Source of the DNA: Theionarchaea archaeon
Lineage (GTDB): Archaea > Methanobacteriota_B > Thermococci > Methanofastidiosales > SZ-28-30
Direction: 5' to 3'
DNA: 55,942 nt
Assembly: GCA_018992685.1 (NCBI GenBank)
Contig: JACVGT010000038.1
Span: 1 to 55,942, forward strand
Shown here: piece after piece, positions 1 to 55,942 of the stretch
Layout of the letters: the number at the start of each line of letters is the position of its first letter
Position numbering within the stretch: position 1 is the first letter of the stretch
The notes under the pieces: model-generated
The model's database searches: none
Seen by the model: only the letters and a program-made list of their open reading frames with translations
What the model was told of the DNA's origin: nothing
Program-made: the position numbers and the translations under genes

Positions 1-1
1 T

Positions 2-1240
2 ACAACATACACGTACAATGAAATGAATGAGCTGCTCTCTCTTTCAGATCCCAGTGGGAATTCTACCTTCACTTATGATATTTACGGAAATTTGGCTACT
101 GAGGATGATGGTCAGAACCTATGGGAATACTCTTACGACTACGAAAACAGACTTGTATCAATTAAGGAAGATGGTCAGGTAATAGAAGAGTACTTCTATG
201 ATGGTGAGGGAAAGAGGATCAAGAAAACTGATGCTGACTCTGAAAGAGTCTATATATATGGCGGCTTAAACGTTCTCCATGAGGTGAACACAACGACTCA
301 AATGGAAGCTACCTACATCTATGGACCCACTGGACAGCTGGCCAAGAAAGTGAATGACATCACAGAATACTACCACACAGATCACCTGGGTTCTACCAGA
401 CTGGTGACATCAGAAAATGGTGTGACAACTGAGGAAATTAAGTACAGACCTTTTGGTGAACAGCTCAATGAAACAGAAGAAAGATATACGTATAATGGAA
501 AGGAATTAGATGAAACTGGTCTCTATTACTACGGTGCCCGCTACTATGATCCTGTTATTGGTCGTTTTATCACAAGAGATCCACTGACAGGAGAAAAGGA
601 ATCTCCTCAAACTCTCAATAGATATGTGTATTGCCTAAATAATCCTTTGAGATATATTGATCCAACAGGGGAAGGCATTCTTGATACAGTCAAGAATACT
701 TTCGGGCGACTTGAGAGTTTAGAGCCAGAAGATCTCGAGGAAGTTCAGGATCTCTTGGATGCTGGGAAGGAACTTGAAGCCCTAATGAAAATCTTTCTGT
801 TATTAGGATTTGACATCACAGATAATGGAAATGGAACTCTAAACCTCAACCTAGGTGAAGGTAAGCAATTCACCGTGAACATTGACAACAATCTAATAGA
901 TCCTGACAATGGTCAGCCTGCTTGGGGACTCACGGATAATGAGAATTTCACGATCTCAATCAACTTGTCTACTAAGAAAGCAGGAGATGCCACATTGACC
1001 GTACTCCATGAGGTTTGCCACGGCCTATTGGGTAACACACGTTCCGACATAATAAGAGTGGAACATGAATTTATATATCCTATGGAGCAAGCATTCATGA
1101 ATGCCATGATAAACTCTTCGAACATTGAATTCTCAAGGAAATTCCAGAATCATATCATTGGACAGACTGCAATCCAGAAGCGACACGTTCCAATCGTTGA
1201 TGTACTGAACCGATGGAAAAGGGGGTGGAGAATATTATGA
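2..1240 (+). CDS. RHS/YD-repeat protein, C-terminal part, with HExxH tip domain (5' end outside window)
   Basis: The frame is already open at the left edge and reads YD-repeat-like sequence before its first ATG (position 23), so the gene begins outside the window. Counting from that ATG, YD repeats run to about residue 115. The RHS core follows: DHLGSTRL near 120, YRPFGE, GLYYYGARYYDP, GRFITRDP and NRYVYCLNNPL, ending about residue 217 in DPTG. RHS proteins form a shell around a variable C-terminal effector. Here the tip is about 185 residues and carries VLHEVCH (codons near 1007-1021), an HExxH zinc-peptidase signature followed by Glu/His-rich sequence. A metallopeptidase effector is an inference. 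The stop codon overlaps the ATG of the next gene (ATGA), so the two are probably co-translated. Confidence 0.9.
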   Translation, partial: TTYTYNEMNELLSLSDPSGNSTFTYDIYGNLATEDDGQNLWEYSYDYENRLVSIKEDGQVIEEYFYDGEGKRIKKTDADSERVYIYGGLNVLHEVNTTTQMEATYIYGPTGQLAKKVNDITEYYHTDHLGSTRLVTSENGVTTEEIKYRPFGEQLNETEERYTYNGKELDETGLYYYGARYYDPVIGRFITRDPLTGEKESPQTLNRYVYCLNNPLRYIDPTGEGILDTVKNTFGRLESLEPEDLEEVQDLLDAGKELEALMKIFLLLGFDITDNGNGTLNLNLGEGKQFTVNIDNNLIDPDNGQPAWGLTDNENFTISINLSTKKAGDATLTVLHEVCHGLLGNTRSDIIRVEHEFIYPMEQAFMNAMINSSNIEFSRKFQNHIIGQTAIQKRHVPIVDVLNRWKRGWRIL

Positions 1241-2808
1241 GAAAGAAGTGCCTCCTTATCGTTCTCCTGATTGGATTGATAGGATTCAGTGCTACTCTTA
1301 TGGCAGTGCAGCCAACAGAAGATGAGAGAATTTTTTTTGTCTCAGACAGAGATAGTATACACCAAATATTCACTGTAGACAGTGATGGAGAAAGTCTTTC
1401 AAGACTAACAGATGACTCTTACAAGCATTCGAATCCCTGCTGGTCTCCTGATGGAGAAAAGATTGCTTTTGTATCAGACAGAGATGGAAATAAAGAGATT
1501 TATACTATGAAGAGTGATGGGAGTGATATCCAGAGACTTACCACAGATACTGCTTCTGATGACTCACCGTGCTGGTCTCCTGATGGAGAAAAGATTGCTT
1601 TTGTATCAGACAGAGATGGAAATAAAGAGATTTATACTATGAAGAGTGATGGGAGTGATATCCAGAGACTTACCACAGATACTGCTTCTGATGACTCACC
1701 ATGCTGGTCTCCTGATGGAGAAAAGATTGCTTTTGTGTTAGAGAGGATGTACTTCTCTCATATCTTTACTGTAGATACTGACGGAGGCAATCTAATGCAG
1801 GTGACGACAGGTGATATCACGACCGATAATCCTTCCTGGTCTCCTGATGGAAAACGAATTGTATTCGAGGCATGTGAAAGTGCAGGGTTTCAGATATTCA
1901 TCATGGAAGGCAACGGCACCAACCAGGAAAAGGTGAGCTCCAACGGGAGATGCACTCACTTCACTCCTGCACCATCCCCGGATGGGAGTAAGATTGCCTT
2001 TACTCTGATCTGTGGAGAATCCAGCCTGCAGGCTTATCTCATGAATGCTGATGGGAGCAATTATGTGGATTTTTCCCTTTCGGATGCTGTCAATGGATGG
2101 CCAGCCTGGTCTCCGGATGGGAAGAGAATTGCTTTTACGGGATATAAAGACGAAATATGTGGGATCTACCTGTTGCATATTGATACAGGTGACATAGTGA
2201 ATCTGACAAGAAGTCCAGGGCTGGATATGTCTCCTGCCTGGTCTCCGGATGGGAAGAGAATTGTCTTTTCTTCAGAAAGAAGTCTGAACAGGGACATCTA
2301 TAGCATACAAAGTGATGGAAGTGATGAAAGGAGACTAACTAAGGACTTTCATGATGACTGTGATCCTGCCTGGTCACCCGATGGCAAGAAGATCGCCTTT
2401 TCCTCAGAGCGGGATAGTAACTGGGACATTTATGTCATGAATGCTGATGGAAGCAATGTAGAAAGGCTTACCGATAACTCCTCACATGAGTGGGACCCCT
2501 CCTGGTCTCCAGATGGGAGCAAGATTGCCTTTGTATCGGATAGAGATGGAAATTATGAAATCTATGTCATGAATGCTGATGGTACTGATCAGGTGAATTT
2601 AACCAATAATCCAGCCGATGATAGTGATCCTGAGTGGTGCTGCCGGACCTTCCAACCGATAGAATCGATTCAGCCCGGAAGCACTTCTCACGCTCCGCCT
2701 TCTCCTGAGAGACTATTATCACAGTGGGTTTTGGCTATTTTCATTATTTCACTGGTGGCAATTGTGGCCATTTTCGTAGGCAGAAAAATTATCGTGAAAA
2801 GAGAATGA
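1237..2808 (+). CDS. Secreted, membrane-anchored TolB/PD40-type beta-propeller protein
   Basis: The start is ATG 1237, six bases after GGGGGTGGAG; an earlier in-frame ATG at 1213 would lack this site and lengthen the overlap with the RHS gene. The product (523 aa) begins with a signal peptide (MRKKCLLIVLLIGLIGF). It continues with about ten PD40 blades of the form SPDGxKIAFxSDRDGNxEIYxMxxDGS, and ends in one transmembrane helix (WVLAIFIISLVAIVAIFVG) with a basic tail. It should therefore face the outside, anchored at its C-terminus. PD40 propellers usually bind proteins or glycans. Its ATGA overlap with the RHS gene suggests a surface receptor, anchor or immunity partner for the RHS protein; that role is inference. 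Blades three and four are near-identical at the DNA level. Confidence 0.88.
   Translation: MRKKCLLIVLLIGLIGFSATLMAVQPTEDERIFFVSDRDSIHQIFTVDSDGESLSRLTDDSYKHSNPCWSPDGEKIAFVSDRDGNKEIYTMKSDGSDIQRLTTDTASDDSPCWSPDGEKIAFVSDRDGNKEIYTMKSDGSDIQRLTTDTASDDSPCWSPDGEKIAFVLERMYFSHIFTVDTDGGNLMQVTTGDITTDNPSWSPDGKRIVFEACESAGFQIFIMEGNGTNQEKVSSNGRCTHFTPAPSPDGSKIAFTLICGESSLQAYLMNADGSNYVDFSLSDAVNGWPAWSPDGKRIAFTGYKDEICGIYLLHIDTGDIVNLTRSPGLDMSPAWSPDGKRIVFSSERSLNRDIYSIQSDGSDERRLTKDFHDDCDPAWSPDGKKIAFSSERDSNWDIYVMNADGSNVERLTDNSSHEWDPSWSPDGSKIAFVSDRDGNYEIYVMNADGTDQVNLTNNPADDSDPEWCCRTFQPIESIQPGSTSHAPPSPERLLSQWVLAIFIISLVAIVAIFVGRKIIVKRE
1441..1704 (+). repeat. Exact tandem duplication of one propeller blade (2 x 132 bp)
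   Basis: Bases 1441-1572 and 1573-1704 are direct repeats of 132 bp (44 codons) that differ at one base only (G at 1569, A at 1701, a silent change). About 30 bases of a third copy continue from 1705. The unit is one propeller blade, so the duplication stays in frame and changes blade number. The near identity indicates recent expansion or ongoing gene conversion. Confidence 0.95.
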
Positions 2809-2994
2809 GACACTAACTTGAAAAAGAAGGAAACCCCTCATGGACTGCATCGGTGATCGCTCAGTAGGGAAGTTCCAGATGTGAGAAAAGCTTTACGGTG
2901 CACATGAAAAAGCATGTCTTATAGACTATCCCTGTCCAGAATGTCAGGTTCCCATCGCCGAAATACTCAAAGGATGGACATGGGAGTGAAAATC

Positions 2995-3282
2995 ATGAGA
3001 AGAATAAAATCTATTTTGACGGTCCTGGTCATAGGACTCATATCTATGTTTTTGCTGTCTTCTGTGCAGGCTTATCAATTGACAGAGTCAACTCAGCCTG
3101 AAGGAGGTCCTCACATTTCTTTTCCTCTTGAAGGATTTCTACCGTGGTTTTTCTGTGTTCGTTTCAAAGGTCATACTCAGAAAACGAGGATTGAAAGTCT
3201 CGTCTTCATCAACGTACTCGTCTGGATCTTGCCTGTTTCAAAGGTCATACTCAGAAAACGAGGATTGAAAGTCTATTCTTGA
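2995..3282 (+). pseudogene. Signal-peptide gene fragment running into the CRISPR array
   Basis: ATG 2995 follows GGGAGTGAAAATC and opens a 95-codon frame. Its first 27 residues are a good signal peptide (MRRIKSILTVLVIGLISMFL), similar in style to that of the preceding propeller protein. After TESTQPEGG the frame loses protein-like character and reads through CRISPR repeats 1 and 2 (3161-3271) before stopping. The most likely reading is the 5' remnant of a secreted-protein gene whose body was lost, with the array now downstream. A genuine small secreted peptide with a chance C-terminus is the alternative. Confidence 0.45.
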
Positions 3283-3343
3283 AACTGGTCTTGTATGTCT
3301 CCGGGGGTTTCAAAGGTCATACTCAGAAAATGAGGATTGAAAG
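3161..3343 (+). CRISPR. Orphan CRISPR mini-array, 3 repeats and 2 spacers
   Basis: Three 37-bp repeats lie at 3161-3197, 3235-3271 and 3307-3343. They begin GTTTCAAAGGTCATACTCAG and end GAGGATTGAAAG; the first two are identical and the third has one change (C to T at 3331). Spacers are 37 bp (3198-3234) and 35 bp (3272-3306). The terminal ATTGAAAG matches the usual 5' handle of type I/III crRNAs, which orients transcription to the right. The mutated last repeat agrees with a trailer end on the right. No cas gene is present in the window, so processing and acquisition would need Cas proteins encoded elsewhere. No clear AT-rich leader is visible upstream. Confidence 0.9.
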
Positions 3344-3357
3344 CCCCCCAAAGCGAT

Positions 3358-3371
3358 ATCCTTATAAGGAT
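3358..3371. promoter_or_regulatory. Palindromic operator overlapping the TATA box of the toxin-antitoxin operon
   Basis: ATCCTTATAAGGAT is a perfect 14-bp palindrome whose centre (CTTATAAG) is also a TATA box about 27 bp before the expected transcription start near 3391. A repressor bound here would block TBP, which fits autoregulation by the antitoxin encoded just downstream. Confidence 0.6.
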
Positions 3372-3403
3372 TACATGCATTGTAACACTTATAGGCGATG
3401 TAT

Positions 3404-3586
3404 ATGTCAACAACTGTAGCAGTATCAAGAGAGACCAAGGAAATGCTCAGAAAGCTGGGCGAGAAAGGAGAGAGTTATGACTCTATCATACGTAAATTAG
3501 TCGAAAAGGCTTCCTGGAAGGAACTTGATGACCGTTGGAACAAAATACTTACAGAAGATGAGTTTATACCTCTCGATGAACTATGA
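3404..3586 (+). CDS. Antitoxin of a RelBE/ParDE-type pair (VapB/DUF7557-like)
   Basis: A 60-aa product beginning MSTTVAVSRETKEMLRKLGE and continuing GESYDSIIRKLVEKA. This is the short DNA-binding antitoxin pattern common in archaeal RelE and VapC operons: an N-terminal beta strand, then helix-turn-helix, then an acidic C-terminus that wraps the toxin. ATG 3404 is preferred because AGGCGAT lies five bases upstream; ATG 3398 (two residues longer) is possible. Its stop (TGA 3584-3586) overlaps the toxin start, the usual coupled arrangement. It should neutralise the toxin and repress the operon through the palindrome at 3358-3371. Confidence 0.8.
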   Translation: MSTTVAVSRETKEMLRKLGEKGESYDSIIRKLVEKASWKELDDRWNKILTEDEFIPLDEL

Positions 3587-3855
3587 TGTACACGATCCTT
3601 GTTTCCAAAACATTTCTGAGGCAATTTACAAACCTAGAGAGTAGCATACGAGAAAAAATCAGATTAGCATTAAGAAATCTAGAAACAGACCCGTTCAAAT
3701 CTCGTTCTGGTACGGATATCAAAAGACTCTCCCATACTCGCCCTACAAAGTACAGATTGCGGGTAGGGACTTATAGAATCATCTATGTTGTGGAGAATAA
3801 GACAGTGAAAGTACTGGAAGTTTTCAAGAGAGGAAAAGAGTACAGGAATGTCTGA
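3583..3855 (+). CDS. RelE/ParE-family toxin (probable mRNA interferase)
   Basis: A 90-aa basic protein with the RelE fold pattern: an N-terminal strand (YTILVSKTFLRQF), two helices with LALRNLETDPF, and the C-terminal signature YRLRVGTYRIIYVV followed by VLEVFKRGKEYR. The Arg of RLRVGTYRIIY and the closing Lys/Arg/Tyr group correspond to the residues that contact or cleave mRNA in RelE. Two consecutive ATGs (3583 and 3586) overlap the antitoxin stop. Family members act on ribosome-bound mRNA (RelE) or on gyrase (ParE); sequence alone does not decide, but the C-terminus is closer to RelE. Confidence 0.85.
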   Translation: MMYTILVSKTFLRQFTNLESSIREKIRLALRNLETDPFKSRSGTDIKRLSHTRPTKYRLRVGTYRIIYVVENKTVKVLEVFKRGKEYRNV

Positions 3856-3863
3856 TTTCTCCT

Positions 3864-4142
3864 TTAGAGTGAGCACCAAACTGCCAAAACTAACACAATG
3901 AAGGGCACAAACAGCATTATGAACATGTCAAGGTAGAACTCTATGTGGAGGAAAGCGAATACCATGCGTCCTCTAGCATTGAACCAGATGATCTTCCCAA
4001 CATAATAAAGAGTTACAAATAGAGGAAGGATAGTATTCCTGCTTACCAGAGCACCCACGAAAGCTCTGTCTTTAACAGTGGTTTGATGATTGAGATAGGC
4101 AATCTCTGCAGGTCTCTGGCGTTCCTCAATGACTGGATAGTA
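3864..4142 (-). pseudogene. 3' remnant of a multi-spanning membrane protein gene (DUF2207-like)
   Basis: On the minus strand a frame with strong protein character is open from 4142 to its stop at 3864 but has no start codon near its left end; TGA at 4145-4143 interrupts it upstream. It reads YPVIEERQRPAEIAYLNHQT, then VKDRAFVGALVSRNTI, then two or three hydrophobic helices (LPLFVTLYYVGKIIWF; FYLDMFIMLFVPFIVLVLAV). The RPAEIAYL...DRAFVGAL pattern resembles the cytoplasmic segment of DUF2207 predicted membrane proteins. Only about 93 codons survive. A GTG at 4058 could start a 64-aa peptide, but sequence conservation clearly extends upstream of it. I read it as a decayed gene left by rearrangement. 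Confidence 0.55.
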
Positions 4143-4303
4143 TCACAGAATATTAGCAGTTCCGAATGTAGAAGATTACTGCACACATCCTGTAATTCTT
4201 ACAACTTCAGATAAGATATGCACGTTTTAACTTCAAACTCTTATGCAATTATTACCCAAACGTTTTTAATCAGTTCTGCAAAATAAAAGAGAGGTGAAGA
4301 TGT
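4143..4303. other. Intergenic; TATA-like element only
   Basis: No further coding sequence seen between the gene remnant and the microprotein. TTTTTAAT at 4263-4270, preceded by CCAAACG, is a plausible TATA/BRE for the gene at 4304. Confidence 0.4.
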
Positions 4304-4399
4304 ATGAACTTTCTGAAAGGTTGGCCTTTTGAACCATTGGATATGATTCAAGGCAATGTTACCACATCGGGAGAATCTGGTGGAGGAAGTCCAGGTTAG
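4304..4399 (+). CDS. Microprotein, 31 aa, unknown
   Basis: ATG 4304 lies four bases after a strong SD (GAGGTGAAG, 4291-4299). The 31-aa product starts MNFLKGWPFEPLDMIQG and ends in a Gly/Ser-rich tail (GESGGGSPG). The stop (4397-4399) abuts the convergent regulator gene's stop at 4400. A TATA-like TTTTTAAT is at 4263-4270. The amphipathic start and flexible tail could suit a small peptide ligand or leader, but no family is recognised. It is supported by SD and promoter signals only. Confidence 0.5.
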   Translation: MNFLKGWPFEPLDMIQGNVTTSGESGGGSPG

Positions 4400-5335
4400 C
4401 TATGGCAAATTAGGTTTCCAGTGATAGATTGGTCTAGCACTCCAAAAATGGTCAATCAATCCAAGGTCAATCATTTTCGAACAGTATTTGAAGAGCCTTT
4501 CTGTCATTTCCTCTCCCTTCTGAATGCTCAAATAGACAACTAATGCGCCATCCACCTTCGTTATTGATGTATGACACGGTAAGCATCCAAAAAACTTACA
4601 AAGGAAATCCTCATAATCTGACCAGAATACAAAGAAATATTGTGAATACAATCTGAATCCCAATGGATAGTAGGGTAGCAATACTGTAGATACATTCAAC
4701 AGATAATTAATTCCTTTGTAAAAGGATTCAAAAGATATGTGTAATTCTTTTAGAATAGGGGTAAATCCAGTCCTTAGATCGTATTTAATATATGGGAAAA
4801 TCATCAATCCGTAATGTGAACTCCCTTGTTCAGGAGGCTCCTTATGATATTCGACAGGTATTCTTGATGAAGAGTGTTCATTATCAAGCATAGCTTCCAT
4901 CTTATCTAGAGCATTTTCATATGTACAATCAGTCAAGTCAGGAAAGATATAGTCACTTCTAGAACCGCAAAGCAATGTCCTATCGGGGAGTACATCTAAT
5001 TCTTTACTTGTTTGGAGTAAAATGTCAAATTTTCCTGACGTATATGAGATATAGATTACATCATGATTTTTCTGAAAATGAGTGTACAATTTATGGGCGG
5101 AATCACTCTGTATCAGATAAATGTACTCCTTTCTTTTCTCGTACATATTAAGACGTATTTGAGGGGCGAAAAATACTTTTTTGTCTAATCCCTCTTTCCA
5201 GTATTTCGCTACAGTATTCCTAGAAGCATGACATTTTTTTGCTGCTTCATTAGTGAATAACCGAGGCTCTTTCAAGAATGTGCGATACATGCAATGGTTT
5301 AATCTCCTTAAGTCCTCTGGTGAATAAATGCACAT
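4400..5335 (-). CDS. Lrp/AsnC-like helix-turn-helix regulator, diverged
   Basis: About 311 aa. An N-terminal HTH spans about residues 5-55 (LFTNEAAKKCHASRNTVAKY, with a recognition helix SRNTVAKYWKEG). It is followed by two ligand-domain-like halves: IYLIQSDSAHKLYTHFQ...IYISYTSGKFDILLQ, and later VVYLSIQKGEEMTERLF. That layout resembles Lrp-type regulators with a RAM-like effector domain, although it is long for the family. ATG 5335 is preferred, five bases after GGTGA; a GTG at 5344 overlaps that SD. It diverges from the microprotein gene at 5444 through one shared TATA box and converges on the microprotein gene at 4304. A transcriptional role controlling these neighbours is an inference. 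Confidence 0.6.
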   Translation of the reverse strand: MCIYSPEDLRRLNHCMYRTFLKEPRLFTNEAAKKCHASRNTVAKYWKEGLDKKVFFAPQIRLNMYEKRKEYIYLIQSDSAHKLYTHFQKNHDVIYISYTSGKFDILLQTSKELDVLPDRTLLCGSRSDYIFPDLTDCTYENALDKMEAMLDNEHSSSRIPVEYHKEPPEQGSSHYGLMIFPYIKYDLRTGFTPILKELHISFESFYKGINYLLNVSTVLLPYYPLGFRLYSQYFFVFWSDYEDFLCKFFGCLPCHTSITKVDGALVVYLSIQKGEEMTERLFKYCSKMIDLGLIDHFWSARPIYHWKPNLP

Positions 5336-5366
5336 GTCTTTCACCGTTAATCTCTTATTCCAAAGT

Positions 5367-5377
5367 GACTATTTAAA
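5367..5377. promoter_or_regulatory. Shared divergent TATA box
   Basis: CTATTTAAAGC contains the palindrome TTTAAA and can serve both directions: transcription to the left would begin near 5345, just before the regulator start at 5335, and to the right near 5398, ahead of the SD of the gene at 5444. Confidence 0.5.
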
Positions 5378-5443
5378 GCTATCGTAGGGGTTCCAAAACA
5401 CTAACCTCTTCGAGAAACCGATACAAAAAAAGGAGGTAGAAAT

Positions 5444-5575
5444 ATGGGTGAATCAATCATTCCGAAAGGTTCGGAAAAGGAGAAAACCAGTGAAGGAGAG
5501 GATAACAACCCAGAAAAAGAAGAAAAGAAAAAGAAAGGAAGGACATATCCACGCATCGGAGAAATCCCTGGATAA
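5444..5575 (+). CDS. Microprotein, 43 aa, highly charged, unknown
   Basis: ATG 5444 follows a near-perfect SD (AAAGGAGGTAGAAAT), the best in this part of the window. The product has 43 aa: MGESIIPKGSEKEKTSEGED, a run of lysine and glutamate (KEEKKKKGR), and the tail TYPRIGEIPG. It has no Cys and no hydrophobic segment, so it is probably disordered and cytoplasmic. It is transcribed divergently from the Lrp-like regulator, and a hairpin with a T-run (5646-5706) closes the transcript. Overlapping longer frames in this stretch lack start signals. No family is recognised. Confidence 0.6.
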   Translation: MGESIIPKGSEKEKTSEGEDNNPEKEEKKKKGRTYPRIGEIPG

Positions 5576-5645
5576 TTACCTTCTCACACAGTACCGCAAG
5601 AATCGAATCGAACAGAGGCCGAAAGGACTTTTACCGAGTGGCACA

Positions 5646-5706
5646 ACAGAGAGCCTGTAAACACTTCTAGTCTTTCACCCCCCTCAGGCTCTCTGTTCTT
5701 TTTTTT
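5646..5706 (+). terminator. Intrinsic-terminator-like hairpin with large loop
   Basis: ACAGAGAGCCTG (5646-5657) pairs perfectly with CAGGCTCTCTGT (5685-5696) over 12 bp around a 27-nt loop, followed by an uninterrupted T-run (5699-5706). It would end the transcript of the microprotein at 5444. Confidence 0.7.
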
Positions 5707-5971
5707 AGCTTAAATTACTAATGAATTTAGAAATGTTGGTTCTTCTCTACAGGATATGTCAGTACACCTTCTACCTCATTCCCGTACCCCAACATGTACA
5801 GCCATAATTGAACGTGATGAAAGTTCTTCTCTTTCCCAGATTAAACTTCAATGATGGTCGGGACATCTTTCATCAATATAATGTCAATTTTCCCGACCAA
5901 TTTCATCAGTTCTAGGTCTAGACAATAACTTCACTCTTGCACTTATTCACAATCTGAGACACCAGATATTC
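5707..5971. other. Intergenic with an inverted repeat
   Basis: No convincing gene. GGTCGGGA (5856-5863) and TCCCGACC (5891-5898) form an 8-bp inverted repeat around 27 bases, about 75 bp ahead of the HEAT-repeat gene. The frame of that gene stays open upstream to 5882. Confidence 0.35.
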
Positions 5972-7096
5972 ATGTCTTATGCTGTACTCAATCAATTCCT
6001 TACTCACCGGCAGGCGAGCGCAGTCACTCCCTTGATCGAGGCGCTAACCCATACAGACAAGCAGGTCAGGGAAAGGGCAGCACGAATCCTAAGCAGCTTC
6101 AAGGATAGGAGAGCAGTAACTCCTCTCATCAATGCTTTGCAGGACGACTACTTCCATGTCAAAATCCAGGCCGCACGTTCATTGGGGAAGATCGGAGATG
6201 AACGTGCCATAGCACCCTTGATTAGACTTTTCAATGAGAAACGCAAGTACCCGCCCTACGTTCCAGAGGAAGCTTCATTTGCCCTATCTGATATAGGGGA
6301 GGCAGCAATACTTCCTCTTGTTGAAGTACTCAAGGCTAATACTTCCACTTTGACGGCGAAATACCAGTCCACAGAAGCCCTGAAACGGATTGGTGCCCCA
6401 TCAATCCCCTATATCATAGAAGCCATGAAAGATACGAACTGGAAGACTGGATGGGGAGCCATCGCATTGGGGAAGACGGGGGATAAGAGAGCTATTGAAC
6501 CCTTGGTTAGAGCCTTAGGGGATGAAGATAGAGAAATACGATTCAGGGTACCAGAGGTGCTACAGGGTTTCCAAGATCCCAGAACAATACCCCCCTTAAT
6601 CAGGCTCCTGGAGGATGAAGATCACCAGGTACAAGGGCAGGCAGCGTTGGCTCTTCGAAAGATGGGTCCCTCTGCTCTTGATCCCGTGAAGGCTTTTTCC
6701 TCGGTAAGTACGGGAAGGGCGAAAGGTCTTGCAGTCTGGGTGCTGGGTGCTGTAGGAGACAGATCAGTTGTGGGATTGCTGCTGGAAGCTCTTGAAGATC
6801 CTTGCTGGGAAGTGAGGAAGGATGCAATCAGTGCACTGAGAGAGATTGTGACAAGGGAAAGAAAGGAATCAAAGACGAGCCTTTGGAAAAAGTTAAAAAG
6901 TGAACTGAAAGATTTAGAAAATTCAGTTGTGGAATCTCTTGTCCCACTCCTGGAAGATCCAGAAAAAGAGGTCAAATATGATGCATTTAGATGTCTGGGG
7001 ACAATAGGAAATAAAAAGGCTAGGATTCTTTTGAAAAAAGCCCTGGAAGACAGTGATCAAGAAGTGAGGAGAATTGCCACCAATGCACTGAAGTAG
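5972..7096 (+). CDS. HEAT-repeat (PBS-lyase-type) protein
   Basis: About 374 aa of tandem 31-residue HEAT repeats: AVTPLIEALTHTDKQVRERA, AVTPLINALQDDYFHVKIQA, AIAPLIRLF and so on to the last, ARILLKKALEDSDQEVRRIA. These two-helix repeats form curved scaffolds for protein contact; some archaeal and cyanobacterial members are phycobilin lyases, but no cofactor logic is visible here. A charged insert (TRERKESKTSLWKKLKSE) breaks the series near residue 300. The start is uncertain: ATG 5972 has no SD and no TATA box at the usual distance, and the frame remains open to 5882 without a better start. The gene may be 5'-truncated or use an unusual start. Confidence 0.8.
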   Translation: MSYAVLNQFLTHRQASAVTPLIEALTHTDKQVRERAARILSSFKDRRAVTPLINALQDDYFHVKIQAARSLGKIGDERAIAPLIRLFNEKRKYPPYVPEEASFALSDIGEAAILPLVEVLKANTSTLTAKYQSTEALKRIGAPSIPYIIEAMKDTNWKTGWGAIALGKTGDKRAIEPLVRALGDEDREIRFRVPEVLQGFQDPRTIPPLIRLLEDEDHQVQGQAALALRKMGPSALDPVKAFSSVSTGRAKGLAVWVLGAVGDRSVVGLLLEALEDPCWEVRKDAISALREIVTRERKESKTSLWKKLKSELKDLENSVVESLVPLLEDPEKEVKYDAFRCLGTIGNKKARILLKKALEDSDQEVRRIATNALK

Positions 7097-7126
7097 CCTC
7101 ATGCTCTTGATTAATTAAAAGTCTGC

Positions 7127-7204
7127 TGAATTATCCACCGTAAATCGAATGACACAGAATAGTTCCGAACTAATCATCTACCGAAGTTCGAATGGATTAA
7201 TTAA
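7127..7204. repeat. Dispersed repeat, copy 1, with a degenerate second copy
   Basis: AATTATCCACCG followed by TAAATCGAA (7129-7149) is repeated exactly, in inverse orientation, at 31956-31976, and as AATTATCCACCGAATTTCGAA at 47178-47198. A weaker copy (AATCATCTACCGAAGTTCGAA then GGATTAATT) lies at about 7172-7201. All copies are intergenic. Confidence 0.65.
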
Positions 7205-7298
7205 GAGAATGACTTGTTTACATATCATAACAGCACTATTGAAATTCCGTAGGTTCACAAGTCATACCCAGATATTCTGTATCATTCAATGGGTAACC

Positions 7299-7306
7299 TT
7301 TAATAA
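7299..7306 (+). promoter_or_regulatory. TATA box for the gene at 7327
   Basis: TTTAATAA centred at about 7302 puts a transcription start at about 7328, matching a leaderless ATG at 7327. Confidence 0.45.
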
Positions 7307-7326
7307 GAATGCACAATTGTCTCTAT

Positions 7327-7764
7327 ATGAAAGTGGATGTTGACTGCATCATGCGGAATGGTGAAGTAGAAATTGGCATCTCATTAGTAGAACGCATATC
7401 CCAGCAGGAATTCGAAGAATATGCAGACACCTTACGGAGAGAAGGATTCGAATACGATTCCTACAATCAAAGCAATTTCTTCACCACGAAAACTCCGAGA
7501 ATGCTTGCTGCAATGCTCAAATTTCTGGATAAAGAATATCAAGTTGAGGGAAAACTCAGAGGTAAGAAAGTATATTCTTGGGAAGAAAGAGACCAATTTG
7601 TGAAAGACTTCGAAGCATCACTTGTTCAACCAGGGCCTGAACCTGATGCAGAACCTTCTCATACCCATACTGAACCTTCTCATACCCATACTGAACCTTC
7701 TCATACCCATACTGAACCTTCTCATACCCATACTGAACCTTCTCATACCCATACTGAACCATAA
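7327..7764 (+). CDS. Unknown protein with C-terminal SHTHTEP repeat tail
   Basis: About 145 aa from ATG 7327, favoured because a TATA box at 7299-7306 predicts a leaderless transcript there; ATG 7309 is in frame but lies upstream of the predicted start. The first 100 residues look like one small globular domain (ERISQQEFEEYADTLRREGF, then LAAMLKFLDKEYQVEGKLRG) that I do not recognise. After a Pro/Glu linker (VQPGPEPDAEP) come five identical SHTHTEP heptads, giving ten His. Such a tail could bind Zn, Ni or Cu or act as a flexible spacer. The gene converges on nth. Confidence 0.65.
   Translation: MKVDVDCIMRNGEVEIGISLVERISQQEFEEYADTLRREGFEYDSYNQSNFFTTKTPRMLAAMLKFLDKEYQVEGKLRGKKVYSWEERDQFVKDFEASLVQPGPEPDAEPSHTHTEPSHTHTEPSHTHTEPSHTHTEPSHTHTEP
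7651..7755 (+). repeat. Five exact 21-bp coding repeats (SHTHTEP)
   Basis: The 21-bp unit GAACCTTCTCATACCCATAC+T is repeated five times without a mismatch (7651, 7672, 7693, 7714, 7735). Exact DNA identity indicates slippage-driven expansion, so copy number is probably variable between relatives. Confidence 0.95.
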
Positions 7765-7783
7765 TTCTCAGAACTCACCTAAT

Positions 7784-8401
7784 CTAACCCACACCTGTAG
7801 GACATAGATCCAACAGAAAACACTCTTCACATCGTGGATTCCGGGGTCTGCACACCTCTTTTCCAAACGTAACCAGCAACTCATTAACCGCGATCCATTC
7901 CCTTTCCTCAAAAACCTCCATCAAAGCACTCTCAGTCTCTTCAGGAGTCTTCGTAGTAACCAGCCCAAGCCTGTTGGAAATCCTGTGTACATGCACATCA
8001 ACTGGAATGGCAGGAACCTGGAATCCATACACCAGAACACAGTTGGCAGTTTTCCTTCCCACACCCTCCAACTTCAGCAACTTCATAATATCCCGGGGAA
8101 CCTCACCACCATATTCCATGAGAATCTGCTGAGCCGCGTTCTGTATTCTCTGTGCTTTAACATGGTAAAACCCAGAGGGCCGAATCAACTTCTCAATCTC
8201 CTCTATTCGGGCTGAAGCCAGCTTCTCCGGGGTGTCAAACTTCCCGAAGAGCTGCTCGCTCGCTCTCGCTGTGTTCTCATCCCTGGTCCTCTGGGAGAGA
8301 ATGGTAGCTATCAGCACTTTGAAAGGATCTTTCCTTCTTCTCGTGAAGTGATAGTGTGCTTTCAACCTGGTCAAGATTTCATCGGATGAGGAAGCTCTCA
8401 T
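7784..8401 (-). CDS. nth: Endonuclease III, DNA glycosylase/AP lyase
   Basis: 205 aa, the usual family length. Endonuclease III removes oxidised pyrimidines and nicks the abasic site during base excision repair. The helix-hairpin-helix [12 protein letters not shown] (residues 111-122) supplies the Schiff-base Lys117. Asp135 in [13 protein letters not shown] is the second catalytic residue. The C-terminus has the four [4Fe-4S] cysteines in the exact C-x6-C-x2-C-x5-C spacing (184, 191, 194, 200). It overlaps the upstream NYN nuclease gene by 23 bp and is the last gene of the KaiC-like/NYN/nth transcript. Confidence 0.96.
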
Positions 8402-8879
8402 AGTTTATGTCCAGATCAATGAACTCCTGAACTACTCTTTTTAAATCTGAGGACGTACTCTTTCCAAAGGCCATAACCTCAACATTCACTCCTTTGGCCT
8501 TCAAATGTTCCACCAGGGCTACAAAGTCACCATCACCTGAAACCAGTACCACGGTGTCCAGTTTGTCTGCCATCTTAATGGTATCAATGGCAATTCCCAT
8601 GTCCCAGTCTCCTCGTTTTGTACCGTCGTAGTACGTTCTCAATTCTTTGATCTTAACCTCATACCCGATATTCCGCAGCGCTTCAAAGAATCCCTCTTCT
8701 TCAGGTATATCGGCCTTTATCACGTAGATAATGGCTCTAATCAACTGTCTCTGATTGAGCCCAACTTCCAGAATCTTTCTGAAGTCCACTTTTGCTCCAT
8801 ACAGATTTTTTGCCGAATAGTAGAGATTTTGGGTATCTACAAATATTCCTACGCGCTGCCATCTGTAAATTTGTATCAT
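8379..8879 (-). CDS. NYN-domain (LabA/DUF88) ribonuclease-like protein
   Basis: 166 aa. NYN domains are PIN-like metal-dependent nucleases. The acidic cluster is intact: Asp15 and Asn18 in [11 protein letters not shown], Asp91/Asp93 in [11 protein letters not shown], Asp99, and the SGDGDF motif at 114-119. ATG 8879 follows TAGGTGATGTT. It sits 8 bp after the KaiC-like ATPase gene and overlaps nth by 23 bp, so all three are probably one operon. RNA or structured nucleic acid is the expected substrate from the family; the actual target is unknown. Confidence 0.9.
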
Positions 8880-8887
8880 AACATCAC

Positions 8888-9619
8888 CTAAACAATTCGT
8901 GCCGTTGAATAGTCGAATACGATAGTTCCATGGACCTGGTAGTTAATATACTCTTTGGCCGGGAACCGTTTCATCCCCTTGTGGATGATTGCCACCCTCT
9001 GGATCTGCCCCTCACGTTCGTGTACCTCTCGTAATTCTATCCGGGTGTTGACCTGAATCTGGTGATCATACACACTGGTAGATATGGTACTCACCCCGCT
9101 GGACATGAGAGCGTAGGTGAATTGGTTGACGTGATATCTGTCTATGACACCTTCTTCAATTCTGAAAGCTTCCAGATCGTCAATGGAATCTAGAAGGAAG
9201 AGGTCACATCCTGCCTTTTCTTTCAGGAGCATGATCGCGTCCAGAAGGTGAAATTGATTATATTCACTATCCAGGTAAAAGGATTTCACTGTTTTGATCA
9301 GGGACACTTTCCTGTAGTACTTGCGGTATCGTACATCAATGGGGAGTATAATCCCCAGAAGGTATCCCCCATATGGTCTTTTTCCTAGGTTCAACTGGAG
9401 AGTATCCAGGAATTGAGGAAAGGCCAGTTCATGCGATACGTAGCAGACCTTGTGACCCTCCTCGATGTAGCGGGCCGCCGTACTGGCCAGCAGGGTTGTC
9501 TTACCCAGTCCTGAAGCACCGAATACGATCCCTGAAGAACCCACGTCATATACTTTCTTGGAAAGAAGTTCTTCTATGTAATGGATTGGATGCTCTTGCT
9601 TGAATGTCAGCTCTTCCAT
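8888..9619 (-). CDS. KaiC/RadA-like RecA-fold ATPase
   Basis: 243 aa. Walker A GASGLGKT is at residues 34-41 and Walker B DLFLLDS at 139-145. The single RecA-fold domain matches the archaeal KaiC-like/RadA-paralogue group, without the second KaiC domain. These ATPases often work with partners in signalling or nucleic-acid handling. It is first in a probable operon with the NYN nuclease and endonuclease III, which points to a nucleic-acid role. A TATA box (CCTTTATAAACC, minus strand, about 9640-9650) stands at promoter distance. Confidence 0.85.
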   Translation of the reverse strand: MEELTFKQEHPIHYIEELLSKKVYDVGSSGIVFGASGLGKTTLLASTAARYIEEGHKVCYVSHELAFPQFLDTLQLNLGKRPYGGYLLGIILPIDVRYRKYYRKVSLIKTVKSFYLDSEYNQFHLLDAIMLLKEKAGCDLFLLDSIDDLEAFRIEEGVIDRYHVNQFTYALMSSGVSTISTSVYDHQIQVNTRIELREVHEREGQIQRVAIIHKGMKRFPAKEYINYQVHGTIVFDYSTARIV

Positions 9620-9744
9620 CAGTGGTCACTTCTTCAAAGGTTTATAAAGGTTTCTTTTGAGGTTTGGGAAGGTCAGGAGAGGTGGTCCTTACAAGAGGTG
9701 GGGGAGGAGATGAAAATTTTTATTCATGAAAAGAAACGTGGGGC

Positions 9745-10392
9745 ATGGCCAGGAGTATGATCAGTGCAGTGATCCCTGCGCATAATGAGGGGAGTACTGT
9801 GGGTAACGTGGTACGGGAGACTCTGGAATACGTGGATGACGTGTGGGTGGTGGATGACGGGTCAGAGGATGATACCTACGAGAAAGCATCTCAAAACGGG
9901 GCACAGGTAGTAAGACAACATCACGGAGGGTATATTCAGGCAATAAGACAGGGAGTCACTGCGTGCCGAGGGGATATCATTGTGACACTGGATGCAGATG
10001 GCGAGCACGACCCCTCTGAGATTCCTCTGCTTGTGGGACCTATTACAGCGGGTGAGGCCGACCTGGTGCTGGGGAGCAGGAAGAGAATTCCCTCTTTTTC
10101 GGAGAGGATGATCGGGTGGCTTGTGAGGATGCAGGTTCCAGTAAGGGATCACGGAACAGGGTTCAGGGCAATGGATCGACACCTGGCTCTTGGCCTGGAT
10201 ATCCTGGGGAAGTGTCCGTGTGGTACTCTCGTTCTGGAAGCACATTCCAAGGGCGCACGAATTGTAGAAGTGCCAGTTACCGTGAGAACCAGTGAGAAAA
10301 AGAGGAGGCGGAAGTGGAATCACCTGTACCAGTTCTGGTATGTACTGTATCTCCTTCTTCTGGCGCGAAGAGTCACCAAGAAGAATGGATGA
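9745..10392 (+). CDS. Family 2 glycosyltransferase (dolichol-phosphate mannosyltransferase-like)
   Basis: 215 aa with GT-A landmarks in order: VIPAHNEG (9-16), VVDDGS (35-40), and the metal-binding DxD in TLDADGEH (81-88). HGTGFRAM lies in the acceptor region, and the tail is hydrophobic and basic (FWYVLYLLLLARR). The size and pattern fit DPM1-type or UDP-sugar lipid-carrier transferases that act at the cytoplasmic face of the membrane in archaeal N-glycosylation. A TATA box (TTTTTATT, 9717-9724) lies about 25 bp before ATG 9745, consistent with a leaderless transcript. It stands alone rather than in a glycan cluster. Confidence 0.88.
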   Translation: MARSMISAVIPAHNEGSTVGNVVRETLEYVDDVWVVDDGSEDDTYEKASQNGAQVVRQHHGGYIQAIRQGVTACRGDIIVTLDADGEHDPSEIPLLVGPITAGEADLVLGSRKRIPSFSERMIGWLVRMQVPVRDHGTGFRAMDRHLALGLDILGKCPCGTLVLEAHSKGARIVEVPVTVRTSEKKRRRKWNHLYQFWYVLYLLLLARRVTKKNG

Positions 10393-10486
10393 AGGTGAAA
10401 CCTCACCGTACCACCTGGCACAATGAACTTTTTCTACAATTTTAGTCTCGTTACACAGTCCCAGTGGATGGGATACTTCACAGGTC

Positions 10487-11326
10487 TCATCCAGGCATGC
10501 TTTCCTCCCACAACAGGTCAAAATATTGCTTGAATCCTGCAGCCAGGCTATGGTTTTCTGAAAGGACTGCAAATCGCATAAAGACGGGGATAGCTTCTTC
10601 TTCCACCAGGAAGAGTACAGCACCCCTATCGTAATCAAGACTGGGATCAATAATGGTAAACCGAATAGGTAGTTTGTGTGGAGATATCCTCACGTGAGCA
10701 CCCATTCTCAAGAGCATATCCTTCATGCGGTTCTGGATTTTCAGGTCCTTTTCTGACAGGTATTTCCCATTCAAGAGTATTGCTTTCAGGAGGATATGCC
10801 CCAACTTGGGTTCCAAGCTCTCCCTGACCTTGGGAAGGTATTCAAATGCTCTGGAAACCACATTAATTTCCTTTTCTGCCTTTGTATACAGGTTTCGCGT
10901 TTCTATTTCCGAGGCTGTCCCTACCGTAATGATTTCTAAGAATTCTTCCTCTGCTTCTGTTTCTACCCGCTTCTCATACAGGGATTTCAGTACAGAGAGG
11001 CGAGAATCTGCAATATCAGCGATTGCTCTCACATCTTTTTCAAACTGTATTTTCTTTGCAATTCTGAGGTTTTCCAGTCCAATTTCAGGTTCTATGGGCT
11101 CGAACTGAAGGGGCCGAGTTCCTGTCTGCTTGATCAATCGTAGGGAGCACAGCTCTTCCAGGACGGAATAGATCTTGGCCCGGGGGACACTGGACGCCTT
11201 GGCGAGTTCTGCTACTTTGCTCTTTCCCAGAGCATACATGTGGGCCAGCACTGCTGACTGATACTTTCCCAGCCCCAGCTCTCTGAGCGTTTCCTGAACC
11301 CGGGCTATTTCTCCCTTTGAGATCAT
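10487..11326 (-). CDS. TrmB-family transcriptional regulator
   Basis: 279 aa. The N-terminal TrmB winged helix spans about residues 10-75 (YQSAVLAHMYALGKSKVAEL then SSVPRAKIYSVLEELCSLRL). A coiled coil follows (about 85-125), then the phospholipase-D-like sensor fold shared by TrmB proteins (TAKAEKEINVVSR-like region through GHILLKAILLNGKYL). Family members bind sugars or other metabolites and regulate uptake and central metabolism genes. ATG 11326 follows GCAGGAGAATCA. It converges on the glycosyltransferase and is divergent from biotin protein ligase. The ligand is not evident. Confidence 0.85.
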   Translation of the reverse strand: MISKGEIARVQETLRELGLGKYQSAVLAHMYALGKSKVAELAKASSVPRAKIYSVLEELCSLRLIKQTGTRPLQFEPIEPEIGLENLRIAKKIQFEKDVRAIADIADSRLSVLKSLYEKRVETEAEEEFLEIITVGTASEIETRNLYTKAEKEINVVSRAFEYLPKVRESLEPKLGHILLKAILLNGKYLSEKDLKIQNRMKDMLLRMGAHVRISPHKLPIRFTIIDPSLDYDRGAVLFLVEEEAIPVFMRFAVLSENHSLAAGFKQYFDLLWEESMPG

Positions 11327-11385
11327 TGATTCTCCTGCGTGGGCGAGCTAAAAAAGGTTTGGTCACCCTGTTGCCATTTAAGCAA

Positions 11386-11402
11386 CCTCCGTGAGACGGA
11401 GG
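11386..11402. promoter_or_regulatory. Inverted repeat in the regulator/ligase divergent region
   Basis: CCTCCGT-GAG-ACGGAGG is a perfect 7-bp inverted repeat with a 3-nt centre, between the divergent TrmB and biotin ligase genes. It could be an operator for the TrmB protein or a short hairpin. Confidence 0.4.
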
Positions 11403-11462
11403 GATTTGGTGCCCCATTCTGCCATTTGAAAATATCGCAAGGCCTTGAAGCATAACATTTAA

Positions 11463-11505
11463 AACGGTAACATATTATATGACGGTATAACATAGTCTAG
11501 GTGGA
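11463..11505 (+). promoter_or_regulatory. Promoter region of biotin protein ligase with near-repeat
   Basis: ACGGTAACAT (from 11463) and ACGGTATAACAT (from 11481) are near direct repeats around TATTATATG. An SD, TCTAGGTGGAAGA, precedes ATG 11509. The repeat could bind a regulator. Confidence 0.35.
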
Positions 11506-11508
11506 AGA

Positions 11509-12171
11509 ATGAAGATTCATCATTTCACGGAGGTCACCTCCACCAACGAGGTGGCCAGACAGTATCTGGAAGAGGGAACAGTCATTGTCGCAGATACCCA
11601 GACCAGAGGCAGGGGTCGCCAGGCCAGAGAGTGGCACTCCCCTGAAGGAGGATTGTGGTGTTCTCTGGTGGTGAAACACGAGCCCGCCCCAGTCCTGAAC
11701 CTTGCTGCTGCTCTTGCTATTTCCAAGGTATTTGAGCATTTTGGGCTGCAAACAAAGTTGAAATGGCCCAATGATGTTCATGTTGACCAGCGCAAAATCT
11801 GCGGTATACTCTCTGAGACAGAAGGCGACTACATCATTGTGGGCGTGGGCGTGAACCTGAACAACAGGGAATTCCCTGAAGATATCCCAGGTACTTCCTA
11901 CTTTGCGGAAACAGGGAATACCATTGACAAGATGGAATTCCTGAAAGAATTCGTTGAAACATTTCATACCATTATTCAGGATGAGTTCCTCAGTGAATAC
12001 AGAAAGTATTCCTCCACCATTGGCAGCACCGTCATGGTGAAGAATGGGAGAGAAATCACGGGGACTGCAGTAGACGTAGATGAGAAGGGAAGATTGATAC
12101 TCAGATTGAGAAATGGAAAAGAAATGAAAATATATTCTGGAGAAATACTACGGCTCCACCAGCTCCAGTAG
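11509..12171 (+). CDS. birA: Biotin--[acetyl-CoA-carboxylase] ligase without DNA-binding domain
   Basis: 220 aa. It activates biotin with ATP to biotinyl-AMP and transfers it to the lysine of carboxylase or decarboxylase carrier proteins. Visible motifs are [19 protein letters not shown] (residues 32-50), KWPNDV (85-90) and RKICGIL (95-101), where Lys96 is the conserved catalytic lysine. The C-terminal SH3-like domain includes [16 protein letters not shown]. There is no N-terminal winged helix, so this is a monofunctional class I ligase rather than a BirA repressor. Its 3' end overlaps the convergent epimerase gene by 24 bp. The neighbouring methylmalonyl-CoA genes suggest a biotin-dependent acyl-CoA carboxylase elsewhere in the genome. 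Confidence 0.95.
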
Positions 12172-12531
12172 AATCCCCCCTGTGCTCTTGGGGTGAACGA
12201 AGGCGATTTTCCCCTCAGCTCCCTGACGCGGAGTTTCATCGATGAGGGCAATGCCTGCTGCCTTCATGGCCTTCAGAACACTCTCGATGTCTTCCACTTC
12301 AATGGCCAAATGATGGATCCCTTCCCCTCTTTTTTCCAGGAATGAGGACACAGAGCCTTCTTCAGTGGGCTCCAGCAATTCAATCTTACTTTCTCCTATT
12401 GGTATGAAGGCAATCTTCACCTTCTGGTCGGGGATTTCTTTTATATCTTCTGTCTTTAAATTGAAGAATTGGTTCCAGAACTGTGCTCTATCTAGTGTTT
12501 TGACAGCAATTCCAATATGATGTAGGTTCAT
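12148..12531 (-). CDS. mce: Methylmalonyl-CoA epimerase
   Basis: 127 aa, VOC-fold (glyoxalase-like) protein. It interconverts (S)- and (R)-methylmalonyl-CoA. The metal ligands are visible: His in [10 protein letters not shown], His in [13 protein letters not shown], and Glu near the end ([10 protein letters not shown]). IELLEP in the first half is also typical. ATG 12531 has a strong SD (AGGAGGTAATTACC) that overlaps the stop of the mutase gene, so the two are co-translated. Confidence 0.95.
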
Positions 12532-12543
12532 GGTAATTACCTC

Positions 12544-14181
12544 CTAGAATACGACAGGTGCTTTATACTCACCAAAGACCTCCCTTAGAACGCCACAGAT
12601 CTCGCCGATTGAGGCATAGTGTCTGGTGGCCTCGACTATGGGAGGAATCAGATTCTGATCTCCATGTGCAATAGATTCCAGAGCATCCAGCGCGTTCTTC
12701 ACCTCTCCTGAATTTCTACTCTTCCTCGTTTCAGTGAGACGCTCTATCTGTCTTTTCCCCACTTCAGGGTCCACCTTTAAGATGTCAATGGTCACAGGTT
12801 CATCTATGGCGAAATCGTTGAGTCCCACAACGGTCCGTTCCTTGGATTCAACCTCTTTCTGATACCGGTATGAGCTCTCCTGGATTTCTCTTTGTATGTA
12901 TCCTGTTTCAATGGCCTTGAGCACTCCTCCCATGGAATCAATCTTCTTGATGTAGTCTCGGGCCTGTTCTTCGATTTCGAATGTCATGGTTTCAATAAAG
13001 TAGCTCCCTGCCAGAGGATCAATGGTATTGGTGACTCCGGATTCATGGGCGAGAATTTGCTGGGTTCTCAGAGCTATTCGTACTGCCTTCTCCGACGGAA
13101 GGGCCAGGGCTTCATCCATGGAATTCGTGTGGAGTGACTGGGTTCCACCCAGAACAGCAGCCAGAGCTTCCAGTGTGGTCCTCACAATGTTATTTTCTGG
13201 TTGCTGGGCAGTGAGAGAACATCCTGCAGTCTGTGTATGGAACCGCAGCATCATGGACCTCGGATCTGCTGCGTGAAATCGCTCTTTCATGATGGTTGCC
13301 CATAACCGCCTGGCTGCTCTGAACTTGGCGATTTCTTCAAACAGGTCGATGTGAGCATTAAAGAAGAAGGACAACCGGGGCGCAAATGTATCCACATCCA
13401 GTCCTTTGGAGAGAGCAGCTTCCACATAGGCTATGGCATTGGCGAGCGTGAAAGCTACTTCCTGTGCTGCTGTGGAGCCTGCTTCCCTGATATGATAGCC
13501 TGAAATGGAAATCGTATTGAACCGAGGGACATGGTGTGAACAGTATTCAAAAATATCAGTTATTATGCGCATGGATGGACCTGGAGGAAAGATATAGGTC
13601 CCTCTGGCAATATATTCCTTAAGGATGTCATTCTGGATTGTCCCAGATATCTGATCCACGGGAACATTCTGTTTCTCTGCAAGCACAATGTACATGGCCA
13701 ATAGAATAGCAGCAGGCGAGTTGATGGTCATGGAGGTAGAGACTTTGTTTAGGGGGATTTGGTCGAACAGGATTTCAACGTCTCTTAGGGTGTCAATGGC
13801 CACCCCTGTCTTTCCGATTTCCCCTTCTGCAAAAGAGTCATCAGAATCGTATCCAATTTGAGTGGGCAGATCAAAAGCCACACTCAGCCCCGTCTGCCCC
13901 TGCGACAGCAAGTACCGGTACCGCCTGTTGGATTCTTCTGCTGCGGCGAAGCCTGCATACTGGCGCATGGTCCACAGTCTCCCCCTGTACATGGTGGGAT
14001 AAACCCCCCTGGTGAAGGGATATTCTCCTGGAAATCCCAGGTCTTCAGAGTAATCAATCTCAACATCTGCAGGTGTATACATTCTGGAGAGAGAGATACC
14101 GGAGATGGTGGCAAACGACTTCTGACGTTCTTTCAATTCTTGAGCTTCCCATTTCTGTTTCAATTCCTTGATTGATGTCAT
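12544..14181 (-). CDS. mcmA1: Methylmalonyl-CoA mutase, large (substrate-binding) subunit
   Basis: 545 aa from ATG 14181. The upstream extension to 14253 is rejected: a TATA box (CGAAACCTTTAAAATAA, minus, about 14209-14225) predicts transcription from about 14190, and [19 protein letters not shown] is the usual family start. The TIM-barrel substrate domain is complete: [40 protein letters not shown], and [12 protein letters not shown]. Length and content match the two-subunit archaeal enzyme, whose B12-binding domain is a separate protein. That small subunit and the MeaB chaperone are not in the window. With the epimerase it connects propionyl-CoA or branched-chain degradation to succinyl-CoA. 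Confidence 0.95.
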
Positions 14182-14354
14182 CGGTACCACTACGTATTTT
14201 CTGGGAGTGATTATTTTAAAGGTTTCGACAGGCAGGACAGGCAGGTGTTCCAATGGAAGCTGTCAAGACACAGCCATCAAATGAAACAGGCCACAGCCAG
14301 AAGAAATCACAAGAGCTCACATGCCCCTGGCTGGTTCTCTTCTGCATTCAAGGT

Positions 14355-15305
14355 TCATTCCCATGGTTCTTTCTCTGAAATCTTCCACCCATACTGCTCG
14401 GTTAAAATCAGAATTGCAGCCTGGGGAGGAATAATTCCCATTTCTGTTACGATGACGTCAATGTACTCAGGTGGGGTAATGTCAAAGGCAGGATTTCTGA
14501 TATTGATCTGTGAAAACTCCTTCGTATCGTGGATGACTTCTCTGGGAGATCTTTCTTCGATCTCAATGAGTTCCCCCCCCATCGTCCCGGGATGAAACTT
14601 GTAGGTTTCTGCTGCTACCATTGTCCTGACCCTGGCCTCACGGGCCACCAGTGCAATCTCGCTGGTACCGATCTTGTTTACTACTGCTCCATTGGCAGCT
14701 ATTGCATCTGCTCCAATTATCACATGGTTGAATTCTTCCATGAAATATCGGGCAGCACAATCCACTATGATGGTGGTGGAAACCCCCACATCTCTTAGCT
14801 TCTTTGCCATGATCAGTCCCTGCAGACGGGGCCTGGTTTCAGTGCAGTAGACCTCAAAGTGTTTTCCCTGGTTGTGCGCAGTGGTCAACACAGATAGCAC
14901 ATTTGAAGAGTGGCAATGCGTCATGATGAGATCTCCGTCTCGCAGCCGATTTGCCCCTATCTCGCCGATCTTCTTGGTGGCTTCCTCTGAAAATTCAATA
15001 AATTCCTGAGAAGATCGTATTGCCAATTCTTTCAGTTCAGGTAACTCCTTCCCTTCTTTCATTTGGGAGGTTAATCTCTTGTAGAGGAATCGGACTGCAT
15101 TGGGAGCTGAAACAGCTGTAGGCCTGGCGGTGGCAAGAGTTCTAGCCGCTTCTTTCAGGTGTTCCATGAAGGAATCAGTGGATGTGGCTGCCGAGGTTTC
15201 AGCTTCGATCTTGATTCCCTGTGCCACTGCTCTGGCAATTGGACCAGCTCCGCGTATTTCCATTCTCCTGATCCTTTCTGCAATGTTTCTTACTTCTGGG
15301 TTCAT
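14355..15305 (-). CDS. Ribose-1,5-bisphosphate isomerase (eIF2B-related)
   Basis: 316 aa from ATG 15305. The family converts ribose 1,5-bisphosphate to ribulose 1,5-bisphosphate in the archaeal AMP salvage pathway that feeds RuBisCO. The N-terminus (IRRMEIRGAGPIARAVA) and RPTAVSAPNAVRFL are typical. Cys131 in THCHSSNV and Asp200 in IGADAI match the active-site Cys and Asp of the Thermococcus enzyme in position. This separates it from methylthioribose-1-phosphate isomerase and from true eIF2B alpha subunits, its main alternatives. TTTATAGG at 15331-15338 (minus) suggests a leaderless start. AMP phosphorylase and RuBisCO are not in the window. Confidence 0.88.
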   Translation of the reverse strand: MNPEVRNIAERIRRMEIRGAGPIARAVAQGIKIEAETSAATSTDSFMEHLKEAARTLATARPTAVSAPNAVRFLYKRLTSQMKEGKELPELKELAIRSSQEFIEFSEEATKKIGEIGANRLRDGDLIMTHCHSSNVLSVLTTAHNQGKHFEVYCTETRPRLQGLIMAKKLRDVGVSTTIIVDCAARYFMEEFNHVIIGADAIAANGAVVNKIGTSEIALVAREARVRTMVAAETYKFHPGTMGGELIEIEERSPREVIHDTKEFSQINIRNPAFDITPPEYIDVIVTEMGIIPPQAAILILTEQYGWKISEKEPWE

Positions 15306-15606
15306 CATCCTTAACAAAGACATCAACCTATAAAGAATGTGCGGTGAAAACGTTTCAAAGAACTACCTAGGTAGCATGGCTTCGGTTATGACATCTCCGC
15401 AGCAGTGTCATCTGTCCTGCAGGAGGTCTCCCGCGAGAATACTCGACTTTTTTTTACCTGTTCATCAATTCTCAAATCTTTCATCAATGACGGAGCAAAA
15501 AGAACCTACCCAGACGACTTGTTGTTATGCGCGAAACACACGGTTATAAACTCTAATCCCTAAATAAGAGGAGAAGGGAACGTGGTCGGTCTATTGGAGG
15601 TGAAAA
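15306..15606. other. Intergenic with two divergent promoters
   Basis: TTTATAGG near 15331-15338 (minus) serves the isomerase gene. A T8 tract at 15448-15455 could end a transcript. TTATAAA at 15544-15550 (plus) predicts a start near 15573, leaving a short leader before the SD at 15596-15602. No further gene seen. Confidence 0.45.
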
Positions 15607-15708
15607 ATGAGAGAACAGTACACAGAGGTTGATGGTATGGCAGCAAGAATTGGAAACGCCCAGAACCAGAATTCTACGCGGGCCACCCTCCTCAAGAGGA
15701 AGATCTAA
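15607..15708 (+). CDS. Microprotein, 33 aa, first gene of V4R operon
   Basis: ATG 15607 follows a perfect SD (GGAGGTGAAAA). The product is 33 aa, MREQYTEVDGMAARIGNAQN then a Ser/Thr, Arg and Lys-rich end (TLLKRKI). Its stop (15706-15708) is two bases before the ATG of the V4R-domain protein, so translation is likely coupled. A TATA box at 15544-15550 fits. The basic C-terminus may contact nucleic acid or the downstream partner; no family is recognised. Confidence 0.6.
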   Translation: MREQYTEVDGMAARIGNAQNQNSTRATLLKRKI

Positions 15709-15710
15709 TC

Positions 15711-16349
15711 ATGTCAGCGAAGAAGAAGGTTGACAACACATTAATGAGAATCTATCTTGATACCATCAAAAGTATTTTGGGGTCTCAAGGGCTGAATTCC
15801 ATATTGAACTACAGTCACTTGGAGAAATACATCAGCAATTTCCCTCCTGATAACGATGAATTGGAAATTCCAAGGGAGGACGTCAGAAAGCTGCACCAGT
15901 CTCTTATCGATCTCTTTGGCGAGAAGGGTGCACGAGGGATTCTGCTTGGGATTGGGCGTGAAATGACATTTACTTTTCTGGAAAAGCGCCCCGCTGTGGT
16001 AAAATCAATGAAACTCGCAATCAAGCTTCTTCCAGAGAAAAAACAGATGCGAATCTCCCTGGAACGCTTTGTGGAGGAGTCTGATAGGAGAATGCCTTCG
16101 TTGGAAAGCTCCTCACATTTTGAACTGATAGAAGAGAAGGAGTATTTCTTTCTTATAGATAAGGACAGCTACACCAGCGAGGGCATCGTTTCAGAGCATC
16201 CTGTCTGTCACGTCTACATTGGCAGCCTCGAGACATCTCTGGAATGGATTACTGGACATTCTCATAAAGTGGAGGAGATTCAGTGTAGGGCAAAAGGAGA
16301 CGCTGCTGATGTATTCAGGATATGGAAAAAGAAATCCGCCAGCGAGTAG
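15711..16349 (+). CDS. V4R-domain protein
   Basis: 212 aa. The N-terminal half is helical (MRIYLDTIKSILGSQGLNSI through LHQSLIDLFGEKGARGILLG), like the heme-NO-binding-related lead-in of many archaeal V4R proteins. The C-terminal part is the V4R pattern: CHVYIGSLETSLEWITGHSH, then VEEIQCRAKGDAADVFRI, related to the 4-vinyl-reductase small-ligand domain. The second Cys of the usual ending (GDxxCxF) is replaced (GDAADVF), so metal binding may be altered. The 33-aa gene upstream is 2 bp away. Ligand or hydrocarbon sensing is the family role. Confidence 0.72.
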   Translation: MSAKKKVDNTLMRIYLDTIKSILGSQGLNSILNYSHLEKYISNFPPDNDELEIPREDVRKLHQSLIDLFGEKGARGILLGIGREMTFTFLEKRPAVVKSMKLAIKLLPEKKQMRISLERFVEESDRRMPSLESSSHFELIEEKEYFFLIDKDSYTSEGIVSEHPVCHVYIGSLETSLEWITGHSHKVEEIQCRAKGDAADVFRIWKKKSASE

Positions 16350-16474
16350 AGAGCCTATTCGAGCCACGATCTTCGAGTCTAAATCCTTTGGAATACGAGC
16401 AAGTGATGGAGAAGGACATTCAGCCACAGGTATCCTTTTATACAATGACTCCAAGAAGAATGTGTTGTAAATGA
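16322..16474 (+). CDS. Possible 50-aa ORF overlapping the V4R gene end
   Basis: A frame from ATG 16322 to TGA 16474 gives 50 aa (MEKEIRQRVESLFEPRSSSL, ending MTPRRMCCK). The only SD-like bases (AGGAT) are too close to the ATG. Composition is plausible but nothing else supports it. Confidence 0.2.
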   Translation: MEKEIRQRVESLFEPRSSSLNPLEYEQVMEKDIQPQVSFYTMTPRRMCCK

Positions 16475-16541
16475 AATGACACTGGAAGACCTACTGTACC
16501 AAAGGAAGTCTGTTCTTCCAATCCTATAGAAGGTGAGTTGA

Positions 16542-17888
16542 ATGTTAGATTTTGCCTTAACGCCAGAACAGCTCGACCTTCAAAAGAAGGCTCGCACCTT
16601 TGCACGGGAAGAGGTTCTTCCTGTTGTGGCGTATTTCGACCATGTGGATGAAATGCCTTACTTTCTTCTGAAAAAAGCATTTGAAGCAGGACTGATGAAT
16701 CTGGGCATTCCCAAGGAGTATGGTGGAGAAGGGCGGGGTCTCATTGACCATGCAGTGGTGGTGGAAGAGATTGCTGCTGCATGCGTTGGGGTGGCTACCT
16801 CCATTTTCGACAACTCACTGGGCACTGAGCCTGTAATTCTTTCAGATAACCAGTACCTGAAGGAGACATATCTTCCTGAGATTGTCAGCAATTTCAGACT
16901 CATCAGTTTCGCCACGTCAGAACCTGTCATGGGGTCTGATGTCGCCGGTATCCACTGCAGAGCAGAACAGGATGGTGATGACTGGATTCTCACAGGTACT
17001 AAGTACTGGATTACCAACGGGGGACACGCTGATTACTTCTCCATATTTGCAACTTCAGACCCTGGGAGCCGCCACGCAGGGATCTGTGCCTTCCTGGTGG
17101 AGAGAGACTGGGAAGGTGTTGAAACGGGAAACCCCATTCCTAAACTGGGACTCAAGACGTCGAACACAGCCCGTGTGGAACTTGATCATGTACGCATTCC
17201 CAAAGAGAACGTTATAGCGGAGCCAGGAGCAGGGTTTATCCTGGCAATGCAAACCTTTTCACGAACTCGTCCAATTATTGGAGCTTTTGCCACCGGAGCT
17301 GCACGTTCTGCTCTGGAATTTGCCCTGGATTACGCCAAGAAACGTCGGGCATTTGGTGATGAAATTGGAAATTTTCAGGCAATTCAAATAAAGATAGCTG
17401 AAATGTATCAGAAAGTGGAGACAGCCCGCTTGCTGACCTGGAAAGCAGCCTGGGAAGCAGATCAGGGAAGAGATCCTACCATTGCCGCCTCCATATCCAA
17501 ATTTTATGGATCAGAGGCAGCTTTTGAAGTGGTGGATGACGCCATTCAAATTCTGGGAGGATATGGATATACAACGTTTTACCCCCTGGAAAAGATCTAT
17601 CGGGACATCCGCGTGCTGAAAATCTACGAAGGAACCAGTGAAATACAGAGAATACTGCTATCACGGCTAATAAAGAATCAATACAGACCTGTCATGCCTG
17701 CTCTGGAGGATCTTCCCAGACTCTGGGGTGACAAGGTGGAAAAGGATGTCACGGAGGGATTACGGGGGAAAAAGGCGTTCCGCTGCAGAATCTGTGGATA
17801 TATTCACTATGGCCCAGAACCTCCCGAGAAGTGTCCCTATTGTGGATTCCCAAAAAGTGCATTCAATCAGGTCTGGCCGGCCAAGTGA
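16542..17888 (+). CDS. Acyl-CoA dehydrogenase fused to a C-terminal rubredoxin-like domain
   Basis: 448 aa. Residues 1-380 are a full FAD acyl-CoA dehydrogenase: SFATSEPVMGSDVAG and WILTGTKYWITNGG in the middle domain, FSRTRPIIGAFATGAAR, YAKKRRAFGDEIGNFQAIQ, QILGGYGYTTFYPLEKIYRD, and the catalytic base in KIYEGTSEIQRILLSR. The last 45 residues (FRCRICGYIHYGPEPPEKCP then YCGF) have two CxxC knuckles as in rubredoxin or rubrerythrin. The fused iron site probably accepts electrons from reduced FAD, replacing or supplementing ETF. ATG 16542 follows AAGGTGA. With the nearby mutase and epimerase it suggests fatty or branched-chain acyl-CoA oxidation. Confidence 0.93.
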   Translation: MLDFALTPEQLDLQKKARTFAREEVLPVVAYFDHVDEMPYFLLKKAFEAGLMNLGIPKEYGGEGRGLIDHAVVVEEIAAACVGVATSIFDNSLGTEPVILSDNQYLKETYLPEIVSNFRLISFATSEPVMGSDVAGIHCRAEQDGDDWILTGTKYWITNGGHADYFSIFATSDPGSRHAGICAFLVERDWEGVETGNPIPKLGLKTSNTARVELDHVRIPKENVIAEPGAGFILAMQTFSRTRPIIGAFATGAARSALEFALDYAKKRRAFGDEIGNFQAIQIKIAEMYQKVETARLLTWKAAWEADQGRDPTIAASISKFYGSEAAFEVVDDAIQILGGYGYTTFYPLEKIYRDIRVLKIYEGTSEIQRILLSRLIKNQYRPVMPALEDLPRLWGDKVEKDVTEGLRGKKAFRCRICGYIHYGPEPPEKCPYCGFPKSAFNQVWPAK

Positions 17889-17939
17889 GCTCCCACATTT
17901 CATTCAATAGCAGAAGAAAATCCATCTATATCCTTACTT

Positions 17940-19121
17940 CTACCGGAATTTTCTCTGCAACGCTCTTGAAGCTCTCTTCCATGGTTTGCTCTTGGTGATG
18001 ACTGCGCCATACTTTATGAAGAGAAGCATGATGACTGCAGCCGCAACGCCGAATCCTGCCAGCGCACTATAGTGTTCTGACGTCACCTGTTCAGGGATCT
18101 TGAATGCATTCCAGAATATCCAGCCCGCCACAGCAAGCACAACGGCTCCTCCAATCCCCCAGCTTACCTTCCGATAGGTCTCGCTCCACCGTAATTTGGA
18201 GGCATACTGAGCAGACCCACCACTTATGATGGCAACTGCGACCAAGGGAATCAGTACACCAATACCGTAGATGACAGCCAGAGCCATCCCTTCAGCAAGG
18301 TCTCCTTTAAGGATGATGCTCTCAACAACCAAGCCAAGCGCAGGAATTGCACAGGGGAGCTTGACAGGTGCAAAAAGAATTCCAAAGATGAATGCTCCAA
18401 AATAGCCCTTTTTTCCTACAGTACCCTCGAGGATCCGTTCGAAAAATCTCTTTGTAGATATGGGAAGCTTCACAAACTCAAATGCATAGTTGAATTGGTT
18501 TATCCCCAGAATGAGAACAATATAGGCTAGTACCAGCGAAACGTAAAAACGCACAGTGGATGCAGTCCCCCCTGTGAGGGAGTAAGATCCTACGCCCAGC
18601 AGGACTGCCATCACCATGAAGACCGTTATTAGTCCCAATCCAAAAGATAATGCAGTAAAGAGGATGTTTGCGAATCTGCTCTGTCTGCTGGTCACCATGG
18701 CAAACATGAAGGCTGCCACTGCCAGAACGCACGCTGTAGTACCAGACAGGATTCCAAAGAGCAGCGTCAGGAACCGGATGGAATCATCTGATTCTTGTTC
18801 CGGGCCTTCCCCCTCAATGGCTGCTATCAGACTCTCCTTGGTGATTTCTTCAGATTCGAGCTTGATTTCATTGACTGCCACAGCAGGAGTCAGTGTAAAC
18901 CCAAAGCTCTTGAACTCATTCCATCCCTCTCTGGTGGTGACATCGATCCTTCTGATTGTTAAATCGTCGCCGTATTCGGCCTCCAACTCGTCCAGCCATT
19001 CGTCAACCTGTGCACAGAAATCACAGCCAGGAGTATGAAAGAAGACTATCTCGATTTTCTCTGCCGCTACAGGGACCAGCAACAGCCCGGTGAGAATGAT
19101 GAATATGACCAGCTTCTTCAT
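17940..19121 (-). CDS. Thioredoxin/CcdA-type membrane thiol-redox protein, Cys-complete
   Basis: 393 aa from ATG 19121; TTTTTAAGG lies about 25 bp upstream, predicting a leaderless start, and MKKLVIFIILTGLLLVPVAA is a clean signal peptide. An extracellular thioredoxin-like domain has the motif CDFC (33-36) and cis-Pro (TLTPAVAV). Six to eight transmembrane helices follow, with the two CcdA/DsbD-type membrane cysteines (SGTTACVLAVAAF and APVKLPCAIPALG). The domain order thioredoxin then membrane reductase suggests electrons pass from cytoplasmic thioredoxin through the membrane to the external CDFC, reducing exported disulfides. It follows a paralogue (19173-20204) on the same strand. Confidence 0.82.
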   Translation of the reverse strand: MKKLVIFIILTGLLLVPVAAEKIEIVFFHTPGCDFCAQVDEWLDELEAEYGDDLTIRRIDVTTREGWNEFKSFGFTLTPAVAVNEIKLESEEITKESLIAAIEGEGPEQESDDSIRFLTLLFGILSGTTACVLAVAAFMFAMVTSRQSRFANILFTALSFGLGLITVFMVMAVLLGVGSYSLTGGTASTVRFYVSLVLAYIVLILGINQFNYAFEFVKLPISTKRFFERILEGTVGKKGYFGAFIFGILFAPVKLPCAIPALGLVVESIILKGDLAEGMALAVIYGIGVLIPLVAVAIISGGSAQYASKLRWSETYRKVSWGIGGAVVLAVAGWIFWNAFKIPEQVTSEHYSALAGFGVAAAVIMLLFIKYGAVITKSKPWKRASRALQRKFR

Positions 19122-19172
19122 GAGGGGTGATTTGGGAGACTCCTTAAAAAGGTTTACGCATTGGTGCATCCG

Positions 19173-20204
19173 TTACACAATGAGTCTTCTTTTAAATCCA
19201 ATGAGAATACCCCCTGCTGCCAATGCTAAGAACACTGTGGCAAATGCCACCACAATGTCAAGAGATTCGACAATCTCCCAGAATAGGAGCACGGAAGCAC
19301 TCATTACCCCAATTCCTGCACCAGCAAAGTACAACTGGCTCAAAGGCTGGCCATTCAAGAATCTGAACAGATTGATCTGAGCCATGGCCAGAAGGAGTAT
19401 GACAATGTACGATATGGTGATTCCTGACAAGAATAATATGAACAGTGCAGTGTCATAGACGAACCTCCCCTTTAGAGCTGTCAAATAGATAATACCCATA
19501 AAGAGAGGAGCAGAATCCGGAAATTTGGCAAATCCATGGATAAATCCGAGTTTCAATGTGGAAAGAGAATTGAAACTGATAAAATGCGTCCTGGTGTACA
19601 GGTCGATCTTGGTGTAAGAATTGAAGGTGTGCAGTCCTGAATTCAGCAAGTTTATGGCACTGGCAAATCCTAGAAGCGCGGCAGCCAGCCGCAAGTAGGG
19701 CCCGCTATCCAGAATCAGAAAGAGCGGGGTAATTACGGCGAAGATCCCTGCGTAGAACACCAGTGAGCGCAGCATGACATCCAGCTCGTCTCGCGTTGTC
19801 CGGGCTACCTCGCTGATAACGTCAGAGTGCAGGCCCATTAGTGTGGGAGATAGCCCCGATACCATCCCCAGCACGACTGCAAGAACCCAGTAGAACCAGG
19901 GAACACTCCCGTGAAGGGCTTCCATGATATCTGAAAGTTCAATTTCACCTGTCAGTTTCTGTCCTCCTATAACAAGGGCTGGAGTGTAGGTAAATCCATA
20001 CTCTTTGAACTTCTCAAATCCTTCCACTGTTGCTACACTGTACCTAGTGACACGGATAGTTCCTTCATCAGAAAGATGGTCAAGGATGAGAGAAACCTTT
20101 GCACATTGAGGACACCCTTCCTCGTAGAAATAGATAACCTCAGGTTGAGCAGATGCCAGCGGTACAAGGCTTAGAATGATGAATAGCAGGAGCAGTTTCT
20201 TCAT
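19173..20204 (-). CDS. Thioredoxin/CcdA-type membrane protein paralogue, lacking membrane cysteines
   Basis: 343 aa from ATG 20204 (signal peptide MKKLLLLFIILSLVPLASA); GGTGAT lies just before it, and a TATA box (CTTTTATATGCC, minus) at about 20226-20235. The thioredoxin domain has CPQC (31-34) and cis-Pro in YTPALVIGG. The membrane part aligns in layout with the downstream gene, but the two positions that hold membrane Cys in CcdA-like proteins read SGLSPTLMGL and HGFAKFPDSAP, with no Cys. It may be a holdase or oxidase partner rather than an electron conduit. Alternatively it depends on its Cys-complete neighbour. Confidence 0.78.
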   Translation of the reverse strand: MKKLLLLFIILSLVPLASAQPEVIYFYEEGCPQCAKVSLILDHLSDEGTIRVTRYSVATVEGFEKFKEYGFTYTPALVIGGQKLTGEIELSDIMEALHGSVPWFYWVLAVVLGMVSGLSPTLMGLHSDVISEVARTTRDELDVMLRSLVFYAGIFAVITPLFLILDSGPYLRLAAALLGFASAINLLNSGLHTFNSYTKIDLYTRTHFISFNSLSTLKLGFIHGFAKFPDSAPLFMGIIYLTALKGRFVYDTALFILFLSGITISYIVILLLAMAQINLFRFLNGQPLSQLYFAGAGIGVMSASVLLFWEIVESLDIVVAFATVFLALAAGGILIGFKRRLIV

Positions 20205-20310
20205 ATCACCGGATACTTGAGTTGGCATATAAAAGTTGTCATTGTTCCCTACAGTCTTCACGTGTGCGAGACCCGGGACTATACCGTGTCGAACTCGCGT
20301 TGAATACAGG
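20205..20310. promoter_or_regulatory. Promoter of the thioredoxin-like gene
   Basis: CATATAAAA at 20226-20234 is a minus-strand TATA box about 26 bp before ATG 20204. An A-rich stretch from 20311 (T-rich on the minus strand) ends the upstream candidate RNA. Confidence 0.5.
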
Positions 20311-20421
20311 AAAAATAAAAATCGAGGGCCCCGAAATCCAAGGAGCCCATTCTCGGATTCGGCCCCTGGAGGAAAAGGAGAGGATACTGTGTGTCTTCAC
20401 ACTCGGGGCATAATCGCGAGC
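20311..20421 (-). ncRNA. Candidate structured noncoding RNA
   Basis: A strong promoter on the minus strand (BRE ACCGAAAGC, TATA TTTATATAG; plus-strand 20443-20460) has no gene at its start point near 20421. The next 110 bases are unusually GC-rich and fold: GTGTG-AAGA-CACAC, then a long arm from GGGGCCGAATCC (20366-20355) and GGATTTCGGGGCCC (20339-20326), with small bulges. It is followed by TTTTTATTTTT, a terminator-like tract. The longest AUG frame is four codons. It could be a free sRNA or a leader with terminator for the thioredoxin-like gene downstream. It matches no RNA family I recognise. Confidence 0.5.
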
Positions 20422-20442
20422 ACTTTTTATTACCATCGTCTC

Positions 20443-20459
20443 CTATATAAAGCTTTCGG
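20443..20459 (-). promoter_or_regulatory. BRE/TATA promoter of the candidate ncRNA
   Basis: On the minus strand, ACCGAAAGC is followed by TTTATATAG. The same BRE-TATA form occurs ahead of genes at 35189 and 36514 and the second ncRNA candidate (43507-43526). Confidence 0.6.
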
Positions 20460-20562
20460 TATGGTCGTAAATCTTACAATTGTCCTACAGATTGAAAGGG
20501 ATTTTCTTGCAGTTTTTTCGCGAATCTCACGATCTGGTAATTCTTGGCCACTCATGAGCTGC

Positions 20563-22542
20563 TCATAAGATCTTCGACCCTGGTTCTGCCGGCTTGTCGG
20601 GGGACAGCAGTGATACCCCACTGGAATCCTGGGCAGCAAGAATCATTCCATTGGATGTGACACCCCTCAGGGTAATTGGCTCAAGGTTGGCAAGAAGCAC
20701 GACCTTCTTTCCCACCAATTCTGAAGGGTCATACCATTGCTTGATTCCTGCCACCACGGTAACAGGCTGTCCAATATTGACAGTCAGCACTACCAGTTTA
20801 TCCGCATTGGGGTGATTTTCTGCTTTGACGATTTCACCCACTCGCAGGTCAAGTTTCTCGAAATGTTCGTAGGGTATGGGTTCTTTCAGTTCCACGTTAT
20901 TCCCTCCATATTTAGCTTTCATTTTCAGAACGAATTCGTCATCTATGGGACTGAACAGCAGTTCAGGAGCGTGAATCGTTGTATCGGAGACAGGAAGGGT
21001 TTCAGCCATGTCCCAGGTACGTGGCTCGAGAAGGTTCAACTGATCCCAGATCTTCTGTGATGTCTCAGGTATGTACGGTTCCAGTAAGATAGCCAGTTTG
21101 GCCACCACATTTGCACAAACGTAAACCGTTTTCTCCCTGGTGTCCTTCCGTTTCCAGGGTTCATGTTCCTGGAAGTACTGGTTTCCCATTCGACAGATTC
21201 CCATGATGGTCTTGAGTGCCGTCTTTAATTCGCATGCTTCCAGAGCCTGTTCTGCTGCTATCACCTGCTGCAGAATGTTCTCGAAAAAGGCTGTGTCATC
21301 TTCATCCAGTTCGTGTTCTGCAATGTGCCCACCCAGGTATCTATGCGCGAAACTCAGGGTACGATACACAAAATTGCCCAGGTTTCCAACCAGTTCAGTA
21401 TTGGTCTTCTCCTGCAGGTCTTCCCAGTAGAAGTCTGAATCCTGTTTTTCCGGCCTGTTAATATACAGGTAGTACCTCCACACATCCGGGGACAGGCCAG
21501 AGGACATAACATCATCGCAGAAGACGCCTATTCCCCTGGACTTGGAGAAAGCTCCTCCTTCATAGGTGATGTATTCGTTCACCGAAATCTGGTGCAGTAG
21601 GGTGTATCCTTCTTTTGTTCCCATCAGGGCAGCAGGGAAAATCACGGTGTGAAAAGGGATATTATCCTTGCCCATGAACTGGTACAAAAGTACATTGTCG
21701 GGATCTTTCCACCACGTTTTCCAGTCCGTGTGCGTTATGTCACAGTACTCCTGGGTGATGGAAATATACCCAATGCATGCGTCAAACCACACGTAGAATA
21801 CCTTGTGCTCCCATTCAGGTAGAGGAACATGGACTCCCCATTCCAGATCTCGAGTAATACACCGGGGTTCCAACCCCTCTTTGATCCAGGCAATGGAGAA
21901 ATTCACTGCATTGGTGGACCAGATAGACTTTCTCTCTTCGATGAAGTCCAGGAGGCGGTCTTCAAACTGGGGGAGATCCAGAAACAGGTGCTGGGTCTTC
22001 TTGATAACAGGTGTTTCTCCGCATATGGCGCATCGTGCATTGATCAGATCCTTGGAGTCGTACACTTTTCCACAGTTTTCACACTGGTCACCCCGTGCGT
22101 TTTCGTACCCACAGTGGGGGCATTCCCCCTCAATGTACCTGTCCGCCAGAAACCGCTCACAGGACGGGCAAAACGTCTGTTCCAGCTCTCTTTCGAAAAT
22201 GTACCCGTTCTCATACAGGGCCAGGAAAATGTGCCTGGTGATCTCGTGCTGGTAGGGTCTGGACGTTCTTCCAAAATGATCAAAGGAAATATTCAACCAT
22301 TCGTAGCTTTCTCTGTGGATTTCATAGTACTTGTCACAGACCTCCTGAGGTGTCATGCCCTCCCGCATAGCCACGGTCTCCGTGGCAGTACCGTGCTCAT
22401 CTGTTCCACAAATATATAGTGTCTCTTCTCCTTTTAGCTTCTTGAACCGGGCAAAAACATCCGCTGACAGCACTGGAATCAGGTTTCCCAGGTGCGGGAT
22501 GTTATTGACGTAGGGTAGGGCTGAAGTTACTAACACTCTCAA
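20563..22542 (-). CDS. metG: Methionyl-tRNA synthetase with C-terminal tRNA-binding domain
   Basis: 659 aa. It charges tRNA-Met. The class I HIGH-like motif is HLGN at about 17-20 and the KMSKS-like motif is AFSKSRG. The zinc knuckle region has four CxxC pairs (CPSC, CPHC, CENC, CAIC), as in archaeal MetRS. The C-terminal OB-fold tRNA-binding domain (EKLDLRVGEIVKAENHPNAD) is fused rather than separate. The start is TTG 22542: SD GAGGTGAT lies six bases upstream and MRVLVTSALPYVNN is the family N-terminus; the longer ATG frame to 22599 has no SD. CAACCTTTTTATAG (minus, about 22575-22590) is the probable promoter. Confidence 0.96.
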   Translation of the reverse strand: MRVLVTSALPYVNNIPHLGNLIPVLSADVFARFKKLKGEETLYICGTDEHGTATETVAMREGMTPQEVCDKYYEIHRESYEWLNISFDHFGRTSRPYQHEITRHIFLALYENGYIFERELEQTFCPSCERFLADRYIEGECPHCGYENARGDQCENCGKVYDSKDLINARCAICGETPVIKKTQHLFLDLPQFEDRLLDFIEERKSIWSTNAVNFSIAWIKEGLEPRCITRDLEWGVHVPLPEWEHKVFYVWFDACIGYISITQEYCDITHTDWKTWWKDPDNVLLYQFMGKDNIPFHTVIFPAALMGTKEGYTLLHQISVNEYITYEGGAFSKSRGIGVFCDDVMSSGLSPDVWRYYLYINRPEKQDSDFYWEDLQEKTNTELVGNLGNFVYRTLSFAHRYLGGHIAEHELDEDDTAFFENILQQVIAAEQALEACELKTALKTIMGICRMGNQYFQEHEPWKRKDTREKTVYVCANVVAKLAILLEPYIPETSQKIWDQLNLLEPRTWDMAETLPVSDTTIHAPELLFSPIDDEFVLKMKAKYGGNNVELKEPIPYEHFEKLDLRVGEIVKAENHPNADKLVVLTVNIGQPVTVVAGIKQWYDPSELVGKKVVLLANLEPITLRGVTSNGMILAAQDSSGVSLLSPDKPAEPGSKIL

Positions 22543-22689
22543 AAGATCACCTCTGATTTGACTTACGAGAATACTATAAAAAGGTTGCGCAGTTGGCATT
22601 TGACGAATTGAATTGCTCTAGGCGAGTGGCTCGATCTGGCATGGGTTCTGTCACCACTAAACCATTAGCAACCGTTAGGAAGCAGGCAG

Positions 22690-23277
22690 TTACACAAAGT
22701 GCTTTCCTATGATATAAACCTCTGCAGACGACTTGCGGGAGGCTTCAGGTGAGGAAACTTTGGTGTAGGAAAAGTGGGCTTTGACTTTTGCGAAGAAGTC
22801 CTGGGTGCCTTCCCCTTGGAACACTTTCACCAGGAAATTCCCTCGACTACGCAGGAGTTCAACTGCCAGACCAAGGGCTTTTTCAGAAAGTTCAACAGAT
22901 CTGAAGTGATCTACATCCCATATACCAGAGATGTTAGGAGATATATCAGAAATAACCACATCAAAAACTTCTTTTCTCTCTTTAATTGTTGTCAGTATGT
23001 CATTCCTGGTAATATCAGCCTGGAGAGCCTCCACATTGCTTTCTTCAAAAGGGGGAATATTCTGCAGATCAACGCCAAGCACGTACCCTGATTCTCCCAC
23101 GATTTCCCGTGCCACCTGCATCCATCCTCCAGGAGCACATCCCACATCCAGGACAGTATCCCCCTTTCGTATGAGCCCAAATTTCTTGTTCAACTGCATT
23201 AACTTATAGGCTGCCCGAGATCTGTAGCCTTCTTTCTTAGCCCTTCTCCAGTAGCCATCCTTCCTTCTATAAGCCAT
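22690..23277 (-). CDS. rlmE: 23S rRNA 2'-O-ribose methyltransferase (RlmE/FtsJ family)
   Basis: 195 aa from ATG 23277, a leaderless start predicted by CTTAAATAGG about 26 bp upstream; MAYRRKDGYWRRAKKEGYRS is the typical archaeal N-terminus. The SAM-binding loop is DVGCAPGGW (44-52), and the K-D-K-E catalytic tetrad is intact at Lys25, Asp111 (SDISPN), Lys151 (VKVFQG) and Glu186 (SSAEVYI). It methylates a U in the 23S rRNA A-loop. It is divergent from the K+ channel gene; the extended frame to 23328 is not supported. Confidence 0.95.
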   Translation of the reverse strand: MAYRRKDGYWRRAKKEGYRSRAAYKLMQLNKKFGLIRKGDTVLDVGCAPGGWMQVAREIVGESGYVLGVDLQNIPPFEESNVEALQADITRNDILTTIKERKEVFDVVISDISPNISGIWDVDHFRSVELSEKALGLAVELLRSRGNFLVKVFQGEGTQDFFAKVKAHFSYTKVSSPEASRKSSAEVYIIGKHFV

Positions 23278-23422
23278 GCAAATTCTAGGGGCTGTCCTAT
23301 TTAAGCATAGGGTCAACAGCCTGAGCATTGACTGGATTCTTCTGGTGTGCCCCGGGCTGCCCGTTGTAACGCCGGTAGTGAACTACCAAAAACCTTATAA
23401 TCCTGGAGAAGACATCCCCCCC

Positions 23423-24217
23423 ATGAACAGAGAGAAATTGGCCCTTTACTGGGACATGATAATGATAACTCTCGCCCTTCTCACGGTCTTTCTCCTCTTC
23501 TACGAGATGACTATCTCTCCCGAAGACGTAGCTCGCGAAGGATTGGAGGAAATCAGAGCCAAAGTTAATCTCATTCACCGATTGGACTTCTGGATATGTA
23601 TGGTGTTCATCGTGGAGTTCTCTGTAAGACTGTGGAAGGAAAAAGACCGAAAAATATTCTTTAAGATGCACTGGCTTGAAATACCTGGGATGATTCCCTT
23701 CACCATCTTCAATATATCACGGACTTTCAGGATCTTGCGATTGTTCCGATTGGTACGGGTATACTCGCTGCTGAAACGATTTTCGAGGCTGTACAAGAAG
23801 CGATTTGTGAAAAATGAGCTCCAGTACGCATTCCTGATTCTCATGACCATTCTCCTGTTATCTGCCTTTGGTGTCTATCTTTTCGAAGGCAGAACGAACC
23901 CAGAGATTGAAAGTGCTGGTGATGCACTCTGGTGGAGTGTGGTGACAGTGACCACTGTTGGGTACGGTGACAAGGTTCCCGTCACTCCGCTTGGAAAGGC
24001 TATTGGGGTCATCTTGATGTTTACCGGCATCGGACTGATTGGTGTCCTTTCAGGGACTATTGCGTCATACTTGATGAAAGGGTTTAGACCAGAAAAGGGA
24101 GAAGATGTGGAGGGTGCGTTGCGTGTTCTGAAGCTCAGGAGAGCGAGAGGAGAAGTGACAGAGGAGCAGTACCAGGAAATCAGAAAGGATCTGGAAGAGA
24201 TGTTAAGGACAAAATAA
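23423..24217 (+). CDS. Voltage-gated-type potassium channel with C-terminal SHOCT domain
   Basis: 264 aa from ATG 23423; CCTTATAATCC lies about 26 bp upstream (leaderless). The six-helix layout is visible: S1 about 10-30, S2 54-72, S3 86-97, and S4 with arginines every third residue (SRTFRILRLFRLVRVYSLLKR, residues 99-119). S5 is 133-155, the filter TVGYGD 178-183 and S6 192-217. The regular S4 arginines make voltage gating likely. The C-terminus (VEGALRVLKLRRARGEVTEE) is a SHOCT helix pair used for oligomerisation or nucleic-acid and protein contact, an uncommon attachment to a channel. Earlier in-frame codons lack a start signal. Confidence 0.92.
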   Translation: MNREKLALYWDMIMITLALLTVFLLFYEMTISPEDVAREGLEEIRAKVNLIHRLDFWICMVFIVEFSVRLWKEKDRKIFFKMHWLEIPGMIPFTIFNISRTFRILRLFRLVRVYSLLKRFSRLYKKRFVKNELQYAFLILMTILLLSAFGVYLFEGRTNPEIESAGDALWWSVVTVTTVGYGDKVPVTPLGKAIGVILMFTGIGLIGVLSGTIASYLMKGFRPEKGEDVEGALRVLKLRRARGEVTEEQYQEIRKDLEEMLRTK

Positions 24218-24435
24218 GGCACTCAGGCTCCCTCTCGCCTGATTGCCGTCTGTATTTTTTCCTGCAATGTACTCCAGTGGTTCCCTATCCAGAACCTTGG
24301 TAAGAATGCTGCTGTTTCTTGTGGCAGGCTGTCCATATTGTATTTCCGTGATGGGTTTCTGGGAATCGTGCAGTACCGAAAAGTATAAGTATGAGTTTAC
24401 TCACTTTCAAGAAATTACACACTTTACAGAGAAGG

Positions 24436-25056
24436 ATGAGAATGAGAGTGGAAAGGACCTTTCAACATGGGATACCATATACTTTCTCGTTTGATGAGGA
24501 AAAGGTAGTAAATTCTGAGAATGGACACAGGAGGCAGTTCTTAGGCTATGCCAGAAGTCTTCTCAATGGACATTTGCCTGACGGGTTTTCTACTCCACCC
24601 CGTGCTTCGGGAATGCGGTTCCCCATGGTGAAGTCCTACGACATCGACCATCCCCTGAAGGAGTTCGCCAGACACTGTCATAGAATCTCTCTCGAGGGGA
24701 GCAGACATCAGAGAATGCAGACGTTTCTCATGGTATCAGACAGAGCCACTGTAGCCGTGGAGGTACCCGTGTGGATGACACCCAGAGAGTCACAGGTGTT
24801 CGATTCTAACCTCACGGGTCACATTGATCTGATCAGATTGACTGATAAGGTTGAAGTGTGGGATTACAAACCCTATGCATCTCAAGAGATTTTTGCCTGC
24901 TGTCAGGTCTACTGGTACACCCGGATGCTCTCTGCTCGTCTCAGAATCAGCCTCGATGCCTTCAGATGTGGGTTTTTTGATGCAGACAATGTTTATGTCA
25001 TTGAACCCGATTACATTCCCTTTCAAAAAACACTGACAGATTACATCAAATCATGA
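24436..25056 (+). CDS. Cas4/RecB-family PD-(D/E)XK nuclease
   Basis: 206 aa from ATG 24436 (ATG 24442 equally possible). A BRE/TATA (CCGAAAAGTATAAGTA, about 24378-24391) places transcription near 24410, ruling out ATG 24391. Motifs in order: EVP (Glu109), GHID (128-131), DYK (143-145) and the QxxxY signature QVYWY (157-161), which defines the RecB/Cas4/Dna2 branch. The four FeS cysteines of classical Cas4 are not arranged as expected, so it is Cas4-like, not a clear Cas4. It stands alone; no Cas1/Cas2 is near. A single- or double-strand DNA exonuclease in repair or defence is the likely role. Confidence 0.8.
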   Translation: MRMRVERTFQHGIPYTFSFDEEKVVNSENGHRRQFLGYARSLLNGHLPDGFSTPPRASGMRFPMVKSYDIDHPLKEFARHCHRISLEGSRHQRMQTFLMVSDRATVAVEVPVWMTPRESQVFDSNLTGHIDLIRLTDKVEVWDYKPYASQEIFACCQVYWYTRMLSARLRISLDAFRCGFFDADNVYVIEPDYIPFQKTLTDYIKS

Positions 25057-25274
25057 ACCAGATGGGCTTTCGGAGACGGATATAGGCATCTTCCTTGCTT
25101 TGATTTGACTGAGTCCAATATTCTGAGCGTGCCTCTGTACTCTTCAGGAAGAACGATCAGAAGAGATTCAAGAAGAGAGAATCAAAGATCAAGGGCCAAA
25201 AATCAAAGAGACAGTGTCCACAAGAAAAGTGTACGGTCAACCCAGGCACAAAATGCCTCAATACTTCTCCTCAC

Positions 25275-25649
25275 TTACAGACTCCGGGACACTTCTGCTG
25301 CCGCTGTTTTCATGTCCAGAAACACCATTCCCAACTTGGCATCTTTTTTAACCAAGGCAGTCAACACTGCATTTTCGCCAGAAGCAAGGAGGACTACTGA
25401 ACCATGTTCCCCTCCCACAAATACTTCTGAAAGCTCTCCTCTTTCCAGTTCTCTGGCTGTTTTCTTTCCAAGCAACAGCATGGCAGCAGACAGGGCAGCC
25501 ACCCGATCTTCTTCCATTTCAGGAGGCAACGCTGAAGCAAGCATGAACCCATCCACTGTTATAACAGCTGATGCTTCAATATCTGGCAGGCCAGCTTCCA
25601 GATTCTCCAGAAGAGTTGTCAATACTTCCACCTTGGATAGTTTCACCAT
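25275..25649 (-). CDS. Roadblock/LC7 (MglB-like) protein
   Basis: 124 aa. Roadblock/LC7 domains are small alpha/beta folds that form dimers and regulate small GTPases (MglB is a GAP for MglA) or other P-loop switches. The whole protein is the domain: LTTLLENLEAGLPDIEASAV, VDGFMLASALPPEM, and GSVVLLASGENAVLTALV. ATG 25649 follows GCGAGGTTGATGAG, with a TATA box (CGTTATATGGG) upstream on the minus strand. No MglA GTPase is in the window; KaiC-like ATPases nearby are possible partners. Confidence 0.85.
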   Translation of the reverse strand: MVKLSKVEVLTTLLENLEAGLPDIEASAVITVDGFMLASALPPEMEEDRVAALSAAMLLLGKKTARELERGELSEVFVGGEHGSVVLLASGENAVLTALVKKDAKLGMVFLDMKTAAAEVSRSL

Positions 25650-25747
25650 CTCATCAACCTCGCCTTCAGAATGCAGTTAGCCCATATAACGTTTCACCTT
25701 TCAACCTCATAGTGGTCTACTGATTGCAGTCTGTGATTCGTTATTTC

Positions 25748-26272
25748 TCACTCTTTTCTCAAGACGATGAAAGCTTCTCCAGGCAAAAATTCTTTGGAAA
25801 TCAGTTGATACTCATGCGGGACAGGTATCAACTTGAAAAAGCGGGTTTTTCCTTTATAGGCCCTCACTTCTATTGATTCTTCGAGTCTGTCGATTTCGAT
25901 GTTCTCTTCCGGCACATCAACAAGTGTCACCCTGATATACAGATTATCCCCTGCATAATTGACATCTGTTTCAGGTTCTTCTGTCTTGTTGAACTGCCGG
26001 GCTATGTGTTGTCTTTCTGGCTCCGGAGGCTCCAGCGGAAGGCTTTGAGAGAACTCCTCCAAATCGATGGGCGTGACCCTGAAAGCCTGTCGTGTCCCCT
26101 GAATTTCCAGAACCACAACAAAAGAGTCACCTTCTTGCTTTATCACAACCTTCCCCCCAAACATGCGAGCAATATTCATGAAGCTGTCTTCCAATCCCCC
26201 TGCAAAGTCTCCACAGTGGGGACAGAATCCCCAGACATTGTCTATTTCATGTCCGCAATTCCTACATTTCAT
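25748..26272 (-). CDS. Zinc-ribbon plus Hsp20-like domain protein
   Basis: 174 aa. The N-terminus is a zinc ribbon (MKCRNCGHEIDNVWGFCPHC, CxxC twice). The C-terminal half (NYAGDNLYIRVTLVDVPEEN, then IEIDRLEESIEVRAYKGKTR) follows the alpha-crystallin/Hsp20 strand pattern used in archaeal substrate-binding modules. Its start overlaps the end of the DUF1893 gene by 4 bp, so it is the last gene of the KaiC-like operon. Chaperone or adaptor action is an inference. Confidence 0.72.
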   Translation of the reverse strand: MKCRNCGHEIDNVWGFCPHCGDFAGGLEDSFMNIARMFGGKVVIKQEGDSFVVVLEIQGTRQAFRVTPIDLEEFSQSLPLEPPEPERQHIARQFNKTEEPETDVNYAGDNLYIRVTLVDVPEENIEIDRLEESIEVRAYKGKTRFFKLIPVPHEYQLISKEFLPGEAFIVLRKE

Positions 26273-26694
26273 ACGATTCCCTCGAACTTTTTCTTGAGGA
26301 TGAGATATGCCTCTTCAGGTGATGTCGCAGCTCCAACAATGCCTTCGATGGGACACTGGTTATCACCTGTTCTATTCATGATCATGGGCACTACCGTGTC
26401 TGCGTCCCATGATATTTGATTCTCATCCAGCACTGAGACAGCTGGCTCACTAATGACAGGAGTGTACACAGCAGTAATCCCCCTGTATGCACACAGAGAT
26501 GCCACAGCCTTTCCTACAATTCTATCCGCCAGACTTGCGCCGTCCACGTTGTTCCTGACGACAGCGGAGAAGAAGGGGGCTACTCCCTTTTCTTTTGATT
26601 GAGCCAGTACTTTTCTACTTTTCACCATAACAAAAGCCATATTGTTCTCTTCGAATTCCTTCCTGGCATAGTCCAGGTCTCCGCGAGTATTCAT
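26269..26694 (-). CDS. DUF1893 protein (cytidine-deaminase-like fold)
   Basis: 141 aa. Matches the DUF1893 pattern: FVMVKSRKVLAQSKEKGVAP, then SLADRIVGKAVASLCAYRGI, and ISEPAVSVLDE. Relatives have a cytidine-deaminase-like fold without the full zinc ligand set, and the function is unknown. It lies 4 bp after the gene above and overlaps the zinc-ribbon/Hsp20 gene by 4 bp. Confidence 0.8.
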   Translation of the reverse strand: MNTRGDLDYARKEFEENNMAFVMVKSRKVLAQSKEKGVAPFFSAVVRNNVDGASLADRIVGKAVASLCAYRGITAVYTPVISEPAVSVLDENQISWDADTVVPMIMNRTGDNQCPIEGIVGAATSPEEAYLILKKKFEGIV

Positions 26695-26698
26695 CTTT

Positions 26699-27058
26699 CT
26701 AGTCCTCCCATGAGAGTTGAAATCCTCTGGCCCATTCTATATCGTAGTCACTTAAAAAGACTCCCATGAGATCAAGGTTGGTCTTCAGCTCGTGCTCGAT
26801 TTTCAGTTTCAGCTTGCCTCTCCAGGGTTCACCAAAGGTAACAGGGACTGTAACCTGGGCCTTGAGCCAGCCTCCTCTGGATGTTCTGGCAGTGACATAT
26901 ATGATGAAGTGATCGTTCTTTCTGGGAATAGCCTCTTCTCCCCGGGAGTAGAACCATTTGAAGACAGTATATCCATCCTCAGCAGCCAGATCATCTGAAG
27001 TGAAGGGTTTTTTCAGAAGGAATCGGGGTCCTTGATGTGAGGGGGAACGTGGGCTCAA
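26699..27058 (-). CDS. Conserved-looking archaeal protein, unknown
   Basis: 119 aa with start TTG 27058: a perfect SD (GAGGTGA) lies four to five bases upstream and overlaps the stop region of the KaiC-like gene, so translation is coupled. The sequence (HFIIYVTARTSRGGWLKAQV then TVPVTFGEPWRGKLKLKIEH) is a compact beta-rich fold; I recognise no family. Its place between a KaiC-like ATPase and DUF1893 suggests a cytoplasmic partner of one of them. Confidence 0.65.
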   Translation of the reverse strand: MSPRSPSHQGPRFLLKKPFTSDDLAAEDGYTVFKWFYSRGEEAIPRKNDHFIIYVTARTSRGGWLKAQVTVPVTFGEPWRGKLKLKIEHELKTNLDLMGVFLSDYDIEWARGFQLSWED

Positions 27059-27067
27059 TCTCTCACC

Positions 27068-27781
27068 TCATTTCTTGAAGAGAACTTCTGCCACATCAGC
27101 TCCGATTCCCACAATGCCTCCTTCAGTAATGCCGTATCTGATCCATCGACGCTCGTGGTCAGAGCCCCTCAGCTTCCGTATCTGCATCATCCTTTCAAAT
27201 TCTTTGGCCATATCTCCCTGCTGGACAGCCATGCGCAGAACTGCGTCTGCGATGAACTCTTCGATAGGGAAAAAGGGAATTCCAGTCATTTCGTTTGCCT
27301 CAGATATCAGGATTGAAGTGGAGGACATGGAGGAAATAACACCAGCCATACGCAAGATTGCAATCCTGCTTTCATACGCATCTCTCACTGCAAAAGAAAT
27401 GATAGTAATCGGATCAACAACAATTCGTTCAGGGAGAATTCGATCCATGAGGAGTCCAATCTCGTGGAGAACTGACCTGACGTCAATATTGTGGCGCATC
27501 ATGATGGGACCCAGATCCATGAAGCTGACCATACCATCTTCCACAAGGGAATTGTCATAAAAATCGAGCTTCTCACAGAATGTCATGGTTTTCGATACAG
27601 GTTCAGAAAGGGTGATGTACGCACCTTTCTCCCCGAATTTCCGGGCTCCATTGAAAAGGAATTGCAGCCCCAGAATCGTCTTACCCACCGCAGGTGGACC
27701 AGACACTACCACTGTGGAACCTCTGTAGAATCCTCCCCCTAGTTTGCTGTCCAGTTCTTCAATTCCAGTTTTTACTCGCAT
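27068..27781 (-). CDS. KaiC-like RecA-superfamily ATPase
   Basis: 237 aa, one KaiC domain. TGIEELDSKLGGGFYRGSTVVVSGPPAVGKTI carries Walker A (GPPAVGKT, near residue 28), with RIVVDPITIIS as the Walker B strand and LISEANE in the sensor region. Archaeal KaiC-like proteins act in motility, signalling and repair complexes. ATG 27781 follows AGAGAAG, with a TATA box (GGCTTATATATATTGG, minus, about 27800-27815). It leads a four-gene operon (unknown, DUF1893, zinc-ribbon/Hsp20); the Roadblock gene follows about 100 bp on with its own promoter. Confidence 0.88.
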   Translation of the reverse strand: MRVKTGIEELDSKLGGGFYRGSTVVVSGPPAVGKTILGLQFLFNGARKFGEKGAYITLSEPVSKTMTFCEKLDFYDNSLVEDGMVSFMDLGPIMMRHNIDVRSVLHEIGLLMDRILPERIVVDPITIISFAVRDAYESRIAILRMAGVISSMSSTSILISEANEMTGIPFFPIEEFIADAVLRMAVQQGDMAKEFERMMQIRKLRGSDHERRWIRYGITEGGIVGIGADVAEVLFKK

Positions 27782-27929
27782 CTTCTCTTTTTTGGCTTTC
27801 CAATATATATAAGCCTTGTGGAGTCACCCAATAGGGGTACTTCAAGGCAGGAACAGCACTCCTAGCCAGTTGATTTCCTCATGAGTGACTGAAGAGTCAG
27901 TTGGAAACCAGGGATGTAAACGATGGTTC

Positions 27930-29027
27930 TTACAGCATGGAGTGTGCCGGGATGGAGAAATCTTCCTGTTCAATAATGTCAGCAATCCTTTCTGAAACGT
28001 GGTTGTCCCAGAAGAGAGGTATCTCAAATCGCCACTGGTTTTCCACAGCATCTCTCAGCCCATTTCTTACCTTCTCCCTGTTCAATCCACACAGTCTGTT
28101 TGCCCCTGCTCTTACTGTTTCAATTCGTTCCGTTGTTTCCCTCAAAGTGAGGCAGGGGACTTTCAACACCAGCGCTTCTTCCTGGACGCCTCCAGAATCA
28201 GTCAGTACACCTGCAGCAGACGACAGCAGACCGATGAAATCCAGATACCCAAGAGCTTTGATCATCACGACATGTTCTGCTATCACGTCTTCAAGACCAC
28301 AACTGGTGATAGCTTCTCGTGTCCTGGGATGAGCAGGGAACACGACCGGCAGCGGAGCTTCTGAAAGCATCTCAAGAATGAGCTTCAGGTTCTCCCGTTC
28401 CACGTTGTGTGGTCTGTGAATGGTGGCCACAAAGTATTCTCTCTTTTTCAATCCCAGATTACCCATGACCTGGGAGTCTTTTGCCTGCTCAATGTTACCT
28501 AGAAGTGCCTCAATCATGATATTTCCCACAAAGTGAATAGATTCTCGCCTCATTCCTTCATTCATCAAGTTTAACACTGCATTCTCAGTGGGTGCAAACA
28601 AGAGCTGTGATATACGGTCCACCAGCACACGGTTAATCTCTTCAGGCATGTGCATATCGAAACTCCTGTATCCTGCCTCCACGTGGGCCACCGGTATTCC
28701 CAGCTTCACCGAAGCAATGGCAGCAGCCAGTGTGGAATTCACGTCACCCACAACGAGTGTGAGATCAGGGCTCTCCTCCAGAAGCTCTTTCTCCAGCTCA
28801 GCCATCATCCTTCCTGTCTGAACACCATGGGTCCCTGAGCCCACTCCCAGATGCTTGTCTGGGCTGGGCAGAGCCAGATCTTTGAAGAACACACTGGACA
28901 TATTGTAGTCGTAGTGCTGGCCAGTGTGAACCAGTACGTGGGTAGCCCCCCTCTTTTCAAACTGCTGGGCCAAAGGCGCCATCTTCACAAAGTTGGGTCG
29001 CGCCCCAACGACGCTCAAGATTTTCAT
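27930..29027 (-). CDS. wecB: UDP-N-acetylglucosamine 2-epimerase (non-hydrolysing)
   Basis: 365 aa. Converts UDP-GlcNAc to UDP-ManNAc. Typical motifs are VVGARPNFVKMAPL at the N-terminus, HTGQHYDYNMS, VVGDVNST, VAHVEAGYRSFD, PEEINRVLVDR, IHRPHNVER, and LTDSGGVQEEA, which binds the UDP part. It overlaps wecC by 4 bp (ATGA), so the next enzyme's gene is read first. Together they supply UDP-ManNAc and UDP-ManNAcA for archaeal N-glycans or S-layer glycosylation. No glycosyltransferases flank the pair. Confidence 0.95.
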   Translation of the reverse strand: MKILSVVGARPNFVKMAPLAQQFEKRGATHVLVHTGQHYDYNMSSVFFKDLALPSPDKHLGVGSGTHGVQTGRMMAELEKELLEESPDLTLVVGDVNSTLAAAIASVKLGIPVAHVEAGYRSFDMHMPEEINRVLVDRISQLLFAPTENAVLNLMNEGMRRESIHFVGNIMIEALLGNIEQAKDSQVMGNLGLKKREYFVATIHRPHNVERENLKLILEMLSEAPLPVVFPAHPRTREAITSCGLEDVIAEHVVMIKALGYLDFIGLLSSAAGVLTDSGGVQEEALVLKVPCLTLRETTERIETVRAGANRLCGLNREKVRNGLRDAVENQWRFEIPLFWDNHVSERIADIIEQEDFSIPAHSML

Positions 29028-30307
29028 GTGTTCACCTTCCCAATTCCATAATAATGGAATCCCTCTGGGTTATCAAAAACGTTCTTTCCGTCCACCATGA
29101 TGGGTGTTCTCATAACCCTCTTCAAGTGATCGAGGTCTATCTCCTTGAACACGGTATGATCCACGGTAAACACCACACAATCAGCATCCCTTGCTGCATC
29201 CTCCAGGGATAACCCTTTCATCACGCCATACCTGGTACGGATTTCCTTAACAAAAGGATCATGAAATACCACCTCAATCCTGTACTCCTCCAGTAACTCA
29301 ATCAACCTGAGGGCGGGGGATTCCCGTACATCAGAAATATTCTTTTTGTATGCTACCCCAAATACAGCTACCTTCGCCTCTTCCACCCTTCTTCTCCCTT
29401 TCAGGGCATTTAAAATCATGTAGAACGCGTGCATGGACATGTAATCGTTGATTTCTCCACTCAGTTCAATGAATTTAGCGAAATGTCCCACCTTCTTGGC
29501 TTTCCAGGACAGATAGTACGGATCAACTGGTATGCAATGGCCACCCACCCCAATTCCCGGATAGTGAGGCATGAAAGAACTGGGCTTCTTTGAAGAAGCA
29601 GCTTCAATGACTTCCCACACGTTGATCCCCAAAGATTCAAAGATGATGGATATTTCATTGATTAAGGCAATGTTGGCTGCCCTGAACACATTTTCCAGAA
29701 TCTTTGAAGCTTCTGCTGTCTTCAGATTTCTCACTGGGACAATCTCCTTAATGACTGTTGAGTAGAGGTTCACTGTCCTCTTCAGATCGTTCTCAGTCAG
29801 GGCACCTATGACTTTTGGCGTATTCTCCAGTCTGTAGTCTGGGTTTCCAGGATCAATGCGCTCAGGACTGAAGGCGACTCCAAAGTCCACACCTGCTTTC
29901 AGTCCCGATTTTTCCAGTATAGGGATCATGACTTCTTCTGAAGTCCCAGGATACGTCGTACTCTCCAGAACGACGATTTGTTCTTTTCTGAGGTGGGCAC
30001 AGACTGTTTCACACGCGGATTCGACATAGGATAGATCAGGGCATTTCTTCTCATCAATAGGCGTTGGAACACAGATTACAATGAATTCTGATTTTCCGAT
30101 GCATGCTGGATCGTCAGTGGGAAAGAAGGTTTTTCCCAACACTTCTTTCAACTCCTCATCTGATATGTCTTCCACGTAAGAGGTCCCTTCAGTGAGCAGG
30201 GAAATTCGTTCTTTGCTGACATCAAAGCCGTATACCGTATGGTGCTCAGCAAATGCGATGCAAAAAGGAAGTCCCACGTATCCCAGTCCTATGACGCACA
30301 CATTCAT
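29024..30307 (-). CDS. wecC: UDP-N-acetyl-D-mannosamine dehydrogenase
   Basis: 427 aa. NAD-dependent oxidation of UDP-ManNAc to UDP-ManNAcA. Rossmann GLGYVGLP (7-14), CVPTPIDEKKCPDLSYV, LESTTYPGT, AFSPERIDPG, and the active-site Cys in GVGGHCIPVDPYYL are all present. YKKNISDVRESP lies in the C-terminal domain. WecC rather than UDP-glucose dehydrogenase is favoured because of the adjacent epimerase. ACATTAAAAAGG (minus) upstream of ATG 30307 is a probable TATA box. Confidence 0.93.
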   Translation of the reverse strand: MNVCVIGLGYVGLPFCIAFAEHHTVYGFDVSKERISLLTEGTSYVEDISDEELKEVLGKTFFPTDDPACIGKSEFIVICVPTPIDEKKCPDLSYVESACETVCAHLRKEQIVVLESTTYPGTSEEVMIPILEKSGLKAGVDFGVAFSPERIDPGNPDYRLENTPKVIGALTENDLKRTVNLYSTVIKEIVPVRNLKTAEASKILENVFRAANIALINEISIIFESLGINVWEVIEAASSKKPSSFMPHYPGIGVGGHCIPVDPYYLSWKAKKVGHFAKFIELSGEINDYMSMHAFYMILNALKGRRRVEEAKVAVFGVAYKKNISDVRESPALRLIELLEEYRIEVVFHDPFVKEIRTRYGVMKGLSLEDAARDADCVVFTVDHTVFKEIDLDHLKRVMRTPIMVDGKNVFDNPEGFHYYGIGKVNT

Positions 30308-30631
30308 GACACTATTCTGCAGGATTATCCTTTTTAATGTTGCTGTTAAACGATTATCTAACCGTTCAGAAAACAGGCCACTTGGTTAAAAAAAGAGAAA
30401 TAATCCATGGCAATACTTCAAAATCTTTTCTTTTGATTCGCGCCGTTGTAATATTCCCCGAAGGTTTCTTTCCTTGAACAATATCGGATTCAAAGGTTCT
30501 TGAGAGGGATGAAGAAAGAACGTGGATGAACCATACACTTGTTGGAGATATTGGGTAGGATCAGTGAGAATCCGTTTCTCAATCGTTATAGTGGTAAGTG
30601 AATAGAAAAGCCTTAAAAAGGTGAACGTTGT
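30308..30631. other. Intergenic, two divergent promoters
   Basis: Besides the TATA box of wecC, TTATAGTGG (about 30585) and SD AAGGTGAACGTTGT lie before the membrane-protein gene. No further gene; a minus-strand frame here has no start signals. Confidence 0.35.
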
Positions 30632-30949
30632 ATGAAATCCGGTGGTATTGTGCAAGAAATAAAGAAAGTAGATATTCTGTCATTTGCCAAGATAGAAGGT
30701 GCCATGGGTGCAGTGATCGGATTCATCGCTGGACTGATAATGGCAGTTGTAGGATTGGCTGCTTTTGGGTTTGCAGATATGGCAGGAGCAGTCATGCCCA
30801 GGGGAGCCAGCGCCTTCTTTGGTGTAGCAGCCATCATAGTTTTGCCAATTGTATATGCCATTCTGGGCTTCATAGGCGGGCTCATCATGGCATTCATCTA
30901 CAACGTGGTGGCAGGATGGATTGGTGGAATCAAGGTTGAATTGGTTTGA
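30632..30949 (+). CDS. Small membrane protein, DUF3566-like
   Basis: 105 aa with two to three hydrophobic, Gly/Ala-rich helices (AVIGFIAGLIMAVVGLAAFG; AIIVLPIVYAILGFIGGLIM). The N-terminus VDILSFAKIEGAMG is the hallmark stretch of a widespread archaeal small membrane-protein family with an N-terminal amphipathic lead. Function unknown. SD AAGGTGA lies seven bases before ATG 30632. A pyrimidine-rich run (30951-30978) would end the transcript. Confidence 0.6.
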   Translation: MKSGGIVQEIKKVDILSFAKIEGAMGAVIGFIAGLIMAVVGLAAFGFADMAGAVMPRGASAFFGVAAIIVLPIVYAILGFIGGLIMAFIYNVVAGWIGGIKVELV

Positions 30950-31254
30950 TTCTTTCTTTTTTCTTTTTTCTTTCCTTCAATGAATGACGTTTTCTCCACA
31001 ATAGGAGTTCACTACTAGAATGACGTCATAAGCTTGAGGATATCTTGGAGTCCATGGGAAAGCCCTCCTCAAATTGCATTGATTCTGATAAATGAATAAG
31101 AGAATGGGTCTACACCCCATGAATAATGAATCACAGGTTCAGAATTCATTATAGTCAGAGGCAAGATTTACCCAACAAAAGAAGAGCCTGAAAGAATAAG
31201 AAAGACAACTCAAAATGAAAAATGAGTATCACGACTCTATTGCTGCATGTGTGT
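30950..31254. other. Intergenic with T-rich terminator tract
   Basis: 30951-30978 is almost entirely T and C, a typical archaeal transcription end. ATGACGTCAT at 31020-31029 is a 10-bp palindrome. No gene seen. Confidence 0.4.
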
Positions 31255-31737
31255 CTAGATCCCCTTCAGATTCTTGATATTCTTGGCAAACTGTTCCACA
31301 CCTGCTGAATAACTGTCATTTTTCACTTCTTTTCCACTGAAACTCAACAGACACACAGGTTTCTTTCCACAGAGAGCCTCCATTTCGTTGAATTCATCCT
31401 GGACATTCTCTCCTCCGTGCACGGAGAAGAAAGCCACCTTGTTGAGATCGTCCCTGTACTGATGAACAAAAGTTCTCACCGGAACTGATGCTGTACCTGC
31501 CCACACGGGGGTCCCAATGACCACAAGGTCGTATCCTGAAACATCTCTCTTGAGAGGTTCGATCTTCGTAAACACTTTCTTCTTGTTCTGATAGCCAGAG
31601 CGCAGCCATCCTATGGGTCCAGATCGTCTGACTGTATCGATGATTTCCTCTCTATCACAGGTAAGCATGTCCGCAATGGTTTCTCCCACTCTTCTTGTGT
31701 GTCCTGATCTTGAATAGTAGACAACGAGTATTTTCAT
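31255..31737 (-). CDS. Flavodoxin-like FMN protein
   Basis: 160 aa from ATG 31737, leaderless by the TATA box AGTATATATATG (about 31765-31778, minus). MKILVVYYSRSGHTRRVGE contains the FMN phosphate loop (YSRSGHTRR). VVIGTPVWAGTASVPVRTF and FFSVHGGENVQ supply the isoalloxazine loops. The size and GTPVWAGT suit the flavodoxin_4/NAD(P)H-oxidoreductase-like group found in archaea. It likely carries electrons in a redox pathway, partner unknown. Confidence 0.88.
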   Translation of the reverse strand: MKILVVYYSRSGHTRRVGETIADMLTCDREEIIDTVRRSGPIGWLRSGYQNKKKVFTKIEPLKRDVSGYDLVVIGTPVWAGTASVPVRTFVHQYRDDLNKVAFFSVHGGENVQDEFNEMEALCGKKPVCLLSFSGKEVKNDSYSAGVEQFAKNIKNLKGI

Positions 31738-31764
31738 AGTATCACATTCTAGGCTTTTCTCAAT

Positions 31765-31780
31765 CATATATATACTATCC
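31765..31780. promoter_or_regulatory. AT-rich bidirectional promoter
   Basis: CATATATATACTATCC has TATA potential on both strands: 26-30 bp left lies the flavodoxin ATG (31737), 30 bp right the small ORF ATG (31804). Confidence 0.4.
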
Positions 31781-31803
31781 CTTTCTAGGACAACCCTGAT
31801 TTG

Positions 31804-31974
31804 ATGAAATCTGAACAGAAACCGTCAAACTATTTCATGCGCCCGGAAGGTTTGAAGAAGTTCTTCCCCAAGTTCTTCCTCAACGATGGAAGAAGATCGG
31901 GGATATCAAACTTAATAATATTCTTTTCTGCCGGAGATTCCAAACAACTCTCTTTTTCGATTTACGGTGGATAA
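31804..31974 (+). CDS. Possible 56-aa protein, unknown
   Basis: ATG 31804 to TAA 31974 reads MKSEQKPSNYFMRPEGLKKF and then hydrophobic segments (SNLIIFFSAGDS). A bidirectional TATA box lies about 30 bp before the ATG, so a leaderless transcript is possible; there is no SD. The 3' end runs into the dispersed repeat at 31956-31976. It may be a real small protein or a decayed fragment tied to that repeat. Confidence 0.3.
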   Translation: MKSEQKPSNYFMRPEGLKKFFPKFFLNDGRRSGISNLIIFFSAGDSKQLSFSIYGG

Positions 31975-31976
31975 TT
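31956..31976 (-). repeat. Dispersed repeat, inverse copy
   Basis: The 21 bases read in reverse complement exactly match 7129-7149 (core AATTATCCACCG). Intergenic apart from the possible 56-aa ORF. Confidence 0.65.
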
Positions 31977-32087
31977 AAACCCTGACATTGAAGACAGAAA
32001 AACCTACTTGGGTTCTGTGAAGTAATTGTCTATTCTTACGGGAATCTCCAGTTCATTCGCACGTCAGTCCACCAAGGAAACGAAACC

Positions 32088-32095
32088 TTTATATT
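32088..32095 (+). promoter_or_regulatory. TATA box of the leuS leader
   Basis: TTTATATT after CGAAACC predicts a transcription start about 32119, giving a leader of about 70 nt for leuS. Confidence 0.5.
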
Positions 32096-32118
32096 GCCAC
32101 AGAGATTACACAGTGGTA

Positions 32119-32151
32119 ATGACTGACACAAGTGGTTGCTTTTTACACTAG
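32119..32151 (+). CDS. Possible leader peptide (10 aa) ahead of leuS
   Basis: At the predicted start site an ATG opens a 10-codon frame, MTDTSGCFLH, then TAG. It would be translated leaderless before leuS translation from its own SD (32180). It holds one Leu codon (TTA). It might couple translation of the leader to leuS expression; no other signal supports this. Confidence 0.25.
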   Translation: MTDTSGCFLH

Positions 32152-32190
32152 AAAACCCTGTTTCTGTAGTGCCAACTTTAAGGTGATATC

Positions 32191-34998
32191 ATGAATTCTT
32201 CAATGGAGACTAAATGGCAGAAGCGGTGGGAGGATGCGGGTGTTTTTGAAGCAGTGCCGTCTGAGAAACAAGCTTTTTTTGTCAATGTTCCCTACCCGTA
32301 TATGAATGGGTTTTTCCACCTGGGAAGGTCCTTTACCTTCTTGAGGGCAGATGTTGTTGCTCGTTTCAAGAGGATGGAAGGCTATAACGCTCTATTTCCC
32401 TTTGCATTTCACTGTACAGGAACCCCCATCGTGGCTGCGGCCCAGAGAGTAGCAGAAGAAGAAGAGAAGCAAATACAGATCCTCAAAGAGATGGGTATTC
32501 CAGAGGAGATCATCCCTGAGTTTTCAGATCCTGTATACTGGACTGAATACTTTCCCGAAGAGGGTAAGAAAGACCTCAAGCGCCTGGGAATGGGTGTTGA
32601 TTGGAGGAGAACCTTCAAAACCACCTCTTTGAACCCACATTACGACGCGTTTGTCCAGTGGCAGTTCCGCAGGTTGAAGGACATGGACCTGGTAGGCCTG
32701 GGGGAGCACCCCGTCATCTGGTGCACCAAGTGTAAGTCCCCCGTGGGTGACCATGCCCGACTGGAAGGAGAAGGGGAAACCCCCCAGGAGTTTACCCTGC
32801 TGAAATTCAGATTCAATGACTCCTACCTCATGGCAGCCTCTCTACGACCAGAAACTGTCTTTGGCCAGACCAATATGTGGGTGGACCCCGATTTAGAATA
32901 TGTCAAAGCAAAGGTCAATGGTGAGACCTGGATTGTATCCCGACCCTGTGCAGAAAAATTGTCACATCAGAACAAGGCAGTTGAAATCCTGGACACCATA
33001 AAGGGTGAGGAATTACTTGGGAAGACCTGTATTGCCCCAGGAATAGACAGGGAGATCTTGATATTACCTTCTGGCTTCTGCGATCCCAACAAGGGGACAG
33101 GTCTCGTGACTTCTGTCCCATCAGATGCTCCCGATGACTGGATGGGCCTCTATGATCTCCAGGAAGACCCAGAATTGTGCACGAAATATGGGTTGGACAT
33201 AGAACACGTGAGAAGGGTGCAGCCCATAGCGATTATCACCTCAAAGGGATGGGGAGACTTCCCCGCAGTAGAGATCTGCAAGAAAATGCACATTGAAAGC
33301 CAGTACGACAGGGAGAACCTGGAAAAGGCAAAGAAAGAGATCTACAAGTCTGGCTTTTACACGGGAAGAATGAATAAGAACTGCGGGAAGTATGCCGGCA
33401 TGAAGGTGGAAGAAGCCAAAGACTTGATCAGACAGGAACTCATAGATGGGGGGAAGGCAGACATCATGTACGAACCTTCTGGTCATGTGGTATGCAGGTG
33501 CCTGACGCCTAGTATTGTGAAGATTGTTAAGAACCAGTGGTTCATCAAGTATGGGGATTCTCTCTGGAAGGAGAAAGCTCACCGGGCCGTGGAAAAGATG
33601 GAATACTACCCGGAGACCGTGAGAAAACAGTTTCACTATGTGGTGGACTGGCTCAATGACTGGGCCTGCACCCGAGAGTTTGGACTTGGAACCAGGCTCC
33701 CCTGGGATCAGAAATGGGTCATTGAATCTCTCAGTGATTCTACCATATACATGGCTTTCTACACGTTCTATCAGTTGATCAAGGACGTCGACCCGGACAC
33801 GATAACTGATGAGGTCTTTGACTACCTCCTGCTGGGAAAGGGTGATCCAAACTCCATTGCCGAAAGGACAGGAATCTCCATTGATATCCTGAGAAAATCG
33901 AAGGAGGAATTCGACTACTGGTACCCCTTCGATGTCAGAACCAGTGGTAAGGATCTGGTGCAGAATCACATGACTTTCTGCATCTTCAACCACGTAGCCC
34001 TCTTTCCTGAAGAGAAATGGCCCCTTGGGTTTGCAGTCAATGGGTGGGTGATGCTGGATATGCAGAAAATGAGTACGTCCAGAGGAATCTCCCTGTTCCT
34101 GCGAGAAGCCATGGACAAGTACGGAGCAGATACCACGAGGATCACCTTGATGTATGGTGGAGAGGGAATAGATGACTCCAACTGGGATACGCAGTTTGCT
34201 GATACAATTGGATCAAAGCTGGAAGCATGGCAGGATTTTGCAGTGGAAACCTACAGAACAGGGAGAAAAGATATAAAATACATTGACCGCTGGTTTGAAT
34301 CAGTGGTCAACGCCACTCTGGTGGATGTGACTGAAGCCTACCGTCAGATGAATTTCAGGACAGCTCTCCAGAAGGGATTCTTTGACATGCAGCGTTACCT
34401 GAGATGGTATCTGAGACGATGTGACGAACCCAATAACCAGGTGATTTCAGACTTTATCGAAATACAAACCAAGGTACTGGCCCCCATTGTTCCCCATGTA
34501 TGTGAAGAGATCTGGGAGAATCTGCACAAGGAAGGGTTCATCTCGCTGGCTGAATGGTGCTTCCCGAATCACGAGAAGATTGATCATGCAGTCATACAGG
34601 TTGAAGAGTTTGTAGAGCAGGTCATTGATGATCTCCAGGAGATCGTGAGGGTAGCCAAGATCGAGAATGCTCAGAAGGCATACCTCTACACCGCAGAAGA
34701 TTGGAAATGGGAAGTTGTTAATCTGGTGAGAAACGAGCGCGACGTAAAATCTGCTATGCAGAAAGCCATGCAGTCAGAGCTTGTGAGACAACACGGGAAA
34801 GAAGCTGCCAAGTTCATTCCCAAAGTCGTGCAGGAAAGGATCTTTCCGCAACAGATCAATGAGGAAGACGTTTTGCAGGAAGCAGAAGACTTTATTTCTT
34901 GCGAAGTTGGCCTGAAGATGGAGATCAACCCCGAGTATGATCCTCAAAACAAGAAAAAAGCAGCAATGCCGGGAAAGCCAGGAATCTATATTGAGTGA
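32191..34998 (+). CDS. leuS: Leucyl-tRNA synthetase, archaeal type
   Basis: 935 aa. Class I synthetase charging tRNA-Leu. HLGR (43-46) is the HIGH motif and KMSTSRG (near 625) the KMSKS motif. The CP1 editing domain lies between (LLKFRFNDSYLMAASLRPET), and zinc-binding CxxC pairs (VIWCTKCKSP) are present. The archaeal/eukaryal length and the ordering of the editing domain are typical. SD AAGGTGATATC precedes ATG 32191, and a TATA box at 32088-32095 gives a leader of about 70 nt. Confidence 0.97.
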   Translation: MNSSMETKWQKRWEDAGVFEAVPSEKQAFFVNVPYPYMNGFFHLGRSFTFLRADVVARFKRMEGYNALFPFAFHCTGTPIVAAAQRVAEEEEKQIQILKEMGIPEEIIPEFSDPVYWTEYFPEEGKKDLKRLGMGVDWRRTFKTTSLNPHYDAFVQWQFRRLKDMDLVGLGEHPVIWCTKCKSPVGDHARLEGEGETPQEFTLLKFRFNDSYLMAASLRPETVFGQTNMWVDPDLEYVKAKVNGETWIVSRPCAEKLSHQNKAVEILDTIKGEELLGKTCIAPGIDREILILPSGFCDPNKGTGLVTSVPSDAPDDWMGLYDLQEDPELCTKYGLDIEHVRRVQPIAIITSKGWGDFPAVEICKKMHIESQYDRENLEKAKKEIYKSGFYTGRMNKNCGKYAGMKVEEAKDLIRQELIDGGKADIMYEPSGHVVCRCLTPSIVKIVKNQWFIKYGDSLWKEKAHRAVEKMEYYPETVRKQFHYVVDWLNDWACTREFGLGTRLPWDQKWVIESLSDSTIYMAFYTFYQLIKDVDPDTITDEVFDYLLLGKGDPNSIAERTGISIDILRKSKEEFDYWYPFDVRTSGKDLVQNHMTFCIFNHVALFPEEKWPLGFAVNGWVMLDMQKMSTSRGISLFLREAMDKYGADTTRITLMYGGEGIDDSNWDTQFADTIGSKLEAWQDFAVETYRTGRKDIKYIDRWFESVVNATLVDVTEAYRQMNFRTALQKGFFDMQRYLRWYLRRCDEPNNQVISDFIEIQTKVLAPIVPHVCEEIWENLHKEGFISLAEWCFPNHEKIDHAVIQVEEFVEQVIDDLQEIVRVAKIENAQKAYLYTAEDWKWEVVNLVRNERDVKSAMQKAMQSELVRQHGKEAAKFIPKVVQERIFPQQINEEDVLQEAEDFISCEVGLKMEINPEYDPQNKKKAAMPGKPGIYIE

Positions 34999-35158
34999 CT
35001 TTTTTCTTTCTCATTCTTTTTCACGAGTTCGTTCTGCTGCAGCACCGGAGCTCCCACAGCCTTAACCCTCCTCATTCTTGCACATTTCACGAAGCGTTTT
35101 CACACTTTTCTGCATTCACTTCCTTTTCGTCCTTAAAGATACTATTACAATCGAAAGA
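34999..35158. other. Pyrimidine-rich tail of leuS
   Basis: CTTTTTTCTTTCTC just after the leuS stop is a probable transcription end. No other signal until the promoter at 35152. Confidence 0.4.
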
Positions 35159-35189
35159 TTTATATAGTAGTGTTAATCAATATTGATTA
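35152..35189. promoter_or_regulatory. Promoter with 16-bp perfect palindrome at the start site
   Basis: BRE CGAAAGA and TATA TTTATATAG (35159-35167) are followed by TAATCAATATTGATTA (35174-35189), a perfect palindrome covering the predicted transcription and translation start of the gene at 35189. A repressor dimer bound there would block initiation. Confidence 0.65.
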
Positions 35190-35341
35190 TGAAAAACATC
35201 GACGACATCATTAAGCTGATAAAAGAGGAAGCTACTGATGGATTTTCCGACAGGGCAGATCAGGAATTCTGCAAACTCCTGGACTATGGCTATGAGTTCA
35301 GAAAGGAATTCATGATAAAGCGAATGCAGCAGACCTCGTAG
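35189..35341 (+). CDS. Small protein, 50 aa, leaderless, unknown
   Basis: ATG 35189 lies exactly 26 bp after a strong TATA box, so the transcript is leaderless. The product is 50 aa: MKNIDDIIKLIKEEATDGFS, a helix with CKLLDYGYEFRKEFM, and a basic end (IKRMQQTS). It is acidic then basic and probably two helices, without Cys pairs or membrane character. A 16-bp palindrome covers the start, so expression is probably tightly regulated. It ends 15 bp before the convergent palm-domain gene. No family recognised. Confidence 0.6.
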   Translation: MKNIDDIIKLIKEEATDGFSDRADQEFCKLLDYGYEFRKEFMIKRMQQTS

Positions 35342-35356
35342 ACCAGTTCAGGAATT

Positions 35357-35743
35357 TCACAGGATTACGATCCTCCCTTTCCTTTTCGATTCTTTCAGTG
35401 CTTTTTTCGCCAGTGGAAAATCTTTCAGTGCTTTTACAGGGACATCTGCTGTTATGTGTGCAATTCCCACACTGAGAGTCGTTTCACTGATGGTCCTGAT
35501 TTCTTTTCTCATAGTCTCGAGATCCGTGATCATTCTTTCCATGTCTGGATGTGAGCAGTACATCTGGGCTTCTTCTGTTCCCCGTTCAAAATCCAATCCG
35601 TAGAGGATGGTTGCCTGGTGAGTTTTTGCAAAATCTGCCACAGCATGGCTCAAATACCGAGTCACAGGATTCGGGGAATATTCTGTCCATCCCATTTTCC
35701 GGGTGAGCTCACCAAACCTGTCAAGGTCAAGAGCAATGACCAC
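35357..35743 (-). CDS. Diverged GGDEF/palm-domain protein
   Basis: 128 aa. It keeps the outline of a single palm (GGDEF/mini-cyclase) domain. IALDLDRFGELTRKMGW matches the first metal Asp strand (hDhDxFxxh), and the end (LSVGIAHI... AKKALKESKRKGRIVI) matches the closing strand and helix of GGDEF domains. The GGDEF loop itself is replaced by LYGLDFERGTEEAQMY, so catalysis by the usual route is doubtful. GCH-III and minimal CRISPR polymerase (mCpol) domains are related alternatives. GTG 35743 lies just after the PHP gene stop at 35746, so the two are co-transcribed. Confidence 0.5.
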   Translation of the reverse strand: MVIALDLDRFGELTRKMGWTEYSPNPVTRYLSHAVADFAKTHQATILYGLDFERGTEEAQMYCSHPDMERMITDLETMRKEIRTISETTLSVGIAHITADVPVKALKDFPLAKKALKESKRKGRIVIL

Positions 35744-35745
35744 TG

Positions 35746-36351
35746 CTATAGTCTCCCCTCCAGAAAAGGAATCTCGTCAAGAGGTGTCCACATCAGGCCA
35801 CGTTCACGTATTTGAGTGAATCCCATGTTCTGAGGGAGATGAGCGTCAGATCCCAGTGTCAAAGGCAGGTGAAGCCGCTGTGCGTCTTCATACAGCCACT
35901 GGGGAAGATAGACAAGGGCCTTTTCAGAGAGTTCCAGGGAAATATTTTCATCTTTGAATCGTTCCAGCTGGCAGGGTGAACATGAAGCCCCATATGCACA
36001 GGGGTGTGCAATAATGTCAATATGCTTCTGACGAGCCATCTCAAAAGCCTCCTCCAGGGTGTACCGCTGTCTGACATGAGCAAGAGAGTAATCAAAGTAC
36101 TTAGGAATCACAGTATTTGAGGGCACATGGATCTCTGCTCCATAGAATACAGGTATGTCTGCATGATCTTTCAGATATTCCACCTTCTCCCTGATTCTCT
36201 GTGTATTTTTTATGTCATAAGGATAGTGATCCACAAACCCCAGAGCTTCTAGTCCCAACAGTTCAGCCTGCAACATATAGCTGTCGATATACACAGAGTA
36301 ATCCTTTTTCCTGTGATCATGGCCAATGATATGGACGTGGAGATCATACAT
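35746..36351 (-). CDS. PHP-domain phosphoesterase
   Basis: 201 aa. The metal-site motifs of the PHP superfamily are complete: DLHVHI (3-8), FVDHYP, GAEIHV, IAHPC and LTLGSDAH. Family members are histidinol-phosphatase, DNA-polymerase proofreading or nucleotide phosphoesterases. A stand-alone 200-residue form fits a small-molecule phosphatase. It is leaderless: a TATA box (CAATTTAAAAGC, minus) lies at promoter distance. Only two bases separate it from the palm-domain gene, suggesting a nucleotide-based product and its phosphoesterase. Confidence 0.88.
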   Translation of the reverse strand: MYDLHVHIIGHDHRKKDYSVYIDSYMLQAELLGLEALGFVDHYPYDIKNTQRIREKVEYLKDHADIPVFYGAEIHVPSNTVIPKYFDYSLAHVRQRYTLEEAFEMARQKHIDIIAHPCAYGASCSPCQLERFKDENISLELSEKALVYLPQWLYEDAQRLHLPLTLGSDAHLPQNMGFTQIRERGLMWTPLDEIPFLEGRL

Positions 36352-36483
36352 GAGTCAGCGAGTGATCCCGCTTTTAAATTGCTTTCCCCTTTCTGTTACA
36401 GCTAATCATTACATTTTATCGTTGTGTGATTGTATTACTGAGTTCATTACTAGTAAAAACTGATGCTTTATTACCTGAGTCAC

Positions 36484-36514
36484 CGAAAGCTTTTTATAGT
36501 ATTGATCAGCAATA
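36484..36514 (+). promoter_or_regulatory. Promoter of the winged-helix operon with palindrome
   Basis: BRE ACCGAAAGC, TATA TTTTTATAG (36491-36499), and TATTG-ATCAG-CAATA (36500-36514), an inverted repeat at the start site. The layout resembles that at 35152-35189, so the same regulator may act at both. Confidence 0.55.
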
Positions 36515-36540
36515 TGATTAAGTGCGCGGAATTCAGATAA
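36514..36540 (+). CDS. Possible 8-aa leader ORF
   Basis: ATG 36514, about 20 bp after the TATA box, reads MIKCAEFR then TAA; the following GTG at 36542 starts the winged-helix protein. The short frame may regulate or simply precede it. Confidence 0.25.
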   Translation: MIKCAEFR

Positions 36541-36541
36541 G

Positions 36542-37084
36542 GTGATCAACATCCTGATCGACGAGAAGGCTCAAGAAATCTTCTGGTTCTTGTGGAGGAA
36601 TACCAAGGAACCCTACACTATCAGGGAAATCGCCCGGGAGACTGAGGTTTCTTATGGGTCAACCTGGGCGATTCTTAGGGAATTCGAAACCCTGCAGCTG
36701 GTATATGGAATCGAAAAGCGGAGAGCGCATTTGTATGTCCTGAATTTTGATCACCCTTTGTGTTTCCACGTATGGTCCCTGTTGAATGCTCTCAAGCGGC
36801 AGAACCTCACCAGTCTAAAGGCACGGAAAAAGGTGGATGTGGCAGGAGATGAGTTCATTGTTCAGCTCAAGAGCAACGGCAGAGTGGAAACAATATGCTG
36901 TTCAGATACCAGGATAGAAGGGCTGGCAACAGTGAGCCACAAGGATTTCGTCAGGCTGTGCAATGAGAATAGAACATTCTACACAACTATATGGAATGAT
37001 GGTATCGTACTAGCAGGGGAAAGAGCATTCTATGATATGATGTGGAACTTGGCGGAAAAGAGAGTGATAGGGGTGGGGGGGTGA
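36542..37084 (+). CDS. Winged-helix regulator with nucleotidyltransferase-like tail
   Basis: 180 aa. The N-terminal winged HTH spans about 10-70 (YTIREIARETEVSYGSTWAI, then LREFETLQLVYGIEKRR). The second half (VDVAGDEFIVQLKSNGRV...IVLAGERAFYDMMWNLAE) resembles the end of minimal nucleotidyltransferase domains but lacks the GSxxRGD-type start, so enzymatic activity is doubtful. The start is GTG 36542; AAGGTGA overlaps that codon, so the true SD is unclear and the leader ORF at 36514 ends just before it. It is two bases from the S-layer-like gene and may regulate it and itself. Confidence 0.6.
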   Translation: MINILIDEKAQEIFWFLWRNTKEPYTIREIARETEVSYGSTWAILREFETLQLVYGIEKRRAHLYVLNFDHPLCFHVWSLLNALKRQNLTSLKARKKVDVAGDEFIVQLKSNGRVETICCSDTRIEGLATVSHKDFVRLCNENRTFYTTIWNDGIVLAGERAFYDMMWNLAEKRVIGVGG

Positions 37085-37085
37085 G

Positions 37086-39083
37086 ATGAAAAGGTTTTTG
37101 CTGATTGTACTTATCTTTTTGATTCCAATGGCCGAATGTCAAGGCATCCTCCCTCCTAAAGGATTTTTTGTGTCAGATTTACAGCCTGAGGCCATTATTG
37201 TGGTGGGGGATGCTGCATGTGCAGAAGATGTTATTTCAGCCACCATGTTGGCCACCAGGATGGCGGACATGACAGCACAAGCCAGAACGCGAATTACAGA
37301 AGTGGTCACCTCTGAGACTGAACATATCGCCCTTGACATGATCCCCTTTGAGTGGGCAGACTATCATGTGCTGTTTGATCTCACCGAGGATACGTTGTGG
37401 CACTATGATTACCGTCTGGAAGATCTCAGAGATACTATTCCTGGGGGGTTCATTCCTACCTGGGGAAGAACATGGGCTTCCCGGACCACTCCCATCAATT
37501 TGCTTGGTGATTACTACAGCATGCTGGAAATCAGGCAGTATGATGGCTATTCATGGTGGTACCTGTTCCATGGAATTCCTCGCAACTTTGAGCATCAGTG
37601 TATCAAGCGGGGTGAATCGCGAAGGTATGGAAAGTATCTCGTCACTGTCCTTGATGTGGATGTGGATGAGCTGGAAGTTACCATAGCCCTCACCAGTGAT
37701 ACCATGGATGCGAGAATTATCCTTCCCGTATACTGCAAGGATTGTAAGCACGTCGTGGGAGAACTATTCTGTAATGCCACTGATCCCATGCCTCCTCTGG
37801 AAGCTGCAGACACGCTCCAGAACGAGTATCCTGGGTTTTTTGTCAACCTCAAGTACTTCGTGGGCGGGCCTCTCTCAATTCCTGAAGGAGTGGCCCGTGC
37901 CCAGTGGTACTGGAATGCTACCATCCCTGCCACTCCCGATACATATATTGATGGTGAATTCAATGTACCCACACCGCAAGCTGATTACTACCTGGAGTTT
38001 CTGCGCGCCTTTTCTGCCTCAACGAGAAAAGGTGTCCCTCTACGGGTGTATACTGCAGGGTTCTTATCGGATGAGAAGGGGGAGGTCAATGTATTCCTAT
38101 CAAGTGACTACTCGTTTGACAGTCTCGCTGTTACTCTGGTTCTCTTCGAAAGACGAGTTGAGTGTAGCGGCACCACATACTTCAATGTGGTACGGATGAT
38201 ATCACATCCCGTGTACCTTTCCATGAGGGAAGGGTCAACATTTGAATACTCGTACACATTTTCAATTCCTCCAACAATCAGTAACCCAGCCCCCGAAACC
38301 GTGGGAGCAGTTGTTTTTGTACAGGATACAGTGACCCGGAAAATATATCAGGCAGATGTTCTGGATTTGAAAGAGAAAAGGAACGTCTTCGAAATAGATA
38401 TTGATGCAGACTTTGATGGAGAAGCCAAGGAAGTGGAATTCGCCATTGAATGCACAAAAATACCCTTCGTGGGTGTTCAGGGGAATGCATGGGCCAGATT
38501 CAATATCTACTGGCTACAGGACTATGGTGTGGTGTTCCCCATGTGCTGTGGCACTCCCTTTTTTGAGAATGAAACTGCATCATGGGATCTTGAGATTGAA
38601 AAACGTGGAACCCTGGGATACATTCAGGTCAATGTGTGCGATCCCTTTGACATTCACTGTTTAGAACCAGGAGATGTACTTTACGGGCCACGACATTTGA
38701 CCCGGATTGAAGTGATAGAAGTAACTGATACATATGTTGAATTCTTCTTCCAGTTCATGAGAGTCTCGGAAATGGACGTGGGAAAGGAACGTGTCGTCGA
38801 ACCTTCCTCCTTGATCTATCTGGCTCACGATGTTACAGGTGAGGAAGTCGAATGCAAGAACCTTGTGCTGGTGGGAGGTCCCGGGGTTAACTCATACACC
38901 CGGAAACTGGTAGATTCAGGTGTATCTCAGGTTCTATGGAATGTTTCCAGCGGGGAGTGGGAATTGATCAAGGATGCTTTTGGATACGGGAAAGACGTGC
39001 TCATCGTGGCAGGAAAGGATAGAGAAGCTACAAAATTTGCAGCCCACAAACTGTACTATGCGCTGGAAATGTATGAACGATGA
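37086..39083 (+). CDS. S-layer-like surface protein
   Basis: 665 aa. A signal peptide (MKRFLLIVLIFLIPMAECQG) leads into a large, beta-rich extracellular region with paired Cys (GELFCNATDP, VFPMCCGTPFF). The first and last parts match archaeal S-layer domains: VGDAACAEDVISATMLATRM near the N-terminus, then LVLVGGPGVNSYTRKLVDSG and VLIVAGKDREATKFAAHKLY at the end. The latter is the usual S-layer C-terminal repeat. SD GGGGGGGTGAG precedes ATG 37086. It is co-transcribed with the winged-helix gene 2 bp upstream, so its level may be regulated by that protein. Confidence 0.75.
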   Translation: MKRFLLIVLIFLIPMAECQGILPPKGFFVSDLQPEAIIVVGDAACAEDVISATMLATRMADMTAQARTRITEVVTSETEHIALDMIPFEWADYHVLFDLTEDTLWHYDYRLEDLRDTIPGGFIPTWGRTWASRTTPINLLGDYYSMLEIRQYDGYSWWYLFHGIPRNFEHQCIKRGESRRYGKYLVTVLDVDVDELEVTIALTSDTMDARIILPVYCKDCKHVVGELFCNATDPMPPLEAADTLQNEYPGFFVNLKYFVGGPLSIPEGVARAQWYWNATIPATPDTYIDGEFNVPTPQADYYLEFLRAFSASTRKGVPLRVYTAGFLSDEKGEVNVFLSSDYSFDSLAVTLVLFERRVECSGTTYFNVVRMISHPVYLSMREGSTFEYSYTFSIPPTISNPAPETVGAVVFVQDTVTRKIYQADVLDLKEKRNVFEIDIDADFDGEAKEVEFAIECTKIPFVGVQGNAWARFNIYWLQDYGVVFPMCCGTPFFENETASWDLEIEKRGTLGYIQVNVCDPFDIHCLEPGDVLYGPRHLTRIEVIEVTDTYVEFFFQFMRVSEMDVGKERVVEPSSLIYLAHDVTGEEVECKNLVLVGGPGVNSYTRKLVDSGVSQVLWNVSSGEWELIKDAFGYGKDVLIVAGKDREATKFAAHKLYYALEMYER

Positions 39084-39223
39084 TAAGATACCGTACAGCT
39101 ATCAGGAGAACCTCTCCCACCAAATCTGTTTCTGGATTCCGCACAATTGCACAAATACAAAAACGCTAAATTGGGAATATTTTTACATTTAAGAATATAT
39201 TTTAGCATTTTGAGTCAAAAAGG

Positions 39224-39260
39224 TTTATATATTGTCCTTTTCATTGAGAGTTGAGGTGAT
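39224..39260 (+). promoter_or_regulatory. Promoter and SD of microprotein gene
   Basis: TATA TTTATATAT at 39224-39232 after AAAAAGG, then SD GAGGTGAT (39253-39260) five bases before ATG 39266. Confidence 0.55.
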
Positions 39261-39265
39261 CACAG

Positions 39266-39337
39266 ATGTTTATGGAATACACCATAGCACGAACACGGAT
39301 CGAAGACATCCAAAGAAATTACCAGAAAAAGCACTAA
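39266..39337 (+). CDS. Microprotein, 23 aa, unknown
   Basis: ATG 39266 has a perfect SD at five bases and its own TATA box. The product, MFMEYTIARTRIEDIQRNYQ and a basic end (KKH), is a single amphipathic helix. It stands between the S-layer-like gene and D-cysteine desulfhydrase, on the same strand as both, but with its own promoter. No family recognised. Confidence 0.4.
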   Translation: MFMEYTIARTRIEDIQRNYQKKH

Positions 39338-39445
39338 GAAGGTCCCCGGATCTTCATTTCTCTTCTTGATTTTTGTTGCCTGGCAGACGGTTTCCCAGGA
39401 ATGATTCTTGCATAAGGGTATAAATGCCAGTTCCTTACTCTGGGT

Positions 39446-40489
39446 ATGAACCTTGACACACTACCCAGGATAGCGCTGGGGCGGTTACCCACACCTCTGG
39501 AGAAGATGGGTACTTTATCGCAGGTTCTTCACATACCTGAGCTTTACATTAAACGAGATGATCTTACAGGTATTGGATACGGTGGCAACAAGATCAGAAA
39601 ACTGGAATACCTGCTGGCAGATGCTCTTTCCAAGGGCGCAGATACAATCATTACCACAGGTGGTGTCCAGTCCAATTTCACCCGTGCTACAACTGCATGT
39701 TGCGTAAAAGCTGGATTGAAACCAGTCCTGGTGTTAATTGGTGACGAACCTGCTGAGTACAGAGGGAACGTGCTCCTGGAAACATTGATGGGAGCAGAAA
39801 TACATTATGTCTCGGCTGATTCTATGGATGAAGGAGCCAGAAAGGCAGACGAACTCATGGAAACGATTGCTGAAAACTTGAAAGCTCAAGGTCACACTGG
39901 TTACATCATGCCTGTGGGTGGATCCATTCCTGTGGGTATAGCGGGATTTGCAAGAGGATTTCTCGAACTCGCCCAGCAGGCAGAGGAGTTGGACATATCC
40001 CCACAGCACATCATTGTGGCCACAGGGTCAGGAGGCACCCAGGCGGGGTTGCTGGTGGGCAAGATATTGAAAGAAGCTACTATCAGAATAGTAGGTATTC
40101 GAGTGGGAAAGATGTTTGAGCCCTTCTGTGAGATGATTCTGGAAAAAGCGAGGGATACAGCACAGTTTCTGGGAATGACCAAATCAATCAGCAAAGAGGA
40201 CGTCATATGTTACAGCGACTTTGTGGGGGAAGGGTATGACATTCCCACGAAAGAGGCAAATGAGGCAATCAGATTGGCGGCCCGAACAGAAGCTGTTTTC
40301 CTGGATCCTGTGTACACGGGTAAGGCGATGGCAGGGCTAATAGGGCTGGTAGAACGTGGCGAAATTCCACGAGATGATACCATTGTTTTCTGGCATACGG
40401 GAGGAGATCCAGCATTATTCGCAGGTGAGGAACTTCTGGGAAAAGAATTTGTGGAATCTCTCAAGACGTCTCCTCAAACTGAGTGGTGA
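39446..40489 (+). CDS. dcyD: D-cysteine desulfhydrase / ACC-deaminase-family PLP enzyme
   Basis: 347 aa. Fold-type II PLP enzyme. The PLP lysine is in GGNKIRKLEY, and the substrate loops TTGGVQSNF and PVGGSIPVGIAG are typical, as is TGSGGTQAGLL for PLP-phosphate binding. The family splits D-cysteine (pyruvate, H2S, NH3) or deaminates ACC; sequence alone does not separate these, and D-cysteine is the more common archaeal activity. ATG 39446 is leaderless: GGGTATAAATG (39417-39426) lies 25 bp upstream. It is followed 4 bp later by a GNAT gene. Confidence 0.85.
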   Translation: MNLDTLPRIALGRLPTPLEKMGTLSQVLHIPELYIKRDDLTGIGYGGNKIRKLEYLLADALSKGADTIITTGGVQSNFTRATTACCVKAGLKPVLVLIGDEPAEYRGNVLLETLMGAEIHYVSADSMDEGARKADELMETIAENLKAQGHTGYIMPVGGSIPVGIAGFARGFLELAQQAEELDISPQHIIVATGSGGTQAGLLVGKILKEATIRIVGIRVGKMFEPFCEMILEKARDTAQFLGMTKSISKEDVICYSDFVGEGYDIPTKEANEAIRLAARTEAVFLDPVYTGKAMAGLIGLVERGEIPRDDTIVFWHTGGDPALFAGEELLGKEFVESLKTSPQTEW

Positions 40490-40493
40490 TGTG

Positions 40494-40964
40494 ATGGACA
40501 TTATTCCTGCTCAGCATCAGCACATCCCGGAAATCGTGGAGATCTGGAAGGAGTTGATGGACTTTCATGAACAGATTAACCCGATCTTCGGAAGGGGCAA
40601 GAAAGGACACGTCCATTACCAGATGCATCTTGACAAGATGATGGATTCAGACAGAGCGCAGGTTCTTGTGGCAGTGGATCAGGGGACGGTGGTGGGCTAT
40701 TCTCTGGCCTTGGTGTTGGAGATTCCGCCCATTCTTACCTATTCGAAACGGGGGTTCATATCGGACGTGGCTGTATCGTCAGGATACAGGAGGAAAGGCA
40801 TCGGAACAGAAATAGTGGCCAGGATACTTGACTGGTTTGATTCTCAGGATATTAGTCAGATTCAGGTGCAGGTAGCCTGCAAGAATGAGATAGGTTACAA
40901 CTTCTGGAAAAAACAGGGATTCGAGGAGGATTTGTTCGTTCTGCGGAAACGAGAACCTAAATAA
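40494..40964 (+). CDS. GNAT-family N-acetyltransferase
   Basis: 156 aa from ATG 40494, with SD GGTGATGTG immediately before it; earlier in-frame ATGs overlap dcyD without signals. The acetyl-CoA loop is SSGYRRKGIGTEIVARIL (RxxGxG). VLVAVDQGTVVGYSLALVLE is the central strand pair, and GYNFWKKQGFEED the closing beta strand and helix. Substrate unknown; the dcyD coupling suggests an amino acid or a derivative. Confidence 0.85.
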   Translation: MDIIPAQHQHIPEIVEIWKELMDFHEQINPIFGRGKKGHVHYQMHLDKMMDSDRAQVLVAVDQGTVVGYSLALVLEIPPILTYSKRGFISDVAVSSGYRRKGIGTEIVARILDWFDSQDISQIQVQVACKNEIGYNFWKKQGFEEDLFVLRKREPK

Positions 40965-40970
40965 TTTGTT

Positions 40971-41020
40971 GACCTCGCGTGAGGCGGGCGTGCTGGCCAG
41001 GTCCTCTCGGGCGCAACATT
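40971..41020. other. GC-rich hairpin region before trkH
   Basis: GACCTCGCGTGAGG holds a CCTC-GCGT-GAGG hairpin, and AGGTC (40999-41003) can pair with GACCT (40971-40975). It is notably GC-rich and lies between the GNAT stop and the trkH SD, so it may be a terminator or leader structure. Confidence 0.35.
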
Positions 41021-41056
41021 CAAAAGTCTCCAGACGTCAAATGAAGAGGTGTCGCT

Positions 41057-42586
41057 ATGAATAGTAGGATCGTTGTCCTCCACAACATTCATGTCGTCTT
41101 CAACTTTCTGGGGTCCACATTCCTTGTACTGAGCGGCATCCTGCTCGTTCCTTTGCTGGTGGCAATCCTCACTGGCGAAATAGATGATGGTCTGATAGTG
41201 AGTGCCTTTGCGTGCCCTGCCGGGATATCCTTGGTCACAGGCGTCGTCTTGAGGAGCGTATTCAAGGGAGATCGGATTTCACCAGTTCAGGCTCTGTTTA
41301 TTTGTGCCCTTGGATGGCTGGGCTTTTCTGCTGTTGGCGCCATCCCTTATGTTATAGCGCTGGACCATTCGTATATTGACAGTGTATTTGAAGCAATGAG
41401 TGGATTCACCACCACAGGAATGACGTTGTTCACAGGACTGGATACCCTGCCAAGGACGATTCTGTTCTGGAGGAGTTTCACTCAGTTTCTGGGGGGTCTT
41501 GGTATTCTAACCTTCTTTCTGGCAATTACCTACCAGGGAGAGAGCTCTCATCAATTATTTGGAGCAGAATCTCACAAAATAGAAGTGCGTCGTCCTGTGC
41601 CTGGACTGGCCAATACCGTAACTATCCTGTGGAGTATCTACACGGGATTCACCATATGCATTGCGCTGGCTCTAATGGCAGCCGGAATGAGTCCTTTTGA
41701 TAGTGTGTGCCACAGTTTTACTACACTGTCTACGGGAGGGTTTTCTCCTCATGATGCAAGCATTGGGTACTACACCATGATTCATCATCCCCATTCAGTG
41801 GTAATCGAGTACATCTTGATTTTTGGAATGGTTCTTGGTGGAATCAACTTTCTGGTTCATTACCGCATCCTCAAGAAAGATGGTAGAGCATTGTGGGACA
41901 ATACTGAAATGAAATACTGGTGGGGATTTATCCTTCTATTCTGTCTCATAATCCTCGGAGAAAGGATACATGCTGTCTCTCTGGCAGAATTTCAAGGATT
42001 AGGGTCAATTGAAGAACATGTCAGGAAGATACTATTCCAGGTGACAGCTATCATCACAACCACTGGATTCTCCACAGTGGACATTGGGTCATCCTTCTTT
42101 GGAGAGGTGGCCAGGCAGCTTTTCCTGGTCCTGATGATGGTAGGAGGATGTGTAGGATCAACAGCGGGGGGATTCAAGGTGTTGCGGGTGGCAATCCTGA
42201 AGAACCTGATAGGACGGGAAGTGTTCCGATTGAGAACACCAAGACGTGCAATTTCCTCAGTGGTGATTGACGGTAAGCCAGTGAGCATTGACGAAATTCA
42301 GCGAGTCGGGGCGTTGTTTTTTGCGTGGATCGTCCTGATTGTGGTGGGAGGAGTTGTAACTACATTTCTCTCAGGGATTTCTGGATACGAATCTCTTTCA
42401 GGTATGTTCAGTGCTGTAGGAAACGTTGGACCTTCTTTTATTTCAGTACAGGTAATGGCATCATTCAACCCGCTGATTAAGATGGTGTACATAGGTGGAA
42501 TGCTGGCAGGTCGCCTGGAGATTCTACCTGTTCTTCTTCTGTTAAGTCCTCGAGCGTGGGGTTCAAAAGGAATGATGAGGAGGTAG
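41057..42586 (+). CDS. trkH: TrkH/KtrB-type potassium uptake channel subunit
   Basis: 509 aa, about ten to twelve membrane helices. The four P-loop filter turns are visible: SGFTTTGMTLF, TTLSTGGFSPH, ITTTGFSTVDIG and AVGNVGPSF, each with the filter glycine. The structure is a Trk/Ktr K+ transporter that needs an RCK-domain regulator, supplied by trkA next (4 bp gap). SD GAGGTGTC precedes ATG 41057. Confidence 0.95.
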   Translation: MNSRIVVLHNIHVVFNFLGSTFLVLSGILLVPLLVAILTGEIDDGLIVSAFACPAGISLVTGVVLRSVFKGDRISPVQALFICALGWLGFSAVGAIPYVIALDHSYIDSVFEAMSGFTTTGMTLFTGLDTLPRTILFWRSFTQFLGGLGILTFFLAITYQGESSHQLFGAESHKIEVRRPVPGLANTVTILWSIYTGFTICIALALMAAGMSPFDSVCHSFTTLSTGGFSPHDASIGYYTMIHHPHSVVIEYILIFGMVLGGINFLVHYRILKKDGRALWDNTEMKYWWGFILLFCLIILGERIHAVSLAEFQGLGSIEEHVRKILFQVTAIITTTGFSTVDIGSSFFGEVARQLFLVLMMVGGCVGSTAGGFKVLRVAILKNLIGREVFRLRTPRRAISSVVIDGKPVSIDEIQRVGALFFAWIVLIVVGGVVTTFLSGISGYESLSGMFSAVGNVGPSFISVQVMASFNPLIKMVYIGGMLAGRLEILPVLLLLSPRAWGSKGMMRR

Positions 42587-42590
42587 TTTT

Positions 42591-43265
42591 ATGTTTGTGA
42601 TTGTTGCAGGCGCAGGTATAATTGGGAAGGAAATAATCAAGATCTTGGTAGAGAATAAGCATGATGTCGTGGTTATCGATAGAGACAGGGAGGTCTGTGA
42701 AATGTTGTATGCTGAAACTGGGGCAATGACCATTCATGGAAATGCCACAGACATCCGGGTTCTGGAGGAAGCAGGTGCAGTTCAATCTGATGCCATCGTG
42801 TGTCTCTTACACAGTCATGCTGACAACATTGCGTGTTCACTGCTGGCCAAGAGCCTGGGCATTCCGAGAATCATTGCACGATTGAGAGATCCTCGATATG
42901 AGCAGGCGTATCTGGAAGCAGGGGTCACTACCATTGCTAGTGTTGCTGATTTGTTGATAAACAGGATTATCATGGGAGTGGAGCAGCCCAAGGTAAAGCG
43001 GATCATGTCCCTGAGCGGTGGAGCAGAAATTTATGCTGTTAATATACCGAAAAAGGTACGCATTGCTGGAATGAAGATTAAAGAGGTAACAGGTCAATCT
43101 AAGTTCCCTAAAGAAGTCGTTTTCATGGGTATCTATGATGAACATGACGGAACATTTCTGATCCCCAGAGGAGATCACGTCATGCAACCCGGGTACACGG
43201 TGTTTCTGGTTTCGAAGCCAGAAGACATGAGAAGAGCCACCGACATTCTGACTGAGGAGAAGTAG
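42591..43265 (+). CDS. trkA: TrkA potassium-uptake regulatory protein
   Basis: 224 aa. One RCK_N Rossmann domain (VIVAGAGIIGKEIIKILVEN, with VIDRDREVCEML and IIARLRDPRYEQAYLEAG) and an RCK_C domain (VYAVNIPKKVRIAGMKIKEV). It binds NAD(H) or ATP/ADP and gates TrkH. SD GAGGAGGTAGTTTT precedes ATG 42591, and it is directly after trkH. Confidence 0.95.
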   Translation: MFVIVAGAGIIGKEIIKILVENKHDVVVIDRDREVCEMLYAETGAMTIHGNATDIRVLEEAGAVQSDAIVCLLHSHADNIACSLLAKSLGIPRIIARLRDPRYEQAYLEAGVTTIASVADLLINRIIMGVEQPKVKRIMSLSGGAEIYAVNIPKKVRIAGMKIKEVTGQSKFPKEVVFMGIYDEHDGTFLIPRGDHVMQPGYTVFLVSKPEDMRRATDILTEEK

Positions 43266-43269
43266 GATG

Positions 43270-43488
43270 GGTCATGAATGTGATGTGTCGGACAATGAAG
43301 AACTTCACCTTTTCGGAGAGAATTTTTCCCAGACCCTTTTTGATTATTGAGAAACCAGTATCTATAAAGCAAGGAGGGCCTGTTTTGGAGCTTTCCTTCT
43401 TTTGGAAGGTCTTTCCTTCGATCCCTTTCGGGTTCGAATTCCGCTCGCATCGACACGAAGTCTCTGCGTGCACTCCTCACAGACCCAT
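43270..43488 (-). ncRNA. Candidate structured noncoding RNA after trkA
   Basis: A strong promoter (ACCGAAAGA then TTTATATAT, minus; 43507-43526) predicts transcription from about 43488 toward 43270, where no gene starts: the first AUG gives three codons. The segment is GC-rich and shows three helices. First, GTCTGTG pairs with GCAGAGAC. Second, a hairpin has TTCGA-A-CCC, a GAAA tetraloop and GGG-A-TCGAA (43438-43417). Third, GAAGG-AAAGA-CCTTC. A GNRA-capped hairpin is hard to obtain by chance. The 3' end is not defined. RNase P or SRP RNA should be tested for, though I cannot match their conserved cores. Confidence 0.5.
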
Positions 43489-43506
43489 CCTTTATATCTC
43501 GCCTCA

Positions 43507-43526
43507 ATATATAAATCTTTCGGTTC
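43507..43526 (-). promoter_or_regulatory. Strong BRE/TATA promoter of the candidate ncRNA
   Basis: Minus-strand ACCGAAAGA-TTTATATAT. Same promoter type as at 20443-20459. Confidence 0.6.
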
Positions 43527-43723
43527 AATCCTGTTAGAGTTAATTAATAGTAAAAAGAAATTTCCACTGGAACTTTCCTGGCTATTGCTGTATGTAAGTA
43601 GAACTAATTTGAATAATCTTTCATTATTCCTATCTTCGATCGCATTATCACAGAAATGTCTTTTTAAACAGCAAAAAGATGAGCTCCTCCCATTTTTTTT
43701 CTAATCTTTGGAGGTGCAGAAAG
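43527..43723. other. Intergenic, AT-rich
   Basis: Nothing else recognised apart from the SD (GGAGGTG, 43710-43716) of the microprotein gene. Confidence 0.35.
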
Positions 43724-43840
43724 ATGGTTTTAACCCATGAGTTGGGATGGCTCAACTCGTGGGTTTGTGTCAGCAAGCGACAAGGAAGAGGTAAGAAAGA
43801 AAAAAGAATACAGGCTCTCAGAACTCCTTCCACTTGGTAA
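43724..43840 (+). CDS. Microprotein, 38 aa, with a hairpin in its coding sequence
   Basis: ATG 43724 lies seven bases after a perfect SD GGAGGTG. The product is MVLTHELGWLNSWVCVSKRQ and a basic tail (GRGKKEKRIQALRTPSTW). The first codons also form a 13-bp hairpin (43732-43765), so translation start could be regulated by RNA folding. Its 3' end overlaps the end of the convergent permease gene (43818) by 23 bp. Unknown family. Confidence 0.45.
   Translation: MVLTHELGWLNSWVCVSKRQGRGKKEKRIQALRTPSTW
43732..43765. repeat. 13-bp inverted repeat
   Basis: AACCCATGAGTTG (43732-43744) and CAACTCGTGGGTT (43753-43765) pair over 13 positions with one G-T, around an 8-nt loop. Similar hairpins mark IS200/IS605 ends, but no transposase is present; it may also be an RNA hairpin in the microprotein mRNA. 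Confidence 0.6.
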
Positions 43841-45077
43841 TCTTCACCGCGATGACCATCATTACCGCTGCAAAGCACCCCAACACCACAAACCCCATGC
43901 CTGCATTTCCAGGATTTTTATACACCATAATCTGCAAAAGTCCATCGTGGAAGTAGTGGAGAGGAAGCACCCTGGCCACTTCCTGCAGATAGTCCGGCAT
44001 CTGTTCAATAGGCCAGAACGCACCAGACAAGAACATCATGGGAAAGGCAATTGCATTACCTGCACCTGAAGCAGCTTCCACATCCTTAATTACACCTCCC
44101 AGAACCATGCCGACACTGCAGAATGCCACAGCACCCACAAAAACCAACGACAACGCGTATGCATCCGGCACGAGCCTCACATCAAAAACGACCCAGCCCA
44201 AGGCAATCATCACTCCGGTGAGAATAAATGCCAGCACTGTTTGCTCAAGCACATTCCCCAGAATCCAACTGGTCTTGGGCAAAGGAGTTGCTGCCAGCCG
44301 TTTCACCTGGCCGTTCCTCCGGTATTCAGATATGGTAGAGGTGGCCCCAATGACCCCATTGGTCATGATAAATGCTGCAATAAATCCGGGTAGAAAGTAG
44401 TCTACTACCTTCAGCGTTCTCTGCTCCAGAGGCATGCCCTCAAGAGCAAGGACTTCCTCACTTCCGAGCAGTCCATTGCTGAAAGCATTTGCCACTCCAT
44501 GAATGATTCCCAGTAAAGCAGGAGCTGCCATATCTTGTTCATCCATCCACAGCACCAGCTGAGGACTTTCTCCTCCTTGACCCCCCAGCACGCTCTGTAG
44601 TGCCAATTCCCCTCTCTGTATCCCTTCAACATCCTCAGGACTCATGTACGCTGCAAATTCCTTTCCAACAAACTCAAGCGTGTTCACTGTTACTTTAACC
44701 TGCACAGACACTTTTTTCCTGGCCGCCTGTTCATGAAACCCTTCGGGAATCACCAGGATTCTGTACCTGAACGAAAAAGAAGGATTCATCTTTACATATT
44801 CCTTGATGTCCACGTCGTGCTCCAAGCTCCTCATGTCAAAAGCACCAGTAGCCCTTACAGCCTCCACGAATCCTTGGGACAGTTCGGTGGGGTTGCCCTT
44901 GCTATCCACGTCCATGTTTTGGACGAAGAGAACATACTGACTGGTTCCCCCTCCCCCGAACACGGTGCTGAAAATGAACAAGAGCATGATGGGGAACAAA
45001 AATGAGAAGAAAATGCCTGCTTTACTCCTCATCCAGCTTTTCAACAAAGCGGAAAACACTGCTACAACTCCTGTCAT
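43818..45077 (-). CDS. ABC-2-type exporter permease
   Basis: 419 aa. An N-terminal helix (IFFSFLFPIMLLFIFSTVFG) is followed by a large extracellular domain with conserved IPEGFHEQAARKKVSVQVKV, then about five C-terminal helices (FIAAFIMTNGVIGATSTISE, VLEQTVLAFILTGVMIALGW, ALSLVFVGAVAFCSVGMVLG, AIAFPMMFLSGAFWPIEQMP). This is the ABC-2 fold for drugs, lipids or glycans. ATG 45077 overlaps the end of the ATPase gene (ATGA, 4 bp). Confidence 0.88.
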   Translation of the reverse strand: MTGVVAVFSALLKSWMRSKAGIFFSFLFPIMLLFIFSTVFGGGGTSQYVLFVQNMDVDSKGNPTELSQGFVEAVRATGAFDMRSLEHDVDIKEYVKMNPSFSFRYRILVIPEGFHEQAARKKVSVQVKVTVNTLEFVGKEFAAYMSPEDVEGIQRGELALQSVLGGQGGESPQLVLWMDEQDMAAPALLGIIHGVANAFSNGLLGSEEVLALEGMPLEQRTLKVVDYFLPGFIAAFIMTNGVIGATSTISEYRRNGQVKRLAATPLPKTSWILGNVLEQTVLAFILTGVMIALGWVVFDVRLVPDAYALSLVFVGAVAFCSVGMVLGGVIKDVEAASGAGNAIAFPMMFLSGAFWPIEQMPDYLQEVARVLPLHYFHDGLLQIMVYKNPGNAGMGFVVLGCFAAVMMVIAVKITKWKEF

Positions 45078-45997
45078 ATCAATTCACCTCGCTCGTCAAC
45101 CCGTCCACCCGCCAGCCGGGAAAACACATTGTCCATGCTGGGCTCGACAATGTCCAGATGGTATTTCTCATCCTGCCCGTACAAGGCGGCCAGAGTCCTT
45201 CCCACCTGAATCCTGTCATGGAAAACACCTTCAATGCTGCTGTCTTCTCTGACTACTTTCTGTGCAGTCTCCATCAGAACCCTCTCAATCTCATCATTGT
45301 AGGGGGATACTCTGATCCTGATTCCTCCACCATAGGCAGAGATCAGCTCGTCAACACTTCCCTGGGCAATAATCTCTCCACCATAGATGACTGCTGCTCG
45401 ATCACTCAGCTGCTCCACTTCCTCCATGTAGTGTGAGGTCAAGACCACGGTCTTCCCCATGCTCCTCAATCTCCTGATGACGTCCCATGTCTCCTTTCTG
45501 GCCTGGGGATCAAGCCCAGTAGTGGGTTCATCCAGGAACAAGAGGACGGGGTTACTGATAAGTGCCATACAGATTCCTGCTCGTCTCTTCATTCCTCCAG
45601 ACAGTGATTCAAACCGTCTGTCTCTAGCTTCCCACATTCCCAGTTCTTCAAGGACGCTGCGCAAATCAGGGTCTACCTGATAAATGCGGGCAATCAATTC
45701 CACATTCTCTCTTACCGTCAGTCTCTCAAAAGCACTGAAATCCTGGGGCATGGCCCCGATCCGTTTCTTGATTTCCTTCTCATCATGGGTAACATCATAT
45801 CCTAAAACAGAGGCCTTTCCGCTGGTGGGTGTCCTCAGACATTCCAGAATTTCCACAGTGGTGGTCTTACCTGCACCATTTGGCCCCACCAGGGAGAAAA
45901 TCTCTCCTTCCTTGACGGTGAATGAGATACTATTCACTGCGACTACGGGTTTGTAGGTTTTTACCAGATTTTCAACTCGTATAACTTCTTCAGGCAT
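45074..45997 (-). CDS. ABC exporter ATPase
   Basis: 307 aa. Walker A GPNGAGKTTT (near 39-48), the Q-loop (GAMPQDFSAF), signature LSGGMKRRAG, Walker B LLFLDEPTTG and switch His (LTSHYME) are intact. A C-terminal extension (RVSPYNDEIERVLMETAQKV onward) resembles the DrrA-like C-terminal region. SD AAGGAGATGATACATT precedes ATG 45997. With the overlapping permease it forms a complete exporter; the cargo cannot be named. Confidence 0.93.
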   Translation of the reverse strand: MPEEVIRVENLVKTYKPVVAVNSISFTVKEGEIFSLVGPNGAGKTTTVEILECLRTPTSGKASVLGYDVTHDEKEIKKRIGAMPQDFSAFERLTVRENVELIARIYQVDPDLRSVLEELGMWEARDRRFESLSGGMKRRAGICMALISNPVLLFLDEPTTGLDPQARKETWDVIRRLRSMGKTVVLTSHYMEEVEQLSDRAAVIYGGEIIAQGSVDELISAYGGGIRIRVSPYNDEIERVLMETAQKVVREDSSIEGVFHDRIQVGRTLAALYGQDEKYHLDIVEPSMDNVFSRLAGGRVDERGELI

Positions 45998-46183
45998 AAT
46001 GTATCATCTCCTTGGCCAATTGAACTCCTACGCTCCTCTTCATTTCAGATTACCAGTCCATTTGTTCGGGTGGATTACACTTTATAAACTCTCTGCCCGA
46101 GGCTGAGGCCGAGCCCGAGCTCATGTTGCACCCTTTTTCCTGCTCCCTTCAATTAGAGTTTCATGACCGAGAGCGGAATGATT

Positions 46184-47077
46184 TCATATGCGTCGTGCAG
46201 AAAGTAGTCCATCCTCCTCACACACATCGGCCAGATTCTCCTTTTGCAGGATTTTCAAGTAGTCGAAACACTCAGCCAATGCTAATAGGATCTCTGATGC
46301 ACGTATTTCACCGAACACTGCCTTTGTTATCTCAGCCAGGGATTGTGGCGCTTCTTGGAGTGAACGTATGACAGTTAGGCGTCTCTGTTCGTGTTCTCTG
46401 AGAATGGTTTGTATTCTTCTGGCATGGTCTTCAATGATTACCCCATGCCCAGGAAAGACCTTTTTGACATCCAGCTGAGAGAGAGTATGCAGTGATCGTT
46501 GATATGCTTCAAGTCCACATCTCTTGTCAAAGACTGCATGAATACTGGGATTGGTTGAAATGGTGGGAAGCAACGTGTCTCCTGCATACATGATATCCCC
46601 CAGGACAAAGCAGCAGCTCCCCCCTGTATGGCCCGGAGTGTGGATCACCTCCATCGCACCCTGTTCAGTCATGATGATGTCTTTCAACGGCTCGGCAGGA
46701 CAGCTTTCCCCATATGTGCTCAATCCACGGTAATATTCCTCAAAATGGGATATCAACTTTCTGGATAGTCCGCTCTTCCTCAGAAAATCTGAGTATCTCC
46801 ATGATTTCTTTTCCAGTTCAGTTCTATAGGCTGAAACTGATAGAAGATCATTTTCATGAACAAATACTGTGCAGTCGGTCTTCTCCTTAAGATAATATGC
46901 CAGCCCATGGTGATCAACATGTCCATGGGTGATTACAACGTTTGCTATCGAACTCAGATTGATCTGGTTCAGAATCTTCAATGCTTCAGGAGTTTTTGGC
47001 CCTGTGTCTATCAGTGTGTCTCCTACCAGATATAGGTTAACATTTCCCACGGCAAATGGAGTAGGGACTTCTATCAT
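46184..47077 (-). CDS. MBL-fold hydrolase (LACTB2-like) with C-terminal winged helix
   Basis: 297 aa. Zinc-binding HxHxDH (VITHGHVDHHG, near 50-60), HTPGHTGGSC, MYAGDTLL and VFPGHGVII are all present. A C-terminal winged-helix-like stretch (SLAEITKAVFGEIRASEILL) as in LACTB2 and related nucleases/hydrolases follows. RNA nuclease or thioester hydrolase are both possible from the family. Leaderless by ATCTTTAAGAG (minus, about 47104). Confidence 0.88.
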   Translation of the reverse strand: MIEVPTPFAVGNVNLYLVGDTLIDTGPKTPEALKILNQINLSSIANVVITHGHVDHHGLAYYLKEKTDCTVFVHENDLLSVSAYRTELEKKSWRYSDFLRKSGLSRKLISHFEEYYRGLSTYGESCPAEPLKDIIMTEQGAMEVIHTPGHTGGSCCFVLGDIMYAGDTLLPTISTNPSIHAVFDKRCGLEAYQRSLHTLSQLDVKKVFPGHGVIIEDHARRIQTILREHEQRRLTVIRSLQEAPQSLAEITKAVFGEIRASEILLALAECFDYLKILQKENLADVCEEDGLLSARRI

Positions 47078-47176
47078 CGGCAGACGTTATCCATTTCACT
47101 CTTAAAGATAGCGTTCTCACCGTGGTCGAGGAAATGTGGCAACTCATGTATCCCCTGAATCTGAAGAGTCAATTCC
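47078..47176. other. Intergenic promoter region
   Basis: Holds the TATA box of the MBL gene (ATCTTTAAGAG, minus, about 47104). A longer plus-strand frame across 47122-47529 has no start signal and includes the repeat, so it is not called. Confidence 0.3.
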
Positions 47177-47228
47177 GAATTATCCACCGAATTTCGAATG
47201 CCTTTGCTCAGACTATCGTGGATAATTC
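47177..47228. repeat. Inverted repeat with the dispersed-repeat core
   Basis: GAATTATCCAC (47177-47187) and GTGGATAATTC (47218-47228) are a perfect 11-bp inverted repeat 30 bp apart. The left arm continues CGAATTTCGAAT as in the other dispersed copies (7129-7149, 31956-31976). This is the only copy with both arms in full, so it may show the complete unit. Confidence 0.65.
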
Positions 47229-47410
47229 AAGGCAAAGCGGGAATGTCGCAGGATCTCTTCGATTCTATGATACACTTCGTGAGCCCACAAAAATAGAAAA
47301 CGAGAAGAGGACCAGAGTCCTCTACACCCTCTTCTCTTTCATTCTCAATTCATCTTCTATTCGCGTTTTCGCAAGCAGATACAGCTCGTGCATGTATAAC
47401 CACCTCATCC

Positions 47411-47456
47411 TTAAGTACATAAAGGTAGTATATAAACATTACGGTCATGTACTTAA
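47411..47456. promoter_or_regulatory. TATA box framed by a 10-bp inverted repeat
   Basis: TTAAGTACAT (47411-47420) and ATGTACTTAA (47447-47456) flank the TATA box GTATATAAAC (47428-47437). The TATA box puts transcription at 47460, the ATG of the next gene. A dimeric regulator bound to both arms would cover the promoter. Confidence 0.65.
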
Positions 47457-47459
47457 AAT

Positions 47460-47558
47460 ATGTCAGAACATACTTTTTATACACTACAAGACGACAAACT
47501 TCAAAATGATATGGTCCAAGACTACATAGAAATGTACTTCAGAAGCTCGGGCGTCTAG
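47460..47558 (+). CDS. Microprotein, 32 aa, leaderless, unknown
   Basis: ATG 47460 falls at the transcription start set by the TATA box, so the mRNA is leaderless. The product is MSEHTFYTLQDDKLQNDMVQ and a helix-like end (DYIEMYFRSSGV), acidic and without Cys or membrane segment. The promoter is framed by a perfect inverted repeat. No family recognised; a regulated small protein is the reading. Confidence 0.5.
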   Translation: MSEHTFYTLQDDKLQNDMVQDYIEMYFRSSGV

Positions 47559-47625
47559 GCTTCCACGGGTTACAGGCTTTCCACAACCTGCTGACGTGAA
47601 AGAAAAGGGGAACAAAAAAGGAAAA

Positions 47626-48840
47626 TTAGAGAGGGAATATTTTCTTGTAGTCGATTTCTGTCTTTTTTCCCTGTTCATCAATACGTTCGATTACGAAGGG
47701 TAATTCACCCTTGCCCGTTGACTGCAGGGCTTTTGCTGCCAGGCTCAGCACTTCCAGGGGATTGACACAGGCTTCCGGAGGTGAGACTCCTTTCTTGGGA
47801 ATCTTCCCCTGTGCCATGAGAGTTGCCCCAATGGCAGCAGGTATTCCTGTCCCTTCTCCCATTCCCTGGCCACGGGAACCCAGGGCAAAGATGTACTTTT
47901 CCTTCTTACCTTCACGTTCTCCTCCGACAACTATCTTCAAGCTCCCCATTGGTTCTGTGAAGCCTGCATTCTTCAGCAACTGTTCTCTCTGGGACAGAAT
48001 GAAAGCAACTGCAAAGTCCAATGGCACAACACGCCCACCATTCACTGTAATGGGTTCTTCACCGGTAATACCCAGTCTGACAACCCCTTTAATAAGCTCT
48101 GCATACCCCGGAGGCAGAACAAGCCCCAGGTTGGTCACACGCTGAACCCCTGTAATGTGCTGCGGTAGGGTAATGGTCTCTGGATGCGGATATGCATATA
48201 CGCGATATGTGCCAACACCCGGGAATTCACACTCTTCCTCCAGGGCCTGGCCACTCTCTTCAAACAGTCTCACATACTGAAGGGCGCCATTGAGAAACAC
48301 GGGGATCTCCATTTTCATGGAATGTATCCTGTGCTTCACCACCGCAGCTCCTTCTGTTTCCTCACCTCCATGAGCATGGTAGATATCAACTGATTTAATG
48401 TCAAAGAAATTCTCGCAGAACTTGACTAATACGTTGGCCAGTCCAGGTGAGCTCCCCATACCGATGAGTGCAGAGACATCGTTTTGGATTGCCTTCTGAT
48501 GGAGCTCCAGTTGCTCTATCGTTGCATCCAGATCATCACACACGTCCACATAATTGACTCCTTCTTCTATGGCTGCTGTGAGAATGGGTGGTCCATACTT
48601 GTAGAAAGGACCGACACAGTTGAGGACCACATCTGAACCTTTCATGACATCTCGCAGTTGTTCAGGGTCTTCAGCATTACACTTGACACAGAGCGTCTCA
48701 CACGAACACGTATCAGCTACATTTTCTGCATAGTGTATGTTGATGTCGCCAACGGTAATGGTATCAAATACTCCTAGAGCATCGAGTGTTTTTATGGCAG
48801 TGGTTCCTACTGTACCACAGCCTAGAACAGCAACCTGCAT
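47626..48840 (-). CDS. Saccharopine-dehydrogenase-family protein
   Basis: 404 aa from ATG 48840, with GGTGATGTT just before it. Rossmann start MQVAVLGCGTVG, VVLNCVGPFYKYGPPILTAA, EGVNYVDVCDD and a GMGSSPGLANVL loop are typical of the saccharopine dehydrogenase/L-lysine-biosynthesis-like family (also carboxynorspermidine dehydrogenase). In archaea such proteins take part in polyamine or lysine-type metabolism; the exact substrate is open. A TATA box (AAGCTTATATCG, minus, about 48870) lies upstream. Confidence 0.75.
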   Translation of the reverse strand: MQVAVLGCGTVGTTAIKTLDALGVFDTITVGDINIHYAENVADTCSCETLCVKCNAEDPEQLRDVMKGSDVVLNCVGPFYKYGPPILTAAIEEGVNYVDVCDDLDATIEQLELHQKAIQNDVSALIGMGSSPGLANVLVKFCENFFDIKSVDIYHAHGGEETEGAAVVKHRIHSMKMEIPVFLNGALQYVRLFEESGQALEEECEFPGVGTYRVYAYPHPETITLPQHITGVQRVTNLGLVLPPGYAELIKGVVRLGITGEEPITVNGGRVVPLDFAVAFILSQREQLLKNAGFTEPMGSLKIVVGGEREGKKEKYIFALGSRGQGMGEGTGIPAAIGATLMAQGKIPKKGVSPPEACVNPLEVLSLAAKALQSTGKGELPFVIERIDEQGKKTEIDYKKIFPL

Positions 48841-48864
48841 AACATCACCGATCCCATTTGACAT

Positions 48865-49300
48865 GTTACGATATAAGCTTTTTGCGCCGTAGCGAAATTT
48901 TTTCTAGCTGGTTCCAGAAGCTTCTTCCCAATATGTTGCCTGATTGCAGATACATCTGAATCCTGATTTCCTTGTTGAATTCTCCACGGTGTTACACGTA
49001 TGGTTCAATGCAGACCATTCGATCCAGTTCAGAAAGAGTCTCGGCCTCAGGAATAGGTGTAGTGCTGAACAAATCTACTTCGTGGGAGGGAAAAAATTCA
49101 TGGTGGCAACTTGATTCATCAGATAACCCAATTTTCTCGATTTACCCTTTATTTTTTTGTCATACACAGGCGTCTCAGGCAAAATAAGGGCAGTATTTTT
49201 ACATTTCACAAAGATGGTTCAGAGATAATTCTCCATCTGTACTCGAAAGGGCGGCCCTAATCTTCAAAGAGAATGCAACCATAAGAAGAGTCCTCTCAAT
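48865..49300. other. Intergenic without recognised gene
   Basis: Apart from the minus-strand TATA box for the saccharopine-family gene (about 48868-48880), nothing convincing. T-rich segments (49149-49157) may end transcripts. A plus frame at 48972-49187 has no start signals. Confidence 0.35.
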
Positions 49301-50395
49301 TTACCTAGATGTCCCTAGTTGATTGTGGTGATTGTGGACAGTTCCGGTCCTTGTTGCGGAGTGGTTCCGTGAGATTCGTAAAGAGATCAGAAGCCCTCCC
49401 AGGACCAACACTGAGAGAAGAAGGGAACCCAGGCACATGCCATCCTGGTCAATATATGTGCCATAGATGTCATTGTTGTTGGCTCTGAAATCTTGAAAGA
49501 CCACAGTTTTCTCGAAGATAGCGGGGAATCCTTGCTCACTGGGGTGGGCTGTGACTACAAATTCCTTCCGAGTAGAGAGGTTAAATCCATAGATATCAGT
49601 ATTCCCGTTCCTCAAGTCCATCCATATTACAATATCTCCATAAACTGAAGGGATGCCCTGATCATATGAATTAGTTGTTACAGAGAACTCCTCTCCAGTA
49701 TACAGGTTGAATCCGTAAATATCAGCATTTCCATTTCTCTTATCTGTCCATACCACAAAATCCCCTGAGATTTTTGCCAGTCTCTGATCAGCAGGATCAT
49801 CAGTTATCTGGAATTCTTCCTTGGTCGTTAAATCGAACCCGTAGACGTCGAAGTTTCCATTTCTATTGTCTTCCCAGATGACAGTGTCTTTGTTGATACA
49901 GGGGTAGCGTTGTTCACTGGCATCAGAACAAATGGGGAATTGTTCATTGGTCTTGAGGTCTACGGCGTAAATGTCATAGTTTCCATTCCTGTTATCTTCA
50001 AACACTACGATATCTCCATAGATCTGGGGAACCCATTGCTCGCTGGTCTCAATTACCAGGGGAAACTCTTCCGTGGTCTCGAGGTTATACCCATAAAGGT
50101 CAAAGTTCCCATTCCTATCATCCATGAACACAATGATGTTATCATAGATTGCAGGAAATCCCTGCTCGCTTTCATTGGTTGATATGGGGAACTCTTTTCT
50201 GGTGGAGAGGTTAAATGCATAGATATCATGATTTCCATTTCTGTCATCCTCCCATACCACGATGTCCTGGTAAAGTGCGGGAACCCACTGGTCGCCCGGG
50301 CCCACCACAACGGTGAACTCCTTCGTCGCATCCACGCACAAGATGAACAGTAGAAAGATGATGAGGGTACCGGCAAGTGTATTGGCTGATTTCAT
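49301..50395 (-). CDS. Secreted, membrane-anchored TolB-like beta-propeller protein
   Basis: 364 aa. Signal peptide (MKSANTLAGTLIIFLLFILC) and seven to eight propeller repeats of the form DxVVWEDDRNGNxDIYGFNLxT followed by EFxxTxxxxxQxxPxI. One C-terminal helix follows (GSLLLSVLVLGGLLISLRI) with a His/Asn/Thr-rich tail. The repeats are more uniform than in the propeller near 1237 and belong to a different subfamily (DRNGNxDIYG), so the two are not direct duplicates. SD AGGAGGAACAC precedes ATG 50395. Probably an exposed binding protein. Confidence 0.85.
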   Translation of the reverse strand: MKSANTLAGTLIIFLLFILCVDATKEFTVVVGPGDQWVPALYQDIVVWEDDRNGNHDIYAFNLSTRKEFPISTNESEQGFPAIYDNIIVFMDDRNGNFDLYGYNLETTEEFPLVIETSEQWVPQIYGDIVVFEDNRNGNYDIYAVDLKTNEQFPICSDASEQRYPCINKDTVIWEDNRNGNFDVYGFDLTTKEEFQITDDPADQRLAKISGDFVVWTDKRNGNADIYGFNLYTGEEFSVTTNSYDQGIPSVYGDIVIWMDLRNGNTDIYGFNLSTRKEFVVTAHPSEQGFPAIFEKTVVFQDFRANNNDIYGTYIDQDGMCLGSLLLSVLVLGGLLISLRISRNHSATRTGTVHNHHNQLGTSR

Positions 50396-50524
50396 GTGTT
50401 CCTCCTGTATACGTTACAGACCGTGTAGAACATATAAGGGTTCTGTATGGCCACAATTCACTGATGTCAGGGTGGGCCGTGGTGAGGGGAACGAAGGCAA
50501 CCGAGAGTTCAGGTTTAGAACCCT

Positions 50525-51208
50525 CTAATCTACTGTGTTCAGGAACCTCTCTACTGCAGAATTGAATACCTCTGGCTGTTCCAGCATAGCCATGTGCCCA
50601 CAGTTCTCAATAATTTCGAGACGTGCACTCTTGATGCTGTCTGCCAGATATTGTGAGTACTTCAAGGGCGTCAATACATCCTGCTGGCCAGCTATTACAA
50701 GAGTGGGGACAGATATTCTGTGGATTTCCTCCATGACATTGAATGTGTCACATGCCAGAAAGTCGTTGTACGTTACACGTGGGGGTGTGGCGAGCATTTC
50801 TCTTCGGGAGTGGGTCATGATCTGCTCTGTTTTGTTGTGAATGGCATTAGTCAGAATGAGATCAACAGTTTCCTCATAGTGGTCAATGATATTCTCAAGG
50901 ATCGCTGGCACCACGCGCAGTTTTGCTCCTGCTCCAGTCAGGACACAGGCAGCTGCAGGATATTTCAGGACGTAACTCAGAGCGATTGCACTACCCATTG
51001 AGTGACCAATAAGAACGGCATCGTCACTTGGTTTAGCAGATCTCCACACGTCCTCAACATAGTCAGAGATCGTGTCTCTCCCATCTCCGGAGGTTCCACC
51101 ATGTCCAGGCAGGTCTATGAGCTGTATTTTGTGACGAGAAAAGTGTCTCTTCTGGAAAGTCCATACCTTGCTGCTGCTTCCAGCGCCGTGGATAAAAACA
51201 AGGTTCAT
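50525..51208 (-). CDS. Alpha/beta hydrolase
   Basis: 227 aa from ATG 51208, beginning MNLVFIHGAGSSSKVWTFQK; the in-frame stretch upstream to 51304 is not supported, and CTAAAAGG upstream suggests a leaderless start. The nucleophile is Ser70 in LIGHSMGS, with Asp in VIAGQQDVLTP and His in ENCGHMAML; the oxyanion region is IHGAGS. A cytoplasmic esterase, lipase or lactonase is expected; substrate unknown. Confidence 0.88.
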   Translation of the reverse strand: MNLVFIHGAGSSSKVWTFQKRHFSRHKIQLIDLPGHGGTSGDGRDTISDYVEDVWRSAKPSDDAVLIGHSMGSAIALSYVLKYPAAACVLTGAGAKLRVVPAILENIIDHYEETVDLILTNAIHNKTEQIMTHSRREMLATPPRVTYNDFLACDTFNVMEEIHRISVPTLVIAGQQDVLTPLKYSQYLADSIKSARLEIIENCGHMAMLEQPEVFNSAVERFLNTVD

Positions 51209-51423
51209 GGAGGTTCTTGTAAGAAGGCCTTTTAGAGGTTTGTTTCTGGCATGTGGATGATACCCGGGTATTGAGGATTCAGGTTCTTTTGAGGGTATAG
51301 TCAAGAATGGTGATCATCCGATTTCACGATGACGCATGCAGGTGAACCCTTCTGTCCATACGTTCACTGATCATTGAGATCACCATGAGAGACCGTGAGC
51401 ACTTGCGCCCAGTGAGCACATGC

Positions 51424-52092
51424 TCAGTATCCTGCTGCAACCTGTGAGATAATCCTGTTTTCAGCCTTCCTCAAATGTTCAACAGTGGTAGCCTTGCTTA
51501 TGCCCAGCTTCTCAGAGAGTTCTTCTGCTGTAATATCCCGAGGAACATTATAGTACCCATTTTTGTGGGCAGTCAGCATGACTTCTTTCTGCCTTTCAGT
51601 AAGACAGGACAGCACATTGTACTTGGAAAAGGTTGCCTTGTGGAAGGAGAGACTCTTAATGATCTTCATTGCCTTGAATACCTGCAGCATCTTTCTCAGG
51701 GTTTGACTGTCTGAAATAATGGAGAAAACAATTTTTTTCTCTGAAGCAATAAAAGGAAAATCAAAAATAATATTTTCAGCCAGTAATGACCTCCAGGGCT
51801 GCATATCCTTCATTTTTTGAAATGATTTTTTGAATTCTACCTTTGCCAGGCATGTGTACAGAGTATCTTTCTGTTCCAGAATATCTAAAAAGTAAAACTC
51901 AGCAGGGATTCTTACATCGTCGAGTGTTTTCCCCTCTTTGACCTTGATATCCAAAACTACTACTTTGATCCCCTTTTCAACATCCAGCTTCAGTAATGCT
52001 CTTCCTTCCACATACTCAATACAATCGAAAAAATCACCCGGTAGCAGCTTGAACGCAAATCCGGGATTCAATTCAATGATCATCTTTTGCAT
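51424..52092 (-). CDS. HTH_10 (bacterio-opsin activator-like) regulator
   Basis: 222 aa. The C-terminal HTH_10 domain is clear: LTERQKEVMLTAHKNGYYNV and PRDITAEELSEKLGISKATT then VEHLRKAENRI. The N-terminal half is an unassigned sensor. Such regulators are common in halophilic and other euryarchaea. GGGGGGGT lies before ATG 52092 (ATG 52083 also possible), and a TATA box (CTATAAAAATC, minus, about 52110-52120) fits. It is divergent from the ABC operon, with a palindrome (52376-52391) nearer that operon. Confidence 0.88.
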   Translation of the reverse strand: MQKMIIELNPGFAFKLLPGDFFDCIEYVEGRALLKLDVEKGIKVVVLDIKVKEGKTLDDVRIPAEFYFLDILEQKDTLYTCLAKVEFKKSFQKMKDMQPWRSLLAENIIFDFPFIASEKKIVFSIISDSQTLRKMLQVFKAMKIIKSLSFHKATFSKYNVLSCLTERQKEVMLTAHKNGYYNVPRDITAEELSEKLGISKATTVEHLRKAENRIISQVAAGY

Positions 52093-52522
52093 ACCCCCCC
52101 TTTGGGATGATGATTTTTATAGTTAGTGATTCCCCTGGTGATGCTCATGTTCGGGGTCATACCATCCTTCTGAACGTAGTGAATGATCGGGAACGTCCTG
52201 CAGTTTTCGCACTTTACTGGCTCACGGTAACCAGGTATGAAGGAATACAATTGCACATTTCATTCAGCAGCAGATCAAAGAGATAACATACACCTGTTGT
52301 TGTTATCAACAAACCAAACAGCTGCAACTGAATTCTGATGTGCCGTGTGAGAAATATCAGTCGGGCTGAGTGATTCACCCTTTCAAGGGTGCAGAAGGCG
52401 TGCAGAAATCATCTTCATTCGGAGCAGATCATTCATTTGGAGCTACTTTATAACCTACCTCACATGGTCGGCACAACCCTTTAAATATGACGTGTTCTAT
52501 AATATAACAGGACAGTGATCCC
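52093..52522. other. Long intergenic region ahead of ABC operon
   Basis: Contains CACCCTT-TC-AAGGGTG (52376-52391), a hairpin or operator, and the TATA box CCCTTTAAATATG (about 52478-52490). A second AT-rich element, TCTATAATATAAC, lies closer to the ATG. No gene seen; the length suggests regulation, possibly by the divergent HTH_10 protein. Confidence 0.45.
52376..52391. promoter_or_regulatory. Palindrome upstream of the ABC operon
   Basis: CACCCTT and AAGGGTG form a 7-bp inverted repeat around two bases, about 145 bp before the ATPase ATG and midway between divergent genes. Confidence 0.45.
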
Positions 52523-53374
52523 ATGATAATTGAAGCTGAAACCCTCACCTACAGTTATGATGAGCATCTGGCAGTGGATCACATTTCTTTCTCCGTAGAC
52601 AAGGGAGAAATCCTTGGGTTTTTGGGACCCAACGGTGCGGGGAAAACCACCACCACCAAAATGCTCACCGGCCAGCTCATCCCACAGGAGGGATGGGCGA
52701 AAATTTTGGGAATTGATATTTCCAGTGACCCTAAGAAAGTCCACGAACGGATTGGGGTATGTTTTGAAGAGAAGAACTTGTACCCCCGACTAACAGTCAG
52801 AGAAAACCTGAAGTTCTTTGCCGACCTCTTCGGCATTAACCCTGATCTGGATGAACTGCTGAAACGGGTAGACCTCACAAAGTGGGCTGATGACCGAGCA
52901 GAAACGCTGTCGAAAGGGCTACAGCAGCGGGTCATGTTTGCCCGGTCATTGATCAATGATCCAGACATACTTTTCCTGGATGAACCCACCAGTGGCCTTG
53001 ATCCCATTTCTGCCGATGCTATCAGGCAGATTATTGTGACCGAGAAGAGAAAAGGAAAGACCATCTTTCTAACTACTCACAACATGATGGAAGCAGATAA
53101 ACTGTCAGATAGAGTGGCGTTCATTAATGAAGGGAAGATTGTGGCATTAGATACACCTGAAAACTTGAAGCTAAAACTGGGAAAACGAGCTCTCAAGGTG
53201 CGAATGCGGACGCAGACAGGATTTGAAGAGGAGACACTACCTCTTGATGATCCCAAGACCCCTGAAAGGACCAAGGACCTTCTGAAGACGAAGGAAGTGG
53301 CTACGATCCACACCCAGGAAGCTACCTTGGAAGAAGTGTTCATACAACTGACAGGGAGGAAGTTGGAACAATGA
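52523..53374 (+). CDS. ABC transporter ATPase
   Basis: 283 aa. Walker A GPNGAGKTTTT (near 36-46), Q-loop region (GVCFEEKNLYPRL), signature LSKGLQQRVM (variant of LSGGQ), Walker B ILFLDEPTSG and switch His (TTHNMME). The C-terminal stretch (MRTQTGFEEETLPLDDPKTP) resembles antibiotic-type ABC-2 partners. ATG 52523 follows AGTGATCCC. Overlaps the first permease gene by 4 bp. Confidence 0.93.
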   Translation: MIIEAETLTYSYDEHLAVDHISFSVDKGEILGFLGPNGAGKTTTTKMLTGQLIPQEGWAKILGIDISSDPKKVHERIGVCFEEKNLYPRLTVRENLKFFADLFGINPDLDELLKRVDLTKWADDRAETLSKGLQQRVMFARSLINDPDILFLDEPTSGLDPISADAIRQIIVTEKRKGKTIFLTTHNMMEADKLSDRVAFINEGKIVALDTPENLKLKLGKRALKVRMRTQTGFEEETLPLDDPKTPERTKDLLKTKEVATIHTQEATLEEVFIQLTGRKLEQ

Positions 53375-54420
53375 ACCCTCAATGCGTTAAGGCTATTGCC
53401 AAGAAGGATACAATTGCGGCTATGAGAAACAGTCTGGTACTCATGGGACTCATTTCTGGTATTCTGTTTGCTGGAGTATACTACGTTCTACCAGCCAGTG
53501 TTGAAGAAACCTTTGACCTAGCAGTGTATGGTGAGTCACAGTTTTTTTCTCAATTCGGGGAGGAAGAGGGGATTGCGTTTCATCCTTTCGGATCTCCAGG
53601 AGATGTTGAAAAAGCAGTGGATGAAGGTGACTATGTAGCAGGGTTGGTGCTCCCTGAGAATTTTGATTCGTTACTCATGTCAGGCAAGAAGCCGGAAATT
53701 ACACTTTACTTTGATTCAGAGCAGCCAGAAAATGTGAGAACATCTATCACGTACTTTATGGAACTGGCAGTTGAATCTGCAGCCCTACAAACACCACTGC
53801 CCCAGATGGAAGGAGAGATTCTGGGAGAGGACATGGCAGGAGAACAGATTCCCTTAAGAGAGCAATCCATACCCCTCTATCTGGTTATGGCTCTCGTGAT
53901 GGAGATGTGGACCATATCTACTCTGATAGTCGAGGAGAGTGCTGCAGGGACATTGAGAGCAGTCTTGGTCACCCCTGCTTCTCCTTCTGACGTGATACTG
54001 TCGAAAGGAATTGTGGGCATTGGATATTCTCTCCTTGTTGCCGTTGCCATAATAATCCTGACACAGACCTTTAGAGGGGATCTGCCTGTTCTGTTTCTGG
54101 GAGTCCTCTTGGGAGCTATTCTGTCGGTGACGTTGGGATTGTTTCTGGGAAGCCTCACTGAGAACATCATTGGTTCTTATATCTATGTGGGTGTCCCCCT
54201 GCTGGTGCTGATACTCCCTGGATTGGTGATTCTGTTGCCTGGCGTTTCACTTTCTGTGATGAAGGTCATACCAACCTATTACCTGGTGGATGCAGTAAAC
54301 CAGATTCTCAACCACGGCGCTGGGCTTTCTGATGTATGGAAAGAATTCGCCGTAGTGGGTGTATTTGATGTGATATTCTTCTTCCTCGGAGTGACTGCCC
54401 TCAGGAGGCGATACTCATGA
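53371..54420 (+). CDS. ABC-2-type permease A
   Basis: 349 aa. N-terminal helix (LVLMGLISGILFAGVYYVLP), an extracellular domain (EEEGIAFHPFGSPGDVEKAV and LPENFDSLLMSG), then five helices (YLVMALVMEMWTISTLIVEE, IGYSLLVAVAIIILTQTF, LGVLLGAILSVTLGLFLG, YIYVGVPLLVLILPGLVILL, FAVVGVFDVIFFFLGVTALR). Overlaps the ATPase and the second permease by 4 bp each; the pair probably forms a heterodimer. Confidence 0.88.
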   Translation: MNPQCVKAIAKKDTIAAMRNSLVLMGLISGILFAGVYYVLPASVEETFDLAVYGESQFFSQFGEEEGIAFHPFGSPGDVEKAVDEGDYVAGLVLPENFDSLLMSGKKPEITLYFDSEQPENVRTSITYFMELAVESAALQTPLPQMEGEILGEDMAGEQIPLREQSIPLYLVMALVMEMWTISTLIVEESAAGTLRAVLVTPASPSDVILSKGIVGIGYSLLVAVAIIILTQTFRGDLPVLFLGVLLGAILSVTLGLFLGSLTENIIGSYIYVGVPLLVLILPGLVILLPGVSLSVMKVIPTYYLVDAVNQILNHGAGLSDVWKEFAVVGVFDVIFFFLGVTALRRRYS

Positions 54421-55445
54421 ACGTTGGTCGGCTGTTCCAGATGACTAAAAAGGATATTAGGCTCGTCACAAGGGAGGGGTTCTTTTTGTTCATGATTATC
54501 ATGCCCATTTTCATGTCTCTGGCACTCAATGCAGCTCTGGGCAGTGTGGGAACATCTGCCCCTACTGTTGGAGTGTTCGGAGAAAGCGAGTTGATACCTC
54601 TGCTTGAGCAGGAACCTTCAATTCACCTGGTTACAGCTGATTCTGAACAGGGACTGAGGAATAACGTCCTTGAAGGAGAGTACGATGCAGGTATCGCGTT
54701 TGAGAGTGGGAGCCCTCCTCGTGTTCTGGTTTCTGGCAAGAGCCTCCTGAATGATCGGCTGACTGTTGGAGCCACGCTGGTGAAGGTCTACCGGGAGCAG
54801 ATGGGAGCTGAAAATGTGGTCTCCTTTGACACCAAGGTTGTGGGTGGGGAAGAGTATCCCCTGAGAATACGTATGGTACCTTTTCTCCTGATTATTTCTG
54901 CCATGGTGGGCGGGCTGATCCTTTCCTCCTCCTTGGTTGAAGAACGAGAATTGAAAACCCTGAATGCTGTTCTAGTGACTCCCATTACGCCCCTGGAGGT
55001 CGTCATGGCTAAGACATTATTCGGGCTGTTTCTGGGATTGGTGCTGGGCACGATTATTCTTGTTCTGAATGGTTCTCTCACTGGTGGACTGTACCTGGTG
55101 CTTCTATTCCTGATTCTGGGAACACTGTTTGCCGTGGGGCTGGGGTTGATTGGAGGAGTGATGATGAAAAATATCACTGATCTGATAACCCGGATGAAAA
55201 TCGTGGGAGTATTCCTGTGGTTTCCTGCCCTGGTCTTACTGTTTCCCAGTATCCCCCAGTGGCTGGGTAAGTTCTTTCCCACGTACTATTTCGTTCATCC
55301 TATCCTGGCCATAACCCAGGATGGAGCCACGCTTTCAGACATATGGTGGGAAGGAGTTATCCTCCTTGCAATCGACGTGGTAGTTCTTCTCTTTGCTTCC
55401 AGAGTATTGAGGGAGCGAATGACTGGTAAAACATTCAGAGTGTAG
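54417..55445 (+). CDS. ABC-2-type permease B
   Basis: 342 aa. Same layout as the preceding gene: FFLFMIIMPIFMSLALNAAL, an extracellular domain (LEGEYDAGIAFESGSPPRVL), and five helices (VPFLLIISAMVGGLILSSSL, TLFGLFLGLVLGTIILVLNG, LVLLFLILGTLFAVGLGLIG, VGVFLWFPALVLLFPSIPQW, GVILLAIDVVVLLFASRVLR). Together with the ATPase it makes an export or drug-efflux system. Confidence 0.88.
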   Translation: MNVGRLFQMTKKDIRLVTREGFFLFMIIMPIFMSLALNAALGSVGTSAPTVGVFGESELIPLLEQEPSIHLVTADSEQGLRNNVLEGEYDAGIAFESGSPPRVLVSGKSLLNDRLTVGATLVKVYREQMGAENVVSFDTKVVGGEEYPLRIRMVPFLLIISAMVGGLILSSSLVEERELKTLNAVLVTPITPLEVVMAKTLFGLFLGLVLGTIILVLNGSLTGGLYLVLLFLILGTLFAVGLGLIGGVMMKNITDLITRMKIVGVFLWFPALVLLFPSIPQWLGKFFPTYYFVHPILAITQDGATLSDIWWEGVILLAIDVVVLLFASRVLRERMTGKTFRV

Positions 55446-55492
55446 GTGACGACCCAGTATTGATGCCTACTCTCTTTCATCTTTTTGCAAAT

Positions 55493-55502
55493 GGTTAAAT
55501 AG
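55493..55502 (+). promoter_or_regulatory. TATA box for the FGGY kinase gene
   Basis: GGTTAAATAGG centred at about 55497 lies about 26 bp ahead of ATG 55524, indicating leaderless start. Confidence 0.45.
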
Positions 55503-55523
55503 GCGACTCGATATGGTACGGTT

Positions 55524-55942
55524 ATGAAATACATTGTGGCCCATGACGTTGGGACCAGTGGAAGCAAGGGGACGCTCATAGATTTTAACCTGAATATACG
55601 GGATGCTCGATCTTTTGATTACGAGATCGTGTTCTCCAGAAAGAGCTTTGCAGAACAGGACCCCGAAGACTGGTGGAAGGCCATAGTGAATACAACTCGA
55701 ACCCTCCTGGAAGAGAATCAGACTTCTCCGGAGGACATCGCAGCCATAGTCTTTTCTGCCCAGATGGCTGGGGTTGTCCCTGTTGACGCACAGGGAAATC
55801 CTCTCATGAACTGCATGACCTGGCTGGATTCCAGAGCGGCCGGGCAGGCGAAGAAAATCATCGGGAAAGGGATTTTGAAAGTTTCAGGGTATTCTTTGAT
55901 ACCATTGTTCCAATTTTTGAGAATTACAGGAGGCTCACCGGG
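55524..55942 (+). CDS. FGGY-family carbohydrate kinase, N-terminal part (truncated by window end)
   Basis: The gene runs off the right edge; about 139 residues are seen. MKYIVAHDVGTSGSKGTLID is the phosphate-binding start of FGGY kinases (xylulokinase, glycerol kinase, gluconokinase type). IAAIVFSAQMAGVVPVDAQG and MTWLDSRA are the usual substrate-proximal motifs. Without the C-terminal domain the sugar substrate cannot be assigned. Confidence 0.9.
   Translation, partial: MKYIVAHDVGTSGSKGTLIDFNLNIRDARSFDYEIVFSRKSFAEQDPEDWWKAIVNTTRTLLEENQTSPEDIAAIVFSAQMAGVVPVDAQGNPLMNCMTWLDSRAAGQAKKIIGKGILKVSGYSLIPLFQFLRITGGSP

What the first reader, a model, noticed from the sequence alone, without database searches (positions are those of the whole stretch)
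2..2808. RHS protein with HExxH effector tip overlapping a membrane-anchored propeller gene
An archaeal RHS shell ends in a domain with VLHEVCH, suggesting a metallopeptidase effector. Its stop overlaps (ATGA) the start of a surface-anchored TolB-like propeller. RHS toxins usually carry a small immunity gene next; here the next gene is a large exposed receptor-like protein, so the pair may be a new delivery or recognition arrangement.
Basis: partly seen in the sequence, partly recalled or inferred. Interest (0 to 1): 0.6.

Follow-up and report, generated by a model that had tools for sequence, protein, structure and literature searches.

The report
Archaeal RHS toxin paired with surface propeller
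In a Theionarchaeon, a secreted RHS toxin whose tip looks like a zinc protease is encoded directly in front of a membrane-anchored beta-propeller; the two genes travel together in several copies, which suggests that the propeller is the cell's own antidote rather than part of the weapon.

Summary
Window 2-1240 is the 3' end of an RHS gene, cut by the contig start, with a ~190-aa HExxH tip. Its stop overlaps (ATGA) the start of a 523-aa TolB/PD40 beta-propeller with signal peptide and C-terminal membrane helix. The tip has no Pfam/NCBIfam hit; a modest model resembles zincins, and a Glu lies 21-23 residues after the HExxH in all four relatives. The genome holds four such tips. All four are followed within 21 nt by a surface-anchored propeller (three PD40, one unrelated PQQ type). 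None of six RHS genes with other tips is. One tip keeps its propeller without any RHS shell, so the propeller follows the tip, not the delivery part. Two related bacterial genomes carry further RHS tip-propeller pairs, mostly with cysteine-rich tips, in which tip family and propeller family match. I therefore prefer a toxin-immunity pair: a metallopeptidase acting outside the membrane, neutralised by an anchored propeller. This works like the Tpe1-Tpi1/VgrG2b-PA0261 and Tse1-Tsi1 pairs, but with a full propeller, RHS delivery and an archaeal host. No toxicity, protease activity or binding was tested. Novelty: new variant of a known kind.

The parts
2..667 (+). 3' part of the RHS/YD-repeat shell, ending in the RHS-associated core and DPTG (5' end cut by the contig start)
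   Evidence: TIGR03696 E 8e-25, RHS_repeat E 3e-7; contig boundary
668..1240 (+). C-terminal tip, zincin-like metallopeptidase domain with stop
   Evidence: alignment A1 of four genomic relatives; model and VIA-align matches to zincins; no Pfam/NCBIfam family
1007..1021 (+). HEVCH zinc-binding/catalytic motif
   Evidence: H, E and H invariant in four tips
1085..1087 (+). Glu140 of the tip, candidate third zinc ligand (22 residues after the second His)
   Evidence: Glu at +21 to +23 in all four tips (read from sequences)
1237..2808 (+). surface-anchored TolB/PD40 beta-propeller, candidate immunity protein; ATGA overlap with the RHS stop
   Evidence: PD40 E 7e-88, TIGR02800 E 9e-114; AlphaFold2 model pLDDT 81
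1237..1299 (+). signal-peptide-like N-terminal helix of the propeller protein
   Evidence: hydropathy, helix 2-21 in model
2725..2781 (+). C-terminal membrane anchor of the propeller protein (residues 497-515) followed by a basic tail
   Evidence: hydropathy 2.9; helix 491-520
1435..1698 (+). two 132-bp blade repeats, 99% identical: recent blade duplication
2809..2855 (+). 3' flank shared with the C35 tip-propeller cassette (87% over 47 bp)
3062..3147 (+). remnant of a second propeller gene's 3' end, 97.7% identical to the propeller at G000:C19

Best explanation
An RHS polymorphic toxin and its cognate immunity gene. Inferred mechanism: the RHS protein is secreted and encloses its C-terminal tip. 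The tip, released after the DPxG boundary, is a gluzincin-like metallopeptidase that cleaves proteins outside the membrane (cell surface or the space under the S-layer) of neighbouring cells. The producer and its kin are protected by the downstream gene, a propeller exported by a signal peptide, held in the membrane by its C-terminal helix and facing outward, which binds and blocks the matching tip. Start-stop overlap couples the synthesis of the two. Shown: gene order, overlap, domain content, predicted anchoring, co-inheritance of tip and propeller families. Inferred: peptidase activity, toxicity, binding and protection.
For: (1) Four of four HExxH tips in the genome are followed at -4 to +21 nt (one overlapping by about 28 nt) by a propeller with signal peptide and C-terminal membrane helix. 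Six RHS genes with other tips in the same genome are not; several are followed by small membrane proteins. (2) The propeller goes with the tip, not the shell: the C35 tip has no RHS shell upstream yet keeps its propeller, overlapping as usual. (3) The most divergent tip (C27, the only intact full-length 2290-aa RHS) has an unrelated PQQ-type propeller with the same anchoring. (4) Two related bacterial genomes have RHS tip cassettes followed by anchored or lipoprotein propellers at -21 to +14 nt, some in tandem cassette arrays; one further, HExxH, tip has a divergent candidate 247 nt downstream. (5) Tip families and propeller families match: 8 of 11 propeller pairings coincide with tip pairings, 3 of 200,000 permutations reach this. 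(6) Tip model and profile point to zincins. (7) Precedents: extracytoplasmic HExxH effectors with envelope-anchored immunity (PMC6899460); partial propeller Tsi1 (PMC3391265); predicted propeller PefE (PMC5714391); orphan Rhs tip/immunity cassettes (PMC3967940).
Against: No experiment. The permutation result also follows if neighbouring genes simply duplicate together. The C19 tip is frameshifted from its shell, C35 lacks a shell and C22 is cut by the contig, so only C27 is an intact full-length example. Free-standing surface propellers exist in the genome (C3, and others on C1, C3, C30, C5), so surface propellers have other uses here. One bacterial HExxH RHS tip (L261) is followed by a multi-spanning membrane protein instead. 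The tip model is modest (pLDDT 66) and Foldseek alone gave no significant match.
Confidence: 0.6

Rival explanations
1. The propeller is a surface receptor, tether or docking protein for the RHS weapon: it holds the secreted RHS on the producer or recognises target cells, so the pair is a delivery/recognition module.
For: The propeller is exposed, large and membrane-anchored; propellers in TcB and teneurins are part of RHS-related machines (PMC3482391, PMC13018210).
Against: Shells with other tips in the same genome have no propeller, and a tip without a shell keeps one; propeller families follow tip families. A delivery part should follow the shell.
Confidence: 0.15
2. The HExxH protein is not a toxin but a secreted surface peptidase, with the propeller as its adaptor, substrate or activator in ordinary surface remodelling.
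For: Propellers are common partners of peptidases (PD40/DPP IV N-domain similarity); no toxicity is shown; Theionarchaea have other surface propellers.
Against: The tip sits exactly where RHS toxins carry variable toxin domains; sister RHS genes carry unrelated tips with small membrane proteins behind; orphan and array cassettes resemble toxin/immunity arrays.
Confidence: 0.12
3. Hitch-hiking: surface-propeller genes are frequent in repeat-rich, recombining islands and landed behind RHS genes without functional coupling.
For: Integrase fragments and repeat-mediated contig breaks around the loci; three copies come from one homologous cassette.
Against: Start-stop overlaps and short gaps; two unrelated propeller families behind one tip family; recurrence in unrelated bacteria; about 21 propeller genes in the genome makes 4 of 4 adjacency unlikely.
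Confidence: 0.1

Closest known systems
Rhs-CT/RhsI polymorphic toxin-immunity pairs, including orphan rhs cassettes (Zhang et al. 2012 PMC3482391; Koskiniemi et al. 2014 PMC3967940)
   Same: RHS shell ending in DPxG, variable C-terminal tip, adjacent same-strand gene, orphan core-tip-immunity cassettes
   Different: The neighbour is a 466-605 aa anchored surface propeller; the host is an archaeon; Zhang et al. [quoted passage not shown]
Tpe1-Tpi1 / VgrG2b-PA0261 T6SS metallopeptidase effector-immunity pairs (PMC6899460)
   Same: HExxH zincin toxin acting outside the cytoplasmic membrane, immunity protein anchored in the envelope by lipid or membrane helix
   Different: Delivered by T6SS VgrG or as cargo, small immunity proteins; no sequence relation was found or specifically tested here
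Tse1-Tsi1 (PMC3391265) and PefE of Proteus mirabilis (PMC5714391)
   Same: Propeller-like fold used as immunity: Tsi1 is a partial propeller resembling DPP IV, against a periplasmic peptidase; PefE is a predicted bladed propeller
   Different: T6SS and not RHS; Tsi1 has three sheets and is not membrane-anchored; different sequence families
Teneurins/bacterial teneurin-like proteins and TcB-TcC (PMC13018210, PMC3482391)
   Same: A YD/RHS shell working with a propeller
   Different: There the propeller is a domain of the shell protein itself, not a separate anchored protein that follows the tip
Tox-MPTase1-5 zincin tips of bacterial RHS toxins (PMC3482391)
   Same: HExxH tips at the end of RHS proteins
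   Different: No Pfam match between this tip and any family at E below 1; no immunity proteins were listed for those families

Membership tests
RHS polymorphic toxin (Rhs-CT/RhsI) | RHS-associated core ending at a conserved DPxG before a variable tip | tested here: met
   TIGR03696 E 8e-25 ending at DPTG, residue 223; unrelated tips on sister RHS genes
RHS polymorphic toxin (Rhs-CT/RhsI) | adjacent downstream same-strand gene, co-inherited with the tip | tested here: met
   4 of 4 in the genome and matching tip/propeller families elsewhere
RHS polymorphic toxin (Rhs-CT/RhsI) | secretion signal on the full-length protein | tested here: inconclusive
   window copy is cut at its 5' end; the C27 paralogue has an N-terminal hydrophobic segment, read by eye
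RHS polymorphic toxin (Rhs-CT/RhsI) | tip is toxic and neighbour neutralises it | not testable with these tools
   needs expression experiments
Zincin metallopeptidase (HExxH) | HExxH on the active-site helix after a beta-sheet | tested here: met
   HEVCH in helix 105-121 after strands; H, E, H invariant in four
Zincin metallopeptidase (HExxH) | third metal ligand | tested here: inconclusive
   Glu at +21 to +23 in all four tips, but the region has pLDDT below 50
Zincin metallopeptidase (HExxH) | overall fold similarity to solved zincins | tested here: inconclusive
   VIA-align: best two rows archaemetzincins (Z 5.8 and 5.0), most of the top 23 rows zincins; Foldseek E above 0.1; profile hits to SPRTN and ERAP1 at E 0.06-0.2
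Tox-MPTase1-5 | sequence match to the described families | tested here: inconclusive
   no Pfam match at E up to 1 for the window protein; not compared family by family
TolB of the Tol-Pal system | TolB propeller with N-terminal domain in a Tol-Pal operon of a diderm | tested here: not met
   TIGR02800 scores above cut-off on the propeller repeats only; N-terminal signal then propeller, C-terminal membrane anchor, archaeal host, RHS neighbour
Tpe1-Tpi1 metallopeptidase pair | sequence relation to VgrG2b C-terminal domain/PA0261 | not tested
   resemblance is in arrangement only

The most novel reading that the evidence does not exclude
Membrane-anchored, complete beta-propellers are a recurrent class of immunity protein for RHS toxins that act outside the membrane, in archaea and bacteria. 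Blade duplication and loss (99% identical blades in the window gene; a shorter repeat array than its relatives) would be the way their specificity changes.
Probability: 0.45. Interest if true: 0.65.

Novelty: new variant of a known kind. Interest (0 to 1): 0.5.

Why it matters
Little is known of how archaea fight and recognise kin. If the pairing is toxin and antidote, it adds an envelope-acting RHS protease with a surface immunity protein to the archaeal arsenal. It also fills a gap noted in 2012, that propellers had not been seen among polymorphic-toxin immunity proteins. It gives surface-propeller genes next to RHS tips, usually annotated TolB-like, a testable function.

Tried and rejected
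The four-row tip profile found no relative outside the window's genome in 115 genomes of the phylum, and a genome-contig scan with two tips confirmed none. Foldseek against PDB with the tip model gave no significant match. A home-made blade profile and single-propeller phmmer found no propellers among genes behind 79 other RHS loci, because the propellers diverge too far (the blade profile was also built from a single blade, so it was weak). Reading of those genes plus Pfam showed only two candidates (L151 and L169); the L169 lipoprotein has only weak propeller hits and is not counted. In the Thermoplasmatota, RHS loci occur in 17 of 292 genomes and none showed a propeller behind, though many of those loci were cut before the next gene. 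Considered and rejected: that ATGA overlap alone proves coupling; that the propeller is a true TolB; that the linkage is a general feature of RHS genes.

Full report
What is there. The window is one whole contig (G000:C22) of a 3.03 Mb archaeal genome. Its only same-genus genome in the collection, G001, is Theionarchaea archaeon SZ_28-30: G001 contig C86 has the same length (29,756 bases) as JACVGW010000025.1 and the same 84% RHS match. The gene at 2-1240 is the 3' end of an RHS gene; its 5' part lies beyond the contig. It ends in the RHS-associated core (TIGR03696, E 8e-25) and, after DPTG, a tip of about 190 residues that matches no Pfam or NCBIfam family. The stop codon overlaps the next start in ATGA. 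The next protein (1237-2808, 523 aa) has a signal-like N-terminus, nine PD40 repeats and a C-terminal membrane helix.

The tip. Four homologous tips exist in the genome (C22 window, C19, C35, C27). H114, E115 and H118 are invariant, and each has a Glu 21-23 residues after the second His, as in gluzincins. The model (pLDDT 66) puts HExxH on a helix after a beta-sheet. VIA-align's rows are led by archaemetzincin, SPRTN, selecase/jannalysin and IrrE, all HExxH zincins, at Z 4.4-5.8. Foldseek alone gave nothing significant. Profile search of PDB sequences gave only weak hits, the best four of them zincins (SPRTN, ERAP1). A zinc-peptidase tip is likely but not proven.

The linkage. All four tips are followed by an anchored propeller: C22 (ATGA overlap), C19 (15 nt), C35 (overlap about 28 nt), C27 (21 nt). 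Three propellers are homologous PD40 proteins (42-47% identical). The fourth is a PQQ-type protein (PF13360 E 1e-41) with the same topology. RHS genes with other tips in the same genome (C20, C18, C6, C7, C15, C23) are followed by small or membrane proteins, or by none nearby; 4 of 4 against 0 of 6 is p = 0.005 by Fisher's test (1 in 210). The genome has about 12 PD40 and 9 PQQ_2 genes, so adjacency by chance is unlikely even if the three PD40 cassettes are counted as one event. In G001 one RHS with a different, hydrophobic tip is followed at 21 nt by a propeller lipoprotein, so propellers are not tied to HExxH tips alone.

Which part does the propeller belong to? C35 has a tip of 142 aa with no RHS shell in any frame upstream, yet keeps tip-propeller overlap. 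The C19 tip is separated from its shell by a one-base insertion while its propeller is intact. Free-standing propellers of the same family exist (C3; C26 and a second on C19 have unknown 5' neighbours at contig ends). The window itself holds an 86-bp remnant, 97.7% identical to the 3' end of the second C19 propeller gene, at 3062-3147. So the propeller follows the tip and survives tip decay, as immunity genes do. This argues against the delivery reading.

Elsewhere. Among 79 RHS loci of other organisms, two had a candidate propeller behind. One led to genome G121 (bacterium MAG-56), where RHS tips, mostly cysteine-rich, are followed by propellers at -21 to +14 nt, including a 570-aa PD40 lipoprotein (PD40 E 2e-104), some in arrays of orphan core-tip cassettes. 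A related genome, G413, has the corresponding pairs. Several of the MAG-56-type propellers have only weak Pfam support. Families match across loci: tips B1/B2 50%, B3/B4/B5 29-51%, B6/B7 32%, with propellers B1/B2 36%, B3/B4/B5 37-47%, B6/B7 28%. A label permutation reached the observed agreement in 3 of 200,000 trials, with the caveat that joint duplication of neighbours gives the same pattern. G121 also has an HExxH RHS tip with a candidate anchored propeller 247 nt downstream (its Pfam support is weak), but its G413 relative is followed by a multi-spanning membrane protein. Thus HExxH-propeller pairing is a habit of this archaeal genome, not a rule.

Mechanism and comparison. The simplest account is a toxin that works outside the cytoplasmic membrane and an outward-facing anchored antidote. 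Tpe1-Tpi1/VgrG2b-PA0261 shows that logic with HExxH effectors and envelope-anchored immunity (PMC6899460). Tsi1, a partial propeller resembling DPP IV (PMC3391265), and PefE (PMC5714391) show that propeller-like folds can serve as immunity. Zhang et al. (PMC3482391) wrote in 2012 that propellers had not been found among polymorphic-toxin immunity proteins, and a phrase search of open papers found no later claim (subscription journals are not covered). I class this as a new variant of a known kind. The shown steps are gene order, families, anchoring signals and co-inheritance; catalysis, toxicity, binding and protection are inferred.

Noticed in passing
window 3161-3343: CRISPR mini-array: three 37-bp repeats with 37- and 35-bp spacers, identical in repeat to a 61-copy array at G000:C7:142373-146796, lying just after the propeller-gene remnant at 3062-3147.
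   Followed up: partly
window 1435-1698: Two successive propeller blades are 99% identical at DNA level (132 bp), a recent blade duplication; compared with relatives the window propeller lacks a stretch of about 75 residues.
   Followed up: partly
window 3404-3855: Short ORF followed by a ParE/RelE-type toxin gene (PF05016 E 1e-7), probably a type II toxin-antitoxin pair.
   Followed up: no
window 7646-7781: 21-bp tandem repeats encoding SHTHTEP at the C-terminus of a 151-aa protein.
   Followed up: no
L014 3462-4544 and 8119-8313; L020 5269-5736: Tyrosine-recombinase-like gene and fragments of it flank the RHS/propeller loci on C19 and C7, a possible route of cassette movement.
   Followed up: no
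L239, L241, L260, L261: Genomes G121 and G413 hold tandem arrays of RHS core-tip cassettes, many with cysteine-rich tips, each followed by a propeller or a multi-spanning membrane protein.
   Followed up: yes
L169 7296-8742: Firmicutes RHS with a papain/Lnb_N-like tip (H and C motifs) followed at 22 nt by a lipoprotein with weak propeller similarity.
   Followed up: partly
L116 1239-2855 and L053 4127-5740: Secreted proteins in both Theionarchaeal genomes ending in a CACACACVSCACACASGGGF-like cysteine-alanine repeat.
   Followed up: no
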